Of a stretch of 64,000 bases of DNA, positions 1 through 64,000 are shown one piece after another. Below the pieces are notes generated by a model. That model was given only the letters and a program-made list of their open reading frames with translations. It was not told the DNA's origin and did no database searches. This DNA comes from Kosakonia sacchari. Lineage in GTDB: Bacteria > Pseudomonadota > Gammaproteobacteria > Enterobacterales > Enterobacteriaceae. Positions within the stretch are counted from its first letter, which is position 1; each line of letters opens with the position of its first letter. The DNA lies in the NCBI GenBank assembly GCA_900109485.1, contig FOAY01000003.1:428816-492815 (forward strand). The letters are read 5' to 3'. The translations under genes were made by a program, and so were the position numbers.

Positions 1-3000
1 TACGGCGAACGGCTTTGCCGGGACGCTCGGTAGCCTGACGCTGAACGCGCCGGGCGCCATTATCAACACCGCGCTGCTGTATGCGGCAAACAACCTGGCG
101 CTGTATGCCAACAGCATCACCAACCAGCGCGGCGATATGCTGGCGGGTAACAATCTGGTGCTGCAACGGGACGCGGCGGGGAATGCCAACAGCGAGGTGA
201 TCAACACCTCCGGCAGTATTGAAACGCGAAATGGCGATATCACCATTAAGACCGGGCATCTGCTGAATCAGCGGGATGGTTTAACAGTAAATACGGTAAA
301 AACTACGGCCCAGGTCATTCCAGGGGTCGGTGATCCTACCTTGAGCGTACATTATTCACTGCTTCCTACGGGAAGTTATGGGTACTACACGGTTAAAAAT
401 GCTGTGGAAGGCAACAACTGTGCAGGAGCTGATGGTGGGTGTTCTGTATGGATAGAAACGACTTATCACTATGCGCCGTTCGAAGGATATGACACCCAAA
501 AATTTGTTTTAAGTGAAACCCGGACGGATGTCAGCAGTAGTGGCGGAAGCGCACGTATCGCGTCAGGCCGGAATGCGGTGATTTCGGCAGGTGTGCTGGA
601 CAATAAAGCCAGCGATATACTCAGCGCGAATAATTTGTTATTGCAGGGGACGCAGCTTAATAACCAGAGCTGGCAAAACAGCACCTCTGCAGACGTTCTT
701 GTTTACAAATATGGGACGGGGAACCAGGTTACTTATGCGGAAGATGCGATTCCGGATGGCGGCTTAAAGAATAAAAACGATAAATATCAACAATATGTAC
801 AAGACATCGCTTATACCCTGACCGGGCACGAAATACAGACAACACAGGGCCAGCTTTACCGTGCGGTGATTCAGGCTGGTGGTAATGTTAGCGCGAATTT
901 CAGCAACAATATCAGTAATACCAACACCACGGCTCACACCGGTGGTGTTACAGGAACCATCATTGCCCCGTCACTGAATACCCTGAGCAATCAGGGTATC
1001 GGCGGTAGCGTGGCGAAACAGGCGCTGGCCGCAGGGCCGGTCGCGGTGAATTCCCCGCAGTGGCAGGATCAACTGCAAAATGCGCTGCAACAGATTAACG
1101 GCGGCAGCGGGCTTGATAACGGCGCGGCGCTGGCAACGCCGGGCAGCCAGCAGAAAGGCAATGCCAGCCTGGGCAATAGCGGCAGCCTGGCCAGCGCAGG
1201 CGTGACCACGGCAGCGCTGAAAAACACCGGCACGACACCGCAGCAGGGCAAAACCGTCGATACCAGCGCTTACCCGCTGCCGACCGGCAATAGCGGTTAT
1301 TTTGTGGTCACGGATAACCCGAAAAGCCCTTATCTCATCACCGTAAACCCGAAACTCGACGGCCTGGGGCAGTTGGATCCGGCACTGTTTGGCGATCTGA
1401 ATAAGCTACTTGGCATCACCCCGGCCGCCGCGCCGCGTGAAACCAATCCGACGTATACCAACGAGACGCAGTTCCTCGGTTCGTCGTATATGTTAGGCCG
1501 CCTCAACCTGAACCCCGATTATGACTACCGGTTCCTCGGCGATGCGGCGTTCGACACGCGCTATGTCAGCAATGCGCTGCTGAACCAGACCGGCAGCCGC
1601 TACCTGAACGGTATGGGTTCCGATCTTGCGCAAATGCAGTATCTGATGGATAACGCCGCCAGCGCGCAGCAGTCGCTTGGGCTGTCGTTCGGCGTGGCGC
1701 TCACCGCGGATCAAATCGCTTCCCTCGACCACAGTATTTTGTGGTGGGAGAGTGCGACGATTAACGGCGAGACGGTGATGATCCCCAAACTTTACCTGTC
1801 GCCGAAAGACGTCGCGGTGAACAACGGCAGCGTGATCGCCGGGAACAACGTCAGCCTTGACGGTGGCAACGTCACCAACATCGGCAGCACGCTGCTGGCG
1901 CGTAACGATCTCAGCGTCAACAGCAGCGGGCAGATAACCAACAGCAATGATGCGCTGCTGAAAGCGGGCGGCAACGTTGATCTCAGCGCCATTGGCGATA
2001 TCAGCAACATCAGCTCCACCATCAGCGGCAAAACCGTGGCGCTGGAGAGCGTGGAGGGCAGCATCAACAACCTGACGCTGGCCGATCAGTATGCGCTCAA
2101 CACGCAGGGTAAATCGGGTTCGGTCAGCATCAGGGACACCACGCTTGGCAGCATCGCCAGCATTACCGCGACGGATGGCCTGTCGCTGGTGGCGGACAAG
2201 GACATCACCTTTACCGGTGCGACGGCCTCAGCGGGTGGCGCTCTGTTGATGGACGCTGGCGGCAATATCGCCGTTAATGCCATCCAGAAAAATGAGGCTT
2301 ACAGCCAGTCCGGTTTCCGCAATCTCACGGATACCGGCCGCTCCACCGTCGGTTACCAGGGCAGCAGCATTGCCGCGGGCGGCAATCTGGCGATGCAGGC
2401 GGGCAACAATCTGACGCTCAGCGCCAGCAATGTCAGCGCCGGGAAATCGGCACAGTTGTCGGCAGGCAACGATCTGAACCTCGACGCGCGGCAGACCAGC
2501 AACGCCAGCCGCAGCGGCAAAAGTGAAAATCACAGCACCGGCGTCGATCGCACCACGGTCAGTGCCGGTGACAATCTGTTGTTGACGGCAGGCCGGGACA
2601 TCAATTCGCAGGCCGCCGGGCTGGCGGCAGAGCAGCAGGTCGGCATGCAGGCAGGACGCGATGTCAATCTGCTGGCGGAAGCCACCACCCAGGGCGACAG
2701 CTACAAAGCCAGCAAGAAAACGGTCATTAACGAGCAGGTCCGCCAGCAAGGCACCGAGATTGCCAGCGGCACCGACACCACGATTATCGCCGGGCGCGAT
2801 ATGAATGCCGCAGCGGCGCAGGTATTGGCAAAAGGTGATGTCGGGATTTCTGCCGGCCGCAATCTGACTCTGACGACCGCGACCGAAAGTGATTACGACT
2901 ACTTTGAAGAGTACAAAACCAAAAAAGGTTTTCTGAGCAAAAAAACGACACACACCATCAGGGAAAACAGCTCGACCAATGAACTGGCATCACTGGTGAG

Positions 3001-6000
3001 TGGCGATAATGTCTCTCTGCAGGCGGGCAATGATCTGCTTGTCAGAGGATCAGCCGTCACGGCGAGCGGTGATATCGCGATTAAAGGGGGAAGCGATGTC
3101 ACCATTGATGCCGCAACGGAAAACGCCAGCAACTACAGCATGAAGAAAACCACCAAAAGTGGGATTTTCGGCGGCGGGCTGGGCATCACCATTGGTTCGC
3201 AGTCATCCAAAGAGACGCGCAAAGGGGCGCAGGTTACGCAAAGCGATTCGCGCAGCATCATTGGTACTTCTGCGGGCAACATTATCATTGAGGCCGGTGA
3301 TAAAGCGAAGCTGGTAGCAACCAATATGGTTGCCGGACGGGATGCGGCAGATACCACCCGTAAAACCGGACATATCGATGTGAAAGCCAGCGATATTGAG
3401 ATCGTGGCGGGCAAAGATGTGGTCAGCGGTTCAGTGAAACAGGAGAGCAAAAGCAGCGGTATTGGGATCTCGCTCTCTAACCCGATTATCGACACGGTTC
3501 GCAATCTCCGCGATATCGTCAAAATGGGCGGCAGTGGCATCACGCAGGCGAAAGCGCTCGCCGGGGAAGCGGCCGCTGCAGCGTTTGATATTTCTGGTGG
3601 GGGAATGCAGGCAGCATTACCGATCACTTACGGTAAATCCTCTTCCAGTAGCGAAATGCACTACACCGGCGAATATGCCGTGGGGAATACCCTGACCTCT
3701 GCAGGGAACGTTCAGTTGTCGGCAACCGGTGCGAAAGGTAACGGCGATGTGCTGATTAGTGGCAGTAAAATCAGCGCGAAAGAAGCGGCGATTATCGAAG
3801 CACAACGCAATGTGGACATCATTCCGTCCACCGATACGCAGGTCAGCAGCAGCAAATCCAGCAGTAAGAGCTGGAGTGTGACGGATGCACTTCCGGGCGC
3901 AGGTTCGGTGATTCGAACCGTCAGCGGTGGCCCGAATCACGGCGCCAGCGTCCTGCCATTCAGCTACAGCAAAGCAAACAGCAACGAGAGCAGCCAGACA
4001 ACGGCGCAGACCGGCAGCCAGATAACCGCGAATGATATTTATATCAACAGCAAAGACGGCCATGTGAATATCTCCGGCAGTTCACTGGCGGCAATCAATG
4101 ATTTGATGCTGTCAGCTGAAAACGGGGATATCACTGTCAGTACCGGTAATAACCATGTCGTGAAAGAGAGTTCCGGCAGCCAGACGCAAATTGGTTCGCT
4201 CGGCGGCGATGGTTACAGCGGGACGGTGGGCTGGAACAATAATAAATATGCCTCCGAACTGGATCGTAACCAGCAAAGCACACTGCGCAGCCAGATTGCC
4301 AGCCGTGATGGCAATGTGAGTCTGCAGGCCGGAAAAGATGTGGCGATTGATGGCGCAGACATCAGCGCCGGGAAATCGGTCACGCTTGGTGGGGAAAACG
4401 TGCGTCTGGACGTCAGCGAAGACAGTCTGAAAACGCACAGCGAATCCTCTAATACGCAATACGGCGTGAAAGCCTCGGTATCGGGCTGGGCTGTTACGGC
4501 GGTACAGGCGGCGGAGAATGCGGCACGTGCTACGGAAGAGAACCGCGATCCCCGTCTCTCCGCCATCTATGCTGCGCAGGCAGGGCTGAGCGTTGCCACG
4601 GAAACCGTCCTGTCGGACATGAATCCGTCGGCATTCAAAGTCAGTGTTGACGTGACTGCCGGTTCGTCAAAACAGCAACAGGATTACAGCAGCCAGCAGC
4701 AACAGGGCAGCACCATTAAAGCGGGCGATACCGTCAATATTAAAGCTCGCCAGGACATTGAAGGTGCGGGCGTCAGTATTGCCGCGAAAAATATCAACCT
4801 TGATGCCGGGCGCGATATCACGCTTACCACGGCACAGGATATGGAGAAACTGAAAACCCGCGCCAGCGGCAATCAGATTTCCGCAGGAGCGGGGTTTTCA
4901 TTCGGTGGTTCACAAAATGGTGTCACCATCCAGGCGGGGGCAAGCACTTACAGCAACAAAGAGGATGGCAGCACTCTTACTCATCACAACAGCACCCTCA
5001 CCGCTGAGCAAAACCTGACCGTTACCAGCGGGCGCGATACCACGCTGAAAGGGACAGAACTTAAAGGTGACAAGGTTGCTGTTGATGTGGGCCGCAACCT
5101 GACTATCGCCAGCCAGCAGGATACGGATGAGTATGCCAGTAAGTCGGCTTCTGGTGGTGTGAGCGTCAGTGTCTGCGTTCCTCCTATCTGTGCGGGGAAT
5201 GTGGTGCAGGGTAGCGTTACCGCGGCTGGCGGGAAGATCACCAATGACTACAAATCGGTCATTGATCAAAGCGGCATTTATGCGGGCAAAGGCGGTTTCG
5301 ATATTTATGTGGGTAATCACACCCAGCTCGACGGAGCGGTTATCGCTTCTGAAGCCGATGCCGGTAAAAACCGTCTCGATACCGGAACGCTGGGCTGGAG
5401 TGATATCCACAACAAGGCTGAGTCAGGCGGCAGTCAGTTTGCTGTCAGTGTCTCCGGCGGCGCTAATAATGGAGAGAATGGTAATCTGCAACCCGCGTCA
5501 ACCGGGCTGCCGGGAACGTCACTGGCCAGCGTGTCCGACAGCGCCAGTAGCACCACGCACAGTGCGGTGGCTGCTGGCGATATCATCATTCGCGATAAAG
5601 ACAAGCAACAGCAGGATATTGCCGATCTGAGCCGCGATACTGCCGGTGCACACAAGGCGCTGGAGAACAATTTTGACAAGGGCAAAATTCAGGATCAGTT
5701 AGACATTCAGACCCAGGCCGTTGCGTTGGGTACCCAGGCGATGGATGCCTGGCGGCAGAGTCAGTTGGACGAGGGTAAAAAGAAAATCCGCGCGGATATG
5801 GAGGCGAACGGTGAACTGGATGGCCTGACGGAACAGCAGATTGATGACAAAATCGCGGGTTCTGCACAGTATAAAGAGGTCGATAAGGAATACGGCGTCG
5901 GCAGTGATTTCTGGCGTAACGGCACTGCGCTGACGGGGCTACTGGCGGGGGCGCTGGGTGGAAATGTCACTGGCGGGATGGCGGCAGGCGCAGCACCGTA

Positions 6001-7279
6001 TGTGGCAGGGCTGATAAAAAGCGTCACCGATGGTCATAAAAGCGCGCGCATTGCACTACATACCCTGGCGTCAGCAGTGCTGGTGCAGTTGCAGGGCGGC
6101 AATGCTGCTGTCGGAGCGGCAGGTGGTTTTATCGCGGCGTCGAGTTCAGAAGCGCTGTCGCTGGCGTTTTATAACAAAGAGCCGGATAAGCTGTCACCGG
6201 ATGAAAAAACGGTGATAGTGAACCTTGTGGCTGCGCTGGGTGCGGCAGGCGGTAGCGTGGCTGCAGGGAACAGCAGTGGTATCGGCGGCGGAGCAAATGC
6301 GGCACGGGTGGAGGTTGAGAACAATACTTTTCTGATAAGCCTCCATCCTGATGCCTATCAGAATGAATTTAAGAAAAGTGGCGACCCACTTTACCGACTG
6401 ACTGATAAATATGAACAGGAAGTACGGGAACATGCTGAAGCTGGTGATCCCGTAGCAATACAGGAATTACATAATCTCGAAGAGGCGAAAGAAAACGCTA
6501 AAGCAGCTATTGCTCTTTATGGCGTCCTTGCTGGAGGTTCCACCGCGCTTGCTGCTACTCCCGAGCTGATTGCCCTTGTCAGGGCGACTGCCAGTAGTTG
6601 CGCGGGAAACCCGGTGCTCTGTGCTAATGAAGTTAGTATATGGATAGCAGAAATGGCTGTCGGGGATGCGCTTCCGGCAGGTCTGACAGCCGCGACGGTC
6701 AGTAAGATGTCGGTAGCTGAACTGTCAGAGCTGAAGGCGTTGATGGCTGTTGAGAAACAGACGGGCCAGAAAGTCAGTGCGGAATCACTTGAAACGGTAA
6801 TGTTTAACTCTGGCGGAAAGGGGAACTGGACCAAGGAGCTTAATAATCCACAGCCTAATAAAATTTATCCGGTTGATGGAAATAAAATCTTTAAAACTGA
6901 TGAATTAGGCCGTACGTCAAGTGTTGAAGCAAACCTCTCGCTGATCACAAATGATCGTAATACGTACCAGCAATGTAAAACAGGTAAATGCGGACTAGAT
7001 AGTGATGAAGGAGGACATTTAATTGCATCTATTTTTAATGGTCCGGGAGAAAAAATAAATATTGTTCCTATGGATGCAAACCTAAATAAAGGTGAGTGGA
7101 AGAAAATGGAGAATTACTGGGCTAATGAGCTTAAGTCTGGTAATTCAGTTAATGTAAAAATAAATCCTGTTTATATTGGTGAAAGCCAGAGGCCAGTCAG
7201 TTTTGATGTCGTTTACTCTATCAATAATGACCGACCTGTGGTAAAAAACATTAATAACATGCCAGGAGGAGTGAAATGA
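1..7279 (+). CDS. cdiA: CdiA contact-dependent growth inhibition effector, 3' part (5' end outside window)
   Basis: Large surface filament that delivers a C-terminal toxin into neighbouring bacteria. The frame is already open at base 2, so the TPS domain and first FHA repeats lie outside the window. In order, the visible part shows: the end of the FHA-1 repeats; a divergent segment (about 290-900) that should be the receptor-binding domain; a Tyr/Pro-rich YP-type domain (about 1260-1800, with the run NQTGSRYLNGMGSDLAQMQY); long FHA-2 repeats rich in AGxDxxL (1800-5500); a Gly/Ala-rich pretoxin segment (about 5930-6300); and the VENN motif at 6314-6325. After VENN comes an entry domain with a hydrophobic stretch and a Cys pair, then a nuclease tip (about 6780-7279) with EGGHLIAS and NIVPMDANLNKGEWKKME. 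That pattern fits the DNA/RNA non-specific Endonuclease_NS_2 type seen in Bacillus YeeF. The stop overlaps the next gene by 4 bases. The toxin class is a motif-level assignment. Confidence 0.93.
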   Translation, partial: TANGFAGTLGSLTLNAPGAIINTALLYAANNLALYANSITNQRGDMLAGNNLVLQRDAAGNANSEVINTSGSIETRNGDITIKTGHLLNQRDGLTVNTVKTTAQVIPGVGDPTLSVHYSLLPTGSYGYYTVKNAVEGNNCAGADGGCSVWIETTYHYAPFEGYDTQKFVLSETRTDVSSSGGSARIASGRNAVISAGVLDNKASDILSANNLLLQGTQLNNQSWQNSTSADVLVYKYGTGNQVTYAEDAIPDGGLKNKNDKYQQYVQDIAYTLTGHEIQTTQGQLYRAVIQAGGNVSANFSNNISNTNTTAHTGGVTGTIIAPSLNTLSNQGIGGSVAKQALAAGPVAVNSPQWQDQLQNALQQINGGSGLDNGAALATPGSQQKGNASLGNSGSLASAGVTTAALKNTGTTPQQGKTVDTSAYPLPTGNSGYFVVTDNPKSPYLITVNPKLDGLGQLDPALFGDLNKLLGITPAAAPRETNPTYTNETQFLGSSYMLGRLNLNPDYDYRFLGDAAFDTRYVSNALLNQTGSRYLNGMGSDLAQMQYLMDNAASAQQSLGLSFGVALTADQIASLDHSILWWESATINGETVMIPKLYLSPKDVAVNNGSVIAGNNVSLDGGNVTNIGSTLLARNDLSVNSSGQITNSNDALLKAGGNVDLSAIGDISNISSTISGKTVALESVEGSINNLTLADQYALNTQGKSGSVSIRDTTLGSIASITATDGLSLVADKDITFTGATASAGGALLMDAGGNIAVNAIQKNEAYSQSGFRNLTDTGRSTVGYQGSSIAAGGNLAMQAGNNLTLSASNVSAGKSAQLSAGNDLNLDARQTSNASRSGKSENHSTGVDRTTVSAGDNLLLTAGRDINSQAAGLAAEQQVGMQAGRDVNLLAEATTQGDSYKASKKTVINEQVRQQGTEIASGTDTTIIAGRDMNAAAAQVLAKGDVGISAGRNLTLTTATESDYDYFEEYKTKKGFLSKKTTHTIRENSSTNELASLVSGDNVSLQAGNDLLVRGSAVTASGDIAIKGGSDVTIDAATENASNYSMKKTTKSGIFGGGLGITIGSQSSKETRKGAQVTQSDSRSIIGTSAGNIIIEAGDKAKLVATNMVAGRDAADTTRKTGHIDVKASDIEIVAGKDVVSGSVKQESKSSGIGISLSNPIIDTVRNLRDIVKMGGSGITQAKALAGEAAAAAFDISGGGMQAALPITYGKSSSSSEMHYTGEYAVGNTLTSAGNVQLSATGAKGNGDVLISGSKISAKEAAIIEAQRNVDIIPSTDTQVSSSKSSSKSWSVTDALPGAGSVIRTVSGGPNHGASVLPFSYSKANSNESSQTTAQTGSQITANDIYINSKDGHVNISGSSLAAINDLMLSAENGDITVSTGNNHVVKESSGSQTQIGSLGGDGYSGTVGWNNNKYASELDRNQQSTLRSQIASRDGNVSLQAGKDVAIDGADISAGKSVTLGGENVRLDVSEDSLKTHSESSNTQYGVKASVSGWAVTAVQAAENAARATEENRDPRLSAIYAAQAGLSVATETVLSDMNPSAFKVSVDVTAGSSKQQQDYSSQQQQGSTIKAGDTVNIKARQDIEGAGVSIAAKNINLDAGRDITLTTAQDMEKLKTRASGNQISAGAGFSFGGSQNGVTIQAGASTYSNKEDGSTLTHHNSTLTAEQNLTVTSGRDTTLKGTELKGDKVAVDVGRNLTIASQQDTDEYASKSASGGVSVSVCVPPICAGNVVQGSVTAAGGKITNDYKSVIDQSGIYAGKGGFDIYVGNHTQLDGAVIASEADAGKNRLDTGTLGWSDIHNKAESGGSQFAVSVSGGANNGENGNLQPASTGLPGTSLASVSDSASSTTHSAVAAGDIIIRDKDKQQQDIADLSRDTAGAHKALENNFDKGKIQDQLDIQTQAVALGTQAMDAWRQSQLDEGKKKIRADMEANGELDGLTEQQIDDKIAGSAQYKEVDKEYGVGSDFWRNGTALTGLLAGALGGNVTGGMAAGAAPYVAGLIKSVTDGHKSARIALHTLASAVLVQLQGGNAAVGAAGGFIAASSSEALSLAFYNKEPDKLSPDEKTVIVNLVAALGAAGGSVAAGNSSGIGGGANAARVEVENNTFLISLHPDAYQNEFKKSGDPLYRLTDKYEQEVREHAEAGDPVAIQELHNLEEAKENAKAAIALYGVLAGGSTALAATPELIALVRATASSCAGNPVLCANEVSIWIAEMAVGDALPAGLTAATVSKMSVAELSELKALMAVEKQTGQKVSAESLETVMFNSGGKGNWTKELNNPQPNKIYPVDGNKIFKTDELGRTSSVEANLSLITNDRNTYQQCKTGKCGLDSDEGGHLIASIFNGPGEKINIVPMDANLNKGEWKKMENYWANELKSGNSVNVKINPVYIGESQRPVSFDVVYSINNDRPVVKNINNMPGGVK

Positions 7280-7608
7280 GCGAATTAGATATATTTCATA
7301 ATAGAATTGGTCAGTTATTGGTCGATGCAGGGCCAGCTGACGCAACAAAGATAATCGTTTGTGCCAAGCTGTCTCTGGATGGAGAGTCATGTGAGTATGA
7401 GTATGACTATATTGATTTCAATGGAAAAAAAAATTGGTTTGTCCCGGATGGATTAGCCAGTCATAATCTTCGAATATTACTAATAGAAATGAGGAATGCA
7501 TATGTTAGGAATAATTTGACCAACGGTAAATCTGGGTGGAATGAATGTAAAATAATAGTTGATATTAAGAGTGGTAAAATAAATATCGACTTTAAATATG
7601 AAAATTAA
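7276..7608 (+). CDS. cdiI: CdiI immunity protein, YezG-like
   Basis: A 110-residue protein that should neutralise the nuclease tip of the upstream CdiA in the cytoplasm. Its ATG overlaps the cdiA stop (ATGA), the normal toxin/immunity coupling. The sequence YDYIDFNGKKNWFVPDG followed by SHNLRILLIEMR resembles the YezG/DUF600 immunity family, whose Bacillus member protects against the YeeF DNase. This agrees with the independent nuclease call for the toxin. Base composition is clearly more AT-rich than the cdiA body, as is usual for exchangeable toxin/immunity cassettes. The family assignment is from memory of the motif pattern; the immunity role is supported mainly by position. Confidence 0.78.
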   Translation: MSELDIFHNRIGQLLVDAGPADATKIIVCAKLSLDGESCEYEYDYIDFNGKKNWFVPDGLASHNLRILLIEMRNAYVRNNLTNGKSGWNECKIIVDIKSGKINIDFKYEN

Positions 7609-7919
7609 TGACAAATTCGCCTACAGTTAGTTAGATTTTTCGCCCTGATATGCATTGTTCGCTGTCAGGGGAGATTTGTTTTTGCCGCGCCTGAGGAGGT
7701 TATTGCATTGGCTAAAGACATGGGGGGCGATGTATTGGGCGGCCCGTATAAATATCTGGCTGGCTTGATTATAAACCCAGCGTAACCTGGATCAGGGGGT
7801 TGCACCATTATCCAGGAGTACTGGTAGTACAATATTTACCATGCTCGTTTTTAAATGTACCTGGAGGAACTGCATAGGCAACCAATGGACTTGTTTAATC
7901 CCTGAGAAATACTGAGTAA
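7609..7919 (+). other. Gene-free decayed stretch after cdiI
   Basis: About 310 AT-rich bases with no plausible gene. A short open stretch near 7683-7785 would encode a peptide with ALAKDMGGDVLGGPYKYLAG before a stop. It looks like the end of an older toxin or immunity gene but I cannot name it. An imperfect inverted repeat (CCCTGA ... TCAGGG, about 7642-7669) could be a weak terminator for cdiI. Confidence 0.4.
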
Positions 7920-8108
7920 TTACCCTCTAACGATGCGACGAAAAGTATTGCAGAAGTTAATGTCTGGAAAGATGATAAAGCATTAAATAATTATTTTTCT
8001 GGAGCACAAATTGGTGACGGTATTTTTGAAAATAGTACATATATATTAACCTTCGCAAAAGGTAGGACGTGGTACGAAACCGTATCACCTATAGGTAAGT
8101 GGAAATGA
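7920..8108 (+). pseudogene. 3' remnant of an orphan CDI-type toxin
   Basis: An open frame without a start (stop codon just before it) encodes about 62 residues ending in TFAKGRTWYETVSPIGKWK. Its TGA (8106-8108) overlaps the ATG of the following barstar-like gene (8105-8107), exactly the 4-base overlap used by cdiA/cdiI pairs. I therefore read it as the last part of a displaced toxin domain whose 5' portion has been lost. Barstar-type immunity suggests a ribonuclease target, but the fragment itself was not recognised as barnase. Confidence 0.55.
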
Positions 8109-8400
8109 GTATGGACGTAATTAAATTTGATGGTTCTCAAATAAACAGTAAGGCTGATTTTCATCAGATTATTGCCGAAAGTTGGATTTTGGCCCCTATT
8201 ATGGCCGTAACGTCGATGCACTTTGGGATATGTTAAGTACGGGAATGGCTGGTGGGATGGTTATTGTTTGGGAAAATTCAGAACATTCAAAACAGAGAAT
8301 GGGTGACGATTTCGACCTAATCATCAGTGTCTTTGAACAAACAAAGCAACGATATTTAGGGAAAGGCAATGATAACGTTTTTGACTATGTGCTCAACTGA
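8105..8400 (+). pseudogene. Barstar-like orphan immunity gene, frameshifted
   Basis: The first frame (from 8105) reads MSMDVIKFDGSQINSKADFH and then runs off. The frame one base away continues from about 8182 as LDFGPYYGRNVDALWDMLST and on to LIISVFEQTKQRYLG, ending at 8400. The joined reading has the hallmark order of barstar (barnase inhibitor) proteins: an N-terminal beta strand, FGxYYGRNxDALWD, and a C-terminal amphipathic helix. A single missing T near 8178-8182 (GAAAGTTGG where GAAAGTTTGG would restore frame) explains the break. It follows a toxin remnant with an ATGA overlap, so it was probably a cdiI-type immunity gene and is now inactive. Confidence 0.75.
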
Positions 8401-8437
8401 CTGAAATAACATGCTTTAGTCTATCTCTTATCGATAA

Positions 8438-8590
8438 TTGTCAATCGCGTATGTGGTGGGATTGATTAAAAATGCCATTGATAGGCATAAAGGCGCGTGT
8501 ATTTTATTGCATACATGCCAGTACAGTGGCGCGGAGGTGCCTGGAACAAATGTGGCATCGGTGCCGGGAGGGGCATTCGATCTGCGTTGC
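8438..8590 (+). pseudogene. cdiA: Relic of a CdiA pretoxin segment
   Basis: The reading AYVVGLIKNAIDRHKGACIL and LHT is a degraded copy of the intact cdiA segment at about 5998-6070 (PYVAGLIKSVTDGHKSARIA, LHT). After that the similarity decays. No start, RBS or continuing domain is present. It shows that this AT-rich stretch once carried another full cdiA 3' module upstream of its own toxin. Confidence 0.6.
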
Positions 8591-8744
8591 CTGAAACGTT
8601 ATATCTCACGTGAAGTCTATACAATCCTGCGGAATCAAACCTGGCAGATTAACAGTACTTAAATAATGACTTGACTCTTAGAAGGTCGTACAAGGAAGTC
8701 AATATACATGCCATTAGTGGCCGTCTTTCCTTGAATCACATGCG

Positions 8745-8955
8745 CTGGAAGGCAGCATGAGCCGTCGTGGTAACTGTCACGACAACGCGGTTGAAGAAAT
8801 TTTTTCCAGTTACTGAAAAGTATGAACGGGTAAAGAAAAAGATCTACGGTACTTGGGAAGAAGCTCGCAGCGATATTTTTGATCACATCGAAATGTTTTA
8901 TAGCAGTAAGCGGTTGTATGGTTTGAGTGCTCAGATGTCAATGGCGGAGTATTAA
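8745..8955 (+). mobile_element. IS3-family transposase (orfB) C-terminal relic
   Basis: Across two frames the translation gives LEGSMSRRGNCHDNAVEE, then KYERVKKKIYGTWEEARSDI and EMFYSSKRLYGLSAQMSMAEY. This is the end of the DDE integrase core of IS3-group orfB proteins (MSRRGNCxDNA ... PKRRHGxLGxxSPxxF). At least one frameshift lies near 8815, and the rest of the transposase and both terminal repeats are missing. It is a dead remnant inside the orphan toxin array. Confidence 0.75.
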
Positions 8956-9050
8956 CATAAATATTATTAACGGCTCGAAATTATCTATATTATTCATGGC
9001 GATTAATATCGATTTATTACGACTATACCGAAAAATGGAGTAACTAAGTG

Positions 9051-9395
9051 ATGTTCATAGAAAATAATCCTGATGAAATTGAGTTGCTCTCTTTTTTTGA
9101 AAGTGAACCTGTTTCGTTTAAACGAGAAAATGTTAGTTTTTTATATACTGCAAAAAACCAATATGGTCTTAGCGTTTATTTTTCTTTTAGTATTGTTGAA
9201 GGTTGGATTCAATACTCAATGAAACTACATGATAACGAAATATCTCATGCTTGTATTGATGGCGTTAACTCATTTAGCATAAAGAATGATAAACTTGGTG
9301 ATTATATTTATATTGAGGTTGTTACAGAGAATTTAATTAATAAGGTTGAAATACGTATAAAGCCGGATATAAAAATTCGCTCTGTTGTCAGATAA
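9051..9395 (+). CDS. Small unrecognised protein, possible orphan immunity protein
   Basis: An intact 114-residue acidic protein from very AT-rich DNA. TGGAG at 9036-9040 serves either the GTG at 9048 or the ATG at 9051; I chose the ATG. The product is soluble with alternating beta-type strands (VSFLYTAKNQYGLSVYFSFS, YIYIEVVTENLINKVEIRIK) and no signal peptide or membrane segment. I do not recognise the family. It lies between an IS3 relic and an IS256 relic in the orphan CDI array, and size, composition and context fit an immunity gene that outlived its toxin, but no toxin remains beside it. Confidence 0.5.
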   Translation: MFIENNPDEIELLSFFESEPVSFKRENVSFLYTAKNQYGLSVYFSFSIVEGWIQYSMKLHDNEISHACIDGVNSFSIKNDKLGDYIYIEVVTENLINKVEIRIKPDIKIRSVVR

Positions 9396-9504
9396 CGCGA
9401 ATTCCGAATGTTGGGCTACTGTTATGTTTGCTTCAGCCACTCCAGAGTGGAGTGTTAGAAATTCTGTGTCATCACCGTAATATGTAACAAAAAAGGAATG
9501 GCGC

Positions 9505-9673
9505 ATGTTCCAGCCCTTTGATTTCGACAAAGCTCTTAAAGTACTCAACCGTTCAGACATTAACGCGGTAAAGATGGCATCTTAACAGCGTTAATCAAAC
9601 AGTTAACTGAAGATACCCTGTCAGCATGTCTTGACTCCCATCTGGTTCTGGATGTGGAGACAATCGTAAAAAT
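9505..9673 (+). mobile_element. IS256-family transposase N-terminal relic
   Basis: The reading MFQPFDFDKALKVLNRSD, then after a frameshift GKDGILTALIKQLTEDTLSA and CLDSHL, matches the start of IS256-type Mutator transposases (FDFDKALKxL...GKDGILTPLIKQLTEAALxAELDSHL). It stops abruptly at 9673, exactly where sequence duplicated from cdiA begins. The element is only a scrap, but its edge marks a recombination junction. Confidence 0.7.
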
Positions 9674-9792
9674 GTAATCTGCAACCCGTGTCAACCGGGC
9701 TGCCGGGAACGTCACTGGTCAGCCTGTCCGACAGCGCCAGCAGCGGCATCGGCGGCGGAGCAAATGCGGCACGGGTTGAGGTTGAGAATAAT
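9674..9792 (+). repeat. Duplicated cdiA segments fused at the head of the orphan toxin
   Basis: Bases 9674-9740 match cdiA 5481-5547 at about 64 of 67 positions. Bases 9738-9792 match cdiA 6271-6325 at about 51 of 55, ending in VENN codons at 9781-9792. The 720 bases between these two blocks in cdiA are missing here. The copy is in the same reading frame as cdiA, so crossing over at either block would put the orphan toxin onto cdiA. Confidence 0.85.
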
Positions 9793-10647
9793 TCGCTACG
9801 GGCGGTTGTTATTGCCGGGAAGCTGGCGATTCAGGCTTGCGCGAAAACGCCGGCTTGTAGCACCGCTCTGGAAGAAGAGGGATTGGGTGCATTACTGGGA
9901 ATTGGTGCCGCCAAAACCGTAATGGATAACTTGTCTTCTTCGGAGCAGATGTCTGTCTTTTCTGTAGCCATGAATGGTGGCCGTGCGGATTTGCTCGAAA
10001 ATCTGACGCCGGAACAACGCGCAGCCTATGATTATATTGTTGAGCAGGATAAAAAGGGACCATTCCACTTATTGCCTGCGCAACAGAGACTTAATGATGG
10101 CATTCGCGGGCCGGGGCATACGGAACTGCCAATAGCTGATCAGGATCCAACAGGTGGCAAACTGGTTAATCCTGACCGGAGTGGTGAACAGGGAGCAACG
10201 CATACTGGTTCTGATCAACCCATAGAGCAGGGGGCTACGAACACAGGAAATCTTGATGGCTCACCCGATACAGGGGGTAATACTACCGTAACGCCAGTTC
10301 CTGACGGGCCAGATAAAGATGATTTGGCTTATTTAGCAGGAAACTATGAACCAAATAAAAACTCTGTTGGAAATATGGGGGAGTTTCTGAAACAACCGGG
10401 CTTCGGTAGTACCGTTAAGGATAATACCCAAAAAACTAATCAACAGTATCAAGGGCAAACTATTTATAAAGCGACTGATAATATTGGCGATTATATTAAA
10501 AAAGGTGATCAGTTTTATCTGGATGGTTTGCATAAAGATCATATTGAAGTCTTTGATAAAAGAGGGAACTTCAAAGCCGTTGTCAATCTCGATGGTACTA
10601 TAAATAAAGCAAAAACTGATGCTGCCTTAGGTAGGGAATTAAAATGA
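9688..10647 (+). CDS. Orphan CdiA-CT toxin module with VENN motif
   Basis: The frame opens just before a possible GTG at 9688 with no ribosome-binding site, so it is probably silent until recombined into cdiA. It encodes a stub of CdiA sequence, VENN (9781-9792), a short entry region with ACAKTPACSTALEEE, a Gly/Thr/Asp-rich linker with repeated EQGATxTG (about 10180-10250) and a C-terminal domain from about 10330. The end FYLDGLHKDHIEVFDKRGNF then VVNLDGT is rich in His/Asp/Glu. It loosely recalls the D-x-x-H ... E catalytic set of colicin E3-type ribonucleases, but I cannot place it firmly in a toxin family. It overlaps the next gene by 4 bases. Confidence 0.75.
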   Translation: MSTGLPGTSLVSLSDSASSGIGGGANAARVEVENNSLRAVVIAGKLAIQACAKTPACSTALEEEGLGALLGIGAAKTVMDNLSSSEQMSVFSVAMNGGRADLLENLTPEQRAAYDYIVEQDKKGPFHLLPAQQRLNDGIRGPGHTELPIADQDPTGGKLVNPDRSGEQGATHTGSDQPIEQGATNTGNLDGSPDTGGNTTVTPVPDGPDKDDLAYLAGNYEPNKNSVGNMGEFLKQPGFGSTVKDNTQKTNQQYQGQTIYKATDNIGDYIKKGDQFYLDGLHKDHIEVFDKRGNFKAVVNLDGTINKAKTDAALGRELK

Positions 10648-11009
10648 CAGAACTTAATAAGATTAAAGCGGTAATTCATGATTTGGCCGAGTTAGTAGCG
10701 GGAAAAACTAGTTTTAATGATGATTACTGGAGCTTAGATTATAAATTAGACTTAGATAAAGAATTAAGTAATGAGTTAAATAATTTACAAATAGAGCTGG
10801 AACTTTTAACTAATGCTCTTCATGAAAAAGATCTAGTGACTGTTAAATGTGCTTTAGTTATGGCTAGGCTTTATTCACTTAATTTATCAAATTTATTCCT
10901 TGGCATATTTGAGGATATAGAAAAAGTAGGTTGGTCTGAGGAATTTAAATTACCAAATGTTCCTGATGGTTATCAAATACCTGAGCATTACAACTATCCT
11001 AAGAAATAA
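10644..11009 (+). CDS. Putative immunity protein of the orphan CdiA-CT
   Basis: A 121-residue, largely helical, acidic cytoplasmic protein (LDLDKELSNELNNLQIELEL, then ALVMARLYSLNLSNLFLGIF). Its ATG overlaps the stop of the orphan toxin (ATGA), as in cdiA/cdiI pairs, and a strong terminator follows directly. I do not recognise the family; the immunity role is inferred from position, size and AT-rich composition. Keeping it intact while the upstream toxin is promoterless makes sense if it protects against sibling cells or earlier toxin use. Confidence 0.65.
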   Translation: MTELNKIKAVIHDLAELVAGKTSFNDDYWSLDYKLDLDKELSNELNNLQIELELLTNALHEKDLVTVKCALVMARLYSLNLSNLFLGIFEDIEKVGWSEEFKLPNVPDGYQIPEHYNYPKK

Positions 11010-11013
11010 AACC

Positions 11014-11040
11014 AATCCCGGCCACCGAGCCGGGATTTTA
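11014..11040 (+). terminator. Rho-independent terminator after orphan immunity gene
   Basis: A perfect 9-bp stem AATCCCGGC / GCCGGGATT with a 6-base loop is followed by TTTA. It begins a few bases after the stop at 11009 and closes the CDI array. Confidence 0.8.
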
Positions 11041-11569
11041 CTGTATACACCAGTCAGTTAAAGCCATACCACTGAGGTTTGCTGATCACCGCGATCAGCA
11101 CTGTAACCTGCTGTTGGTTGCGGGCGGAGAGTTTAAAGAGCTTTGTGGAAGTGTAGCTGGCGCCGGAGCGATGCCGACTACAATATCATCTGGCCAGAAT
11201 CTCAAAAAGTGTGTGGAACTAAAACGGGTCTATTTACATACCCACCGAGCGGATTCTTCCAGCAGATATGACCGCAAATTATATCTCACGATCCAATAAA
11301 TAAGGTCTGAACACACTTTCATGATGCTGCGACAGAGTAAAGTGTGAGGCAAACCAGGATCATCCTGCGTCAAAGCATCATTTTTCTGTTCACTTCTACC
11401 CGCTATGCAAAACGGTGTTAATTAAACCCGTTCACCTGTTTTCACTTCCTCCCGCATTATCTTGACAGATATCAATCCCTCCTTTGCGATGCCGCTGTTG
11501 AATACCAGAGCAGATTTTTTGCCCGGCATGCGGCTCGCACCGCTCTTCGATAATTAAAACAATCTGGTT
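11041..11569 (+). other. Intergenic stretch between CDI array and nuclease gene
   Basis: About 530 bases without a convincing gene. Short open frames exist (for example 11114-11299) but show no RBS or recognisable content. The right part should hold the promoter of the nuclease gene. Composition moves here from the AT-rich array to the GC-richer chromosome, so the right edge of the foreign region is probably in this stretch. Confidence 0.4.
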
Positions 11570-12880
11570 ATGGTCATGGAAAATGCTGTTCCGCAGCTTC
11601 AGTCAGTACATTCAGATCGCGTTCGTCGTTTAATTCAGCGCTGGCGCAACGATGCCGAAGCCACTTATCAGACGTGGTTTTTATGGGAGCAGAGGCTGAA
11701 AAACTTTCGCTCGATCCGCAGCGGTATTGCGGTCGTGGTGGATGAAATAGAGCAGGAAAAATTTGGCGTTGCTTACCGCGGCTCCTCGCTGGAGACGATT
11801 GTTCACTCTATTGCCGAGCAGAAGCAGATCTTCAAAGGTGCCGATCACGCTTTTCTGTGGAAACCGAAGCTGCGCATTCCGGATATTTATGAAAACAGCG
11901 CCAATCAGAAGGCCTTTGCCCGGCTTCTGCATCACTGCTCCTGTGCGGCGCGCGCAGATGAAATTGTGGAACATATCAATGCTATTGATGCGTTGAAAAT
12001 TAAAGGGCTTGGCCCGGCGGTCGCGAATCTGCTCTATTTTCTTCATCCCACGCACATTCCCCCGTTTAATACCGCCATTGTAAATGGCTATAACGCCCTT
12101 ACCGGCGCGAAAGTTAAGCTCGGCAGTTGGCCGCATTTTCTCGCTATGCGTCAGGGGATCCTGAATTTGAACGCGCAGTACCGCGAATTACTGTCAAACG
12201 ATTTGGGCGCTATTGGCGGGCTGCTTTTTGATATCGGTTCGGGTCGCTATCCTGCGCCGCCGCTGGAAAATTCCGCTGCTGCCGACGCAGACTGGGATGC
12301 GTATCTGGAGGCGGCTCGCCCGCCAGTGGCGCAAAATAAAGCGCAACTCCAGGAGGGGGAAAATGAGCGCACGCACACGGAAATCCAGGCCTGGCTGCGC
12401 GATATCGGCAAAGCGCTCGGTTACGACGTATGGATTGCCGCCAACGACCGCAGCCGTCTGCATCAGGGCGTGGCGCTGTCGCATGGCTGTCTGAAAGCAC
12501 TGCCGGAACATATCCTGTCGGTAAACGGTTCTGAAGCGACGCGTCTGATCGATGTCCTGTGGCTGAAACCAGAAGGTGGCCAGGTGGCGGCGGCATTTGA
12601 AGTTGAGCATTCAACGTCCATCTACTCCGGGATCTGCCGGATGCTGGATCTGGCGCTCAACGGCAATGATTTGTCCGCGTCAACCGAGCTTTTTCTGGTG
12701 GCGCCGGACAGCCGCGAAAATGATGTCAGAAGCCAGCTACAGCGCCCGGCCTTTAGCCGCATCACCGATCTCAATATGGCCTGGCTACCCTACAGCGAGC
12801 TGGAAAAGCACCGCGACGCCATTATGCGTTTTGGCTCGGATCTGAAAGCCATTAAAGAGATTTCCCACGCCCTGTTGTAG
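11570..12880 (+). CDS. Solitary HhH plus PD-(D/E)XK nuclease, type II restriction enzyme-like
   Basis: A 436-residue cytoplasmic protein. Around residues 135-165 it has LKIKGLGPAVANLLYFLHP, a helix-hairpin-helix-like DNA-binding element resembling those of base-excision glycosylases. After an Ala-rich linker (about residues 240-265), the C-terminal half has HTEIQAWLRDIGKALGYDVW and then Asp328 in RLIDVLWL, followed by Glu344 and Glu346 in AAFEVEHSTSIYSG, the D...ExE pattern of PD-(D/E)XK nucleases. No methyltransferase lies beside it. It could be a restriction enzyme relic, a modification-dependent nuclease or a repair nuclease. The start is uncertain (ATG at 11570 or 11576; neither has a strong RBS). 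Confidence 0.7.
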   Translation: MVMENAVPQLQSVHSDRVRRLIQRWRNDAEATYQTWFLWEQRLKNFRSIRSGIAVVVDEIEQEKFGVAYRGSSLETIVHSIAEQKQIFKGADHAFLWKPKLRIPDIYENSANQKAFARLLHHCSCAARADEIVEHINAIDALKIKGLGPAVANLLYFLHPTHIPPFNTAIVNGYNALTGAKVKLGSWPHFLAMRQGILNLNAQYRELLSNDLGAIGGLLFDIGSGRYPAPPLENSAAADADWDAYLEAARPPVAQNKAQLQEGENERTHTEIQAWLRDIGKALGYDVWIAANDRSRLHQGVALSHGCLKALPEHILSVNGSEATRLIDVLWLKPEGGQVAAAFEVEHSTSIYSGICRMLDLALNGNDLSASTELFLVAPDSRENDVRSQLQRPAFSRITDLNMAWLPYSELEKHRDAIMRFGSDLKAIKEISHALL

Positions 12881-12984
12881 CGCCTGCCGGATAAAGAGAT
12901 GCGCTAAACGTGGTGTTGACGGTGAAAAATGGCACGTGCCGAAGCGTCCGGCTTCGGCCACGGAACAATGTGCCGTCACGGCAG

Positions 12985-13950
12985 TTACAAATCAATCACC
13001 AGATCCCGCGAGTGGCTGCGTGAACAACATAGCGCGATATGCTGTGTGGCGGCGGTTTTCTCCGCTGCCGATTGCACCGTATCGCGGTGATCGACCACGC
13101 CATCAAGCACCGGCGTCAGACAGGCGCCGCAAATTCCCATCTCACACGAAAGCGGCACCGCCACGCCGTTATCCTGAAGCACCTGCGCAATGCTTTTGTT
13201 TGCCGGAACGGGCCATTTTTCCCCGCTGGAGGCCAGCGTAATGGTAAAGGTCTCTTCCTGTTGCGATGCCACAACGGGCGCGGCAGGCACAAATGCCTCG
13301 CTGTGGATCTGCGCTTCAGGCCAGCCTTTTGCCGCCGCAACTTCTCTCACCGCCGCCATAAAACCCGCCGGGCCGCAGGTATAAATGCGTTCTCCGTCGC
13401 CAGGGGCGGGAATCGTTGCCGCCAGCGTCTGACGCGGGCTTTTGCCTTCTGAAGAGCAATGAATGCGACAAACTCCGTGCGTCAGCGAGCGGGAGAGTTC
13501 GCGTGCAAATGCCGCCTCTTCTCGCCGCTTGACGAAATAGTGCAGCGTAAACGGCGCGGCTTCCGCCTCCCGTTGCAGCAGCATCGCATAGAGTGGCGTA
13601 ATGCCGATGCCGGCGGCCAGCAGCAGCACCGGGCCGTCATCACGTAGCGCAAACAGGTTGCGCGGCGCTGAGATCATCAGCGTCTGGCCGGGGCGTAACG
13701 TCTGATGGATATAGCGTGAGCCGCCGCGCGACGCGCTTTCCTGCGCCACGCAGATCAGGTAGCTTTCCGTTGTGCTTTCCCCGGTCAGCGAATACTGGCG
13801 GATCAGGCCGCAGGGCAGATGCACATCAATATGTGCGCCGGGCTGCCAGCCGGGAAGCGGGTCGCCATTGGCGGCAACCAGCCGCACGGCGAGGTTTTTA
13901 TCGCCCTGACGCCACAAGCCATCAACCACCACATTCAGCACGTCATTCAT
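12985..13950 (-). CDS. hpxE: HpxE, reductase component of (hypo)xanthine hydroxylase
   Basis: Flavin/iron-sulfur reductase that passes electrons from NAD(P)H to the Rieske oxygenase HpxD, which oxidises hypoxanthine and xanthine to urate in Klebsiella. The order is that of phthalate dioxygenase reductase: a flavin-binding barrel with RQYSLTGE, a nucleotide-binding domain with AAGIGITPLYAML and YTCGPAGFM, and a C-terminal plant-type 2Fe-2S domain with CEMGICGACLTPVLDG and a later Cys near IALCCS. I start at the ATG at 13950 because GAGG lies 6 bases before it; an in-frame GTG at 13962 overlaps hpxD. The 321-residue length is normal. It is the second gene of an hpxDE unit. Confidence 0.93.
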   Translation of the reverse strand: MNDVLNVVVDGLWRQGDKNLAVRLVAANGDPLPGWQPGAHIDVHLPCGLIRQYSLTGESTTESYLICVAQESASRGGSRYIHQTLRPGQTLMISAPRNLFALRDDGPVLLLAAGIGITPLYAMLLQREAEAAPFTLHYFVKRREEAAFARELSRSLTHGVCRIHCSSEGKSPRQTLAATIPAPGDGERIYTCGPAGFMAAVREVAAAKGWPEAQIHSEAFVPAAPVVASQQEETFTITLASSGEKWPVPANKSIAQVLQDNGVAVPLSCEMGICGACLTPVLDGVVDHRDTVQSAAEKTAATQHIALCCSRSHSRDLVIDL

Positions 13951-13958
13951 CGCGCACC

Positions 13959-15005
13959 TCACACCAGAAAGAACTCGCCAAAGCCCATTTTTTTCAGGCC
14001 ACGGCGATAGGCAATCGAACTTCTGTCGGCCGGAATATGGGCTTCCAGCGTCAGATCCAGCGGCAGCCTTTCCGGCCGTTGTGTCTCCACCATCAGGCGA
14101 TCTTCTTCAAACACGCGCAGGTTGAACGCGTGCACCTCTTCGATCGGGATATGCAGATCGAAATTGCGCGCGATCGGCGCAAACATGCGGGTAACGCGCG
14201 AGGAGACCGGCGACGCGGCATTCATGATCACCAGCCGCGCCTCGCCCGGAAAATGGATCGTCAGCGTGGCGGTAAACGGCAGGTGCATCTCGAAATGGCG
14301 CAGCCACTGAAAACCTTCCGGCGCGCGATAGTCAGAACTCGCCGGATAATTGCCGACCGAACTCCAGTAATCAGCAATAAAACCAAACTCGGTCTCCTGC
14401 GGGCTGTAATCCGGGACGAACTGGTTATTGGCATCGGCGAAGGTGTCCGTGTGGATCCACGCAAAGTGGGCGACATCAAGAAAGCCTTCCACCTGGCGGC
14501 CAGCAAAGCCGTTCACCTCAAAGGCCGGGCAGTTGATCTGCTGAAAACCCTCATCATCCCAGTGCGGCATCGTCGGGAGCGGCTGCGGGTTTTCCGCGTC
14601 AAACGCCAGGCAGGTCCAGATCAGGCCGAAGCGCTCTTCAACGGCAAACGTCAACAGGTTGAGTTTTGCCGGTACCGGCTGATCGGGGCTGGAAGGGATG
14701 CGGTTACAGCGGCCATCTTTACCGAAACGTAGCCCGTGGTAGGGGCAGACGATGCCCTCTTCATCGTGGAAACCGAGCGTCAGCGGCACGCCGCGGTGCG
14801 GGCAGACATCGCGGGCGACCACCACCTGGCCCTTCACGCGATAAATCACCAGTTGTTCATCCAGCAGCGTGGCTTTCACCGGCGCTGCGCCAATATCGCA
14901 GGCGCGGGCGACCGGATGCCAGCATTTTGCCAGACGTAACCAGTCCTCCGGCTCGAAGGTGCAATGGGCGGGTGGGGGGGGGAGTGCTGTTTTCATGGTC
15001 GTCAT
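13959..15005 (-). CDS. hpxD: HpxD, Rieske oxygenase component of (hypo)xanthine hydroxylase
   Basis: Terminal oxygenase for hypoxanthine and xanthine oxidation to urate, replacing the molybdenum-dependent xanthine dehydrogenase of most organisms. The N-terminal Rieske domain shows CPHRGVPLTLGF and then CPYHGLRFG, and the catalytic domain has DVAHFAWIHTDTF carrying the mononuclear iron ligands. The 348-residue product starts at the ATG at 15005; the longer frame would need a TTG. It is divergent from hpxR across 116 bases, which should hold the HpxR-controlled promoter. A poor sigma-54-like sequence (15098-15113, with GT instead of GG at -24) is present on this strand but I do not count it as a promoter. 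Confidence 0.94.
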   Translation of the reverse strand: MTTMKTALPPPPAHCTFEPEDWLRLAKCWHPVARACDIGAAPVKATLLDEQLVIYRVKGQVVVARDVCPHRGVPLTLGFHDEEGIVCPYHGLRFGKDGRCNRIPSSPDQPVPAKLNLLTFAVEERFGLIWTCLAFDAENPQPLPTMPHWDDEGFQQINCPAFEVNGFAGRQVEGFLDVAHFAWIHTDTFADANNQFVPDYSPQETEFGFIADYWSSVGNYPASSDYRAPEGFQWLRHFEMHLPFTATLTIHFPGEARLVIMNAASPVSSRVTRMFAPIARNFDLHIPIEEVHAFNLRVFEEDRLMVETQRPERLPLDLTLEAHIPADRSSIAYRRGLKKMGFGEFFLV

Positions 15006-15121
15006 AGGCTCACATAAAAGCAATTGTTTAATTGTTGTAACTTTATTGTTGTCATATTAGGGTGTTCACATCCATCGCCATTAATTCACTGTGGCGTTGC
15101 AAAAAAGTGTACAGGTGCCGC

Positions 15122-16042
15122 ATGAGTCCATTTTCCCGTTTCGCCCTCTATTTCGCTGAAGTTGCCCGCAGCGGCAGCCTGCGCCGCGCCGCAGAAAAAC
15201 TGCATATCTCCGCATCGGCGATTAACCGGCAGATTTTGCAGGCGGAGGAGGAGTTTGGTACGCCGCTGTTTGAGCGCTTGCCGGAAGGTTTACGCATGAC
15301 CACGGCGGGAGAGTTGCTGTATGACAACCTGCTGCGCTGGCAAAAAGAGTTTCAGCTTACGCGGCAAAAATTTGATGAGCTGCAAGGGCTGAAACGCGGC
15401 TCCGTCAGTGTGGGAATGGTGCAGGCGCTGGCGGAGGGGAGCTTTGCCAGCGCGCTGGCCGACATTATCACCGGGCAACCGTGGCTGGAGCTGGAACTCC
15501 AGGTGGCGGACAGCCATACCGTCAGCCAGAAAGTGCGGCAGGCCGATCTCGACTTCGGTTTGATCCTCGATCCGCAAGGGCAGTCAGGGCTGAATGTGCT
15601 GGCCTTCGCCGAGCTGGAGATGGGCGTGGTGATGCGTCCGGATCACGAAATGGCAACCGCTCCGGCGTTATCGCTGGGCGAGCTGAGCGAGGCGCGGCAT
15701 ATTCTGCCCGGCACGCCGCTGATTGTGCATGAACGTGTCGGCATGCTTTATCGTCACTACGATCTCGCCCCGTCGAATACCATCAATTGTAATGACATCC
15801 GGCTGATTAAATCGCTGGTGCTGAAGGGGAGCGGCATCACGGTGCTGAGCCTGCTGGATGTGCTGGATGAAGTGAAAAGCGGGCAACTGGCGTTTGTGCC
15901 GCTGCGCAACAAACTGCTGCGCCCGCTGACGCTGGCGCTCTGTACCGCGCCATCGCGCCAGCTTTCCCGCCCGGCGCAAATGGCGATCCAGAAGCTGACC
16001 CAGGTGCTGGAAGCGATGCAGAGCGTTGGCGCATCAGCCTAA
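15122..16042 (+). CDS. hpxR: HpxR, LysR-family regulator
   Basis: A 306-residue LysR-type regulator, presumed activator of the divergent hpxDE operon. The N-terminal winged helix reads FAEVARSGSLRRAAEKLHIS then SAINRQILQAEEEFGTPLFE, followed by a ligand-binding domain that presumably senses a purine or pathway intermediate. The ATG at 15122 has AGGTG upstream. The 116-base divergent region contains AATTG/CAATT repeats near 15024-15045 that could be LysR contacts. The 3' end overlaps that of convergent hpxO by 9 bases. Confidence 0.88.
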   Translation: MSPFSRFALYFAEVARSGSLRRAAEKLHISASAINRQILQAEEEFGTPLFERLPEGLRMTTAGELLYDNLLRWQKEFQLTRQKFDELQGLKRGSVSVGMVQALAEGSFASALADIITGQPWLELELQVADSHTVSQKVRQADLDFGLILDPQGQSGLNVLAFAELEMGVVMRPDHEMATAPALSLGELSEARHILPGTPLIVHERVGMLYRHYDLAPSNTINCNDIRLIKSLVLKGSGITVLSLLDVLDEVKSGQLAFVPLRNKLLRPLTLALCTAPSRQLSRPAQMAIQKLTQVLEAMQSVGASA

Positions 16043-17188
16043 CGGCCCGCCTTGAATGGTCTCGCACAGGCCATTGATAATGCGCTCGCCGGTCTCCTCT
16101 TTCAGTTCCTGATACCACGCCTGCGTCAGCGCCATATCTTTGCCGTGAGTGATATCGCAGCGTTTGCGCGCCTTGAGCACCAGATCGCGCACCCGGTCGC
16201 AGCGTAGCGCTTCATACTGACGCAGCACGTTTTCGATGTCGCTCTGCTCGCGGAAAAGGTTTCCCAGCACCACCGCGTCTTCCATCGCCGCGCAGCCGCC
16301 CTGGCCGATATCCGGCGTGGTGCTGTGTCCGGCATCGCCCAGCAGCGCCACTTTACCGCGCACCAGCGTGTCGAACGGTTCGATATCATGGATCTCGATA
16401 CGGTTCGTGGTTTGCGGATCCAGCGCGGCGATCAGCCGTTGCACCGGCGGCGCCCAGCCGCTGAAGTAGCGCGTCAGATCGTCGCGCAGCGTGCCGCGAT
16501 CTTCGGCCAGCCCGGCGGGCAGCGGCACGTCAAAGAAGAAGTAGAAGCGGCCATCGGAGACGGGCATCAGCGACACCCGTTTACCTTCGCCCACGAACGT
16601 TGTCCACTGCTCGGCGGGCGCAATGGCTTCATCGATTTTCACCAGACCATTCCAGTTAACATAACCCGCATAGCGACGCTCCGGCGTATAGCCCAGCACA
16701 TACGGACGCAGCGCCGAGTGGCTGCCGTCGGCGGCAATCAGAAAATCACCGTGGGCGCAGGTGCCATCGGTGAACCACGCGGTCACGCCGTCGGCATGCT
16801 CTTCCACTTCGTTGACCCGTTTACCAAACTGCACCCGGTCGCGTCCCCAGTGATTGAGCATTTCGCGCTGCAACTCCGCCCGCGATACCGGGCACGGGCG
16901 TCCGCCCACCCGCTCGACCAGCGGCGCGAGGCTAAACTGCGTCATCGTTTCGCCATTGCGGTAATCCTTATAGGCCATAGATCGCATTGGGCCGCCGTAG
17001 GTCTCCATCATCTCGCCCATCCCCAGATGGTTCATGCACTTCACGCCGTTGGGCCAGATGGAGATTGCCGCGCCGACCGGCTTGATCTCTTTCACCGCTT
17101 CGAAAACCTGACACGCAATGCCTGCCTTCTGTAACGCCACCGCCGCACTCAGGCCGCCGATACCTGCGCCAATCACCAATGCTTTCAT
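16034..17188 (-). CDS. hpxO: HpxO, FAD-dependent urate hydroxylase
   Basis: Flavoprotein monooxygenase that converts urate to 5-hydroxyisourate using NADH and oxygen, doing the job of cofactor-less uricase. It has the Rossmann GAGIGGLSAAVALQKAG at the N-terminus, the AADGSHSALRPYV motif and GDAGHSTTPDIGQGGCAAME, all typical of the para-hydroxybenzoate hydroxylase class; RRYAGYVNWNG sits in the substrate region. The 384-residue length matches the Klebsiella enzyme. AAGGAG lies 6 bases before the ATG. It is divergent from hpxPQT and preceded by a sigma-54 promoter match at 17222-17237. Confidence 0.95.
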   Translation of the reverse strand: MKALVIGAGIGGLSAAVALQKAGIACQVFEAVKEIKPVGAAISIWPNGVKCMNHLGMGEMMETYGGPMRSMAYKDYRNGETMTQFSLAPLVERVGGRPCPVSRAELQREMLNHWGRDRVQFGKRVNEVEEHADGVTAWFTDGTCAHGDFLIAADGSHSALRPYVLGYTPERRYAGYVNWNGLVKIDEAIAPAEQWTTFVGEGKRVSLMPVSDGRFYFFFDVPLPAGLAEDRGTLRDDLTRYFSGWAPPVQRLIAALDPQTTNRIEIHDIEPFDTLVRGKVALLGDAGHSTTPDIGQGGCAAMEDAVVLGNLFREQSDIENVLRQYEALRCDRVRDLVLKARKRCDITHGKDMALTQAWYQELKEETGERIINGLCETIQGGPLG

Positions 17189-17221
17189 TCTGTTCTCCTT
17201 TTACTTGCGTGTAACAGATGG

Positions 17222-17237
17222 AGCAATTTGCGTACCA
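17222..17237 (-). promoter_or_regulatory. Sigma-54 (-24/-12) promoter of hpxO
   Basis: On the minus strand the sequence TGGTACGCAAATTGCT fits the TGGYACR-N4-TTGCW consensus with GG and GC ten bases apart. It lies 34 bases before the hpxO ATG, leaving a short leader. Confidence 0.8.
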
Positions 17238-17288
17238 GAATGACGACGGGCGCTGGTGCGGGAGAAAGCGGGCGTTGCGAGGTTATGT

Positions 17289-17305
17289 TGCACTTTTGTA
17301 GTGCG
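17289..17305. promoter_or_regulatory. NtrC-like enhancer site between hpxO and hpxP
   Basis: TGCACTTTTGTAGTGCG is a 17-bp dyad one base from TGCAC-N7-GTGCA, the NtrC (NRI) operator form. It lies about 50 bases upstream of the hpxO -24 element and about 100 upstream of the hpxP one, so one site could serve both divergent sigma-54 promoters. Confidence 0.7.
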
Positions 17306-17401
17306 TATTTGTATTAACGTTGCCTTTTTGTGAATCAAAAATTTCCAAATTTAGTGCAAGGAATCTAAAGTTTCACAGCGCTGGCGCGGGAGGAGCGACT
17401 C

Positions 17402-17417
17402 TGGCCTGCTTTGTGCA
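17402..17417 (+). promoter_or_regulatory. Probable sigma-54 promoter of hpxPQT
   Basis: TGGCCTGCTTTGTGCA keeps GG and GC at the right spacing and most of the consensus (TGGC, TGC-A), with a G for T in the -12 element. It lies 39 bases before the hpxP ATG. Confidence 0.65.
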
Positions 17418-17456
17418 TCAGGGCGTTGACGCGAATTGACAACAGGATGGAACGCC

Positions 17457-18839
17457 ATGTCTGATGAAAAGAACAGCAGCTTATTGTACGGGCTGGAACA
17501 GCGGATCCCGCCGCTTCCGGCTTTCTTCAGCGCCTTGCAGCACGTGCTGGCCGGGTTAGTCGGCATCATTACGCCGCCGCTGATCATTGGTGCGACGCTG
17601 GGGTTGGGCGAGTGGATGCCATGGTTGATCAGCATGTCGCTGCTGGCCTCCGGGATTGGCACCTTTTTACAGTCCAACCGCGTGTGGGGCGTTGGCGCGG
17701 GCATGATCTGCATGCAGGGCACCAGCTTTGCCTTTCTCGGTGTCGCCATTGCGGGCGGGATGTGGGTGAAAGGGCAGGGCGGCACGGCGCAGGATGTGAT
17801 GGCGATGCTGTTTGGCGTCAATTTCGTGGCCGCGCTGGTGCCGATTATCGTCAGCCGCTTTATTGAGCCGCTGAAGCGCATTTTTACGCCGATCATCACC
17901 GGCAGCGTGATTGCCCTGATCGGCATCAGCCTGATTAAAGTCAGCGTGAATAACTGGTGTGGTGGCGTGCAGGCGAAAGATTTTGGCAGCATGAGCAACA
18001 TCGGCCTCGGTGCAGGCACGCTGGCGGTGATTGTGTTACTGAGTTGCGCGAAAAACCGCTGGCTGCGTCTCTCTTCCGTGGTGGTCGGCATCGCGCTGGG
18101 TTGCATCGTCGCAGCCCTTATCGGTAAGTTTCACTTCAGCGGCCTCGGTGATATCGGGTTCCGTTTACCGGCGCTGTTCCCGTTTGGTTTCCAGTTTAAC
18201 AGCGCCATCTTTCTGCCCGTGGCGCTGGTGTCGCTGGTGTGTATTCTGGAGGCGGTCGGCGATCTCACCGCCAACTGCCTGATCTCGCATCAGCCCATCG
18301 ATAACAGCGCGTTTCGTTCCCGGCTGAAGGGCGGCATTCTTGCTGACGGCATCAGTTGCATGATTGCGGCGATGCTGGGCGCCTTTCCTAATACTACCTT
18401 TGCGCAAAACAATGGCGTTATCCAGATGACGGGCGTCGCCAGCCGCTTTGTTGGCCGCTATATTGGCGTGATCCTTATCCTGCTGGGGGTGTTCCCGCCG
18501 TTTGGTGAGATATTACGCCAGATCCCGCTGCCGGTGCTGGGCGGTGCGACGATGGTGATGTTTGGCTGCGTGGTGGCGGCCGGGATCCGCATCATTACCC
18601 AGAACCCGCTAACCCGCCGCGACATGCTGATTGTCGGGCTGGCGTTTGGTTTTGGTATGGGCGTCGAAGCGGTACCGGCTTTTCTCGCCCATTTCTCGCC
18701 CATTATCGGTAATCTGTTTGGTTCGGCGGCGACCTGCGGCGGCTTAGTGGCGATTGTCCTGAACCTGATTATTCCGGAAGAAAAAACGGCCATCGCCGCT
18801 GACGCAAGGAGCAAGGATGATCGCGCTGAATCACTTTAA
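17457..18839 (+). CDS. hpxP: HpxP, NCS2-family purine/urate permease
   Basis: A 460-residue inner-membrane transporter of the nucleobase-ascorbate (NCS2/NAT) family with about 12-14 hydrophobic segments. It has QHVLAGLVGIITPPLIIG in the first helices, the family QNNGVIQMTGVASR motif (substrate site) and GVFPPFGEILRQIPLPVLGG. It probably imports xanthine or urate. The ATG at 17457 is chosen over the upstream one (17436) because AGGATGG precedes it at good distance. First gene of hpxPQT; its 3' end overlaps hpxQ by 23 bases. Confidence 0.92.
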   Translation: MSDEKNSSLLYGLEQRIPPLPAFFSALQHVLAGLVGIITPPLIIGATLGLGEWMPWLISMSLLASGIGTFLQSNRVWGVGAGMICMQGTSFAFLGVAIAGGMWVKGQGGTAQDVMAMLFGVNFVAALVPIIVSRFIEPLKRIFTPIITGSVIALIGISLIKVSVNNWCGGVQAKDFGSMSNIGLGAGTLAVIVLLSCAKNRWLRLSSVVVGIALGCIVAALIGKFHFSGLGDIGFRLPALFPFGFQFNSAIFLPVALVSLVCILEAVGDLTANCLISHQPIDNSAFRSRLKGGILADGISCMIAAMLGAFPNTTFAQNNGVIQMTGVASRFVGRYIGVILILLGVFPPFGEILRQIPLPVLGGATMVMFGCVVAAGIRIITQNPLTRRDMLIVGLAFGFGMGVEAVPAFLAHFSPIIGNLFGSAATCGGLVAIVLNLIIPEEKTAIAADARSKDDRAESL

Positions 18840-19317
18840 TCAGCTACCGGACGACGAAGCGGCTGCACTGTTGCAGCCGTGCGTGGCCATCCCCGGCTGG
18901 ACGGCGGCGCTGGTGGCCGCGCGTCCGTTTGCTTCGCTCGCGGCGCTACAGCAAACCGCGGGTGAAATCGCCGGAACCTGGGGACGTGCTGAGCTGGAGC
19001 AGGCGCTCAGCGCACACCCGCGCATTGGCGAAAAGCCTGCGGGTTCGCAGGCGCATGCCGCGTTATCGCGCCAGGAGCAGTCGGCGGTGGACGATCGCGA
19101 CGCGCAACTGGCCGGGGCGCTGCGCGAGGGGAATGCGCGCTATGAAGCACGTTTTGGCCGCGTTTTTTTGATCCGCGCCAAAGACCGTAGCGGAGAAGAG
19201 ATTCTGCACGCGCTGGAACAGCGGCTGACCCACAGCGACGCCGAAGAGATCTCGGCGTCGCTGGAGCAGTTACGGGAAATCACCTTATTACGACTGGCAG
19301 GAGCGATTGGCGAATGA
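18817..19317 (+). CDS. hpxQ: HpxQ, OHCU decarboxylase
   Basis: Converts 2-oxo-4-hydroxy-4-carboxy-5-ureidoimidazoline to S-allantoin, the last step of urate ring opening. The 166-residue all-helical protein has the family signature AHPRIGEK, whose His is catalytic, preceded by EIAGTWGRAELEQAL. The ATG has AAGGAGCAAGG just before it and lies inside the end of hpxP, which implies translational coupling. It overlaps hpxT by 4 bases, so HpxQ and HpxT, which act in sequence, are made together. Confidence 0.93.
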   Translation: MIALNHFNQLPDDEAAALLQPCVAIPGWTAALVAARPFASLAALQQTAGEIAGTWGRAELEQALSAHPRIGEKPAGSQAHAALSRQEQSAVDDRDAQLAGALREGNARYEARFGRVFLIRAKDRSGEEILHALEQRLTHSDAEEISASLEQLREITLLRLAGAIGE

Positions 19318-19637
19318 ACAGCCTCAGTACCCATATTCTGGATATTTCCAGCGGTAAACCCGCGCAGGGGGTGACGGTTTCTCTGTTACTCGGCGAGCAG
19401 ACGGTGGCGAGCGGCGTCACCGATACGAACGGGCGCATCGGTGCGTTTTCCTCTTCATTGACGCCGGGGCATTACCGGCTGGTGGCGCAAACGGGAGAAT
19501 GGTTTGCACAGCGCGGCGTGGCGACACTGTTTCCCTGCGCGCAAATTGACTTTGTGATTGCTGAAACGGCAGAGGAGCATTTCCATCTGCCGTTCTTAAT
19601 TGCGCCCGGCGGCTGGTCAACTTACCGCGGCAGTTGA
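19314..19637 (+). CDS. hpxT: HpxT, 5-hydroxyisourate hydrolase
   Basis: Hydrolyses 5-hydroxyisourate, the product of HpxO, to OHCU. The 107-residue transthyretin-like protein starts with STHILDISSGKPAQGV (first catalytic His) and ends with the diagnostic YRGS tetrapeptide. It is coupled to hpxQ by an ATGA overlap. Its 3' end overlaps the convergent guaD end by 21 bases. Confidence 0.95.
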   Translation: MNSLSTHILDISSGKPAQGVTVSLLLGEQTVASGVTDTNGRIGAFSSSLTPGHYRLVAQTGEWFAQRGVATLFPCAQIDFVIAETAEEHFHLPFLIAPGGWSTYRGS

Positions 19638-20936
19638 CCATGCGCACTGACCGTTAATCCACGTCTCGCTGATATTGCGCTCGTCGCCGAGGGTCATCAG
19701 CACAAACAGTTGCTCGTAAATGTCCTTGCAGCGCGTATTACGCAGGCGTTGCAAGGGCGTCACCGCCGGGTCAATGACCACAAAATCGGCCTCTTTGCCG
19801 GGCGCAAAATTACCAATTTTATCGTCCAGACGCAGGGCATGTGCGCCGCCGAGCGTGGCGTGGTAAAACGCTTCGCTGGCCCGCAGGCGATAGCTTTGCA
19901 ACTGGCCCACTTTGTAGGCTTCACCCAGCGTGCGCAGCATGCTGAAGGTGGTGCCTGCGCCCACATCGGTGCCGATGCCCATGCGTACTTTGTTCTGCCA
20001 GCAGGCGGGCAGGCGAAACAGCCCGCTGCCGAGGAACAGGTTCGAGGTAGGGCAAAACGCCACCGCCGAACCGGTATCGTGCAGGCACTGCCACTCTTCA
20101 TCATGCAGGTGAATGCCGTGGGCAAACACGCTGCGCTCGCCGGTCAGTTGATAGTGGTGGTAAACATCGAGATAACGTTGATGTTCTGGCCAGAGATCGT
20201 TGACCCACGCCACTTCATTCGGGTTTTCGCTTAAATGCGTCTGCAGCCAGGTCTGCGGAAACTCTTCGCGTAAACGGCGTACCGCCTCGAGCAGCTCCGG
20301 CGAGGAGGTGGGCGCAAAGCGCGGCGTAATGGCATAACCCAGCCGCCCCTGATGCTGCCAGCGCTGGATCAGTTCGCGCGTTTGCTGGTAGCTCTGTTCA
20401 GCGGTTTCACTCAGGTACTCCGGCGCATGGCGATCCATCATCACCTTACCGGCGATCAGCCGCATATTCAGGCGCAGCGCTTCGCTAAACAGCGCGTTGA
20501 CGGATTCCGGGTGCAGCGTACAAAACACCAGCGCGGTGGTGGTGCCGTGGCTCAGTAACTGACCGATAAAGAATTCGGCAATCTCTGCGGCGTAGGCTTC
20601 ATCAGCAAACTGGCTTTCAACCGGAAAAGTGTACGTGGTCAGCCACTCCAGCAGTTGTTCACCAAACGCGCCAATCATTTCAGTTTGCGGATAGTGCACG
20701 TGGGCATCGATAAAACCTGGGAGCAGCAGTTTGCCGCGCCGGTCGGTGTAGCCTTTGTGTGCATTGAGATATTGCTCGCCCTCCTGCCAGCTCATTCGCG
20801 CCTGAATTTTGCCGTCGCGAATAAACAGCAGACCGTCTTCAATGAAACGTGCGTGGTGGGCGATATCGTCGGCGTTGTCGCAGACTTCGGCAATGTCAAA
20901 CAGCGCGCCGCGGATCGCGGCATGATAATCAATCAT
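19617..20936 (-). CDS. guaD: Guanine deaminase
   Basis: Zinc amidohydrolase that deaminates guanine to xanthine and so feeds guanine into the hpx route. The 439-residue product has PGFIDAHVHYPQTEM (first metal His pair), TPRFAPTSSPELL, THLSENPNEVAW, FAHGIHLHDEEW and GTDVGAGTTFSML, in the order of E. coli GuaD. I chose the ATG at 20936, preceded by GAAGG and AGGA; the ATG at 20960 has no RBS. It is transcribed alone between hpxT and hpxC and has its own sigma-54 promoter match. Confidence 0.95.
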   Translation of the reverse strand: MIDYHAAIRGALFDIAEVCDNADDIAHHARFIEDGLLFIRDGKIQARMSWQEGEQYLNAHKGYTDRRGKLLLPGFIDAHVHYPQTEMIGAFGEQLLEWLTTYTFPVESQFADEAYAAEIAEFFIGQLLSHGTTTALVFCTLHPESVNALFSEALRLNMRLIAGKVMMDRHAPEYLSETAEQSYQQTRELIQRWQHQGRLGYAITPRFAPTSSPELLEAVRRLREEFPQTWLQTHLSENPNEVAWVNDLWPEHQRYLDVYHHYQLTGERSVFAHGIHLHDEEWQCLHDTGSAVAFCPTSNLFLGSGLFRLPACWQNKVRMGIGTDVGAGTTFSMLRTLGEAYKVGQLQSYRLRASEAFYHATLGGAHALRLDDKIGNFAPGKEADFVVIDPAVTPLQRLRNTRCKDIYEQLFVLMTLGDERNISETWINGQCAWSTAAVS

Positions 20937-20977
20937 CGTTCCTGCCTTCGTCGTTTCCATACCGGGTGAAGTGTTAA

Positions 20978-20993
20978 AGCAAAATGAGTGCCA
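20978..20993 (-). promoter_or_regulatory. Sigma-54 promoter of guaD
   Basis: On the minus strand TGGCACTCATTTTGCT matches TGGCAC-N5-TTGCW fully and lies 42 bases before the chosen guaD start. No clear NtrC dyad was seen in the short space to hpxC, so any enhancer may be inside the hpxC coding end. Confidence 0.82.
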
Positions 20994-21029
20994 GCCGCGA
21001 CGAGAAACGCCGCGGCCTGAGGTGAAGGG

Positions 21030-22526
21030 TTACTCTTTTTGTGCCGCGACGTTGGCGTTGAAATGCGATGTCGTAACAACAACGCGCTCTTCGCGCGCCA
21101 GCCAGCGATAGGTGACGCCGCCCAGCAGGACGCCGATAAACCAGCTAAAGTTGGCGACTTCGTGCAGCGCCGGAATAAAGCTGATAATCAACCCGACGGC
21201 CACCGACGGCACCAGCGCGCCAATCGCTTTCGGGTTAAAGCCGTTGCGATACCAGTATTTGCCTTTTGGCGTGTCATCAAACAGGTCATCGACAAACACC
21301 TGCCCGCGTTTGATCAGATAGAAATCCGCAATCAGGATGCCGAACAGCGGGCCGATAAAGGCGCCCAGCACGTCGAGGGTGTAGTGGATCAGTTCCGGCG
21401 AGTTAAACAGGTTCCACGGCGTCAGCAGAATCGAGCCGACCGCGGCGATCATACCACCGGTGCGGAAGCTGATTTTCTGCGGTGAGCAGTTGGAGAAGTC
21501 AAACGCCGGCGAGACGAAGTTAGCAACAATGTTGATGCCGATGGTGGCGGTGATCATGGTCAGCAGGCCAATTGCCACCGCCAGATCGCTGCCAACGCGG
21601 CTGACGGTTTCAATCGGATCGGTGATCATGCGGCCAAACAGCGACTGCGTACCGGAGACAATCACCACGGTGACGATCGAGAACAGCAGGAAGTTGAACG
21701 GTAAGCCCCAGCGGTTGCCGCGACGAATTTCGCCCATGCTTTTGCCATAACGCGAGAAATCACCAAAGTTGAGCAGCGGCCCGGAAAAATAGGAGACCAC
21801 CAGCGCCGTCGCGGTGATCATCTGCCAGGTTTGTTCCCCGGCGCTGAGTGACTTGCTGGCAAGGGTAAACGAGATACCGTCAAAACCGGTCTTGTATACA
21901 ATCCAGCCCGCCAGTGCCAGCATCACCACATACACCGCCGGACCGGCAATATCGATAAAGCGCTTAATTGCGCTCATCCCGTGCCAGAACACCATTGCCT
22001 GCAGGATCCACATCGTGGCGAAGCACAGCCAGCCAAGGTGTGACAGGCCGAACAGCGATCCCTGCGTTAAAGAAGAGAGCGACGGCCAGAACTTCAGCAG
22101 CACCAGCATTAAGGCATTCGCCGCCAGATAGGTCTGAATACCGTACCAGGCGAAGGCGATAAGACCACGGATCACCGCCGGAATGTTGGCGCCGAAGACG
22201 CCAAATGCCTGGCGGCAGATGACGGCATAGGGCACGCCTGCCATCTGGCTCGGTTTCGCTACCAGGTTAGCGCAGAGCTGCACGATGCAAATGCCCACCA
22301 GCAGGCAGAGCAGCACCTGCCAGCTTGCCAGCCCGAGCGTAAAGAAACTCGCGGCGACGACGTAGCCGCCCATGCTGTGTACATCCGACATCCAGAACGA
22401 AAAGATGTTGTACCAGCTCCAGTTCTGATCGCGCGTCGGCGCCAGATCCTCATTGCAAAGCCGTGGGCTGTATACCGCTCCGGAATCAGCGGCCTTAACC
22501 TGATGAGTGTTTTGTGTATTTGGCAT
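21030..22526 (-). CDS. hpxC: HpxC, NCS1-family allantoin permease
   Basis: A 498-residue inner-membrane permease of the NCS1 (nucleobase:cation symporter) family with about 12 hydrophobic helices. It has RDQNWSWYNIFSFWMSDVHS near the N-terminus, as in allantoin and hydantoin carriers, then PYAVICRQAFGVFGANIPA and FIGPLFGILIADFYLIKRG. Placement next to hpxSAB points to allantoin as substrate; related purines are possible. The ATG at 22526 has CAGGAG nine bases upstream; the longer frame needs a TTG. Divergent from hpxSAB. Confidence 0.88.
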   Translation of the reverse strand: MPNTQNTHQVKAADSGAVYSPRLCNEDLAPTRDQNWSWYNIFSFWMSDVHSMGGYVVAASFFTLGLASWQVLLCLLVGICIVQLCANLVAKPSQMAGVPYAVICRQAFGVFGANIPAVIRGLIAFAWYGIQTYLAANALMLVLLKFWPSLSSLTQGSLFGLSHLGWLCFATMWILQAMVFWHGMSAIKRFIDIAGPAVYVVMLALAGWIVYKTGFDGISFTLASKSLSAGEQTWQMITATALVVSYFSGPLLNFGDFSRYGKSMGEIRRGNRWGLPFNFLLFSIVTVVIVSGTQSLFGRMITDPIETVSRVGSDLAVAIGLLTMITATIGINIVANFVSPAFDFSNCSPQKISFRTGGMIAAVGSILLTPWNLFNSPELIHYTLDVLGAFIGPLFGILIADFYLIKRGQVFVDDLFDDTPKGKYWYRNGFNPKAIGALVPSVAVGLIISFIPALHEVANFSWFIGVLLGGVTYRWLAREERVVVTTSHFNANVAAQKE

Positions 22527-22577
22527 GAAACCTGCTCCTGTCAATAAAAGCCCGTGAAAAGGGAGTGCTGAGGTTGT

Positions 22578-22593
22578 TGCAGGATCCAGGCCA
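22578..22593 (-). promoter_or_regulatory. Sigma-54 promoter of hpxC
   Basis: On the minus strand TGGCCTGGATCCTGCA keeps GG/GC spacing and all but two consensus bases. It lies 52 bases before the hpxC ATG. The adjoining AT-rich 22600-22650 part holds palindrome-like TTGTATCCAA and ATGTATACGA, possible HpxS contacts. Confidence 0.65.
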
Positions 22594-22671
22594 AAATGAT
22601 TAATCTTGTATCCAATAATTTAATTTTATGTATACGATCCGATATCGAAAAGTAAAAAAGCGGAGTGGTTA

Positions 22672-23388
22672 ATGAGTAATGAAAACAGTCTGCAAGCCGC
22701 AACTGCCTTGCAGGACAAGGATGAAACCATCTACCAGTCGCTGATGACCGCGATTGTCGAACATCAGTTGCTCCCGGGGAGCAAATTACCGGAAGAGGCG
22801 CTGGCGGAGGTGTTTGGCGTCAGCCGCACCGGGATCAGAAAAGTGCTGCAACGACTCAATGCTGTGCAAATGGTCACCTTAACGCCCAAACGTGGTGCAC
22901 ACGTCGCCAGCCCAACGGTAGAAGAGGCGCAGGCGATCTTCCGCACCCGCACGCTGCTGGAAGTGGCCAACCTGCCTGACGTGCTGGCGCACTGCCAGCC
23001 GCCGCATCTGGCGGCGCTGGAAGCGATTATCCGCCAGGAGCAGCAGGCGCACGAAGCCTATGACGGCCCGGCCGCCATCCGCTACTCCGCTGAATTTCAC
23101 ATTCAGCTTCAGGCTATTTCCGGCAACCCGGTGTTGACAGAGATGGTCACCGGCCTGAGCCAGCGCTCTTCGCTGGTGATCGCCGCCTGGGGATCGCCGT
23201 GGCGTCAGGGGTGTCGCTGTAACGATCATGAACAACTGGTTGATTTACTGCGAAAAAAGGATCTGCAGGCGCTAAGCGCGGCGCTGACGCACCATTTTGA
23301 ACATATCGTCGACAGCCTCTGTTTCGAGCGGGCTGGCGTCTGTCTGCCGGATTTCGCCCGGCTGTTTGCCGGTCACAAGGAGGCGTGA
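22672..23388 (+). CDS. hpxS: HpxS, GntR-family regulator (FCD type)
   Basis: A 238-residue regulator with an N-terminal GntR winged helix (LPGSKLPEEALAEVFGVSRT then GIRKVLQRLNAVQMVTLTPK) and a C-terminal helical FCD ligand domain (LEVANLPDVLAHCQPPHLAA; EFHIQLQAISGNPVLTEMV). It leads the hpxSAB unit and overlaps hpxA (TGATG), so it likely controls its own operon and the divergent hpxC in response to allantoin or a related metabolite. Confidence 0.9.
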   Translation: MSNENSLQAATALQDKDETIYQSLMTAIVEHQLLPGSKLPEEALAEVFGVSRTGIRKVLQRLNAVQMVTLTPKRGAHVASPTVEEAQAIFRTRTLLEVANLPDVLAHCQPPHLAALEAIIRQEQQAHEAYDGPAAIRYSAEFHIQLQAISGNPVLTEMVTGLSQRSSLVIAAWGSPWRQGCRCNDHEQLVDLLRKKDLQALSAALTHHFEHIVDSLCFERAGVCLPDFARLFAGHKEA

Positions 23389-24128
23389 TGTCTGCCATTT
23401 GTATACAAGTTATCAACCCGAACACCAGCCTGGCGATGACCGAAACCATTGGCGCGGCGGCACGGGCGGTAGCCGCACCTGGCACCGAAATTGTGGCGGT
23501 GTGCCCGCGTGAAGGCGTACCGTCGATCGAAGGGCATTTTGATGAAGCGATAGCCGCCATCGGCGTGCTTGAACAGGTGAAAGCCGGGCGTCAGCAGGGC
23601 GTGGATGGCCATGTGATTGCCTGCTTTGGCGATCCGGGATTGCTGGCGGCGCGCGAGCTGGCGCAGGGGCCGGTGGTCGGCATCGCCGAAGCCGCGATGC
23701 ATATGGCGACGCTGGTGGCGACCCGTTTTTCCATCGTCACCACTTTGCCGCGCACGCTGATTATTGCCCGCCATCTGTTGCAGCAGTACGGTTTTCAGGA
23801 GCACTGCGCGGCGCTGCACGCCATTGATTTACCGGTGCTGGCGCTGGAGGACGGCAGCGGTCTGGCGCAGGAAAAAGTGCGCGCGCGCTGTATTCAGGCG
23901 TTAAAAGAAGATGGCTGCGGTGCGATTGTGCTCGGCTGCGGCGGCATGGCGCAGCTTGCGCAGGAGTTGACGCGTGAACTGCATGTACCGGTGATCGACG
24001 GTGTCAGTGCGGCGGTAAAAATGGTGGAGTCGCTGGTGGCGCTGGGCTTATCGACCAGCAAGCGGGGCGATCTGGCTTTTCCGGAAAATAAAGCGTTGAG
24101 CGGTAAATTTCAGGCATTAATGCCGTAG
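23388..24128 (+). CDS. hpxA: HpxA, allantoin racemase
   Basis: Interconverts S- and R-allantoin so that all allantoin can reach the stereospecific allantoinase HpxB. The 246-residue protein belongs to the Asp/Glu/hydantoin racemase family; both catalytic cysteines are visible, in HVIACFGDPGLLAA and AIVLGCGGMAQLAQ, and the N-terminal strand reads QVINPNTSLAMTETI. The start overlaps the hpxS stop (TGATG) with AAGGAGG just upstream. Confidence 0.94.
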   Translation: MSAICIQVINPNTSLAMTETIGAAARAVAAPGTEIVAVCPREGVPSIEGHFDEAIAAIGVLEQVKAGRQQGVDGHVIACFGDPGLLAARELAQGPVVGIAEAAMHMATLVATRFSIVTTLPRTLIIARHLLQQYGFQEHCAALHAIDLPVLALEDGSGLAQEKVRARCIQALKEDGCGAIVLGCGGMAQLAQELTRELHVPVIDGVSAAVKMVESLVALGLSTSKRGDLAFPENKALSGKFQALMP

Positions 24129-24142
24129 CGAGTGGAGGGAGA

Positions 24143-25075
24143 ATGGCACTTTTCGACGACAACTATCCGCGCGATTTGCGTGGTTACGCAGGGAAACCGC
24201 CGCACGCGCAGTGGCCGCAGCAGGCGCGCATCGCCGTGCAGTTTGTACTGAATTTTGAAGAGGGCTCAGAGAATCATGTGCTGCATGGTGATGCCGGATC
24301 GGAGCAATTTCTCTCCGATATTATCGGCGCGGCCAGCTATCCGGATCGGCATATGTCGATGGATTCACTGTATGAATATGGCAGTCGCGCCGGGTTTTGG
24401 CGCATCCACCAGGAGTTCAGCCAACGCGGGTTGCCGCTGACGGTGTTTGGCGTGGCGATGGCGCTGGCGCGTCAGCCGGAGATCGTTGCGGCCATTAAAG
24501 CGGCGAATTATGACGTAGTCAGCCACGGCTGGCGCTGGATCCACTATCAGAACATGGATATCAATGAAGAGCGTGAACACCTGCAAAAAGCGGTGCAGGT
24601 GCTGCGCGATCTGTTTGGTAAAGCGCCCACCGGCTGGTACACCGGGCGCGACAGCCCCAATACCCGCCAGCTGGTGGTCGAGCATGGCGGGTTTGACTAC
24701 GACAGCGATTACTACGGCGACGATTTGCCGTTCTGGAGCGAAGTCACCTGTCACGACGGCACGCGCAAACCTCACCTGATTGTGCCCTACACGCTGGATG
24801 CCAACGATATGCGCTTCGCTACCGCTCAGGGGTTTAATACCGCCGAGCAATTTTACACCTATCTGAAAGACAGCTTTGATGTGCTCTATGCCGAGGGTGA
24901 AAGTGCGCCGAAGATGATGTCCATCGGCATGCACTGCCGCCTGTTGGGGCGTCCAGGTCGTTTTCGTGCGTTGCAACGCTTTCTCGATTATCTCCAGCAG
25001 CACGATCGCGTCTGGGTCTGTACCCGCCAGCAAATCGCCGATCACTGGCGGCAGGTTCATCCCTACGCGCAATAA
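24143..25075 (+). CDS. hpxB: HpxB, PuuE-type allantoinase
   Basis: Opens the hydantoin ring of allantoin to give allantoate. This is the metal-independent PuuE class, related to polysaccharide deacetylases rather than to the zinc amidohydrolase AllB. The 310-residue protein has NYPRDLRGYAGKPPHAQWPQ, FVLNFEEGSENHVLHGD, DVVSHGWRWIHYQNMD and GMHCRLLGRPGR. It lies 14 bases after hpxA, behind GAGGGAG, and is followed at once by a strong terminator. Confidence 0.94.
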   Translation: MALFDDNYPRDLRGYAGKPPHAQWPQQARIAVQFVLNFEEGSENHVLHGDAGSEQFLSDIIGAASYPDRHMSMDSLYEYGSRAGFWRIHQEFSQRGLPLTVFGVAMALARQPEIVAAIKAANYDVVSHGWRWIHYQNMDINEEREHLQKAVQVLRDLFGKAPTGWYTGRDSPNTRQLVVEHGGFDYDSDYYGDDLPFWSEVTCHDGTRKPHLIVPYTLDANDMRFATAQGFNTAEQFYTYLKDSFDVLYAEGESAPKMMSIGMHCRLLGRPGRFRALQRFLDYLQQHDRVWVCTRQQIADHWRQVHPYAQ

Positions 25076-25078
25076 AAA

Positions 25079-25103
25079 ACGCCCGGAAAATCCGGGCGTT
25101 TTT
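25079..25103 (+). terminator. Terminator after hpxB
   Basis: The stem ACGCCCGGA / TCCGGGCGT with an AAA loop, flanked by an A-run and a T-run, can work in both directions. It begins 3 bases after the hpxB stop. Its core is duplicated at 25911-25933. Confidence 0.9.
25081..25103. repeat. Left copy of a 23-bp direct repeat flanking the HigBA module
   Basis: The 23 bases from GCCCGG to the five T residues are identical to 25911-25933. The repeat is the hairpin and T-run of the hpxB terminator. Confidence 0.9.
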
Positions 25104-25165
25104 ACTGACGCTGCGGCAAGAAAGGGGATTTCTTATGCCGCCGTATTTCGCACTAAGGGGGGCTA

Positions 25166-25525
25166 TCAAACGCCAATCAGGCTTTCTAAGGGGATACCAA
25201 ACTGGGTGTGAAGGCGGCGAATCATCGGTAGCGTGAGGCTACGTGTACCGTTAAGAATTTCGTATACACGATTGGACTTGCCGATAGCCGGCTCCAGATC
25301 TTTCACGCTCAGCCCTTGTTGCTCCATACGAAATTTGATGGCCTCAATGGGCGAGGGGGGATCAATGGGGTAATGTTTCTTTTCGTACTCTTCAATCAGT
25401 AAGCACATCACTTCGAAATAATCACCTTCCGGCGTGTCCAGCTCCGGTTCATTGTCGAACATTGGCTCAACCGCCCGGAGAGCGGCTTCATAGTCCTCTT
25501 CAGTTCTGATCGGTTTAATGTTCAT
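25166..25525 (-). CDS. HigA-type antitoxin
   Basis: A 119-residue acidic antitoxin of the HigA/Xre type. The N-terminal half (EEDYEAALRAVEPMFDNEPE) is the toxin-binding region of this family. The C-terminal half carries a helix-turn-helix, RMEQQGLSVKDLEPAIGKSN then RVYEILNGTRSLTLPMIRRL, that should bind the operator near 25841-25886. It lies 2 bases after the toxin gene, in the toxin-first order usual for higBA. The pair interrupts the otherwise complete hpx cluster. Confidence 0.88.
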   Translation of the reverse strand: MNIKPIRTEEDYEAALRAVEPMFDNEPELDTPEGDYFEVMCLLIEEYEKKHYPIDPPSPIEAIKFRMEQQGLSVKDLEPAIGKSNRVYEILNGTRSLTLPMIRRLHTQFGIPLESLIGV

Positions 25526-25527
25526 TT

Positions 25528-25830
25528 TTACTCCAGTTCAACGGTTTCGGCGTCGATAGCGTCGTAGTGGCTGTGTGTCCCGATAAACTTCACGAACACC
25601 CATCCGCGCTGGTAAGCAATCGCCACAATTAATCGGTAGTGATTTCCTTTAATGTTGAATACCACTCGCCTCTCTTTCAATATGCTGGCGCTGCGGTATT
25701 GTCCTTTTATCTCTGCCGGGGTTTTCCATTCTGCTTTGGTTACTTCATCGACCCAGGCTTTTAGCGGTTGCTCAGCGTCGGGATTCTCCGCCCAGAAGTC
25801 CCTTAATGTTTTCACGGAGATGATCTTCAT
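25528..25830 (-). CDS. HigB-type mRNA interferase toxin
   Basis: A 100-residue basic protein resembling the HigB_toxin family (E. coli HigB/YgjN type), which cleaves mRNA on the ribosome. Visible family features are VKTLRDFWAENPDAEQPLKA, WVDEVTKAEW, RRVVFNIKGNHYRLIVAIAY and FVKFIGTHSHYDAID. It is first in the operon and overlapped by no other gene; the operator-like palindromes lie 11-56 bases upstream. Whether it is active cannot be read from the sequence, but no key segment is missing. Confidence 0.87.
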   Translation of the reverse strand: MKIISVKTLRDFWAENPDAEQPLKAWVDEVTKAEWKTPAEIKGQYRSASILKERRVVFNIKGNHYRLIVAIAYQRGWVFVKFIGTHSHYDAIDAETVELE

Positions 25831-25840
25831 GCAGACAGGA

Positions 25841-25886
25841 TAGTCCCATTACGGGACTATGAAAAGCGCTAAGTCCCAAAATGGGA
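25841..25886. promoter_or_regulatory. Two palindromic operators of the HigBA operon
   Basis: TAGTCCCATTACGGGACTA (25841-25859) is a 7-bp-arm palindrome and TCCCAAAATGGGA (25874-25886) a 5-bp-arm one. Both share TCCCA/TGGGA-like arms and are centred 30 bases apart, about three helical turns. This is a typical autoregulatory antitoxin-binding layout. Confidence 0.75.
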
Positions 25887-25910
25887 TAATTCTTTGCGAG
25901 GATGAATAAG

Positions 25911-25933
25911 GCCCGGAAAATCCGGGCGTTTTT
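25911..25933. repeat. Right copy of the 23-bp direct repeat flanking the HigBA module
   Basis: Identical to 25081-25103, hairpin plus T-run, but without the 5' A-run. It lies one base from the hpxZ stop. In plus orientation there is no plus-strand gene here for it to terminate, which fits duplication rather than independent origin. Confidence 0.9.
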
Positions 25934-25934
25934 G

Positions 25935-26321
25935 TTAACTCATCAAACTGACCTGGGCGGCAACGATGCGCCAGCCGTAGGGGAAGCGCACCCAGCTTTG
26001 CTGCTGGCGGCCAATGCGATCGCTGCCTTCACGGGTGAATTCGGTGCTGCAAACGGCGTAATCCTCGCCGAAAGTGGTGATCACCGTATGGCGCAGCTCG
26101 CGCTGTAACCCGGCGCTCGGACGCGCGGCGCGAAAGGCGCGGATCTCCTCAATGCCATAGAGATTCTCGCCTGCGCCGAGACGCACGGTGCTGGCATCGT
26201 GCCAGAACAGCTCATCAAGCACCGCAATATCGTTGCCGACCAGCGCGTCTTCATAGCGGTAAAACGCGGCTGTGACCTCTGCCAGTACCCACGGGCGGTT
26301 AATGTCGTCCTGATGCATCAT
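25935..26321 (-). CDS. hpxZ: HpxZ, AtzH-like protein
   Basis: A 128-residue SnoaL/NTF2-like small protein (DUF3225/AtzH type): VTAAFYRYEDALVGNDIAVL, LFWHDASTVRLGAGEN and SWVRFPYGWRIVAAQVSLM. AtzH-type proteins are linked to amide hydrolysis next to AtzE-like amidases; the exact reaction in purine breakdown is not certain. Its ATG overlaps the hpxY stop by 4 bases. Last gene of the hpxWXYZ unit. Confidence 0.85.
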   Translation of the reverse strand: MMHQDDINRPWVLAEVTAAFYRYEDALVGNDIAVLDELFWHDASTVRLGAGENLYGIEEIRAFRAARPSAGLQRELRHTVITTFGEDYAVCSTEFTREGSDRIGRQQQSWVRFPYGWRIVAAQVSLMS

Positions 26322-27715
26322 ACTGTTATCTCCGCAGGGTGGGCATCGGTGATGCCCTGTTCTTCCAGCACGCGGGCGGCGCGCAGGCAGGCTTGTTCGT
26401 TAAACGGTGCAGCAATCAGTTGCAGGCCAATAGGCTTTCCGGACGCGGTACGCAGCGGCACGGTCACGACCGGCAGGCCTAAAAACGAAATCGGCTGCGT
26501 CAGCATGCCCATGCTGGCACGGATCGGCAGCGGCTGGCCGTTTATCTCCATCGTCTGTTCGCTGATTAGCGTGGCGCTGCGCGGCGTGGCCGGGGCGATC
26601 AGCACATCCGCATGGGCAAATAGCGCGCGGCTTTGCTGCTGCGCGTGGCGGCGAAAACGCTGCGCCTGTAAATACCACGCCGCCGGGATCATCGCGCCCG
26701 CCAGCAGACGTTCGCGCGAGTGCGGTTCAAAACGCTGTGGTTCGCGGCGCAGCGCGGGTAAATACTGATTACCGCCTTCCGAGGCGCTGATAATGAACGC
26801 CGCCGAACGCGAGAGTTCCGCTTCGGGAAAGAACACTTCTTCGCGCGCATCGAGAGCGTGCGCGACACGGTTGAGCGCGGCTCTGGCATCGTCGTCGCAC
26901 CAGGTAGTGAAATAACCGCCCAGCACCGCGCAGCGTAACCCCTCCATCCCGCGTGACAGCAGCGGTTGCGCCGCTTCACTGGCGGTTTCCGCCTGAAAAG
27001 CATCCTGCGGATCGCGCCCCTGTAAGGCGTCATAAACCGCCGCCAGATCGCTGACCCGGCGGGCGAACGGCCCAATATGATCGAGGCTGGCGACAAACGG
27101 ATGCGTTCCGGCACGCGACAGACGGCCAAATGTCGGTTTAAGCCCGAAGATGCCGCACAGCGAGGCGGGCACGCGGATGGAGCCGTTGGTGTCACTGCCG
27201 AGCGAGAAATGCACCAGCCCTGCGGCGACCGCCGCCGCTGAACCGCCGGAAGACCCCCCGGCAATGCGTGCCAGATCGTGCGGATTGCGCGTCGCGCCGT
27301 AGTGGCTGTTTTCGGTGGTAAAACCGTAGGCGTAAGCGTCCATATTGACCATGCCCGACAGCAGCCCGCCAGCCTGCTGTAACTGACGCACGGCCCGGCT
27401 ATCTTCTGTGGCGGCGGGGCGCTGGCTGAATAACTCCGCGCCCGCAAGCGTGGTGTGCCCGGCAACATCAAACAGGTTTTTCACTGCGTAAGGAATGCCT
27501 GCCAGCGGCGGCAGCAGTTGACCATTCTGGCGCAGGGTGTCGATGCGCTGCGCTTCGTCGAGCATGCGTGCTGCGGTTACCGTCGTCCAGGCGTTGATCT
27601 GCGGGTTGATTTGCTCAATCGCCGCCAGCGTCTGGCGGGCAATATCGCTCGCGCTCAACTCCCCTGCGGCCAGTGATTGCCGGATATCGGCAATGCTCAT
27701 CTCATGCAGCTTCAT
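26318..27715 (-). CDS. hpxY: HpxY, AtzE-like amidase
   Basis: A 465-residue amidase-signature hydrolase. [10 protein letters not shown] carries the catalytic Lys, the Gly/Ser-rich [19 protein letters not shown] the cis-Ser, and [20 protein letters not shown] the nucleophile Ser, the Ser-cisSer-Lys triad. The nearest known function is AtzE-type 1-carboxybiuret hydrolase, which needs a small AtzG partner, here HpxX encoded directly upstream with a 4-base overlap. A role in releasing the last amide nitrogens (oxamate or related) is inferred from the cluster. Confidence 0.88.
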
Positions 27716-27900
27716 GCTTTGTACACTCCGGCAATTTCCAGACGATCGTCCAGCGGCAGCGCCATCAGCGGTTCAGCCATCGCGGCAATGCGGCGAAACT
27801 GTAGCAGCAGCTCGGCGCGCCGCTCATCCGTCAGTTCGACACCATGAATGCGGATCATGGCGTCAAGATAGACATCCCATTCGGGTTGTGAATTGTTCAT
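27712..27900 (-). CDS. hpxX: HpxX, AtzG-like small subunit
   Basis: A 62-residue helical protein (DVYLDAMIRIHGVELTDERR, then AELLLQFRRIAAMAEPLMAL) of the DUF4089/AtzG type, which forms a complex with AtzE-like amidases. The ATG at 27900 has GAGAG upstream and lies 10 bases after the hpxW stop. It overlaps hpxY by 4 bases, consistent with stoichiometric production of the two subunits. Confidence 0.87.
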   Translation of the reverse strand: MNNSQPEWDVYLDAMIRIHGVELTDERRAELLLQFRRIAAMAEPLMALPLDDRLEIAGVYKA

Positions 27901-27910
27901 GGTTCTCTCC

Positions 27911-29494
27911 TCAAAAACCGGCGGCGGAGCCGTTACTGCGGGGATCGAATGCCCCTTCAAACAGGCCGTCAGGATGGCGGACAATCGCGCCTGCGTGGCC
28001 CATCGCTTCGGTGAAATCCGCCAGCACATCAACGTCATGGCCTGACGCGCGCAGGTGGGCGACGGTCTCGGGCGAGAAGCGACCTTCCAGTTTCAGTGAA
28101 TCCGAGGTTTGCCCCCAGGTGCGCCCCAGCAGCCAGCGCGGACGGCTGATTGACGCTTGCAGCGGTACGCCTTGCATCACGTAGCGGGTAAAAAGCGCTG
28201 CCTGGGTTTGCGGCTGCCCGTCGCCGCCCATCGAGCCGTAGACCATCACGCGGCCATCATGTAGCCGTGCCGCCGCCGGGTTGAGGGTATGAAACGGTTG
28301 TTTGCCCGGTGCAAGCGCCAGCAGGTGATCGGGGTTGAGGCTGAACGACGCGCCACGGTTTTGCCAGACAATGCCGGTGTCCGGCAGCACCACGCCGCTG
28401 CCAAATTCATGATAAATGCTCTGAATAAATGACACCGCGAGGCCGCTGTTATCCATAACACCCATCCAGACGGTATCTCCCGGTCCTTTGCCTGCGCCCC
28501 ACGGCGCGGCCTGCCTTTCATCCACACGGTTAGCCAGCGCCTGAAGTTCGCTGGCGGTCAGCAGGCTTTGTATGTCGATTTTCAGGTGGCGCGGATCGGT
28601 GATGTGGGCGTCGCGCAGGCCGAAGGCGAGCTTGGTGGCCTCTACAATACGGTGCACGGTGGCGGCATCGTCCGCGTTTTCCATCGCCAGACGGTCGGTA
28701 ATACCGAGGATCGCCAGTGAAACCAGCCCCTGCGTTGGCGGCGCAAGGTTCCATACGTCACCCTGCGAATGCTGCAAATGCAGTGGCGTGGTGCGGCGCG
28801 CATGGTGCTGCTGAAGATCCTCCAGCGTCACAGGCAGGCCATATTGCGCCATGCCGCGCGCCAGGCTCTCCGCCAGCGGGCCGCGATAAAAACTCTCCAG
28901 CCCCTCTTCAGCAAGGCGTTGCAGCGTGGCGGCGAGCGCCGGTTGACGGAAACGGCTGCCCGCTTTTGGCGGCTGGCCATTGTGCAGATACGTGTCGGCA
29001 AAGCCTGGCAGATCGCGCAACTCTGCCAATTTATCGGCGGTGGCGGTGGCCTGGGAAAGTGTCACCGGCGTGCCGTGCCGGGCGTAATCTATCGCATCCG
29101 CCAGCAGACGCGACAGTGGCAGCGCTTTGCCGGTTATTTCGTGCGAGACCTGCAACGCTTCATCCCAGCCGCTGACGGTACCCGCAACAGTGAGCGCGGC
29201 GCGCGGGCCTCGATGCGGGATCGTCGCCAGATCGCTGTAGGCCGCGAGTGTCGCCAGCGAACCGGCAGCACCGCTGGCGTCAATGGCAATTGGCTCGCCT
29301 TCCGGCGGCACAATCAGCCAGAAACCGTCGCCGCCGAGGCTATTCATATGGGGATACACCACCGCAATCGTCGCCGCAGCGGCAACCATCGCCTCGATGG
29401 CGCTGCCGCCTTCGCGCAGGACAGACAGCGCACTTTGGCTGGCCAGATGATGGGGGGCGACCGCCATCCCGTGGGTGGAGACGTTACTTTGCAT
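27911..29494 (-). CDS. hpxW: HpxW, oxamate amidohydrolase (gamma-glutamyltransferase fold)
   Basis: Ntn-hydrolase of the gamma-glutamyltransferase family; the Klebsiella enzyme hydrolyses oxamate to oxalate and ammonia. The 527-residue proenzyme has GGSAIEAMVAAAATIAVVYP and NSLGGDGFWL early. The self-cleavage Thr is in GPGDTVWMGVMDNSGLAVS, and YGSMGGDGQPQTQAA follows near the C-terminus. There is no signal peptide, unlike periplasmic Ggt. I start at the ATG at 29494 with GAGGA upstream; the longer open frame to 29692 has no support. First gene of hpxWXYZ. Confidence 0.92.
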   Translation of the reverse strand: MQSNVSTHGMAVAPHHLASQSALSVLREGGSAIEAMVAAAATIAVVYPHMNSLGGDGFWLIVPPEGEPIAIDASGAAGSLATLAAYSDLATIPHRGPRAALTVAGTVSGWDEALQVSHEITGKALPLSRLLADAIDYARHGTPVTLSQATATADKLAELRDLPGFADTYLHNGQPPKAGSRFRQPALAATLQRLAEEGLESFYRGPLAESLARGMAQYGLPVTLEDLQQHHARRTTPLHLQHSQGDVWNLAPPTQGLVSLAILGITDRLAMENADDAATVHRIVEATKLAFGLRDAHITDPRHLKIDIQSLLTASELQALANRVDERQAAPWGAGKGPGDTVWMGVMDNSGLAVSFIQSIYHEFGSGVVLPDTGIVWQNRGASFSLNPDHLLALAPGKQPFHTLNPAAARLHDGRVMVYGSMGGDGQPQTQAALFTRYVMQGVPLQASISRPRWLLGRTWGQTSDSLKLEGRFSPETVAHLRASGHDVDVLADFTEAMGHAGAIVRHPDGLFEGAFDPRSNGSAAGF

Positions 29495-29529
29495 TCGCTG
29501 TCCTCGTAAGCCGAAAAGTAGCCTGAAGT

Positions 29530-29545
29530 TGCAAAAGCCGTTCCA
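29530..29545 (-). promoter_or_regulatory. Sigma-54 promoter of hpxWXYZ
   Basis: On the minus strand TGGAACGGCTTTTGCA fits the -24/-12 consensus with one change (A for C after TGG). It lies 35 bases before the hpxW ATG. Only NtrC half-sites (GTGCG near 29630) were seen upstream. Confidence 0.72.
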
Positions 29546-29659
29546 TCTCTGAACAAAAAGTTTCACAGCGAGGGTAAGTGTCATTTTTTTGCCGGGCTGG
29601 CATGCATTGTGAAAGGGGAAATCGGTATAGTGCGATGAAACGAAAGTTACAGAGGTCTT

Positions 29660-30499
29660 ATGGAACAGCTTGATGAACGTCTGAAAGGGCAATATGCCTC
29701 GTTATCGCCCCAGGAGCAGCGGGTGGCCGATTTTATCTTCGATCACTTTGATGACCTCATAAGTTATAACAGCGCGGAGCTGGCGCAGCTCAGCGGGGTG
29801 TCGAAGGCGACCGTCAGCCGCCTGTTCAAGCGTCTGGGGTATGAGAAATACAAAGAGATGCGCGATGAACTGCGTACGCTGCGACAAAGCGGGATGCCGC
29901 TGACGGATAACCGCGATGCGGTACAGGGCAATACGCTGCTGGCGCGCCACTATAAGCAGGAGATGGCGAACCTGACGCAGTGGGTTAACGCGCTGGATGC
30001 GCAGCAGTTTGCCGGTGCGCTGGAGGCAATAGTGAAGGCGCAACGCATCATTATTATTGGTATGCGCAACTCCTGGCCAGTGGCGCTGCACCTGCGCCAG
30101 CAGCTATTGCAGGCGCGCGGACACGTGCAGGTGCTGCCGCAGCCGGGGCAGAGCCTGAGTGAAGAGCTGGTGGATTTAACACCGGACGATCTGGTGGTGA
30201 TGGTGGCGTTTCGCCGTCGCCCGCGCATTATCCGCCCGCTGATGCAGCAGCTCCAGAACGCGAATATTCCGCTGCTGCTGCTGTGCGAGCCGCAGGCGCA
30301 CAACCTTTTCCCGCTGGCGAGCTGGCACCTTTGCGCACCGCTGGACAGCGTTTCCGCCTATGACAGCTATGCCTCGGTCAACAGTTTGATCAACCTGCTG
30401 GCGAATGCGTTTTTGCATGAAATTCTCGATAAAGGACGCCCGCGTATTCATGACATTGCCACGCTGTATCAGAAGCTGGATGAACTGGAACAGCGATAA
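29660..30499 (+). CDS. hpxU: HpxU, RpiR-family regulator
   Basis: A 279-residue regulator with an N-terminal RpiR helix-turn-helix (SPQEQRVADFIFDHFDDLIS; ELAQLSGVSKATVSRLFKRL) and a C-terminal SIS domain (RIIIIGMRNSWPVALHLRQQ; LTPDDLVVMVAFRRRPR). SIS domains usually bind phosphosugars, but the place between hpxWXYZ and hpxFGHIJK points to control of late purine catabolism. It is divergent from hpxW. AGAGG precedes the ATG. Two NtrC-like dyads start 4 bases after its stop. The symbol is assigned from remembered cluster nomenclature. Confidence 0.82.
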   Translation: MEQLDERLKGQYASLSPQEQRVADFIFDHFDDLISYNSAELAQLSGVSKATVSRLFKRLGYEKYKEMRDELRTLRQSGMPLTDNRDAVQGNTLLARHYKQEMANLTQWVNALDAQQFAGALEAIVKAQRIIIIGMRNSWPVALHLRQQLLQARGHVQVLPQPGQSLSEELVDLTPDDLVVMVAFRRRPRIIRPLMQQLQNANIPLLLLCEPQAHNLFPLASWHLCAPLDSVSAYDSYASVNSLINLLANAFLHEILDKGRPRIHDIATLYQKLDELEQR

Positions 30500-30502
30500 T
30501 GG

Positions 30503-30538
30503 GGCACCAACGTGGTGATTTTGCATTATTTTGGTGCG
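30503..30538 (+). promoter_or_regulatory. Tandem NtrC-like enhancer sites upstream of hpxF
   Basis: GGCACCAACGTGGTGAT (30503-30519) closely resembles the strong glnA NtrC site, and TGCATTATTTTGGTGCG (30522-30538) is a second 17-bp dyad. Their centres are 19 bases apart, near two helical turns, and about 110-130 bases upstream of the hpxF -24 element, the classic NtrC enhancer geometry. Confidence 0.75.
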
Positions 30539-30595
30539 CCTGATTATCACGAAATATTCCTGCTTCAGTCTTCTTTTCTTTGTTTTCTCTGCGAT

Positions 30596-30624
30596 AAATG
30601 CCGATTTCACCGTCGGCATTTTTA
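30596..30624 (+). terminator. Terminator of hpxU
   Basis: A 9-bp stem AAATGCCGA / TCGGCATTT with an 8-base loop continues into TTTTTATT. It lies between the NtrC-like sites and the sigma-54 promoter and separates hpxU from hpxF. Confidence 0.82.
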
Positions 30625-30635
30625 TTGTGCATCGC

Positions 30636-30651
30636 TGGCACATTAGTTGCA
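30636..30651 (+). promoter_or_regulatory. Sigma-54 promoter of hpxFGHIJK
   Basis: TGGCACATTAGTTGCA is a full match to TGGCAC-N5-TTGCA. It lies 52 bases before the hpxF ATG and downstream of two NtrC-like dyads. Confidence 0.9.
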
Positions 30652-30703
30652 GATATACATTTAAGGAATCTTTTGTTTCATGTTAACGTAACGGGTAATC
30701 ACC

Positions 30704-31489
30704 ATGAGAAAACTTTTGATCGCACTGGCCGGGGCCGCTTGTCTGTTCACCTATGCTGCGGCTGCGCAGGCCGACCAATTACAGGATATTGAAAAGCGCG
30801 GCGTGATCCGCATTGCCGTCCCGCAGGATTTCCCGCCGTTTGGCTCGGTAGGCACCGATCTGCAACCGCAGGGCTATGACATTGATATGGCGCGTTACCT
30901 CGCCAAACAGATGAAACTCAAACTGCAACTGGTGCCGGTCACCAGCGCTAACCGCGTGCCTTATCTGCAAACCGATAAAGTGGATTTGGTGATCTCCAGC
31001 CTCGGTAAAAACGCCGAGCGCGAAAAGGTGATTGATTTCAGCCGCGCCTATGCGCCGTTCTTCCTTGGCGTGTTCGGGCCGAAAGGGGCGGAACTGAAAG
31101 ATGCCGCGGCGCTGAGCGGCAAAAGTATTGGGGTAACGCGCGGCGCGGTTGAGGATATGGTACTGACCAGCCTCGCACCGAAAGATGCCGATGTGAAACG
31201 CTACGAAGATAACAACACCACGCTCTCGGCGTATCTCTCCGGGCAGGTGCAGTATGTGGCGACCGGTAACCTTGTGGTGGCGGCGATTGCCCGACAGAAC
31301 GCGGATAAAGCCCCGGTACCGAGCTTTATGCTGAAAGATTCTCCGTGCTTTATCGGCCTGAAAAAGGACGAACCGGCGCTGAAAGAGAAGGTGAATGCGC
31401 TGATCGAGCAAGGGATCAAGGACGGTACGCTGAACAGCCTCTCTGAGCAGTGGCTGAAAGCACCGCTGCCGGCAAACCTTGGCGCATAA
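30704..31489 (+). CDS. hpxF: ABC transporter periplasmic binding protein of the hpx cluster
   Basis: A 261-residue precursor with a clear signal peptide (KLLIALAGAACLFTYAAAAQ, cut near AQA). The mature part is a family 3 (polar amino acid type) solute-binding protein: IEKRGVIRIAVPQDFPPFGS, QGYDIDMARYLAKQMKLKL and YLQTDKVDLVISSLGKNAER. It delivers its ligand to the HpxGHI membrane complex. Because the operon ends in allantoate enzymes, the ligand may be allantoate or another ureide rather than an amino acid. The letter follows the Klebsiella hpxFGHIJK order and is less certain than the function. Confidence 0.85.
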   Translation: MRKLLIALAGAACLFTYAAAAQADQLQDIEKRGVIRIAVPQDFPPFGSVGTDLQPQGYDIDMARYLAKQMKLKLQLVPVTSANRVPYLQTDKVDLVISSLGKNAEREKVIDFSRAYAPFFLGVFGPKGAELKDAAALSGKSIGVTRGAVEDMVLTSLAPKDADVKRYEDNNTTLSAYLSGQVQYVATGNLVVAAIARQNADKAPVPSFMLKDSPCFIGLKKDEPALKEKVNALIEQGIKDGTLNSLSEQWLKAPLPANLGA

Positions 31490-31498
31490 GGCGTGTGA

Positions 31499-32164
31499 AT
31501 GACGGAACAACTTCATTTTTCTGCACTCTGGCCGCACTGGCCAGAGTTGCTGGCGGGGATGTGGGTCACCGTGCAGTTGACGGTCATGGCGACGGTAGGC
31601 GGCCTGGCAATTGGCATTTTCGGCGCGGCGATTCGTAGCGGTCGGCCAACGTGGTTCAGCCGGATCTGGGGCGGTTATGTGGAGCTGATCCGTAACACGC
31701 CGTTTGTGGTGCAGCTCTTTTTTATCGTCTTTGGTCTGCCGAATATCGGTTTCAAGATGACGGCAGGCGAAGCGGCGCTACTGGCGATGATCGTTAACCT
31801 GGGCGCTTACAGCACGGAGATCGTGCGTGCCGGGATCCAGGTGACGCCAAAAGGACAATGGGAAGCCGGGCGTGTGTTGGGGTTGAGCCGAAGCCAGACG
31901 TTTATCCGCGTAGTACTTCCCCCGGCGTTGCAGCGCATTTATCCGGCGCTGGTCAGCCAGTGCATTATTGTCATGCTGGGATCGTCCGTGGTGTCGCAGG
32001 TCTCTTATGAAGAGTTGACCTTCGCCGCCAACCTGATTCAGTCGCGGACATTCCTCAGCTTTGAGGTCTATCTGGTGACCACCGGCATTTATCTGCTGCT
32101 CTCGATCGCCATGCGTCAGTTGATGATGGCGGCGGGACGGAAATGGTTGAGGGTACAGGCATGA
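31499..32164 (+). CDS. hpxG: ABC transporter permease, first of pair
   Basis: A 221-residue inner-membrane permease of the HisM/GlnP type with about five membrane helices. The conserved cytoplasmic loop for ATPase contact is visible as AGIQVTPKGQWEAGRVLGLS then RSQTFIRVVLPPALQRIYPA (the EAA-G-LP region). NTPFVVQLFFIVFGLP is another family mark. It is coupled to the next permease through an ATGA overlap at 32161-32164, so the two form a heterodimeric channel. Confidence 0.86.
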   Translation: MTEQLHFSALWPHWPELLAGMWVTVQLTVMATVGGLAIGIFGAAIRSGRPTWFSRIWGGYVELIRNTPFVVQLFFIVFGLPNIGFKMTAGEAALLAMIVNLGAYSTEIVRAGIQVTPKGQWEAGRVLGLSRSQTFIRVVLPPALQRIYPALVSQCIIVMLGSSVVSQVSYEELTFAANLIQSRTFLSFEVYLVTTGIYLLLSIAMRQLMMAAGRKWLRVQA

Positions 32165-32820
32165 TGACCACATTTACCGACTGGGACATTATCCGCAACC
32201 TGCTGCTGGCCGGGCGCTGGACGGTGTTGTTGTCGCTGGTGGCGTTTATGGGCGGTGCGCTGGTGACGCTGCCGCTGTTGCTGCTGCGACTCACTGGCGG
32301 GCGTCAGGTGAAACGCCTGATCCGCGCGTATATCGAACTGTTTCAGGGCACGCCGCTGTTGATGCAGTTGTTCCTCGCCTTTTTCGGTGTGGCGCTCTTT
32401 GGCATTGATGTGTCGCCCTGGACGGCGGCCTCGCTGGCGCTGACGTTCTATACCAGCGCGTTTTTACTCGATATCGGCTATGGCAGCATTCGCGCGCTGC
32501 CGAAAGGGCAGTGGGAAGCCTCGCGCTGCCTGGGGCTGAGCTTTGGCCAGACGTTATTCCGCGTAGTGGCGCCGCAGGCATTGCGCATCGCTATTGCGCC
32601 AACGGTCGGTTTTGCCGTGCAGGTGATAAAAGGCACCGCGCTTTCGTCAATCATCGGTTTTGTTGAATTGACCAAGGCTGGCACGATGCTGACCAACGTC
32701 ACTTATCAGCCGTTTAAAGTCTTTGCGCTGGTGGCGCTGGGCTACTTCATTTTGTGCTATCCGCTGTCCCGCTACAGCCGTTACCTGGAGAATAAATTCA
32801 ATGCCTCTCATCACCATTAA
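32161..32820 (+). CDS. hpxH: ABC transporter permease, second of pair
   Basis: A 219-residue permease of the same family as its neighbour. The ATPase-contact loop reads LPKGQWEASRCLGLSFGQTL then FRVVAPQALRIAIAPTVGFA, and QGTPLLMQLFLAFFGVA matches the HisM/GlnP pattern. I start at 32161 because this ATG overlaps the previous stop. The 3' end overlaps the ATPase gene by 20 bases, so the four transporter genes are one translational unit. Confidence 0.86.
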   Translation: MMTTFTDWDIIRNLLLAGRWTVLLSLVAFMGGALVTLPLLLLRLTGGRQVKRLIRAYIELFQGTPLLMQLFLAFFGVALFGIDVSPWTAASLALTFYTSAFLLDIGYGSIRALPKGQWEASRCLGLSFGQTLFRVVAPQALRIAIAPTVGFAVQVIKGTALSSIIGFVELTKAGTMLTNVTYQPFKVFALVALGYFILCYPLSRYSRYLENKFNASHHH

Positions 32821-33538
32821 TCAGGTACAGAAGTACTACGGCGACAACCACGTGCTGAAGGGTGTCGATCTGGACATCGATATGGGCGAGGTGATCTCGA
32901 TTATCGGTCGTAGCGGATCGGGTAAAAGCACGCTGCTGCGCTGCATTAACGGCCTCGAGGGCTACCAGGAAGGAAGCATTAAGCTGGGCGGCGTGACCAT
33001 TACCGACCGTGATTCACAGGCGCGGGAGATCAGCCGCTCCATTGGAATGGTATTCCAGAGCTTTAACCTGTTCCCGCATATGACCGCGCTGGAAAACGTG
33101 ATGCTGGCGCCGCGCCGGGTGCTGAAAAAAAGCGCCGCCGAGTGCCGCGAACTGGCGCAACGGATGCTGGAGAAAGTGGGGCTTGGCGACCGCCTCGATT
33201 ACTACCCGGCGAATCTCTCCGGCGGCCAGCAGCAGCGCGTGGCGATTGCCCGTGCGCTGGCGATGTCGCCGAAAGTTTTACTCTGTGACGAGATAACCTC
33301 CGCGCTCGATCCCGAACTGGTGGGCGAAGTACTGAAAGTGCTGGAGCAACTGGCCGCCGAAGGGATGACGCTGATCCTCGTCACCCACGAAATGAATTTT
33401 GCCCGCGAAGTGGGCGACCGCGTGGTGTTTATGCATCAGGGGCGGGTGTGGGAGCAGGGCGACAGCAAAACGCTGTTTGCCAGCCCGCAGACCACCGAGC
33501 TGAAGCAGTTTATCTCTTCCGTGCGCGGTCTTAATTAA
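32801..33538 (+). CDS. hpxI: ABC transporter ATP-binding subunit
   Basis: A 245-residue polar-amino-acid-type ATPase. Walker A is IIGRSGSGKSTLLRC, then the Q-loop GMVFQSFNLFPHMTALENV, the signature NLSGGQQQRVAIARALA, Walker B VLLCDEITSALDPEL and the H-loop LILVTHEM. It powers uptake through HpxGH. The ATG at 32801 lies inside the end of the permease gene; the longer open frame from 32723 is the overlap only. Confidence 0.9.
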   Translation: MPLITINQVQKYYGDNHVLKGVDLDIDMGEVISIIGRSGSGKSTLLRCINGLEGYQEGSIKLGGVTITDRDSQAREISRSIGMVFQSFNLFPHMTALENVMLAPRRVLKKSAAECRELAQRMLEKVGLGDRLDYYPANLSGGQQQRVAIARALAMSPKVLLCDEITSALDPELVGEVLKVLEQLAAEGMTLILVTHEMNFAREVGDRVVFMHQGRVWEQGDSKTLFASPQTTELKQFISSVRGLN

Positions 33539-33553
33539 CGTAAGGAATTTCAG

Positions 33554-34792
33554 ATGGATATCGCTCAATTTCCGCAAATCAATCCGCCGCAACGTCTGCT
33601 GATGGGACCGGGGCCAATCAATGCTGACCCGCGCGTGCTGCGCGCCATGTCGAGCCAGTTGATCGGCCAGTACGATCCGGCGATGACCCACTATATGAAC
33701 GAAGTAATGGCGCTTTATCGCGGCGTGTTCCGCACGGAAAACCGCTGGACGATGCTGATTGACGGTACATCGCGCGCCGGGATTGAGGCGATCCTCATTT
33801 CCGCCATCCGGCCGGGCGATAAAGTGCTGGTACCAGTGTTTGGCCGCTTTGGTCATCTGCTGTGTGAAATCGCCCGCCGCTGCCGCGCCGAAGTGCATAC
33901 GATTGAAGTCCCGTGGGGCGAGGTTTTCACGCCGGATCAGATCGAAGATGCCATTAAGCGCGTGCGTCCGCGCCTGCTGTTAACGGTACAGGGCGATACG
34001 TCAACCACCATGCTGCAACCGCTGGCGGAACTGGGTGCTATTTGTCGTCGCTACGATGTGCTGTTTTACACCGATGCCACCGCTTCACTCGGCGGCAACG
34101 CGCTGGAAACCGATGCCTGGCAGCTCGATGCTGTCTCTGCGGGGATGCAAAAGTGCCTGGGCGGGCCGTCCGGCACGTCGCCCATTACCCTGAGCAGCCG
34201 CATGGAAGAGGTGATCCGGCGGCGTAAATGTGTTGAAGAGGGCATTCGCACCGATGCGCATCTCGACGGCGTGGATGAGATGGTTTACTCCAACTATTTC
34301 GATCTCGGCATGGTGATGGATTACTGGGGGCCGGAGCGCCTGAATCACCACACTGAAGCGACTACCGCGCTATTCGGCGCACGTGAATGCGCACGCCTGA
34401 TCCTGCAAGAGGGGCTCGATAAGGGTATTGCGCGCCATAAGCTGCATGGCGATGCGTTGCTGAAAGGGATTCAGGCAATGGGGCTGGAGGCCTATGGTGA
34501 TTTGCAACACAAGATGAACAACGTGCTGGGCGTCGTCATTCCGCAGGGCGTGAACGGTGACCAGGTGCGCAAATTGATGCTGGAGGATTTCGGCATTGAG
34601 ATCGGCACTTCTTTCGGCCCGCTGCACGGCAAAGTGTGGCGTATCGGCACAATGGGCTACAACGCGCGTAAAGCCTGCGTGATGAACACCCTGAGCGCAC
34701 TGGAGTCGGTGCTGAATTACCTGAAATTCGCCACCACGCAAGGGGCGGCGATGCAGGCCGCATGGGATCACTATCGCTGCGAGGACGTGTGA
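33554..34792 (+). CDS. hpxJ: HpxJ, ureidoglycine aminotransferase
   Basis: PLP-dependent aminotransferase that transfers the amino group of S-ureidoglycine to glyoxylate or another keto acid, giving oxalurate and glycine in the Klebsiella urate pathway. The 412-residue class V protein has PQRLLMGPGPINADPRVLRA at the start, DGTSRAGIEAIL, LTVQGDTSTTML, FYTDATASLGGNALETD and the PLP Lys (Lys200) in SAGMQKCLGGPSGTSPITLS. AAGGAA lies upstream. The stop overlaps the hpxK start (TGATG). Confidence 0.92.
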   Translation: MDIAQFPQINPPQRLLMGPGPINADPRVLRAMSSQLIGQYDPAMTHYMNEVMALYRGVFRTENRWTMLIDGTSRAGIEAILISAIRPGDKVLVPVFGRFGHLLCEIARRCRAEVHTIEVPWGEVFTPDQIEDAIKRVRPRLLLTVQGDTSTTMLQPLAELGAICRRYDVLFYTDATASLGGNALETDAWQLDAVSAGMQKCLGGPSGTSPITLSSRMEEVIRRRKCVEEGIRTDAHLDGVDEMVYSNYFDLGMVMDYWGPERLNHHTEATTALFGARECARLILQEGLDKGIARHKLHGDALLKGIQAMGLEAYGDLQHKMNNVLGVVIPQGVNGDQVRKLMLEDFGIEIGTSFGPLHGKVWRIGTMGYNARKACVMNTLSALESVLNYLKFATTQGAAMQAAWDHYRCEDV

Positions 34793-36039
34793 TGATTCAA
34801 CCGGCACGCCTCGAGGCGGCAGTACGTGTGATGGCCCGCGCCGATGAGCTGGCCGCGATCAGTGAAACGCCGGATGCGCTGACCCGGGTTTATCTTTCCG
34901 CACAGCATTTACAGGCTAACCAGCGGGTTGCTGAGTGGATGCACCAGGCGGGAATGCTGGTCTGGCAGGACAGCGTGGGCAATATTTGTGGTCGCTATGA
35001 GGCGGCACAGGAGGGCGCTCCGGCGGTGTTGCTCGGTTCGCATCTTGATACTGTGCGTAATGCCGGGCGTTATGACGGAATGCTCGGGGTGCTGACGGCC
35101 ATCGAAGTGGTACAGAGCCTGCATCAGCAGGGATTACGTCTGGCGCAGGCGATCGAGATTGTCGGTTTTTGTGATGAAGAGGGAACGCGTTTTGGTATCA
35201 CTTTGCTGGGAAGCCGCGGGTTGACCGGAAGCTGGCCAGCGCACTGGCTTACGCAAACTGATGCCGAGGGTATCAGCGTGGCGCAGGCGATGGTCAATGC
35301 CGGGCTGGATCCGCAGCGGATCCCGCAGGCGGCGCGCGATGCGGCGGCCTTCAGCAGCTATCTCGAATTGCATATCGAGCAGGGGCCGTGCCTGGAACAG
35401 GCGGGGCTGGCGCTGGGCGTGGTCGAGGCGATCAATGGCGCGCGCAGGCTAAATTGCCGCTTTACCGGCGAAGCCGGACATGCTGGTACGGTGCCGATGA
35501 GTCACCGGAAAGATGCGCTGGCCGCGGCGGCCGAATGGATGATCGCCGTTGAGAGCATCACGCAACAGCAAGGTGGCAATCTGGTGGCTACCGTAGGGAA
35601 TATGCGGGTTCTGCCTGGCGCGGTGAATGTCATCCCCGGCGAGGTGTTGTTGTCGCTTGATATTCGTGGCCCGCAGGATGCGCCACTTGATGCGTTGCTC
35701 AATGAATTGCTGGCGATGGCGCAGGCTATCGCGGCGCGGCGCCATCTGCAATTCAGCGCCGAGGAGTTTTATCGTATTGCCGCCACGCCCTGCAATCAAC
35801 AGCTGCAAACATTGCTTGCTGATGCTGTGCAGGTTGTGCAGGGTGAGACGCTGTCGTTACCGAGCGGCGCAGGGCATGATGCCATCGCCATGGCGGAACG
35901 CTGGCCGGTTGGCATGCTGTTTGTGCGCTGTAAAGGCGGGATTAGCCACCATCCAGCGGAATCGGTAGAGGTGGAAGATGTTGCGCTGGCCATTGATGCC
36001 TTTGGCCGTGCGGTGAGTGTGTTGGCCGCTGCGGAATAA
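34792..36039 (+). CDS. hpxK: HpxK, allantoate amidohydrolase
   Basis: Binuclear-metal hydrolase of the M20/carbamoylase family that removes ammonia and CO2 from allantoate to give S-ureidoglycine, the HpxJ substrate. In this 415-residue protein the metal ligands appear in order: His in LLGSHLDTV, Asp in GRYDGMLGVL, Glu-Glu in GFCDEEGTRFG, His in LELHIEQGP, His in GISHHPAES. It is coupled to hpxJ by TGATG; the ATG at 34792 is preferred to a longer frame from 34762. It closes the operon and the cluster. Confidence 0.93.
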   Translation: MIQPARLEAAVRVMARADELAAISETPDALTRVYLSAQHLQANQRVAEWMHQAGMLVWQDSVGNICGRYEAAQEGAPAVLLGSHLDTVRNAGRYDGMLGVLTAIEVVQSLHQQGLRLAQAIEIVGFCDEEGTRFGITLLGSRGLTGSWPAHWLTQTDAEGISVAQAMVNAGLDPQRIPQAARDAAAFSSYLELHIEQGPCLEQAGLALGVVEAINGARRLNCRFTGEAGHAGTVPMSHRKDALAAAAEWMIAVESITQQQGGNLVATVGNMRVLPGAVNVIPGEVLLSLDIRGPQDAPLDALLNELLAMAQAIAARRHLQFSAEEFYRIAATPCNQQLQTLLADAVQVVQGETLSLPSGAGHDAIAMAERWPVGMLFVRCKGGISHHPAESVEVEDVALAIDAFGRAVSVLAAAE

Positions 36040-36067
36040 CCTGTGCGGTGGCAGGTTTAGACCTGAT

Positions 36068-36089
36068 GGGAGGCAATGGACTGCCTCCC
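36068..36089 (+). terminator. Hairpin after hpxK
   Basis: A perfect 8-bp stem GGGAGGCA / TGCCTCCC with a 6-base loop lies 28 bases after the hpxK stop. There is no T-run, so its strength as a terminator is unclear. Confidence 0.55.
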
Positions 36090-36100
36090 TGTGCTAAGCG

Positions 36101-36583
36101 TTAACGGGCGCATAAAAACAGCGGGCGTTTGCCGATGACAAACAGAAAGCCGTTTTTACCCTGTGGACGAATGGAATAGTTTATCTCTTTATTCGGATAG
36201 ACATAAAAATCAGGCAGCACGCTCGCAATAACGTTATCGGTAGAGGTTTCGATACTGTCCACTTTATTCACCGCAGTTGACGTAAAGTGATAGGAACGAC
36301 GATTTTCTGTCCATGTATAAGAGACGTCTCGCCTGATCGTTTCTGTCGGTTTGTTGTCCTCCATATAGCCGCCGCTTACGGATACAACGCCGCGTTTAGC
36401 CTCTCTGTTATACATAAAGTCGAGAGTGAAATTAGCCTGTACGTTTTTGTGATAAACAATCACTGAGGCTGAGCATGTTTCCGTATAGCCGGATGATGCG
36501 ACAAACAGATAATAAAGATAACCTACGGTTGCGCCAGCGATTAAAAATATAAAGCTGAACAGAATTGTTTTCTTACTATTCAC
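36101..36583 (-). CDS. FidL-like membrane protein
   Basis: A 160-residue protein with one N-terminal membrane helix (ILFSFIFLIAGATVGYLYYL) and a periplasmic, beta-rich remainder (ANFTLDFMYNREAKRGVVSV; YTWTENRRSYHFTS). It resembles FidL of Salmonella, encoded next to the ToxR-like regulator MarT. I chose the GTG at 36583, with AGGAG 8 bases upstream; it overlaps the stop of the regulator gene by 8 bases, so the two are translated together. Probably an accessory or sensor partner of that regulator, in the way ToxS assists ToxR. Function inferred from pairing. Confidence 0.7.
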   Translation of the reverse strand: MNSKKTILFSFIFLIAGATVGYLYYLFVASSGYTETCSASVIVYHKNVQANFTLDFMYNREAKRGVVSVSGGYMEDNKPTETIRRDVSYTWTENRRSYHFTSTAVNKVDSIETSTDNVIASVLPDFYVYPNKEINYSIRPQGKNGFLFVIGKRPLFLCAR

Positions 36584-37487
36584 TCTGCACTCTCCTGAAG
36601 TAGAGAGAAATACAACCCGGTGAAACGGAGTTTTTAAAATCATTCTTACAGGCTAATGCGGTAAGCGTTGGTGAAGTTGCTGATACCGGGAAATAAACCC
36701 AGGGATAAATCTTACAGTTTAATCCGGTATTCTTAATCAGATTTTTATATTTCTGATAATAATCTCTGCTATCATGCGTATCATCTTTAGTATAAATCTG
36801 ACAGCCATTGTCATTTTCTACAAAATTATAGTTATCAAAGAAAACAGGCGTTTTACCGAACGGTAAAGAATATGCAATTATCAACAAACCCGTGACAAAA
36901 GCGGCAAATATAATGACTGCGGATAAACGCCAGCCGGCGGATCGCGCAGGTTTGCTGGCAGGTATTTTATGGCGGCCAGGCGTTACCAGTGGAGTTTGTT
37001 CACGCTCATGGACATGCGCGCTTATCGCGGACCACGTCGGTTGGTCTGTGGCGCTCTCGCGGGTAATAACAGAATCGCCATATTCTGCGTCTGCGGGAAT
37101 ATCGACGCCGGTAATGTCGGTTTCCGGCGTAACTGCTGCGTTAGATTTGTCCTGTTTTTTGATTTTCACACTGTCGTCAATTTGAAAACCTTTTCTGGGA
37201 ATGGTTGCAATCAATCGGCTATCCGTTTCGCCGACTGCCCGCAATCCGCGACGCACGATCGAGATATTTTGATATAACGTATTTGTTGGAACCAGCATCC
37301 CTTCTTCTTCCCAGACTTTTTTGAAGAAATCTTGCTGGAGAACAATTTCAGGTGAAGCCTCAAGCAGAAGCAACAAACAACGGCTGGCGGGGGCTGTCAG
37401 CGTGACGTTTATTTCAGGATTGCTCACTGAAATAAGCTTTTTCATTTCCGGTCTGAATTCAATGTTATCGTTAATAATCCAGTGCAT
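36576..37487 (-). CDS. CadC/MarT-type membrane-bound transcriptional regulator
   Basis: A 303-residue ToxR-like protein: an N-terminal OmpR-type winged helix (LTAPASRCLLLLLEASPEIV; QNISIVRRGLRAVGETDSRL; IATIPRKGFQID), a charged linker, one membrane helix (LSAVIIFAAFVTGLLIIAYS) and a periplasmic domain with several Cys (DNGCQIYTK, GLNCKIYPW, LACKNDF, SPGCIS). It senses a periplasmic signal and binds DNA without phosphorylation. It lies downstream of ecpEDCBA on the same strand with about 300 bases between, and regulation of these pili is a reasonable guess. The partner gene overlaps its end. Confidence 0.82.
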   Translation of the reverse strand: MHWIINDNIEFRPEMKKLISVSNPEINVTLTAPASRCLLLLLEASPEIVLQQDFFKKVWEEEGMLVPTNTLYQNISIVRRGLRAVGETDSRLIATIPRKGFQIDDSVKIKKQDKSNAAVTPETDITGVDIPADAEYGDSVITRESATDQPTWSAISAHVHEREQTPLVTPGRHKIPASKPARSAGWRLSAVIIFAAFVTGLLIIAYSLPFGKTPVFFDNYNFVENDNGCQIYTKDDTHDSRDYYQKYKNLIKNTGLNCKIYPWVYFPVSATSPTLTALACKNDFKNSVSPGCISLYFRRVQSE

Positions 37488-37783
37488 ATACGCTACAACA
37501 CAGCCATTGGTTGTGTTCCTTTATAAATATTTTATCTGTGTGAAACTCTGTAGATAAATATTTGAACATACACAGGGTTTGTTTTCCATGCTTTTTATAT
37601 GTAGTTCAGCTAACCCCGCTGTATTGATTGTAATGCTGAATACTTTATTGTTAATGAAAAGGTTTTTCAAAGGCTTACGCTCTATGCTGGCGGTTTGCTC
37701 GGTCAGATTTATTGGCTTTTTATATATCTTAAATGCCTTATTAAGAATTAATTAAGATGTTTAAATACCCCTGAAAGGTGATA

Positions 37784-38461
37784 TTAATTGCACGTGTTAA
37801 TTACTTTTATAAAACTATCATTGTAAACAATATATATTTGTGCGGAAGTTTTGAGCGCTGGCGGGTGAATGATATCTCCAGGGCGCATATACCAGGATTT
37901 ACCCTCCGTTTCCGTTGAGCCACAGTAGGGCTTCTCGATCAGCCTGAACCAGGTATTACCGCTGTTTTCGAAACGCCCTTTTTGCCGCTCAAAGTCCCAC
38001 TCGAAATGGATTTTGCGGGGTCGGACAACCAGAATGGTGTCCATTGTGATGACAGGCATCATGCCGACGGCACCTTTAGAGGAAAGGCGCGTGGTGCGGT
38101 TTTGTGGCGGTATTTCCTGAAAAGAGACGCGGTAGTAGCGCTCTTTATCATCTGCCGGGCCATGATAAAAGAATTTGAAAAAGTTACTCTCTCCCGGCTG
38201 GAGCGTTATCTGTCGTGGTGTGAACAACAGCTCTCCGTCAGCGGCACGCGAGGAGATCTCTTTCTCTCCTGGCCTGTCGATGGATCTGACATCCACGCGG
38301 TAGAGGCGTGCGCTTTTGTTATTGTTGACTACATATTTGGCGACCATGTTTTTTTCCGCTGGCATGGAAAATGTCATATCGCCAACCGAAATCGCCAGGC
38401 TGTACGCTGGCGCCAGGAGCGCCAGCAGCACGAACAGAGAGGGGATGAATTTATCGCGCAT
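37784..38461 (-). CDS. ecpE: EcpE-type periplasmic pilus chaperone
   Basis: A 225-residue PapD-like chaperone with a signal peptide (LFVLLALLAPAYSLA). The first Ig domain shows KYVVNNNKSARLYRVDVRSI and LLFTPRQITLQPGESNFFKF, and YYRVSFQEIPPQNR precedes the second domain. It should protect pilus subunits in the periplasm, perhaps the tip protein EcpD encoded just upstream. The start overlaps the end of ecpD by 11 bases. Last gene of the ecp operon; an AT-rich gap to the regulator pair follows. Confidence 0.87.
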   Translation of the reverse strand: MRDKFIPSLFVLLALLAPAYSLAISVGDMTFSMPAEKNMVAKYVVNNNKSARLYRVDVRSIDRPGEKEISSRAADGELLFTPRQITLQPGESNFFKFFYHGPADDKERYYRVSFQEIPPQNRTTRLSSKGAVGMMPVITMDTILVVRPRKIHFEWDFERQKGRFENSGNTWFRLIEKPYCGSTETEGKSWYMRPGDIIHPPALKTSAQIYIVYNDSFIKVINTCN

Positions 38462-40094
38462 TTTGCCACAACGCCATGACTGTTACGTTACCTGAAGCAC
38501 TGACGTCCCCATACCAGTCATCCTGATTAATGGTCTTCGTAGATTGCGGATCGTTCATGGGAATCGAAAAGCGCACATTCGATTTTTTGGTCACTCCGGT
38601 TTCACCGGTGGATGTCATCCAGGGCGTTGATGACCATAGTGCGCTGCTCATATCACGCCACTGCCCGTCACAACCCACATCGACGACTTCACGGGAGCCG
38701 CTTTGGGTGGCAAAACTGATGAGGCCGGGGAAGGGAACCTGCGTTGTTCCATCTTTTGAGCTGAATATGCACCAGGCGCGACCATTTATATTTCGGGTTG
38801 GGCCACTAACGCTGACTAAGACCATATCCGCAGCCGTTTTACCGTTCGTGGTGACAATATAATCAAAATCCAGATCGGGTTTACCTGGGCCAACGTGACC
38901 TGTACGGCTCGGATTGATGACATGGTCAGCCGAAATAATGCTGATGCTAAAGTTCGTCGGTTTGAAGATAAGCTGTGCTGAGGTGGAAAACTCATACCAG
39001 CCGGATTCCGGCGCAGTGATGCTTCTTACACGGAACGTCATTAAATCACGCAAGTTCGCGCCTTTAATACCCTGATTAATCATCTCCTTGAAAAAATTAT
39101 TTGAGAAGAAGACGTAAATTGCGTTACTCCCTTTCAGCGCATTGAACGTGTAGTAGTGTGAGATGCCTGATACTGTCTGCCAGCTTCCACCATCAAGGCT
39201 GAATTGCATATCCGCCGCTTTGATGGCGGATTGCAACCCGGCATGGGAGAGCGCCGGGAAGAAACGAACATCTGTGTCGCTGACGCCATTATGGTTTAAT
39301 GTGTAAGTGACCACTTTGCAGGCAATACCTGACACAGTACCCACCATCTGCATCCGGCACTCGCGATTGCCATCGCCTAAAGTTGGCGTCCCGTCGGTAT
39401 TGAAAAAAATCTCCGAGACCGAATTGGTGCTGTAGAATTTTAAATGTGCTGCTTTGGTATGAGAGACTTTACGCTCATACCAGTAGCCTCTGCCCTGTTG
39501 AATACAGCGCTGTCCAATCCTCGGATTATAAGGCTCCGGTGTCTGGCACGAATTCATGGTCATTGAAAATGTTTGCCCGACTGCAGAATTGTTCAGATAG
39601 TGATAAAACTGATCTGACATTACGCCGTGTGCCGCTTTCGCACCGCCGGAGGTCACATCCACACCATAGAAACCCTGGCTATCCGTCACTGCGGGCGGAA
39701 GCATTCCCGTTGCCATATCGCAGCCTGTATACCAATTGATACAGCGCATACCAATAATCAGGTTTGGAGCGGGTGCATTGGTGAGCCACATATCATATTG
39801 ATTGCCGGCACTCATTATGCCGTTGAGACCATTATCAATATAACCGAGGCTGACCTGATATACTGACCCCGAGCCGTTATATTTCAGACCCGTCCAACGG
39901 TTTGAACCCGTCATTCGGGGATCCAGATACCCAACTGGCGTAACAAAATAGTTCTGGTCAGTGTCGTTTTCGATGAAAATATACTGACGCGTCGGAGCAT
40001 CCGCATAGGTATATTTGGTTATCGCAGCATTAGCAGGAGAAGCCATAACATAAAAAAACGCCAGAATCAGAAGGCGATAAACGTTAACTTTCAT
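38451..40094 (-). CDS. ecpD: EcpD, polymerised tip adhesin of the common pilus
   Basis: A 547-residue secreted protein, the same length as E. coli EcpD, with a signal peptide ([18 protein letters not shown]). The mature part is Ser/Thr/Gly rich with Cys pairs ([33 protein letters not shown]) and a long beta-rich C-terminal half. EcpD sits at the pilus tip and contributes to host and surface binding. The ATG at 40094 has AGGAGGG upstream and overlaps the end of ecpC by 11 bases. Confidence 0.9.
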
Positions 40095-42603
40095 TTTTCC
40101 CTCCTGCCGTAGCCAGGTTGGCAAAGGATTTCAGGCCCTGGCAAGTAATATCGCCCACCCATACCGCACCGCGAGCCTGGCTAATATCCAGTGCGGCTTC
40201 GCAGCTTTCATCATTGCCGTAAGTAAAATCAATGACCGGGAATTTTTTATCGATATCCATGACAAATTCACCATTGTTATCGGTCTGTGCTCGGCCAATA
40301 TGGTTGTTAATGCGCGCATTAGTCAGTAATGTGCCATCTTCAGCACGAATTCTGCCGAACACCGTCACCATCTGTTTTATTTCTGGATTAAGCACGACGA
40401 CGTTGCCAGGGTAAAGTGTCAGATGACTCTTCTTACCCCTGGAAATATCGTAACTGTCCAAAGAGTTTTTACTGTTAACAATCTCAATTTCGTATTTATT
40501 ATACGGGTCCAGCGGTACGTAATTATATTTACCAATCATCGGAACCGCCCGGCCATTAACATTTGCGGTCAGTTTTCCATCATTTGCAATATCGGCTTGA
40601 ATAATTACACCGGCATTACCTTCATTATCCCCGCTTGCGCCAATACCTTGCGATTGCCAGCCAAGACTGCCGGTTGATGTCAGATTAGAGTTGATATAAC
40701 CATTTGCACCGCTGCTGAGATTTAGCGTACCAGAAGAGTAGCGTGTTTCATAGCGGGTCCATGCTCCGCCACTCAGCGTCTTATTATCGCCGATGTCACT
40801 GGAAACAGCGCGCGAAAGATCAGCGCCAACGGTGCGAATAACACCTTCATCAAATTGTTTTTGTGCAGAAAGGGTCGCCGTTGTATATCCACTTTGGTGT
40901 GTCATACCTGCCTGAAGCCAATTGCCTAATGGCAGTGAAAAATTAAGAGCGATATATTTTTGTGTGCTGTTATTCCCGGGCTGGCTACCGTATGCGTATT
41001 GTTGTATTCCACCACGTAATCCCAGCGAACCATAACGGCCGCTATATAATGTCTGACTGTAATCAAGGGTATAATTATGACTTTTAAACCGGTTATCATT
41101 GTTGAAGCTGGCGTTCAGTGTCCCTAATTTCGACCACAGCGTGTTCATGTTCAGGGAGAAACCTATCGAGGTATTATCCGTACTGTTGCGGCGTAACCTA
41201 TTACCAATGGCCGTTTTTTCCCGGCTTAACCATACCGAACTGAATCCGCCCGGCAGCGTCGCATTTATATTACTAATAAAGCTCCACGAGCCATCCGTCG
41301 CAAACATGTTTTGCATATTTAACTGGAGCGCATTCGCGATCGGCCATGAAATATTGCCTTCACCAACCGCAACGTTGTTGTAATGGTATCCTGTTGCCAT
41401 CCAGTTGATGGTGCGCAGGCCACCCGACGCGGAGACGCCCATCAGCAGGGTGTTTTTGGCATTCTGAGTGCTTCCGTTCTCATTAACCCAGTCGTCCATG
41501 AACATATTACCGCCCCAGACCTGCCAGCTTAATGGCATATCCGCCGTGCGTTTTCCCGAGATGATTTTATTAACGTGCTGAACATTACTGCTCACGGTCT
41601 TGCCATTGACGATGACGTCAACCGTAACGTCGTAAATGCCGTATGGCAGATCGCGGGTATCAACTTCGTGGCTGCCCATACTAAAGTTTTGTACGCTCAG
41701 CAGCTTTTCATTACGGTAAACATGCACTTCACCGGACGCAGGCAGAAAAGCGATAACCGGGGTGATGGAGTGTGAATTATCAAATTTGGTGGAATTCGCC
41801 TGGTTTCCCCATGACATTCCGTAAATTTTCCCGGAAGAAATGGCGGTCACTGGCCCGATAGATTGCAAATTCCATGCATCCAGCATCCCGCCAGCAAAGC
41901 GGTAGCCAGCGAAGTCGCGTTCATACATGGCTTTATAAATTTCGGTTTGTCGGTTGCCGGAACCCAGACCGTAAAGCGTACTATCCAGGAATATGTGATG
42001 CTCGCGTAATGCCGAAGTGCTCATTAAAGAGAGATAACTGGAAGTATTGTTATCGCCGCCTCGCATTTGGTTATTGTAAACGCCGAGATCATAGTTCAGC
42101 GTACCACTGATATTTTCAGCACTGGATGCGCCAATATCTTCGCTGCTGTCGTGCAACTGAGTACCCAGCGCTTGTTGATTAACCACAAGCTGTAATATTA
42201 GCTGCTGGAAATTTAAGCGTAACGATGCGTTATCCGTCAACGGAATAGTAAGATCGCTGTTGAAGCTGGCGTTCAACAGGGCAACTAATTTCTCAAGTGT
42301 TTGCTTATTGACAGAGGCATTACCCTCCCTTTCTTCAAGCTGGATCTGGCGAATTTTTAATGTATTTTCGTCCAGCCAAATTGCCGCAAGCCCTATGCGC
42401 TGATCGTCAGTTTTTTCCTCTGTATTATCTAAATGAAGATACAGAGGAATACTCATGCCATCACGCAAAGCATTACTAAATGCTTCAGGGATCATCACAC
42501 CATTGAGTTGTTGATAATCAGTAGGTCTTGCAACTGCGTCATTTACATCAGTAAAAAGAACCGCAGTACACGTGAGTATAGTTTGTAAAATCTTATTATT
42601 CAC
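40084..42603 (-). CDS. ecpC: EcpC, outer-membrane usher of the common pilus
   Basis: An 839-residue usher (E. coli about 841) that gathers chaperone-bound subunits and threads the pilus through the outer membrane. It has a signal peptide ([20 protein letters not shown]), a long beta-barrel region with alternating aromatic strands, a CFA/alternate-usher-like segment ([24 protein letters not shown]) and a C-terminal plug-type domain with [18 protein letters not shown]. The start is a GTG at 42603 with only a weak RBS, 24 bases after ecpB, so translation may depend on coupling. Confidence 0.92.
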
Positions 42604-42627
42604 GATAACGGCTCGTCAGTGAAATTT

Positions 42628-43296
42628 TTATTTGACAGATATAAAATTGTCGGCCTGCCAGAAAGCGAGTCGCGCTTTCTTATTTTCAATATCAACCTGA
42701 GCAAAAGTTCGGGTTTTACCAGGCATTAAATAATAGTTTTCTTTACACTCTTTTTTTTCAGAAACTTTTTTACAAGGGCCGTAAGCGATAAGGCGCAAAG
42801 TGGCGTTGCCCGTGTTTTTTATTTCACCCTTTGAATATTGGTAATCGTATTTCACTTTTCTTGGGGCGACGACAAGGATGGTGCTTATCCGCGCTGACGC
42901 GGTTGCAACAGCGTAGCGAGTTGCATTATTTTTTGATGCGTTACTGAGCGCCTGATCAAACCAAACTATCCGGTAATATCTCTCTTTATCGTCCTGTCGG
43001 CCGTTATAGTAAAAACGAATTGTTTCATTACTTTCTGCCGGAAGCAGCAGACTTCCCGGTGAGAGTAACAGCTCATCCTTACTCTCCATGGGGATTATTT
43101 TACCGTCGTCCTGTGGCGAACTTATTCTTTCGATGCGAATATTCACCAACCGCCCGGTAGTGGTAGGATTTTTTATCGTTTTATTAAGGATAGTGGAGTC
43201 ACTGTACATAAATGAAGATATATCACCCACATCGAGTGCATATACCGGCATCACGCCACTTGCAAATAATAGAGTCGCCAGAATAGTTTTTTTCAT
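42628..43296 (-). CDS. ecpB: EcpB, periplasmic pilus chaperone
   Basis: A 222-residue PapD-like chaperone for the major subunit EcpA. It has a signal peptide ([20 protein letters not shown]), then the first Ig domain with [20 protein letters not shown] and [18 protein letters not shown], and a second domain with a Cys pair ([17 protein letters not shown]). It lies 57 bases after ecpA. The weak relatedness to the EcpE chaperone of the same operon suggests an old duplication. Confidence 0.9.
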
Positions 43297-43353
43297 AGAA
43301 ATATCGCCAAAGAATAAAGCAGGAGCGAGATATCGCTCCTGCTGAAAAAAGAA

Positions 43354-43929
43354 TTAGCTCCAGGTAGCGTCGAACTGAACGCTGATATCGCCGCTCCAGA
43401 TACCTTCCGGCAGTTGGCTCATATCCGTAGCAGGCGTAGTACCATCAGTTGTGCCGTTTGCAATGGAGAAGGTGAACGCGTCTTGCGCGGTGACACGACC
43501 CGTTTTGCTGAAGTCAGTGGCCAGAATACCCAGGCCGCCATTTTTATTGCTGGTGGTATCCACCATAATGGTGTCCGCGTTCTGTTTAACTTCTTCGCCC
43601 ATGTAATGCACGCCAACATTCAGCGTGGAGCCGGAGCCATCGAGCTGAGTCAGGGTGTTGCTGATCAGACGAGAAGAGAGTTTGAATGCGGTAGCGGTAG
43701 CGTCGCCTTCAATCGCAACATCAAACAGGCCTTTTTGCGAGTTAAAGCCTTTGACGCCATCAGCATACTGGAAGGTCAGGCTGCCGAGCGGAGTAACAAC
43801 CAGCGTGCTGGTCGTATCTTTTTTCGCAGTAGCAGACCAGGTTGCGATAGATTGACCCATCTGGGCGGCCTGAACGGAGCCAGCTGCAAAGGAAGCCAGT
43901 AAAGCAAGTGCAATTACATTGCGTTTCAT
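43354..43929 (-). CDS. ecpA: EcpA, major subunit of the E. coli common pilus (Mat fimbria)
   Basis: A 191-residue pilin with a signal peptide ([17 protein letters not shown], cut near QAAQ). The mature part is very close to E. coli Ecp[41 protein letters not shown] and [18 protein letters not shown]. It polymerises into thin pili that act in early biofilm formation and attachment. GAGG precedes the ATG. It is the first gene here; the usual ecpR regulator gene is not in front of it, and 1.2 kb of gene-free DNA precedes instead. Confidence 0.95.
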
Positions 43930-45130
43930 AAAAATACCTCAGTTATTTATATATCAGTTTATTATTTAATCGCTATGCATTAATGGTTATATCCATAGAT
44001 GATACATGTGCGAACTCTATATTCCAGGAGAATGCAAGTGGTGCGCATATAATAAGCATTATTCTTGGTTTGAATTAATGTTGATTTTATCTTCTAAAAA
44101 ATAAGATGTTTATTAATGCCACTCGATTTCGTGAAGCCATTATTATTCGATAAATTTTCGTTAGGAAGATAAAAGTTTTTAGAAAGTGATCAAATAATCG
44201 TTGTTGAATATTTGTTAAATTTAGAAAGTGTATTTTCCTCTGTGTTTTCAATGTGAGATGATTTATTGTTAACATTTAAGTATCATTATTAAACCTTATA
44301 CAAGGTGAGAGTTCATATTTGGTGGTGGGATATAAGATTAGACCAGTGAGTAAGTTACCTACGATTGGTATATATAAGTCATGTGTAGTTATATTTTTCA
44401 CAAATAATATTTGCGGCAGAATGCTTTTATCTAAATAAATAGCAAGGCGGAAAGTCAAAAGTAAATGGAATAATTATGGATATTGTATTCTATTATAAAA
44501 TGAATTTTACTACTGCAGAGTAAAAGTTATCATTTCTACCCTTAATCATTAACGATGATGGCTTTCTTTAATGTATGGAAAAAATATAATCGATAACAAC
44601 CAGACGAGTTAATCGCAGTAAATAAGATCTTAACCTACCGATCATCGCTGCCCGGAACGATATCTTGCTGATTAAATGCTGTATTTACTGGTGCAGGGAA
44701 AGGGGCAACGTAATGATGTTGAAGGAATGTTTAAGACTAGTTCACTTGTCTTTATTCTACCGGAGCGAATAATAAATATATTCAGACATGCTTTCGGTTT
44801 ATCACGTGTCCGGTTCTTTCTGAGTGAAATAAAAGGTAAAACTATTTATTGCTGATATGGCTTCACGCTCAAATTTGCACTTTGAAGTATGTGTGAGGCT
44901 CCATGCAGTAGCGCTAAAAAAGAATCGCTTCTTCTATAGAGATCGGAAGCACTGTCTACGCCTGGCATAGTCACTTCATCTTTGCCGGAAGAGGTCATTT
45001 GATTGGCGAAAAATAAAAACAGATTTATTGACGATTAGCAGTAAATGGCAGGTGCAGTACATGTGCTGATAGTTAGTGGTTGTACATATATATTTTTGAT
45101 GGCTCAGTGTTAAATATTACTGGATGAATA
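43930..45130. other. 1.2-kb AT-rich gene-free control region between ecpA and tpsA
   Basis: No open frame here has an RBS or recognisable content. The DNA is strongly AT-rich with many A/T tracts and separates the divergent ecp operon and tpsA gene. It must hold both promoters. Such composition is a typical H-NS target. The place is where ecpR would be expected, and no recognisable fragment of it was seen. Confidence 0.5.
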
Positions 45131-47866
45131 ATGGAAATTAATAAAAATAAACGTGGAATGGTTAAATTGAACCCGCTCGCTGTGTCTGTCTTACTGGCGT
45201 TGCCAGTTCTCGCTGAGGCTGCTTCTGTCAATATCCCCGGCGGACAAATAGTCAATGTAAACGGTGTTCCGGTTGTAAATATCAATGCGGCGAATAGCAA
45301 AGGTATTTCCCATAATATTTATGACCAGCTTAATGTGGATAAAGAAGGGCTGATATTTAATAACAGTGCCGAAGATGTTGAAACGACTTTGGCTGGGCGT
45401 ATTGCAGGCAACGCCAATCTGGCTGCTGGTACGGCAAAAATTATCCTGAATGAAGTGACGTCAAACAATAAAAGTGTCATTGACGGAAAAATGGAAGTGG
45501 CAGGCGATAAAGCGCACCTGATCATCGCCAACCCGAATGGAATTACGGTTAATAATAGTGGTTTTATCAACACCGAAAAAACCACTCTGACAACAGGCAG
45601 GGCTGACATTAAGCAAGGTGAGCTGAAAGGGTATTCAGTTGCGGGTGGCACCCTGGCTGTGAAAGAGATCACCAGCGACTCGCCCACCGAGATTCTGGCG
45701 CGTTCTGTTGTGGTTAACGGCGAGATCCGTGCCGATCAGCTTACCGTTATTGCCGGTAACAACTACGTGAACACGAAAGCACAGGCGATCGGAACGGTAA
45801 CCGGCAGCGGCGCGAAAAATGCCTATGGCATCGATATTATTAAAATTGGCGGAATGTACGCTAATCGAATCACGCTGGTCAGTACGGAAAGTGGGGTTGG
45901 CGTACGTAATGCAGGCATTGTCGCGGGTGGAGTCCAGGGCGTGGCGATCGACAACTATGGTCACCTGGTGAACATTGACGCAGCGATCACTTCCGAAGGG
46001 GCTCTTTCTGTCAGGACGAACGGTACGCTGAATAACGAGTCAGGGACGTTACGCGGTACCGGGAAAGTCTCGATCGACACGGTTACTCATGCGATTAATA
46101 ACAGCAAAGCAGGGAACATTAGCTCGTTGTCTGCCGTCGATATTGGCAGCGGTGAATTCAATAACAGTAATGGCAAGATCATGTCCAATGGTCAGTTGGT
46201 CATTAACACCCATAATAAGACATTGACCAACTCGGGCACTGCAAATGAAAGTGTTATCCAGGGGGGAACCGTGATGCTCAAAACGGCTACCCTGAATAAC
46301 AGCAAAGGCCGAATAACGGGTAACTCAGTGGCTGCTGAATCCACTGTGATTAATAATACCAGCGGTGCTATTGATGCAGTCAATGACGTGCAATTGATCA
46401 GCGCCGGGAATATTGATAACAGCCGTGGTTTGATTCATTCCCGGCAGGGTCAGATTCAAATAGCTGCACAGAAGACGTTCTCGAACCGTGATACTCTTTC
46501 GACGGATGCTAATAACTCCGCCGCAATGGGCGTACAGGCGGATGCCGGCGAGATAAAAATCATAGCCAGCTCGATCAATAATATGCGAGGCACGCTCAAT
46601 TCAACAGGGAGTGTTATTGCTGAAAGCAATAATGAACTGGTAAATGCTTACGGAAATATTTCTGCAACGGGCAACGTCATTCTCTCCAGCGCCGCTGCGA
46701 TAAATAACTACAGTGGTCGCGTTCACAGTGATAGCACCATTTTTGTTGATGCTGCGTCTTTAGATAATAGCTCCTGGAAAGGCATGCTTGATGGGAAAAA
46801 AGGCGTGCGTATTGAACTTAGCGGAATGCTGGATAACTCCACCGGTCTTATCATCTCTACTGAAGGGGATGTCGCGGTGAAGGTGAAAGCGCTGGACAAT
46901 ATGGGTGGGATTCTGTCCGGAAATAACGTAGATATAACCTCCGCCTCTACTGTATATAACGTGGCAGGATTGATTAATGCCAATAAAAAACTCAGCATCA
47001 ATGCGCTTTCTGAAATCGATAACCGATACGGGGACGATTTCACTAACGGTTTTGGAAGCAATATAGATGCAGATTCACTTACGGGCGGAATATATGGCCG
47101 TGAGGGTATCAGTATCACTGCCAGAAATGTCAAAAACAACTATAGCAGCATTATTGCCGAAAAGGGTCCATTATCATTGAATGTTAATGACAGCATCATT
47201 AACGATCGTGGTTATATGGCGAGCCTTGCTGATATGTCGATTATGACGAAGAGTTTAAAAAATAATAATGGCATCATCGCGGCAATGGGGAATCTGTCGA
47301 TCGATGTAGGCAGTTTGTCAAATACAGGGTCGGGTTCGCTCAGTAATAATAGCGCTGCGGGTATCATTTCGTCAGCGCAGAAAATGGATTTAATGGTCAA
47401 CGGCAATTTTACCAATAGCGGCTGGATCAGCGCGAAAGATGATGCCGTTATTAGTGTTGTGGGTAAGTTGACGAACAATAAATCCATTACCGCTGATAAG
47501 GCATTAACTATCAGGGCCATTGATGGTATTGCCAACAATATGGATATCATTGCTGCATCTGATTTAATTATAGACACCAATGGCAGCCTGACGAATGCGG
47601 CTGCGGGTAAGATCTCGGGTAAGGTAACAAATATCAATGTTGCTACTGATATCAACAATAAAGGTAATGTGCTTGCCAGCGATGAGTTAACTCTCAGTGC
47701 CGGACGCACTATCACCAATACAAGCAATATGGTCACCGATGGGTATGCATCAATTACGGCTCAAACTGTAAATAATAGCGGTAATAAAGCATCTCTCGGT
47801 GGTAGTAAAGGTCTTGTGCTGGAAGCTGACAAAGTCATCGGCACAGGTATCCTGGTAGGGTTGTAA
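45131..47866 (+). CDS. Short TpsA exoprotein (filamentous-haemagglutinin type) without adjacent partner
   Basis: A 911-residue secreted protein. The N-terminus has a signal region (LNPLAVSVLLALPVLAEA) and a TPS domain with IPGGQIVNVNGVPVVNINAA, GISHNIYDQLNV and the diagnostic NPNGITVNNSGFIN. The rest is a run of about 20-residue beta-helix repeats (NNSGTL, INNSxG, ADxLT forms). It lacks VENN, a pretoxin domain or any C-terminal toxin, ending soon after SLGGSKGLVLEADKV. TpsA proteins need an outer-membrane TpsB pore; none lies nearby, so it may borrow the CdiB of the left-end CDI locus or one elsewhere. Probably an adhesin; it could also be a truncated longer gene. Confidence 0.82.
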   Translation: MEINKNKRGMVKLNPLAVSVLLALPVLAEAASVNIPGGQIVNVNGVPVVNINAANSKGISHNIYDQLNVDKEGLIFNNSAEDVETTLAGRIAGNANLAAGTAKIILNEVTSNNKSVIDGKMEVAGDKAHLIIANPNGITVNNSGFINTEKTTLTTGRADIKQGELKGYSVAGGTLAVKEITSDSPTEILARSVVVNGEIRADQLTVIAGNNYVNTKAQAIGTVTGSGAKNAYGIDIIKIGGMYANRITLVSTESGVGVRNAGIVAGGVQGVAIDNYGHLVNIDAAITSEGALSVRTNGTLNNESGTLRGTGKVSIDTVTHAINNSKAGNISSLSAVDIGSGEFNNSNGKIMSNGQLVINTHNKTLTNSGTANESVIQGGTVMLKTATLNNSKGRITGNSVAAESTVINNTSGAIDAVNDVQLISAGNIDNSRGLIHSRQGQIQIAAQKTFSNRDTLSTDANNSAAMGVQADAGEIKIIASSINNMRGTLNSTGSVIAESNNELVNAYGNISATGNVILSSAAAINNYSGRVHSDSTIFVDAASLDNSSWKGMLDGKKGVRIELSGMLDNSTGLIISTEGDVAVKVKALDNMGGILSGNNVDITSASTVYNVAGLINANKKLSINALSEIDNRYGDDFTNGFGSNIDADSLTGGIYGREGISITARNVKNNYSSIIAEKGPLSLNVNDSIINDRGYMASLADMSIMTKSLKNNNGIIAAMGNLSIDVGSLSNTGSGSLSNNSAAGIISSAQKMDLMVNGNFTNSGWISAKDDAVISVVGKLTNNKSITADKALTIRAIDGIANNMDIIAASDLIIDTNGSLTNAAAGKISGKVTNINVATDINNKGNVLASDELTLSAGRTITNTSNMVTDGYASITAQTVNNSGNKASLGGSKGLVLEADKVIGTGILVGL

Positions 47867-47876
47867 GTAATATCAA

Positions 47877-47908
47877 CTCACATCGCCAGCGGAATCTGGC
47901 GATGTGAG
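47877..47908 (+). terminator. Perfect hairpin after tpsA
   Basis: A 13-bp perfect stem CTCACATCGCCAG / CTGGCGATGTGAG with a 6-base loop begins 10 bases after the stop. No T-run follows closely, but the stem is strong enough to end transcription or protect the mRNA 3' end. Confidence 0.65.
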
Positions 47909-47969
47909 TATCAGAAGTCTGTTTCTTAAACATTAATCTTTCGTAGCCACTCTAAGGATGGAGCAAGTT

Positions 47970-48725
47970 ATGTACAAATATAGCGATCTGAAAAATAAAA
48001 CCGTATTAGTTTCCGGGGCAAATGGCGATACCGGTCGCGCAATCTGCCAGCAATATCTGGAGCAGCATGCCGTGGTCTATGCACTGCATGAATCCTGTGC
48101 CGATCAACTGCACGTGCTGAAAGCTGAACATCCCGAGGGGCGGAACTTGCACATTGTTCCCTGCAACCTTGCTGATCCTGAGGCGGTGGCGGTAATCGGT
48201 GCCCGTTTGGCCAGTGAAGCCGGGAAAGTGGATGTGCTGGTCAACAATGCCAACGTGGTTAACGATAATCTCTTTGCATCCATGAGCTTCGATGACTTCA
48301 GCTCCACAATCGACGGCAATATGCTTAATACCTTCAGATTGACAAAAGAAATGCTGAGGCTGCTCAGAAATGCTGAGAATGCGTCGGTCATTAATGTGGC
48401 GTCAGTTGCCGCCATTATTCCAACGGTGGGACAGATTAACTACAGCGCTTCCAACGGCGCTCTGTTGGCCTTCACGCGTACGCTGGCGGCAGAACTCGCG
48501 CCGCACGGCATTCGGGTAAATGCTGTTGCGCCTGGCATGATTGAGTCAACGAACGGGAAAGAGCTCCCTCGTTCCCTGGTCCGCGAAATGACGGATGCGA
48601 TTCCCTTACAGCGCATGGGGCGCAGCGCAGAAGTCGCCAATACTATCGTTTACTTAAGCTCATCAGCTTCCAGCTATATTGTTGGCCAAACAATTATCAT
48701 CGATGGCGGCATGGTGATGCGTTAA
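47970..48725 (+). CDS. SDR-family protein with altered catalytic motif (YxxxN)
   Basis: A 251-residue classical short-chain dehydrogenase/reductase fold, FabG-like. The cofactor motif is SGANGDTGRAI, the structural motif NNAN (usually NNAG), and the catalytic Ser is in VINVASVAA. The active-site YxxxK is NYSASNGA here, so the Lys that lowers the Tyr pKa is replaced by Asn (codon 48453-48455). The C-terminus (SYIVGQTIIIDGGMVMR) is complete. It may be catalytically weak, or act as a binding or regulatory protein. GGAG six bases before the ATG at 47970 decides the start. It lies between tpsA and a LuxR regulator; no pathway is evident. Confidence 0.85.
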   Translation: MYKYSDLKNKTVLVSGANGDTGRAICQQYLEQHAVVYALHESCADQLHVLKAEHPEGRNLHIVPCNLADPEAVAVIGARLASEAGKVDVLVNNANVVNDNLFASMSFDDFSSTIDGNMLNTFRLTKEMLRLLRNAENASVINVASVAAIIPTVGQINYSASNGALLAFTRTLAAELAPHGIRVNAVAPGMIESTNGKELPRSLVREMTDAIPLQRMGRSAEVANTIVYLSSSASSYIVGQTIIIDGGMVMR

Positions 48726-49487
48726 TTAACCTCGCGAGACGGTTTCCGCGTTTCTGTTGGCACGTAGACAAAGCGTTTTCAAAAAATAATAACGCTCATA
48801 GTGAGCTGGTTTAAATCCAGTATCGTTTGTTCCTTTTCCAGGATTGTGAGGCGTCTTGCCGGAAACCGTTTTTTAAATCTGTGTACATATAAATACGCAG
48901 CTAAAATATTTACCGGCAAATATAAATAACAAGGATAAGATGCCCCGGCATTCTGTTTAGCCGCGTCTGATAATTTCGCCCTGACAGGGTAATCTCAGCG
49001 AGCAAACATTCGTGACCGCTGGGCATTTTATCCTCAACTATTGCAATCGTTTACTCACCCCCCCTGTTCGAAAACCCTTCTTAAAATAGTTCGTAAACAG
49101 CTGGCAGGCCTTAACTCCTCACAGCGTTCAGCGTAGCAACCCTCATTTAGCACTGAATTCTACAATGGTGTTCTGTGATATTTACGGAGCGTGGCGTCCG
49201 TTATCGGAATAAAAAACATTGTCTGGCATACTTACAAGCCAGCAGGACATTTTCCTGAACGCATGCAAGCGCAACCAATGACCGTCGGTAATAGCCTCTC
49301 ATGGAGGTTGTATGGCTTATAGTAGTAAGCCATAAGCAGCCGCATGGGCTGCATCTGGCTGATATATTTGGGTCGCGATGGCTTCAGATATGATGCGTGG
49401 CGAGACGGTGGTACAGAGAGCTGCGTACTAGTAAAGATCCGTCTGTAGCTAATAAGGGACTACAGGCGGAGTGACTTTTTCAGGTGA
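48726..49487. other. Gene-free stretch between SDR gene and LuxR-type gene
   Basis: About 760 bases with no supported gene. A 10-bp inverted repeat ACGGTTTCCG (48739-48748) / CGGAAACCGT (48860-48869, followed by TTTTTT) could form a long-loop structure or mark a lost element; the second arm with its T-run is a poor terminator. Two small hairpins stand at 49311-49352. Confidence 0.4.
49311..49352. repeat. Two tandem hairpins
   Basis: TATGGCTTA / TAAGCCATA (9-bp stem, 6-base loop, 49311-49334) is followed at once by GCAGCC / GGCTGC (6-bp stem, 49336-49352). They lie in a gene-free region and have no T-run; role unknown. Confidence 0.5.
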
Positions 49488-50072
49488 TTACATCATTGCC
49501 ATGCTGGTGGCGGAGGGAGCGAAGAAGGCGCTGGATTCTGCAAGCAGACTCTCTCTTATCAGCAGTAAATCGCTAATTTTTTTGCCCCCCAGTTTTTTAC
49601 AGGCTTTATTCCGATAGGCATAGACCTTTTTGGCCGGCATATTAAGCGTATCGGCGATAAGATCAATATTCTTACCTTTCAGCGACTCATTAATAATCAT
49701 ATATTCGATGTCGCTCAGGTGATTGTCTTTCGGTGTCGGATTTTTTTGTTTTTTGATGATTCGCTGTAGCGCCTGGCTAAATTCAACAAGAGATACTCTT
49801 GATTTCAATACTTCATCAGCTTCATCAATGACAATATTACGTGCGCTGCGCATAATCACTAAAAGCTTACAGGTTTTATTGAGCGTCGATATAGCCCACG
49901 CACAAGAGGTACTTTTTATATCAAGATGAAGGATGACAATATCATCGAAAGATAAATTATTAATCAATGCCGCATTCAGTTTATGTTCGATTATTTCGAT
50001 ATTTAGCGTGCTGGCAAAAGACATGATGCCATGCTGAAGATAAGCATCTTCGCTGATGGAGTATATTTTCAT
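49488..50072 (-). CDS. LuxR-type HTH regulator, distantly EcpR/MatA-like
   Basis: A 194-residue protein with a receiver-like N-terminal half lacking an obvious phosphorylation Asp cluster (IYSISEDAYLQHGIMSFAST; DDIVILHLDI) and a C-terminal LuxR helix-turn-helix (LSDIEYMIINESLKGKNIDL; IADTLNMPAKKVYAYRNKAC, KKLG). The VYAYRNKACKKL stretch recalls VYTHRRNAEAKL of EcpR. It could be the displaced or substitute regulator of the ecp pili and tpsA, 6 kb away. I chose the ATG at 50072; a longer form would need TTG at 50123. Confidence 0.75.
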   Translation of the reverse strand: MKIYSISEDAYLQHGIMSFASTLNIEIIEHKLNAALINNLSFDDIVILHLDIKSTSCAWAISTLNKTCKLLVIMRSARNIVIDEADEVLKSRVSLVEFSQALQRIIKKQKNPTPKDNHLSDIEYMIINESLKGKNIDLIADTLNMPAKKVYAYRNKACKKLGGKKISDLLLIRESLLAESSAFFAPSATSMAMM

Positions 50073-50484
50073 ATTTTTGAATACCGTAAGAATTGTCGAG
50101 AAAATTAAATTTATATGCTGCAATTCTAATTAGGATTTTTTATTTCGGATAATTAAATAATCTTAAATCAACCTTAACTCGTTTCTGCGGTAAATAAGAA
50201 TCTGCACAATGATGCGCATCATCAGACGGACTATACTTCCAGTGACGTGTTACTGGCGTCGATACTGACAGGTAATAAATGGTTTTTTTGGTTTCTTAAC
50301 TGCCTGTGGTTGGTGTTTTATGCCTTAATTAATCGCATTTATGGTTTTTAAGTCTTAATCACGAAGGTGAAAGGGGCCATAACCTCAAGCAAAGTTTTCC
50401 AGCGATGATTATGTGCTGATAACGACGACAACTGCGCGCTGACGGTAACGGGCAAGAGCAGCATCTACTACCGTAAGGATTTGA
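50073..50484. other. Divergent intergenic region between LuxR-type gene and dosC
   Basis: About 410 bases, AT-rich in the left part, with no gene. It should contain the promoters of both flanking genes; I could not assign -35/-10 elements or operators with confidence. Confidence 0.4.
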
Positions 50485-50487
50485 ATG

Positions 50488-51870
50488 ATGGAGACTTACC
50501 TTAAGAATATGAAGGCTGAGTGGGTCAATTTACTCGAGAGAACAGATGAACGCATTCGTCTTATCGCCGCTGAAGTTGGGAAGAATCATGCACGACAGCT
50601 GAGCCAGGAATTCTACACCGTTGTACTAACCGACTCGCAAGCGGCTGAATTTTTGTCTAATGAGCAGGTAGAAAGACAGCTTAAAGCTGCGCTTGCCCGT
50701 TGGATTGAAGAAGTGCTTGCATGCCAGATAAGTGACGTAGAGCGGTTGATCGAAGTGCAACAAACGATTGCTGCGGTTCATGCGCGCATTGGCATTTCCG
50801 TAGAGCTGGTAGAGATGGGGTTTCGGGTGCTTAAGAAGCTCCTTTACCCGGTGATTAATTCTGACGATTATGCACCGGCAGAAAAACTGCAAGTCTACCA
50901 TTTCACAATAAACAGTATCGATCTGGCGATGGAAGTGATGTCACGCGCCTTCTCATTCACTGAGCATAATGCGTCAAAAGAGGATGAAAACTACCGTATC
51001 TTCTCTTTGCTGGAGAATGCTGAAGAAGAGAAAGAGCGACAAATCGCCTCGTTATTGGCGTGGGAAATCGATCTTGTTTACCGAATTGTCCTTGATGCCG
51101 ATTTAGGTAATAGCCTGTCCCTGAGCCAGGCGGATTTTGGTTTATGGTTTAACCACAAAGGGCGCCATTATTTCAGTGGTATTGCCGAGGCCGGCCATAT
51201 TTCCCGGTTAATTCAGGATATTGACGAAGTCTTCCGTAATACTCGTGAAACGTCCAAAGCCTTAAGTAACCGCAGCCTGCGCACCAAATTCCTTATTCAG
51301 CTTAGGAAAAATGTGTCGCAAATCAGTACATTGCTGCGTGAACTTTTTGAGGAAGTCTCCCGTCATGAAGTGGGTATGGATGTACTGACACGCCTGCTCA
51401 ATCGTCGTTTCTTACCGACTATTTTTAAACGTGAAATCGCCCAGGCAAAACGGGCCTCCACTTTCTTGTCAGTACTGGTTATTGATGTCGATAAATTTAA
51501 GCAAATTAACGATACTTGGGGACACCACACCGGGGACGAAATTTTGCGCAAAGTGTCGGCGGCTTTTTATGACAATGTGCGCAGCAATGACTATGTATTC
51601 CGCTATGGTGGGGACGAATTCGTGATCGTCTTAACCGAGGCTTCCGAATTTGATACGACACGTATCGCTGAACGCATCCGTTCGCGCGTCGAAAAAACCG
51701 TGATCAAATCGCCAGACGGCCAGACGATCCCACTTTCGCTCTCCATCGGTGCGGCAATGTTTAGCGGTCATCCGGACTATGAACGGTTAATTCAGGCGGC
51801 GGATGAGGCACTCTATATTGCCAAGAAACGCGGGCGCAACTGCGTTGAGTTGTGGAAACCCGCCTCATGA
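50488..51870 (+). CDS. dosC: DosC (DgcO), heme-globin oxygen-sensing diguanylate cyclase
   Basis: Makes cyclic di-GMP under control of oxygen bound to an N-terminal globin domain. Counting from the ATG at 50488, the heme-pocket residues fall exactly where they do in E. coli: Tyr43 (EFYTVVL), Leu65 (ERQLKAAL) and proximal His98 (AAVHARIG), so I prefer this start to the ATG at 50485. A middle domain (residues about 160-290) follows, then a GGDEF domain with DVDKFKQINDTWGHHTGDE, the inhibitory RxxD site (RSND) and an intact YGGDEF active site. In E. coli dosC is followed by the phosphodiesterase gene dosP; here an AraC gene ends 1 base away on the other strand instead. AAGGA lies upstream. Confidence 0.94.
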   Translation: METYLKNMKAEWVNLLERTDERIRLIAAEVGKNHARQLSQEFYTVVLTDSQAAEFLSNEQVERQLKAALARWIEEVLACQISDVERLIEVQQTIAAVHARIGISVELVEMGFRVLKKLLYPVINSDDYAPAEKLQVYHFTINSIDLAMEVMSRAFSFTEHNASKEDENYRIFSLLENAEEEKERQIASLLAWEIDLVYRIVLDADLGNSLSLSQADFGLWFNHKGRHYFSGIAEAGHISRLIQDIDEVFRNTRETSKALSNRSLRTKFLIQLRKNVSQISTLLRELFEEVSRHEVGMDVLTRLLNRRFLPTIFKREIAQAKRASTFLSVLVIDVDKFKQINDTWGHHTGDEILRKVSAAFYDNVRSNDYVFRYGGDEFVIVLTEASEFDTTRIAERIRSRVEKTVIKSPDGQTIPLSLSIGAAMFSGHPDYERLIQAADEALYIAKKRGRNCVELWKPAS

Positions 51871-51871
51871 C

Positions 51872-52765
51872 TTATATCGGTGGAAACAGTGAAAATGCCG
51901 CTTTCATCGCTTTTGCCTCTTCGCCGGGGCTGCGGCCAAACAGACGGCGGAATTCACGATTAAACTGCGAGGGGCTTTCATAACCCACGCGGAATGCTGC
52001 GCCTGAGGCGGTCAGATTATCGCGGATCATCATCAGCCGTGCCTGGTTAAGCCGAACCGATTTGATGTATTGCAGCGGCGAAGTCCCGGTCACGGCTTTA
52101 AAGTGTTTATGGAAAGCTGGCACGCTTAAACCGATGTCGTTGGCAAGCCGGGTGACATGCAGCGGTTGCGGAAACTCTGTGTGGATGCGCTGCAGGACAC
52201 GCGAGATGGCGGCGAACTGTCCCTGGCTGGCCAGTGCGGCCCGGATCGCGCCGCCTCGCGCGCCCATCAAAACCCGGTAATACAGTTCGCGAACGATCTG
52301 CGGGCCAAGGATTTTGGCCTCCTGCGGTGATGCCAGCGCGCGCAGCAGCCGAAGCGTGGTATCCGTCAATTCGGGTTCCAGCGGCGTGGAAATGATCCCT
52401 TCCGGCGCGGCGGCGGCAGAAACGGCTGAAGGCTCCAGCTCGCTCATTAACTCCAGCAAAACCGTCATCTCCAGCCGTACGGCAATCGCCAGCAGCGGTT
52501 CTTCTGCGCTGGCCTCCGTTTCCGTAGAGAAAGGCAGCGGCACCGAAAGCACCAGGTAATGTTGCTTATCGTAGTGGTAAACCCGGTCGGCCAGATAACC
52601 GCGTTTATGTCCCTGGCAGACAATCACTATGCCCGGCTCATAGACGACCGGCGTGCGTCCCAACGGGCGATCCGAGCGCATAAAGCGTACCGTTTCCAGC
52701 CGCGAACAGGTGTAACCCTCGTTGGGCGCCAGGCTACTGAGCAGCGACACCATTTCAGCGCTCAT
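51872..52765 (-). CDS. AraC-family regulator, YqhC-like
   Basis: A 297-residue regulator with an AraC_N-type sensory domain (RTPVVYEPGIVIVCQGHKRG; YLVLSVPLPFSTETEAS) and two C-terminal helix-turn-helix units (VTRLANDIGLSVPAFHKHFK; VTGTSPLQYIKSVRLNQARL; FRVGYESPSQFNREFRRLFG). This architecture is that of YqhC, which activates aldehyde reductase genes. It is divergent from two SDR genes, which are its likely targets. The ATG at 52765 has AAGGAGAG upstream; the longer frame to 52846 lacks one. Confidence 0.87.
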   Translation of the reverse strand: MSAEMVSLLSSLAPNEGYTCSRLETVRFMRSDRPLGRTPVVYEPGIVIVCQGHKRGYLADRVYHYDKQHYLVLSVPLPFSTETEASAEEPLLAIAVRLEMTVLLELMSELEPSAVSAAAAPEGIISTPLEPELTDTTLRLLRALASPQEAKILGPQIVRELYYRVLMGARGGAIRAALASQGQFAAISRVLQRIHTEFPQPLHVTRLANDIGLSVPAFHKHFKAVTGTSPLQYIKSVRLNQARLMMIRDNLTASGAAFRVGYESPSQFNREFRRLFGRSPGEEAKAMKAAFSLFPPI

Positions 52766-52927
52766 TGCTTCTCTCCTTCTCACAATTAAGCAATTATTCT
52801 GCCGTTTTGCGCCCGTTATGTGAACAGGAAGAAGAGGAACAGGCAATCATCAGAGAAGAATGGGCCTGTTTTGCCTCTTCCTCGCCGCCTACTCTGTTGC
52901 TGGTGACACAACACAGGAGATCACCTT

Positions 52928-53644
52928 ATGACGAAGCGCAAAATTATCCTGCTGACCGGTGCCAGTAGCGGTATTGGTGAAGCCACCGTGCGGCGGTTGG
53001 TGCAGGACGGACATCATTTGATTATCGGCGCACGGCGGCTGGCAAAGTTACAGCATCTGCAGGAGGAACTGGGCAATATCGATGCCTTGCAGGTGGATGT
53101 GACACAGGCTGGCGATCTGCAACGGATGGCGGATTTTGCACTGTCGAACTACGGACGCATCGATGTGCTGATCAATAACGCCGGTGTGATGCCGCTCTCG
53201 CCGCTGGCCGCGCGGAAACTGGACGAGTGGCGACAAACCCTCGATGTCAATGTGCACGGCGTCCTTAATGGTATTGCTGCGGTGCTGCCGGTTATGGAAC
53301 AGCAGGGCGGCGGGCAGATCATCAATGTGGCGTCAATTGGCGCACATACCGTTTTCCCTTCATCAGCGGTCTACTGCGCCAGTAAATTCGCCGTCCGCGC
53401 CATCTCCGACGGATTGCGCCAGGAGACGGAAACGATCCGCGTTACCGTCATCAGCCCCGGCGTGGTGGAGTCGGAACTGGCCGATCACATCACGGATGAC
53501 GGCACGAAAGCGGCGATGCAGGAATTTCGTCGCATTGCGCTGCCCGCAGACGCGATTGCCAAAGCCATTGCGTGGGCTATCGCACAGCCGGATGGCGTCG
53601 ATGTCAGCGAAATGATTGTTCGCCCAACACAAAGCCCATATTGA
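52928..53644 (+). CDS. SDR-family oxidoreductase
   Basis: A 238-residue classical short-chain dehydrogenase/reductase. It has the cofactor motif LLTGASSGIGEATVRR, the structural NNAGVMPLSPL, the catalytic Ser in INVASIGAHTVFPSS and the YCASK active site, all intact. ARR after the second strand suggests NADP preference. It resembles the YdfG/serine-dehydrogenase-like group; the substrate is unknown. Preceded by AGGAG, it is divergent from the AraC gene and 10 bases before a second SDR gene. Confidence 0.85.
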   Translation: MTKRKIILLTGASSGIGEATVRRLVQDGHHLIIGARRLAKLQHLQEELGNIDALQVDVTQAGDLQRMADFALSNYGRIDVLINNAGVMPLSPLAARKLDEWRQTLDVNVHGVLNGIAAVLPVMEQQGGGQIINVASIGAHTVFPSSAVYCASKFAVRAISDGLRQETETIRVTVISPGVVESELADHITDDGTKAAMQEFRRIALPADAIAKAIAWAIAQPDGVDVSEMIVRPTQSPY

Positions 53645-53654
53645 GGAGGCGCAG

Positions 53655-54491
53655 ATGGATAAAAAAGTCTGGTTTATCACTGGCGCAGCGCGAGGCGTGG
53701 GGTTATCGCTGGCGCGTCAGTTGCTGGCGCGGGGAGATTTCGTCGCCGCCACATCGCGTACGCTACAAAGCCTGCAACATGTACCAGAGGCGCAGAGCGA
53801 GCGCTTTTTGCCGCTGGAGGTCGATCTGCGATCGGAAGCCAGCGTACAGTCGGCAATCGGGAAAACGGTTGCCCGGTTCGGCCGCATCGATGTGGTGGTC
53901 AACAATGCAGGTTACGGTCAGTACGGCGCGCTGGAAACACTGAGTGATGTTGAGCTGCGCGGTAACTTTGACATTAATGTTTTCGCGCCGCTACATGTCA
54001 TTCGCCATGTCTTACCCCATTTGCGCGAGCAGCAACGCGGACATATTTTCAACATTGCTTCGATCGTCGGTTTTCAGGGCGGCTACGCGGGGTGGGGCAG
54101 TTACGTTGCCAGCAAATTTGCCCTGGCTGGCTTAACGGAAGCGCTGGCCGCCGAAGTGGCCGAATTAGGGATCACGGCGACGGTTGTCTACCCGGGCCCG
54201 GTTCGCACCGGTTTTCTCTCTGATGCGAGCCTGAAGGCGGCTTCACATACGCCGCCAGCCTATCGCGCTGCGCAGGCGTCGCTGGATTTGCACCTCAACG
54301 AGCTTGCTGGCAAACAGGCTGGCGATCCGGAAAAGCTGGCGCTGTTGATGATCCAGGCCGCAAGCGTCAGCGCGCCGCCGCTGCATCTTTTCTCCGGCAA
54401 GATTGCCCATCAACTGGCGCAGGAGAAAATCAGCGCAGTCAGTCAGGATCTTGCCCACTGGCAAGGTGCTGGCGAAGCAACGGATTATTAG
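53655..54491 (+). CDS. SDR-family oxidoreductase, second of pair
   Basis: A 278-residue SDR with FITGAARGVGLSLARQLLAR, NNAGYGQYGALE, FNIASIVGFQGGYAGWGS and an intact YVASK, plus a longer C-terminal tail with substrate-loop residues (PPAYRAAQASLDLHLNEL). This is the large classical form common in bacterial aldehyde/ketone-reducing operons. The ATG at 53655 has GAGGAG upstream and follows the first SDR by 10 bases, so the two are one operon, presumably controlled by the divergent AraC protein. A hairpin-like repeat (AGCAAGC ... GCTTGCT, about 54500-54534) follows. Confidence 0.85.
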   Translation: MDKKVWFITGAARGVGLSLARQLLARGDFVAATSRTLQSLQHVPEAQSERFLPLEVDLRSEASVQSAIGKTVARFGRIDVVVNNAGYGQYGALETLSDVELRGNFDINVFAPLHVIRHVLPHLREQQRGHIFNIASIVGFQGGYAGWGSYVASKFALAGLTEALAAEVAELGITATVVYPGPVRTGFLSDASLKAASHTPPAYRAAQASLDLHLNELAGKQAGDPEKLALLMIQAASVSAPPLHLFSGKIAHQLAQEKISAVSQDLAHWQGAGEATDY

Positions 54492-54607
54492 AAAACGCAG
54501 CAAGCGCAGCGCAGGTTACCGCTGTGCTTGCTAAGCTACTACGCCCAGGAAAGGGCGACACCGAATATGGCCGTCACCACGCAGGCAAGCTTTTACTAAA
54601 CCTTGAT

Positions 54608-54627
54608 GGGAGCCGTTAGCGGCTCCC
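54608..54627 (-). terminator. Hairpin at the end of the HxlR-linked SDR gene
   Basis: A perfect 8-bp stem GGGAGCCG / CGGCTCCC with a TTAG loop lies 11 bases beyond the stop of the minus-strand SDR gene. No T-run follows. Confidence 0.55.
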
Positions 54628-54638
54628 GGATAACATTA

Positions 54639-55421
54639 TTACCGCGTATAACGGGAAGCCGGTTTGCCATTGCGTGAGGCGCTATACAGCGCCAGCCGGG
54701 CTTCATCAAAATTGTGCCACAGCTGCAGATCTTCCACCGGCGGCACGGTCACTAACTCCCCTTGATCAAACCCGGCCAGGGCGGCATCGACCAGGTTTTC
54801 GGCGGTCATCACGGAACCTTCCGGCAGCATATCCAGCGTGACGCCGGAATGGCCCCAAATTTCCGTGGCTGTTGCCGCAGGCAATACGGCCTGAATACGT
54901 ACATGGCTGTCAGCAAACTCTTCCTGCAAACCACGGGTGAAATTGAGTACCCAGGCTTTGGTGGCACTGTACAAGGCGCTGTCTGCGCGGGCGTGAAAAG
55001 CAAGGACTGAAGCGATATTGATAATGGCACCACGATCATTTTCGACAAAGCGCGGCAGTGCCGCCAGCGTCAGGCGCATCAGCGCGGTGGTATTCAGCGT
55101 ATGAATGGCTTCATGCTCTTCAGCGCTTGAAGAGAGAAACGACGCCATATTGGCGGCACCGGCATTATTGACCAGAAAACCGATGGACGCGTTTTCGCGC
55201 AGCACGGTTTCCACGCGTGCAATATCTGCCGCCTGGCTAAGGTCGGCAACCAGTGTCTCTACCTGTACGCCATAACGCTGATGAAGATCGGCCGCCAGCA
55301 CCGACAAACGATCGGCACGCCGCGCAACTAACAACAGGTTGTAGCCACGGGCAGCAAGACGGTCGGCATAGATTGCGCCGATCCCTGAAGAGGCGCCGGT
55401 AATAAGAGCAGTGGTTGTCAT
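54639..55421 (-). CDS. SDR-family oxidoreductase under HxlR control
   Basis: A 260-residue SDR with ALITGASSGIGAIYADRLAA, VARRADRLSVLAADLHQR, NNAGAANMASFL, INIASVLAFHARADSALYSA and an intact YSATK site. It belongs to the DltE/YqjQ-like group of uncertain substrate. The ATG at 55421 (with GAGGAA upstream) is chosen over a longer frame to 55454. Two copies of a 19-bp palindrome lie 22 and 58 bases upstream, matching one in front of the adjacent HxlR gene, which should repress it. Confidence 0.87.
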   Translation of the reverse strand: MTTTALITGASSGIGAIYADRLAARGYNLLLVARRADRLSVLAADLHQRYGVQVETLVADLSQAADIARVETVLRENASIGFLVNNAGAANMASFLSSSAEEHEAIHTLNTTALMRLTLAALPRFVENDRGAIINIASVLAFHARADSALYSATKAWVLNFTRGLQEEFADSHVRIQAVLPAATATEIWGHSGVTLDMLPEGSVMTAENLVDAALAGFDQGELVTVPPVEDLQLWHNFDEARLALYSASRNGKPASRYTR

Positions 55422-55442
55422 TTTCAATTCCTCGAAGGTAAA

Positions 55443-55497
55443 TGGTTTTATCATGCAACCACCACAGCATCGACTAAATGGTTTTATTATGCAACCA
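55443..55497. promoter_or_regulatory. Two HxlR-type operators before the SDR gene
   Basis: TGGTTTTATCATGCAACCA (55443-55461) and TGGTTTTATTATGCAACCA (55479-55497) are near-identical imperfect palindromes, 36 bases apart. They match the perfect palindrome at 56015-56033. Confidence 0.8.
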
Positions 55498-55547
55498 AAT
55501 AAAATGGCAAAAAATGCGGTTTAATTTTCAGGGAAAGAAAACGTGGA

Positions 55548-55997
55548 TTATTCGCTGTTGGCGACGCGCAACACCACTTCTTCCGGTTGCAGTTCGCGGC
55601 CGTCTTCCGCCTGCAACATCAGTTTGCGCAATGGACGACGTGACGCCTCATCAACCAGCATGCTGGCGGGTTCCCCGCGGGTAAACAGCCACTCATTACC
55701 CCATTGCGACAGGGCAACCAGCACGGTTTGCAGGGCGCGACCTTTTTCGGTCAGCACATACTCTTGCCAGGCGCTGCCATCAGATGCCGGTTGTGTCTGT
55801 AATATCCCTTCTTCGACCAGCAACTTAAGCCGTGCGGTGAGCATATTTTTGGCGATCCCGAGGCTTTTTTGAAACTCACCAAAACGCGAAACGCCAGCCA
55901 GCGCATCGCGCACAATCAGCAGTGACCACCAGTCGCCGATAATATTCAGCGAACGGGCAACAGGGCAAAAGGTCTCTTCAATACGGGTACGTTTCAT
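55548..55997 (-). CDS. HxlR-family transcriptional regulator
   Basis: A 149-residue winged-helix regulator: CPVARSLNIIGDWWSLLIVR, DALAGVSRFGEFQKSLGIAK, NMLTARLKLLVEEGILQTQP and EYVLTEKGRALQTVLVALSQ, W. The N-terminal Cys in the ETFCPVARSL position is the redox or electrophile sensor in several HxlR proteins (for example HypR, YodB), so induction by quinones or aldehydes is plausible. The ATG at 55997 has GGAGGATC upstream. Its own promoter carries a perfect operator palindrome and its target SDR gene carries two. Confidence 0.9.
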   Translation of the reverse strand: MKRTRIEETFCPVARSLNIIGDWWSLLIVRDALAGVSRFGEFQKSLGIAKNMLTARLKLLVEEGILQTQPASDGSAWQEYVLTEKGRALQTVLVALSQWGNEWLFTRGEPASMLVDEASRRPLRKLMLQAEDGRELQPEEVVLRVANSE

Positions 55998-56014
55998 GGG
56001 GATCCTCCGGTTAA

Positions 56015-56033
56015 TGGTTTTATTATAAAACCA
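56015..56033. promoter_or_regulatory. Operator of the HxlR gene
   Basis: TGGTTTTATTATAAAACCA is a perfect palindrome 18 bases upstream of the HxlR ATG, consistent with autoregulation. The same arms occur at 55443-55497. Confidence 0.8.
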
Positions 56034-56151
56034 GAAGGGCGGTGAAAACATCGCTTTTTGCGCCAGTGCACACTCCGGACAACCGTACCCGGCGAAGTGT
56101 CATAAATGTGTCACAATCTTGCTTTCAGGCCGTGAAAAATGAGGGAAAAGA

Positions 56152-57390
56152 ATGAAAAAGCTGATCAGGGTAAGCGCTATTGCCATTGCCATGTCTGCAC
56201 CGGTCGCACTGGCGCAGGAGATACCGCAAGGGTATCAATTACAACAGGTTTTGATCATGAGCCGTCACAACCTGCGTGCGCCGTTAGCCAATAACGGCAG
56301 CGTACTGGAACAATCGACGCCAAACCGCTGGCCGCAGTGGGACGTACCGGGCGGTGAGTTGACCACCAAAGGCGGCGTACTGGAAGTGTATATGGGCCAT
56401 TTTATGCGCGAATGGCTGGTCAAAGAGCAGTTGTTGAAAGCGGGAGAGTGTCCATCCGCGAACAGTGTCTACGTCTGGGCCAATAGCCTGCAACGCACGG
56501 TTGCCACGGCGCAGTTCTTCACCAACGGCGCGTTTCCCGGCTGTGATGTTCCGGTTCATCATCAGGAAAAAATGGGCACTATGGATCCCACTTTTAATCC
56601 GGTGATCACCGAAGATTCGGCTGAATTCAGCCAGCAGGCGGTCAACGCGATGGAGGCGCAACGACAGAAGTTTGCGCTGAATGCGAGTTACCAGTTGCTG
56701 GAAAAAATCACACGCTATCGCGCATCTCCGGCCTGTAAAGAGAAACAGCAATGCTCACTCACCGATGCGAAAGATACCTTTAGCGCAAAATATCAGCAGG
56801 AACCGGGCGTGTCCGGGCCGCTGAAAGTCGGTAATTCGCTGGTGGATGCCTTTACGCTGCAATATTACGAAGGTTTCCCGCTCGATCAGGTCGCGTGGGG
56901 AGAGATTAAAAGCGATGCACAATGGCGCGTATTGTCGAAGCTGAAAAACAGTTATCAGGACACGCTATTCACTTCGCCGGAAGTGGCGCGCAATGTCGCG
57001 AAACCACTGGTGAAATATCTCGACAAAACGCTGGTGGAAGAGGCGAGCAGCGCGCCGAAAATCACCGTCCTGGTCGGGCATGATTCCAACATTGCCTCCC
57101 TGTTGACCGCGCTCAATTTCGAGCCTTACCAGTTGCATAACCAGTACGAGCGTACGCCCATCGGCGGCAAAATTGTGTTCCAGCGCTGGCACGACACAGC
57201 GGGTAAACGCGATGTCATGAAAATTGAATACGTTTATCAGAGTACGGAACAACTGCGAAACACCGAGCCGTTATCGCTGGCTTCCCCGGCGCAGCGTGTT
57301 ACCCTGGCGCTAAAAGGTTGCCCGGTAGACAGCAATGGTTTTTGCCCGGTAGATAAATTTAATGCGCTGATGCGTGATGCGGCGAAATAA
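56152..57390 (+). CDS. agp: Periplasmic glucose-1-phosphatase
   Basis: Histidine acid phosphatase that frees glucose from glucose-1-phosphate in the periplasm; related enzymes also act on phytate. The 412-residue precursor has a signal peptide ([17 protein letters not shown]) and the motif [14 protein letters not shown], where Asn follows the nucleophile His as in Agp (AppA-type phytases have Gly). The proton donor is in [13 protein letters not shown] and paired Cys occur near the C-terminus. Its order with yccJ and wrbA is that of E. coli. Confidence 0.94.
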
Positions 57391-57396
57391 AAAAAA

Positions 57397-57416
57397 GCCC
57401 CCGCGAAGGCGGGGGC
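57397..57416 (-). terminator. Terminator between agp and yccJ
   Basis: An 8-bp stem GCCCCCGC / GCGGGGGC with a GAAG loop. On the minus strand it is followed by a run of eight T, so it ends the wrbA-yccJ transcript; it may also stop agp from the other side. Confidence 0.85.
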
Positions 57417-57424
57417 GCGAGTGG

Positions 57425-57652
57425 TTACACATTTTTCCGTTCTATCGTCTGTTCACCCCAGAAGAGTTCATCTTTGTCGGTTTTATCAAAGGCGCGTAGT
57501 AACACGTCGTCGCTGCCTTCTTCCCAGATTTTTTCTGCCAGTACCTCGTCATAATCGGCGACTTCAAAGATAGCCTCGGCGATCTCCGGCGAAGTATTGC
57601 GTAAACTGGCCCATTCACCGACGCGATGGGCTTTCGCTTCTTGAGTTGGCAT
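57425..57652 (-). CDS. yccJ: YccJ, small conserved protein
   Basis: A 75-residue acidic protein of unknown function ([40 protein letters not shown]) clearly corresponding to E. coli YccJ. It lies 20 bases after wrbA and is probably cotranscribed with it; in E. coli both belong to the stationary-phase, stress-linked set. No membrane segment or known catalytic motif is visible. Confidence 0.9.
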
Positions 57653-57672
57653 CTGTTTCCTCCTGATGAAGG

Positions 57673-58269
57673 TTAGCCGTTCAATTTTACTGCCAGGCCA
57701 GCAACATATTCGCCCTGGTAACGGGCAATTGACAGTTCTTCGTTGCTGGGCTGACGTGAACCGTCACCACCGGCAATAGTGGTTGCGCCATAAGGCGTGC
57801 CGCCATGAACCTGCGAGACATCGAACAATTCTTGTGTGGCATAGCCAATCGGCACGATGACCATTCCATGATGTGCAAGCGTAGTCCATGTTGAGGAAAT
57901 TGTGTGCTCCTGGCCGCCACCCGTACCGGTGGAACTAAAGACACTCGCCAGTTTGCCGTACAGTGCGCCGGATGCCCATAACCCGCCAGTCTGGTCGAGG
58001 AATGTACGCATTTGCCCGGACATATTGCCGAAGCGGGTTGGCGTACCGAAAATAATCGCGTCGTAGTCGGCCAGCTCTTGTGGCGTGGCGACGGGGGTAT
58101 TTTGCGTCTTACCGCCAGATTTTAAGAACAGCTCGGCAGACATTGTTTCAGGAACACGTTTGATGACCACGTCTGCGCCATTCACTTTCTGCGCACCTTC
58201 CGCGACCGCATGCGCCATCGTTTCAATGTGTCCATACATGGAATAATAAAGTACCAACACTTTAGCCAT
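57673..58269 (-). CDS. wrbA: WrbA, NAD(P)H:quinone oxidoreductase
   Basis: FMN-binding flavodoxin-like enzyme that reduces quinones by two electrons, protecting against redox cycling. The 198-residue product is nearly identical in pattern to E. coli Wrb[21 protein letters not shown] (FMN phosphate loop), [20 protein letters not shown] and [26 protein letters not shown] lies 8 bases before the ATG at 58269; in-frame GTG and ATG codons at 58278 and 58275 are less likely. It heads wrbA-yccJ. Confidence 0.95.
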
Positions 58270-58663
58270 TTGCATCACTCCTGATTAGCTGATTTCGGCA
58301 GCACATCGCTGCGTTCTTCTTAAGCGTATGACGTGATCGCCAGAGTGCAAGTAAGAGCGCCATTTCTTTGATAAATAACAAATTAAGAACAACCAGACTA
58401 TTAGTTACAATCTGACACATATTTGCGGTCGCGTTATTTTGAAGCGTTAAGAGAGGCTTATCGGTTTCGCTTAGGGAATATCGGGTTTCAGGCAGAGAAG
58501 CTGTTGCAGAATATTACCATTCACTGGATGAATGATTGTGTTCCACTAAGCTTAGTTCCACACGGCGCAAATAAAGGCTCGGCCTTCACGTCGTGAGGTG
58601 AAAGAATCCTCTTTTACTGAATGCAGTATGATGTCTAACATTTCACTTATCTGGAGGTCAGAC

Positions 58664-58837
58664 ATGGCAAACCATCGTGGTGGAGCAGGTAACTTCGCTG
58701 AAGACCGTGAAAGAGCATCAGCAGCAGGCCGCAAAGGTGGGCAGCAAAGCGGGGGTAATTTCAAAAACGATCCTCAGCGCGCATCTGAAGCCGGTAAAAA
58801 AGGCGGCAAAAATAGTCACGGTAGCCGTGAAAGCTAA
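58664..58837 (+). CDS. ymdF: YmdF/YciG-type KGG-repeat stress protein
   Basis: A 57-residue Gly/Lys-rich protein made of two con-10-like repeats (FAEDRERASAAGRKGGQQSG; FKNDPQRASEAGKKGGKNSH). The E. coli relatives YciG, YmdF and related proteins are induced in stationary phase. The place between wrbA and the rut region is that of E. coli ymdF. GGAGG precedes the ATG at 58664; the longer frame upstream is not supported. The 395 bases between wrbA and this ATG hold the two divergent promoters and no other gene. Confidence 0.88.
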   Translation: MANHRGGAGNFAEDRERASAAGRKGGQQSGGNFKNDPQRASEAGKKGGKNSHGSRES

Positions 58838-58878
58838 CGTTCGATACTGACAGCCTGCTGGGTTGTTGTTCACGCCCG

Positions 58879-58905
58879 CCGCCGGGGAAACCCGGCGGTT
58901 TTTTT
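58879..58905 (+). terminator. Terminator after ymdF
   Basis: A perfect 8-bp stem CCGCCGGG / CCCGGCGG with a GAAA tetraloop is followed by seven T. Confidence 0.92.
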
Positions 58906-58965
58906 GCGCTTGCGCAACCCGTCGCGCCAACGCACACTACGGGTTTTTCCTCTGATCGGTGTGTT

Positions 58966-59889
58966 ATGTCCCTCTCTCGTTACGCCTTTTCCGTTAAACC
59001 CCAGGAAGCGTTACTGATCGTCATCACCCTGTTCTGGGGCGGTACATTTCTTGCGGTGCAATATGCCGTGACAATGAGCGGCCCATTTTTCTTTGTTGGC
59101 CTGCGTTTTGCCACTGCCGGTCTGGCCGTGGCGCTCCTCTCGCTGCGGGTCTTAAATGGCATCACCTGGCTGGAAATAAAAGCCGGTGGGGTGATCGGTA
59201 TCGCCATCGCCCTCGGCTACAGCCTGCAAAGCTGGGGGCTGCAATTTATTCCCAGCAGTAAATCGGCATTTATCACTGCCATGTATGTTCCGCTGGTACC
59301 GCTGTTGCAGTGGTTGTGCCTGGGGCGGATGCCGGGGTTGATGCCGTGCATTGGGATCGCGCTGGCGTTTAGCGGGCTATTGCTGCTGGCCGGGCCGGAA
59401 GGCAATATGCTGGCGCTGGGGAAAGGGGAGATCATTACGCTTGCCAGCGCGGTGGCGATTGCCGCCGAGATCATCCTGATCAGCGCATGGGCCGGGAAAG
59501 TCGATGTCCGGCGGGTGACGGTAGTGCAACTGTTAACGGCTTCGCTGGTCTCCTTTGCCGCCATGCTCCCTTCTGGCGAATCGGTACCGACGCTGTCGCC
59601 GGGTCTGCTGCTGGTCGCTCTGGGGCTGGGGATCTTCAGCGCCATTATCCAGGTGGTCATGAACTGGGCGCAGCGCAGCGTATCACCCACACGCGCGACG
59701 GTGATTTACACTGGCGAGCCGGTGTGGGCGGGCGTATTTGGTCGTCTGGCCGGTGAGCGTTTACCGCTGCTGGCGCTGTTCGGCGGGGCATTAATTGTGC
59801 TGGGCGTGCTGGTCAGCGAACTGAAGCTGAAAAAGAAAAAAGCGCCGTTGCCAGCGCCTGAAAACAGCGTTAAACAGTCGGAAGGTTAG
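58966..59889 (+). CDS. DMT-superfamily (EamA) permease
   Basis: A 307-residue inner-membrane protein with about ten helices in two EamA repeats: [40 protein letters not shown] then [11 protein letters not shown] in the first, and [20 protein letters not shown] with [20 protein letters not shown] in the second. Members export metabolites or amino acids; the substrate cannot be told. It occupies the space where rutG lies in E. coli, but runs convergently to rutF, with 3' ends overlapping by 20 bases. No clear RBS precedes the ATG. Confidence 0.87.
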
Positions 59890-60367
59890 CCGGCAGGGCG
59901 TGATAGCGCCGGTCAAACCACACCAGCCCCTCCGGCGTTGGATGGCGGGCAATATCAACGATCTGGCAAAACAGAATATCGTGCGTACCGACGCTCACAA
60001 CCTGGCTGATCCGGCAGTCAAAGGAGGCCAGCGCACCGGCCAGACGCGGACAGCCGGTTTCGCCTTGCTGCCAGCGCGCTGCGGCAAAGCGTTCATCCAT
60101 CGGCGTTTTGCCGCCAAACAGATTCGATAAACCTTCCTGTCCCGCCGCCAGCGTATTCACGCACAGCGCCTGATTATTGCTGAATACCGGCCAGACGGAC
60201 GCCGAACGGTTAAGACATACCAGCAGCGTCGGCGGTGAATCGGTCACACTGCACACGGCGCTGGCAGTGAAACCGGCACGGCCCGCCGGGCCATCGGTAG
60301 TGATAATGTTGACCGCCGCGCCGACACAGGCCATCGCGTCGCGAAATGTGGTGCTGTCAATACTCAT
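59870..60367 (-). CDS. rutF: RutF, flavin reductase of the Rut pathway
   Basis: NADH-dependent FMN reductase that supplies reduced FMN to the RutA monooxygenase. The 165-residue product is of the flavin reductase-like split-barrel type: [54 protein letters not shown] and [13 protein letters not shown]. The ATG at 60367 has GAGG upstream. It is the last gene of the rut operon here; rutG does not follow. Confidence 0.92.
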
Positions 60368-60377
60368 AACCTGAACC

Positions 60378-60968
60378 TCATGCAAGCTGACAGACATCAG
60401 CAAAGGGCAAGCGCGGCAGGCGATCGTAGAGTTTGCCGGGATCGCCGTAACCAATGTTGACCAGTAAATTGCTGCGCCAGGTGCTGTCGGCAAAAAATGC
60501 GCTATCGACAACGGCGCGATCGAAGCCGGACATCGGGCCGGTATCCAGCCCCAGCGCCCGACAGGCGAAAATCAGGTAGGCCGCCTGCATGGAACTGTTG
60601 CGAAATGCTGTCTCCTCCGCCAGTTGCGGGCTGGAGGTGAACCAGCTCCGAGCATCGCCATGGGGAAACAGCACCGGCAATTGTTCATAAAATTCACTGT
60701 CCCAGGCAACGATGGCCGTCACCGGCGCACTGAGCGTTTTTGCCAGATTGCCGCTGGAGAGCGCCGGACGCAGCTTCTCTTTACCTTCCGGCGTGCGGAT
60801 AAACACCCACCGTGCCGGGCTACAGTTGGCCGATGTCGGCCCCATTTTCAGCAGATCGTAAACCTGTTGCAGCGTCTCATCGCTAACCGGCCGTTCCAGC
60901 CAGCCATTGTGGGTGCGCGCCTGGTTGAACAGGGTATCCAGCGCCGCAGCGTTAACGGCTTCGCTCAT
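60378..60968 (-). CDS. rutE: RutE, malonic semialdehyde reductase
   Basis: Nitroreductase-fold protein that reduces the toxic product malonic semialdehyde to 3-hydroxypropionate. The 196-residue product has [20 protein letters not shown] (FMN binding), [18 protein letters not shown] and [20 protein letters not shown], in the pattern of E. coli RutE. It overlaps rutD by 4 bases and precedes rutF by 10. Confidence 0.93.
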
Positions 60969-61777
60969 AAATTCTCCTTCTGAGCCAGAGTCAGAACGGG
61001 CAGCATGCTGTGCAGCCCGTCGAGTAAAAGGGTATTAAACTCTTCGCTTTCGGTGACATTGCAGGCATGCGCGCCGCGTTCCATCACCTGTAATTGGCTA
61101 CCGGGGATCGCTGCTTGCAGGTCGGCAGAGCAAGTCCAGGGCACCAGCAGATCGTCCCGCGCGCAAATGATGTTTGTCGGGCAGCGAATCGCTTGCGCAC
61201 GGCGGCTGAAGTCGGCATTTTTCAGCGCCGCCAGGCGACGCACCAGGTTCCCCGCGCCCTGAAAATGCGCCAGCGCCAACGCTTCCTCTGCTTCCATCCG
61301 GGGCGCATGAGCGGCCATCCAGTCCGCCGGGTAGAGGAACAACGGTTGCGCCTGTACCCAGGCTTCCGCGCCGTCCGCCGCCAGCAACCGCTCGCGCACG
61401 CGGAAACAGCGCAGCGTATGGTCGTTCAGCCGTAGCCAGCCATTCACCAGCACCAGCCCGCTTACCGCCTGCGGGTAGTCCAGTGCCAGTTGCAGGCCAA
61501 TCAGCGCGCCCAGCGCGTGGCCGATAAGGCAAAAACGGGTGATTCCTTCCGCCTGCAGCGCCTGGTGCAGCTCCGCTGCCATATCCTGCATGCTATAACC
61601 ATCCGGCAGCGTGGCCGGGTTATTGCCGGTTCCGCGCTGGTCGTAGCGCACCACCTGGTAATGCGTTTCCAGCGCCGCGAGTTGCGCCAGCCAGTAGCTG
61701 CCAGCACCGCCCAACCCGGCGCTCAACACCACCACTGGCGCGCCTGCGTACGGCGCATCGCTCAGGGTTAGCTTCAT
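60965..61777 (-). CDS. rutD: RutD, alpha/beta hydrolase of the Rut pathway
   Basis: A 270-residue alpha/beta-hydrolase-fold protein that speeds the breakdown of aminoacrylate or carbamate to malonic semialdehyde and ammonia. [40 protein letters not shown] and the elbow [19 protein letters not shown] match E. coli RutD. That elbow has Ala where most hydrolases have Ser, which is normal for RutD. The ATG at 61777 (with GAGGAT upstream) is chosen over a longer frame. Confidence 0.93.
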
Positions 61778-61784
61778 GGCATCC

Positions 61785-62171
61785 TCACTGGCCGATGTGC
61801 GCAACGGTGGCGATCTCCACCAGCGCATCGGGTTTCACCAGGCCGCATTGAATGCAGAAACGCGCCGGTTTATCGCCGGGGAAAAACTCGGCGTACACGT
61901 CGTTAATCGCGGCGTAATTTTTCCAGTCGGTGATAAAGATGCTGTTGAATGTCACATCCTCCATCGTACCACCTGCGGTCTCGATCACGCGTTTGATCGT
62001 TTCCAGCACGTGGCGCGTTTGCGCCTTTGGGTCGCCAACAAACACCACGTTATTGTCGGCATCAAACGGTAGCGTGCCGGAGACATACACCACGCCGTCA
62101 GCCAGCGTGCCCGGAACAAACGGGGCGATAGGGGTGGTGGTGCCCGGCGGAATAATGACCTGTTTTGGCAT
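61785..62171 (-). CDS. rutC: RutC, RidA-family aminoacrylate deaminase
   Basis: A 128-residue YjgF/RidA-type trimeric protein that acts on the aminoacrylate peracid or 3-aminoacrylate formed during uracil ring breakdown. [60 protein letters not shown] and [20 protein letters not shown] are the family strands and the Arg/Glu site. It lies 11 bases after rutB and 7 before rutD. Confidence 0.94.
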
Positions 62172-62182
62172 GATGAGTCTCC

Positions 62183-62875
62183 TTACGCAATGTTGACCAG
62201 TTTTTGGGGGGCGAGGGCGGAGCAGAAAGTCTGCACATCGCTCACCCAGCCGAAGAAGGTTTCGATATTGAACAGCGCCGCTTGCTGGGCAAATTCAGGG
62301 CCAGCCTGATGGGTGGCGTCTTCCAGTACGATGCCGAAATATTCGAGAAAAAAGCCGTCGCGCAGTGTTGATTCAACGCAGACGTTGGTGGCAATACCGG
62401 TAAATACCAGATGGCGGATGCCGCGGCTGCGCAGGAGGCTGTCCAGCGGCGTATTAAAGAAGCCGCTGTAACGCGGTTTCGGCAGTACGATATCACCAGC
62501 TTGCGGCTTGAGTTCCGCCACCAGTTCATAATCCCAGCCGCCTTTTGCCAGCAATTTGCCCTGCAATTCCGGGCGCTTGCGCATGGTCTTCAGCGCGTTG
62601 GATTTGTGGTAGTTCGGCGAACCGGGGCCACCGGCTTCTACGTACTGATCATCCCAGCCGTTCTGAAACCAGATAATCAACATCCCGGCTTTGCGGGCGG
62701 CGGCAACGGCAATATTGATATTCTCAATCACTGGCCTGGTAGCCGAGACATCAAAACCGGCCAAATCCAGGTAGCCGCCGGGGCTGGCATAGGCATTTTG
62801 CATATCCACCACAATCAGGGCGCTGCGCTCAGGAGAAAAATCGACCGATTCCGGGCGTGCGTTGAGGGTAATCAT
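62183..62875 (-). CDS. rutB: RutB, ureidoacrylate amidohydrolase
   Basis: Isochorismatase-family cysteine hydrolase that cuts ureidoacrylate, the product of RutA, to carbamate and aminoacrylate. The 230-residue product has the catalytic Asp in [16 protein letters not shown], Lys in [16 protein letters not shown] and Cys in [17 protein letters not shown]. Its ATG overlaps the rutA stop (TGATG), so translation is coupled. Confidence 0.95.
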
Positions 62876-63966
62876 CAGGCAACCTCGCGTTTTGGGGCTG
62901 GAATATGGCTACGGCACTGCATCAGCGGCTGAATGCGCTCGCCGAACATTTCGACGCCCTGTAAAAAATCATCAAAGGTCAGCAATACGCCGTCGGTGCC
63001 CGGGACGCTGGCAACCTCATCGAGTAAGCGCGCTACCGTGGCATACGAACCCACCAGCGTACCCATATTGATATTCACCGCCGATGTCGGATCGGCCATC
63101 TGACGCACATTCGTGTCCGCGCCGGAACGGGTATCTTTCTGGCTCTGTTCGGTAAGCCATGCCAGCGCTTCGTCGTCAGCGCCTGCTTTGTAGTGCTCCC
63201 ATTTGGCCCGTGCCGCCTCGTCGGTTTCATCGGCAATAACCATAAACAGCACATAGGAGCCGACATCGCGCCCGGTGGCGCTGGCCGCTTCCTGCATACG
63301 TTTGGCCGTCGGCGCAAACGCGGTTGGCGTGTTAACACCTTTGCCGAAGCAGAAGTTGTAATCAGCGTATTGTGCGGAAAAAGCCATTCCCGCATCGCTT
63401 TGCCCGGCGCAGATCACCTTCATCGGACCGACGGGTTGCGGACTGACGCGGCAATCATTCATGGTGAAAAATTCGCCTTTGAAATCGCTTTTGCCAGTTC
63501 CCCACAGATCGCGCAATACCTGCACGTACTCTGTCAGATAGTCATAGCGACGGGAGAAGTAGTCGTCGCCCGGCCACAGGCCCATCTGCTCATACTCCGG
63601 CTTTTGCCAGCCGGTCACCAGGTTTACGCCAAAACGCCCGCCGGAGATGGAATCAATGGTCGATGCCATCCGCGCGACAATGGCAGGCGGCAGCGTCAGG
63701 GTAGCGGCAGTGGCGTAAATCTGAATACGCGAAGTGACCGCCGCAAGCCCGGCCATCAGCGTGAAGGATTCGAGGTTGTGATCCCAGAATTCAGTTTTGC
63801 CGCCAAAACCACGCAGCTTGATCATCGAGAGCGCGAAATCGAAGTGGTAATACTCCGCTTTCTGCACAATCGCTTTATTCAGTTCAAAGGTCGGCTTGTA
63901 CTGTGGCGCATGGGTTGAAATCAGCCAGCCGTTGTTGCCAATCGGAACGAAAACACCAATTTTCAT
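62875..63966 (-). CDS. rutA: RutA, pyrimidine monooxygenase
   Basis: FMN-dependent, luciferase-like monooxygenase that opens the uracil or thymine ring between N3 and C4 through a flavin peroxide. The 363-residue product has [20 protein letters not shown] at the start, [40 protein letters not shown] and [24 protein letters not shown] lies a few bases before the ATG. It is the first gene of rutABCDEF; the promoter, NtrC/sigma-54 dependent in E. coli, lies past the end of the window. Confidence 0.96.
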
Positions 63967-64000
63967 TACCTACCTCGCTTTGTCAGGTGAATGTCTGGCG

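Follow-up and report, generated by a model that had tools for sequence, protein, structure and literature searches.

The analysed stretch of Kosakonia sacchari DNA (64,000 nucleotides, referred to as the window) carries, behind its cdiBAI cluster, an orphan cdiA-CT/cdiI pair whose 5' end consists of two blocks homologous to cdiA. We consider it very probable that this is an old and probably silent spare pair, that the two blocks are inherited leftovers, and that the pair would be redeployed, if ever, by a rare deletion at the second of them.

The CDI locus and the orphan pair

The contig carries a complete CDI locus. Upstream of the window it encodes a 560-aa ShlB/POTRA partner followed by a CdiA with a TPS domain, and in Pfam searches the part of CdiA that falls in the window contained Fil_haemagg_2 (FHA-2) repeats, PT-VENN (aa 2016-2064) and then an NS_2 tip (Endonuclea_NS_2, PF13930, E 4.2e-38), which in the genus sample was found in this genome alone (1/15). 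The orphan module follows the cluster on the same strand (Table 1). Its frame contains VENN; the match to the PT-VENN profile covers only positions 20-51 of its 52 and, at 20.2 bits (E 6.8e-04), falls just below the cut-off of 20.3. The immunity ORF overlaps the end of the toxin, and an immunity homologue was present at 26 of the 33 toxin-bearing loci examined, which are not all independent; because of this pairing, the orphan immunity gene is probably the cognate one. The VENN motif, the position behind cdiBAI and the immunity gene downstream support the identification of the orphan as a CDI toxin, as a preliminary description of this DNA had proposed.

Table 1. Features of the CDI region, in window coordinates
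Feature	Coordinates	Strand	Remarks
Main cdiA, 3' part in window	137-7279	+	whole gene 3980 aa, start upstream of window; cdiB before it
Block 1 in cdiA, upstream of pretoxin region	5481-5547	+	64/67 identical to 9674-9740
Block 2 in cdiA, VENN end of PT-VENN	6271-6325	+	51/55 identical to 9738-9792
Entry-domain part common to toxin X of G009 and G012	6326-6762	+	tip exchanged at about 6762
Main-tip immunity gene, YezG-like	7276-7608	+	PF04634, E 4.2e-05
Barstar-like immunity remnant	8182-8397	+	PF01337, E 1e-15
Degraded cdiA pretoxin fragment	8450-8578	+	43% over 44 columns to CdiA aa 1955-1998, E 2.4e-04
IS3-family transposase remnant	8767-8955	+	NF033516 E 0.0025, rve_2 E 0.0023; both under curated cut-offs
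Toxin X last codons and stranded immunity gene (9048-9395)	9011-9395	+	same pair in G009 and G012
IS256-family relic, left end and transposase start, right side cut at 9674	9449-9674	+	186/229 to E. coli element
Two-block junction	9674-9792	+	block 1 to 9740, block 2 from 9738; in-frame 726-nt deletion between
Orphan cdiA-CT frame	9688-10647	+	VENN end, entry domain, linker 10139-10332, toxin domain 10333-10644
Orphan immunity gene	10644-11009	+	DUF6853, PF21593 E 6.6e-06, at cut-off

The orphan, whose first start in the ORF list is a GTG at 9688, has an in-frame TAA (9667-9669) directly upstream. Since there is a stop codon at this position and no export part, the orphan is probably not delivered at present; its immunity gene may still protect. 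Promoter-like sites numbered 8, against 12.5 in shuffles, and terminator-like sites 4, against 3.2 (sd 1.7). Compared with the orphan of a second species of the genus (G009), the orphan showed 10 synonymous changes at 162 sites and 11 non-synonymous changes at 480 (dN/dS 0.36), and the frame is stop-free in both species. The corresponding dN/dS was 0.20 for the main PT and entry region and 0.12 for a flanking gene. The synonymous excess of the orphan gave P 0.022 under an even mutation model and 0.068 with a 30% synonymous expectation, and its substitution make-up was not distinguishable from that of main cdiA (Fisher P 0.40) or of the flanking gene (P 0.10). This weak excess neither proves nor excludes use, and it could mean occasional translation or redeployment. 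Translation from the GTG as a small protein, for example one that titrates or stabilises its immunity protein, would agree with the frame kept open in two species and its dN/dS, but we regard it as highly improbable given the weakness of the excess (even if not distinguishable from that in main cdiA), the stop codon just upstream, and the orphan CdiA-CT of E. coli EC93, which according to the accessible part of PMC3150448 was transcribed yet not detected.

Two blocks of cdiA homology at the orphan junction

Within the window, the repeat finder paired 5481-5551 with 9674-9744 at 94% and 6271-6325 with 9738-9792 at 93%. When the 119-bp junction was used as query against the whole genome of the strain, only three places were matched (E 1.3e-56, 2.5e-25 and 1.0e-16), and chance similarity of the blocks was rejected, the repeat scan and these E-values being far beyond it. 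The two duplications described earlier, of 5481-5547 at 9674-9740 and of 6271-6325 at 9738-9792, were therefore borne out, and re-reading of the junction confirmed that both blocks keep the codon phase of cdiA. The deletion between them is also present, although its reported size of 720 bases is slightly off: the offset from cdiA to orphan is 4193 for block 1 and 3467 for block 2, a difference of 726 nt or 242 codons. Uninterrupted identity reaches 29 bp in block 1 and likewise in block 2. The three differences between block 1 and cdiA all change the residue, and the four in block 2 are all silent.

As had been stated, block 1 begins where an IS256 relic ends, the alignment of the relic stopping at the first base of the block. 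The relic corresponds to the left end and initial 57 codons of an element in E. coli that carries the annotation 'IS256 family transposase'; a 12-bp piece close to the left end of this element is repeated in inverse orientation close to its other end. Both the similarity of the transposase gene and the left terminal end were found, as expected of an IS256 member. The barstar-like remnant further upstream represents another lost immunity gene. The stretch before it (7938-8105) was considered as a barnase and was not called, having no Pfam match. Far downstream, at 45131-47866, a 911-aa ORF looks like the N-terminal portion of a two-partner exoprotein.

The junction in a related species and the history of the tips

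The genome of G009 is colinear with window positions 9007-10332 at 1276 of 1326 columns, IS256 relic and junction included, and the junction itself lies at the same place with 117/119 identical positions. It is thus most simply older than the split of the two species, before which the trimmed leader would already have been present. Within the blocks, the orphan is closer to the G009 orphan (66/67 in block 1, 54/55 in block 2) than to its own cdiA (64/67 and 51/55), so that the junction is no fresh copy and bears no sign of conversion. Of the seven variable sites, five separate both orphans from cdiA, and recent gene conversion between orphan and cdiA was rejected on this ground; at the other two (5526 and 6277) the K. 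sacchari orphan alone differs. The homology that led the preliminary description to speak of blocks copied from cdiA is real, but these are better understood as what remains of an older 3' end of cdiA.

A third genome, G012, has both blocks, lying apart within a cdiA frame that is intact; they are 86% and 91% identical to their orphan counterparts. Its main pair consists of a toxin designated X and the X immunity gene; the same pair is an orphan behind another main tip in G009, and the window retains only the last codons of X (from about 9011) and its immunity gene (dN/dS 0.17 between the window and G009). The window, G009 and G012 align gap-free up to 6762 and then diverge, and on this alignment NS_2 took the place of toxin X where the entry domain ends (about 6762), not at VENN. 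Beyond 10332 the orphans of K. sacchari and G009 carry different toxin domains. The mappable tip changes of the lineage thus have their breaks at about 6762 and about 10332, outside both blocks. In the comparison with G012, dS was 0.78-1.27 over the body of cdiA; it was 0.65 for block 1 and 0.95 for the 18 codons of block 2, with 0.53 in the interval separating them. Further along, 6326-6480 gave 0.43 and 6480-6762 gave 0.072, and the X immunity gene gave 0.26. The low value in 6480-6762 indicates that CT segments were exchanged between species inside the entry domain.

Such movement of CT segments across species (0.072 against 0.78-1.27 in the cdiA body) would also suit a different origin, in which the module arrived by horizontal transfer, already deleted and together with IS fragments, and was never the tip of the resident cdiA. 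The orphan entry domain and toxin are unlike those of the main tip, and IS relics flank the stranded immunity gene on both sides, as this origin would allow. The orphan blocks, however, are nearer to their own cdiA than to that of G012, and the module is colinear in two species. Block closeness and colinearity fit local origin and transfer from a close relative equally well, and on balance we hold arrival by transfer to be possible, though doubtful.

The trimmed leader, entry domain and linker of the two orphans are 92% identical at the protein level. The orphan might accordingly be pictured as a tip-exchange site in its own right, in which toxins were swapped at about 10332 while undelivered, behind a shared leader, entry domain and linker, and the frame was kept by occasional reloading onto cdiA through the VENN block; this we judge unlikely. 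The linker (10139-10332) also occurs in G010 and in the main CdiA frame of G011 (79-80% DNA identity), and it could be another place where tips exchange. Overall, three related genomes make this a relatively dated, layered CDI locus, in which the first tip, abandoned immunity genes and real tip breaks can be seen, and in which in-frame homology between orphan and cdiA need not mean recombination between them.

The blocks as possible crossover points

We computed the products of crossover at either block. A crossover at block 2 loses 3467 bp and leaves an in-frame CdiA with the orphan tip. At block 1 it loses 4193 bp, and the resulting CdiA is short of 242 codons, among them the beginning of PT-VENN, a domain thought to mediate processing (PMC9424206); delivery by this product would probably fail. 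A productive crossover is plausible at block 2 (VENN) only. The earlier proposal that recombination would exchange the NS_2 pair for the orphan pair with a loss of about 3.5-4.2 kb is therefore correct in frame and size and applies to one block, and the equivalence of the two blocks as crossover points is not supported. Either crossover would also take out two immunity genes, the YezG-like one and the stranded one of toxin X, a cost that had been left out of the account. Loss of the main immunity gene has been described as a drawback of such recombination, and a prior duplication has been suggested (accessible parts of PMC3150448 and PMC4927057).

The proposed dependence on RecA is doubtful and the rate is probably low, because unbroken identity is at most 29 bp per block, whereas the Rhs homology considered below extends over 522 bp at 95%. 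With identity limited to 29 bp and a divergence of 4-7%, RecA recombination should be poor. PMC5426353 (available text) describes rare RecA-independent recombination at perfect runs of 11-20 bp. On the reading that we prefer, that of an old spare pair, redeployment, if it ever occurred, would be a rare deletion between 6271-6325 and 9738-9792 with the loss given above for block 2, more likely via slippage or annealing of short repeats than via ordinary RecA recombination. Its product would be a CdiA read in frame into a tip that may be an E3-like rRNase, followed by that tip's own immunity gene, and block 1 would remain a leftover and no useful crossover point.

That both blocks are working crossover points, at which a RecA-dependent switch from the NS_2 tip to the orphan tip takes place in part of the population, appears very unlikely. 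Although the reading frame is kept in both blocks, the orphan frame does show weak constraint, and there are precedents in a Y. pestis Microtus deletion of the same kind and size (PMC3150448) and in Rhs recombination (PMC3967940), as far as the accessible portions of these papers describe them, the unbroken identity is short, the blocks have not been homogenised with cdiA, and the block-1 product lacks its 242 codons. Recombinants would in addition lose two immunity genes and be open to siblings, as PMC3150448 and PMC4927057 state, in the parts available, for the main cdiI. The locus bears no sign that the blocks have been used, the orphan being closer to the G009 orphan and the mapped tip changes having broken elsewhere, in a comparison of one genome per species in which rare recombinants would not show.

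Comparison with known orphan modules

Orphan cdiA-CT/cdiI modules are known, for example CTo1 of E. coli EC93 and CTo2-o4 of Y. pseudotuberculosis PB1 (PMC3150448, Poole 2011). As in these, in the accessible text, the K. sacchari orphan is a VENN-encoding fragment behind cdiBAI with its own immunity gene, and IS debris is found in several of the loci. The PB1 orphans likewise have cdiA homology upstream of VENN; in K. sacchari, unlike in EC93 and PB1 as described there, this upstream homology consists of two blocks between which 726 nt have been lost in frame. An orphan was fused to cdiA in Y. pestis Microtus 91001 by a deletion of 3,557 bp (PMC3150448), and the K. sacchari orphan pair would in the same way be loaded onto cdiA if about 3.5 kb were lost between the VENN regions; the event that happened in 91001, on that account, is here only a possibility. 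Orphan modules and their loading onto cdiA by a VENN deletion have already been published; the module is of an ordinary kind with a clear layered history.

For Salmonella Typhimurium LT2, evidence for recombination between main and orphan rhs has been presented (PMC3967940, Koskiniemi 2014). Main and orphan tips are joined by homology within one locus in both cases; the homology reported in the available part of that paper is the 522 bp mentioned above, whereas here it amounts to 67 and 55 bp. If reloading did occur at 29 bp of perfect identity, the homology needed for a tip switch would lie well below that of Rhs. The H47 genomic island (PMC5426353) resembles the present arrangement, in the portion of the paper available, in its short imperfect repeats kilobases apart, there with perfect runs of 11-20 bp, and in a deleted form that loses immunity. 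In contrast to the present locus, it is a microcin island with repeats 12.6 kb apart and is not a CDI system.

The orphan toxin domain and its immunity protein

The entry domain of the orphan differs from that of the main tip, and its linker matches that of the E. cloacae CdiA of PDB 4NTQ (E 1.7e-12). We modelled the 104-residue toxin domain from 26 sequences (pLDDT 89.6). When structures were ranked against this model, five colicin E3 entries came first (Z 7.1-7.8), 4ntq was sixth (Z 4.8), and the seventh was an unrelated protein (Z 4.1). In Foldseek searches with the model all E-values were above 0.5, so that the assignment to colicin E3 is not secure and serves as a lead; a Z below 8 may reflect a common arrangement only. 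The catalytic set of colicin E3-type rRNases consists of Asp, His, Glu and Arg. In the 26 toxin sequences, taken without a residue-level alignment to E3, D64, H67, H70 and E72 are invariant and R101 is nearly so, and the orphan tip may possibly be an E3-like rRNase. The orphan thus shares the linker with the E. cloacae CdiA-CT, and its model ranks colicin E3 first; it differs from both in that the toxin domain shows 8-12% identity when aligned by structure and the immunity gene is assigned to DUF6853, and its activity is a predicted one. For the orphan protein NCBIfam held no family, Pfam gave for the toxin domain a weak Enolase_N match only (E 0.16), and the toxin profile, searched against PDB sequences, returned nothing below E 0.27. 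The immunity protein matched one uncharacterised PDB entry, 3nym (E 0.0038).

Distribution of the junction and of the toxin domain

In the genus sample, 4 of 15 genomes matched the junction, two of them across both blocks (K. sacchari and G009). A 161-bp query matched 28 genomes of the family sample, which comprised 392 genomes and did not include G009; a strong single match over both blocks was obtained in the K. sacchari genome only. When the 28 loci (L018-L045) were re-aligned, eight besides that of G012 had a best or second match that crossed the seam, all weak (76-92% over 21-67 columns), and none of these lay in a CDI-like frame among the loci fetched. On this re-alignment, the two-block junction as a family-wide feature was rejected. 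Of the 392 family genomes, 34 matched the toxin domain, four of them only weakly (E above 1e-4). With the four weak ones set aside from the 50 places listed, 4 of 46 sat in frames of more than 1000 aa, and the short frames around the others may also stem from contig ends. The long frames measured 3392 aa (G344, with VENN), 4064 aa (G083, with VENN), 1781 aa (G263, no VENN in the available part) and 1375 aa (G089, Rhs-like). In an Erwinia MAG the toxin ends a VENN-bearing frame of at least 2481 aa (93% over 100 residues). The toxin thus ends long VENN-bearing frames in the Erwinia MAG, G344 and G083, which indicates that it is carried by full-length CdiA elsewhere. At the G083 locus (L068), a similar entry domain and linker precede the toxin at the end of the frame, as judged by eye, and this locus appears to be a natural full-length counterpart of the orphan.

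In the E. coli collection a 1511-bp query matched 318 of 5426 genomes, with the IS part alone matched among the 30 matches listed, and five plasmid records contained parts of the orphan protein. A more distant form of the toxin domain occurs at L077-L080, where the preceding stretch is Rhs-like in L077, L078 and L080.
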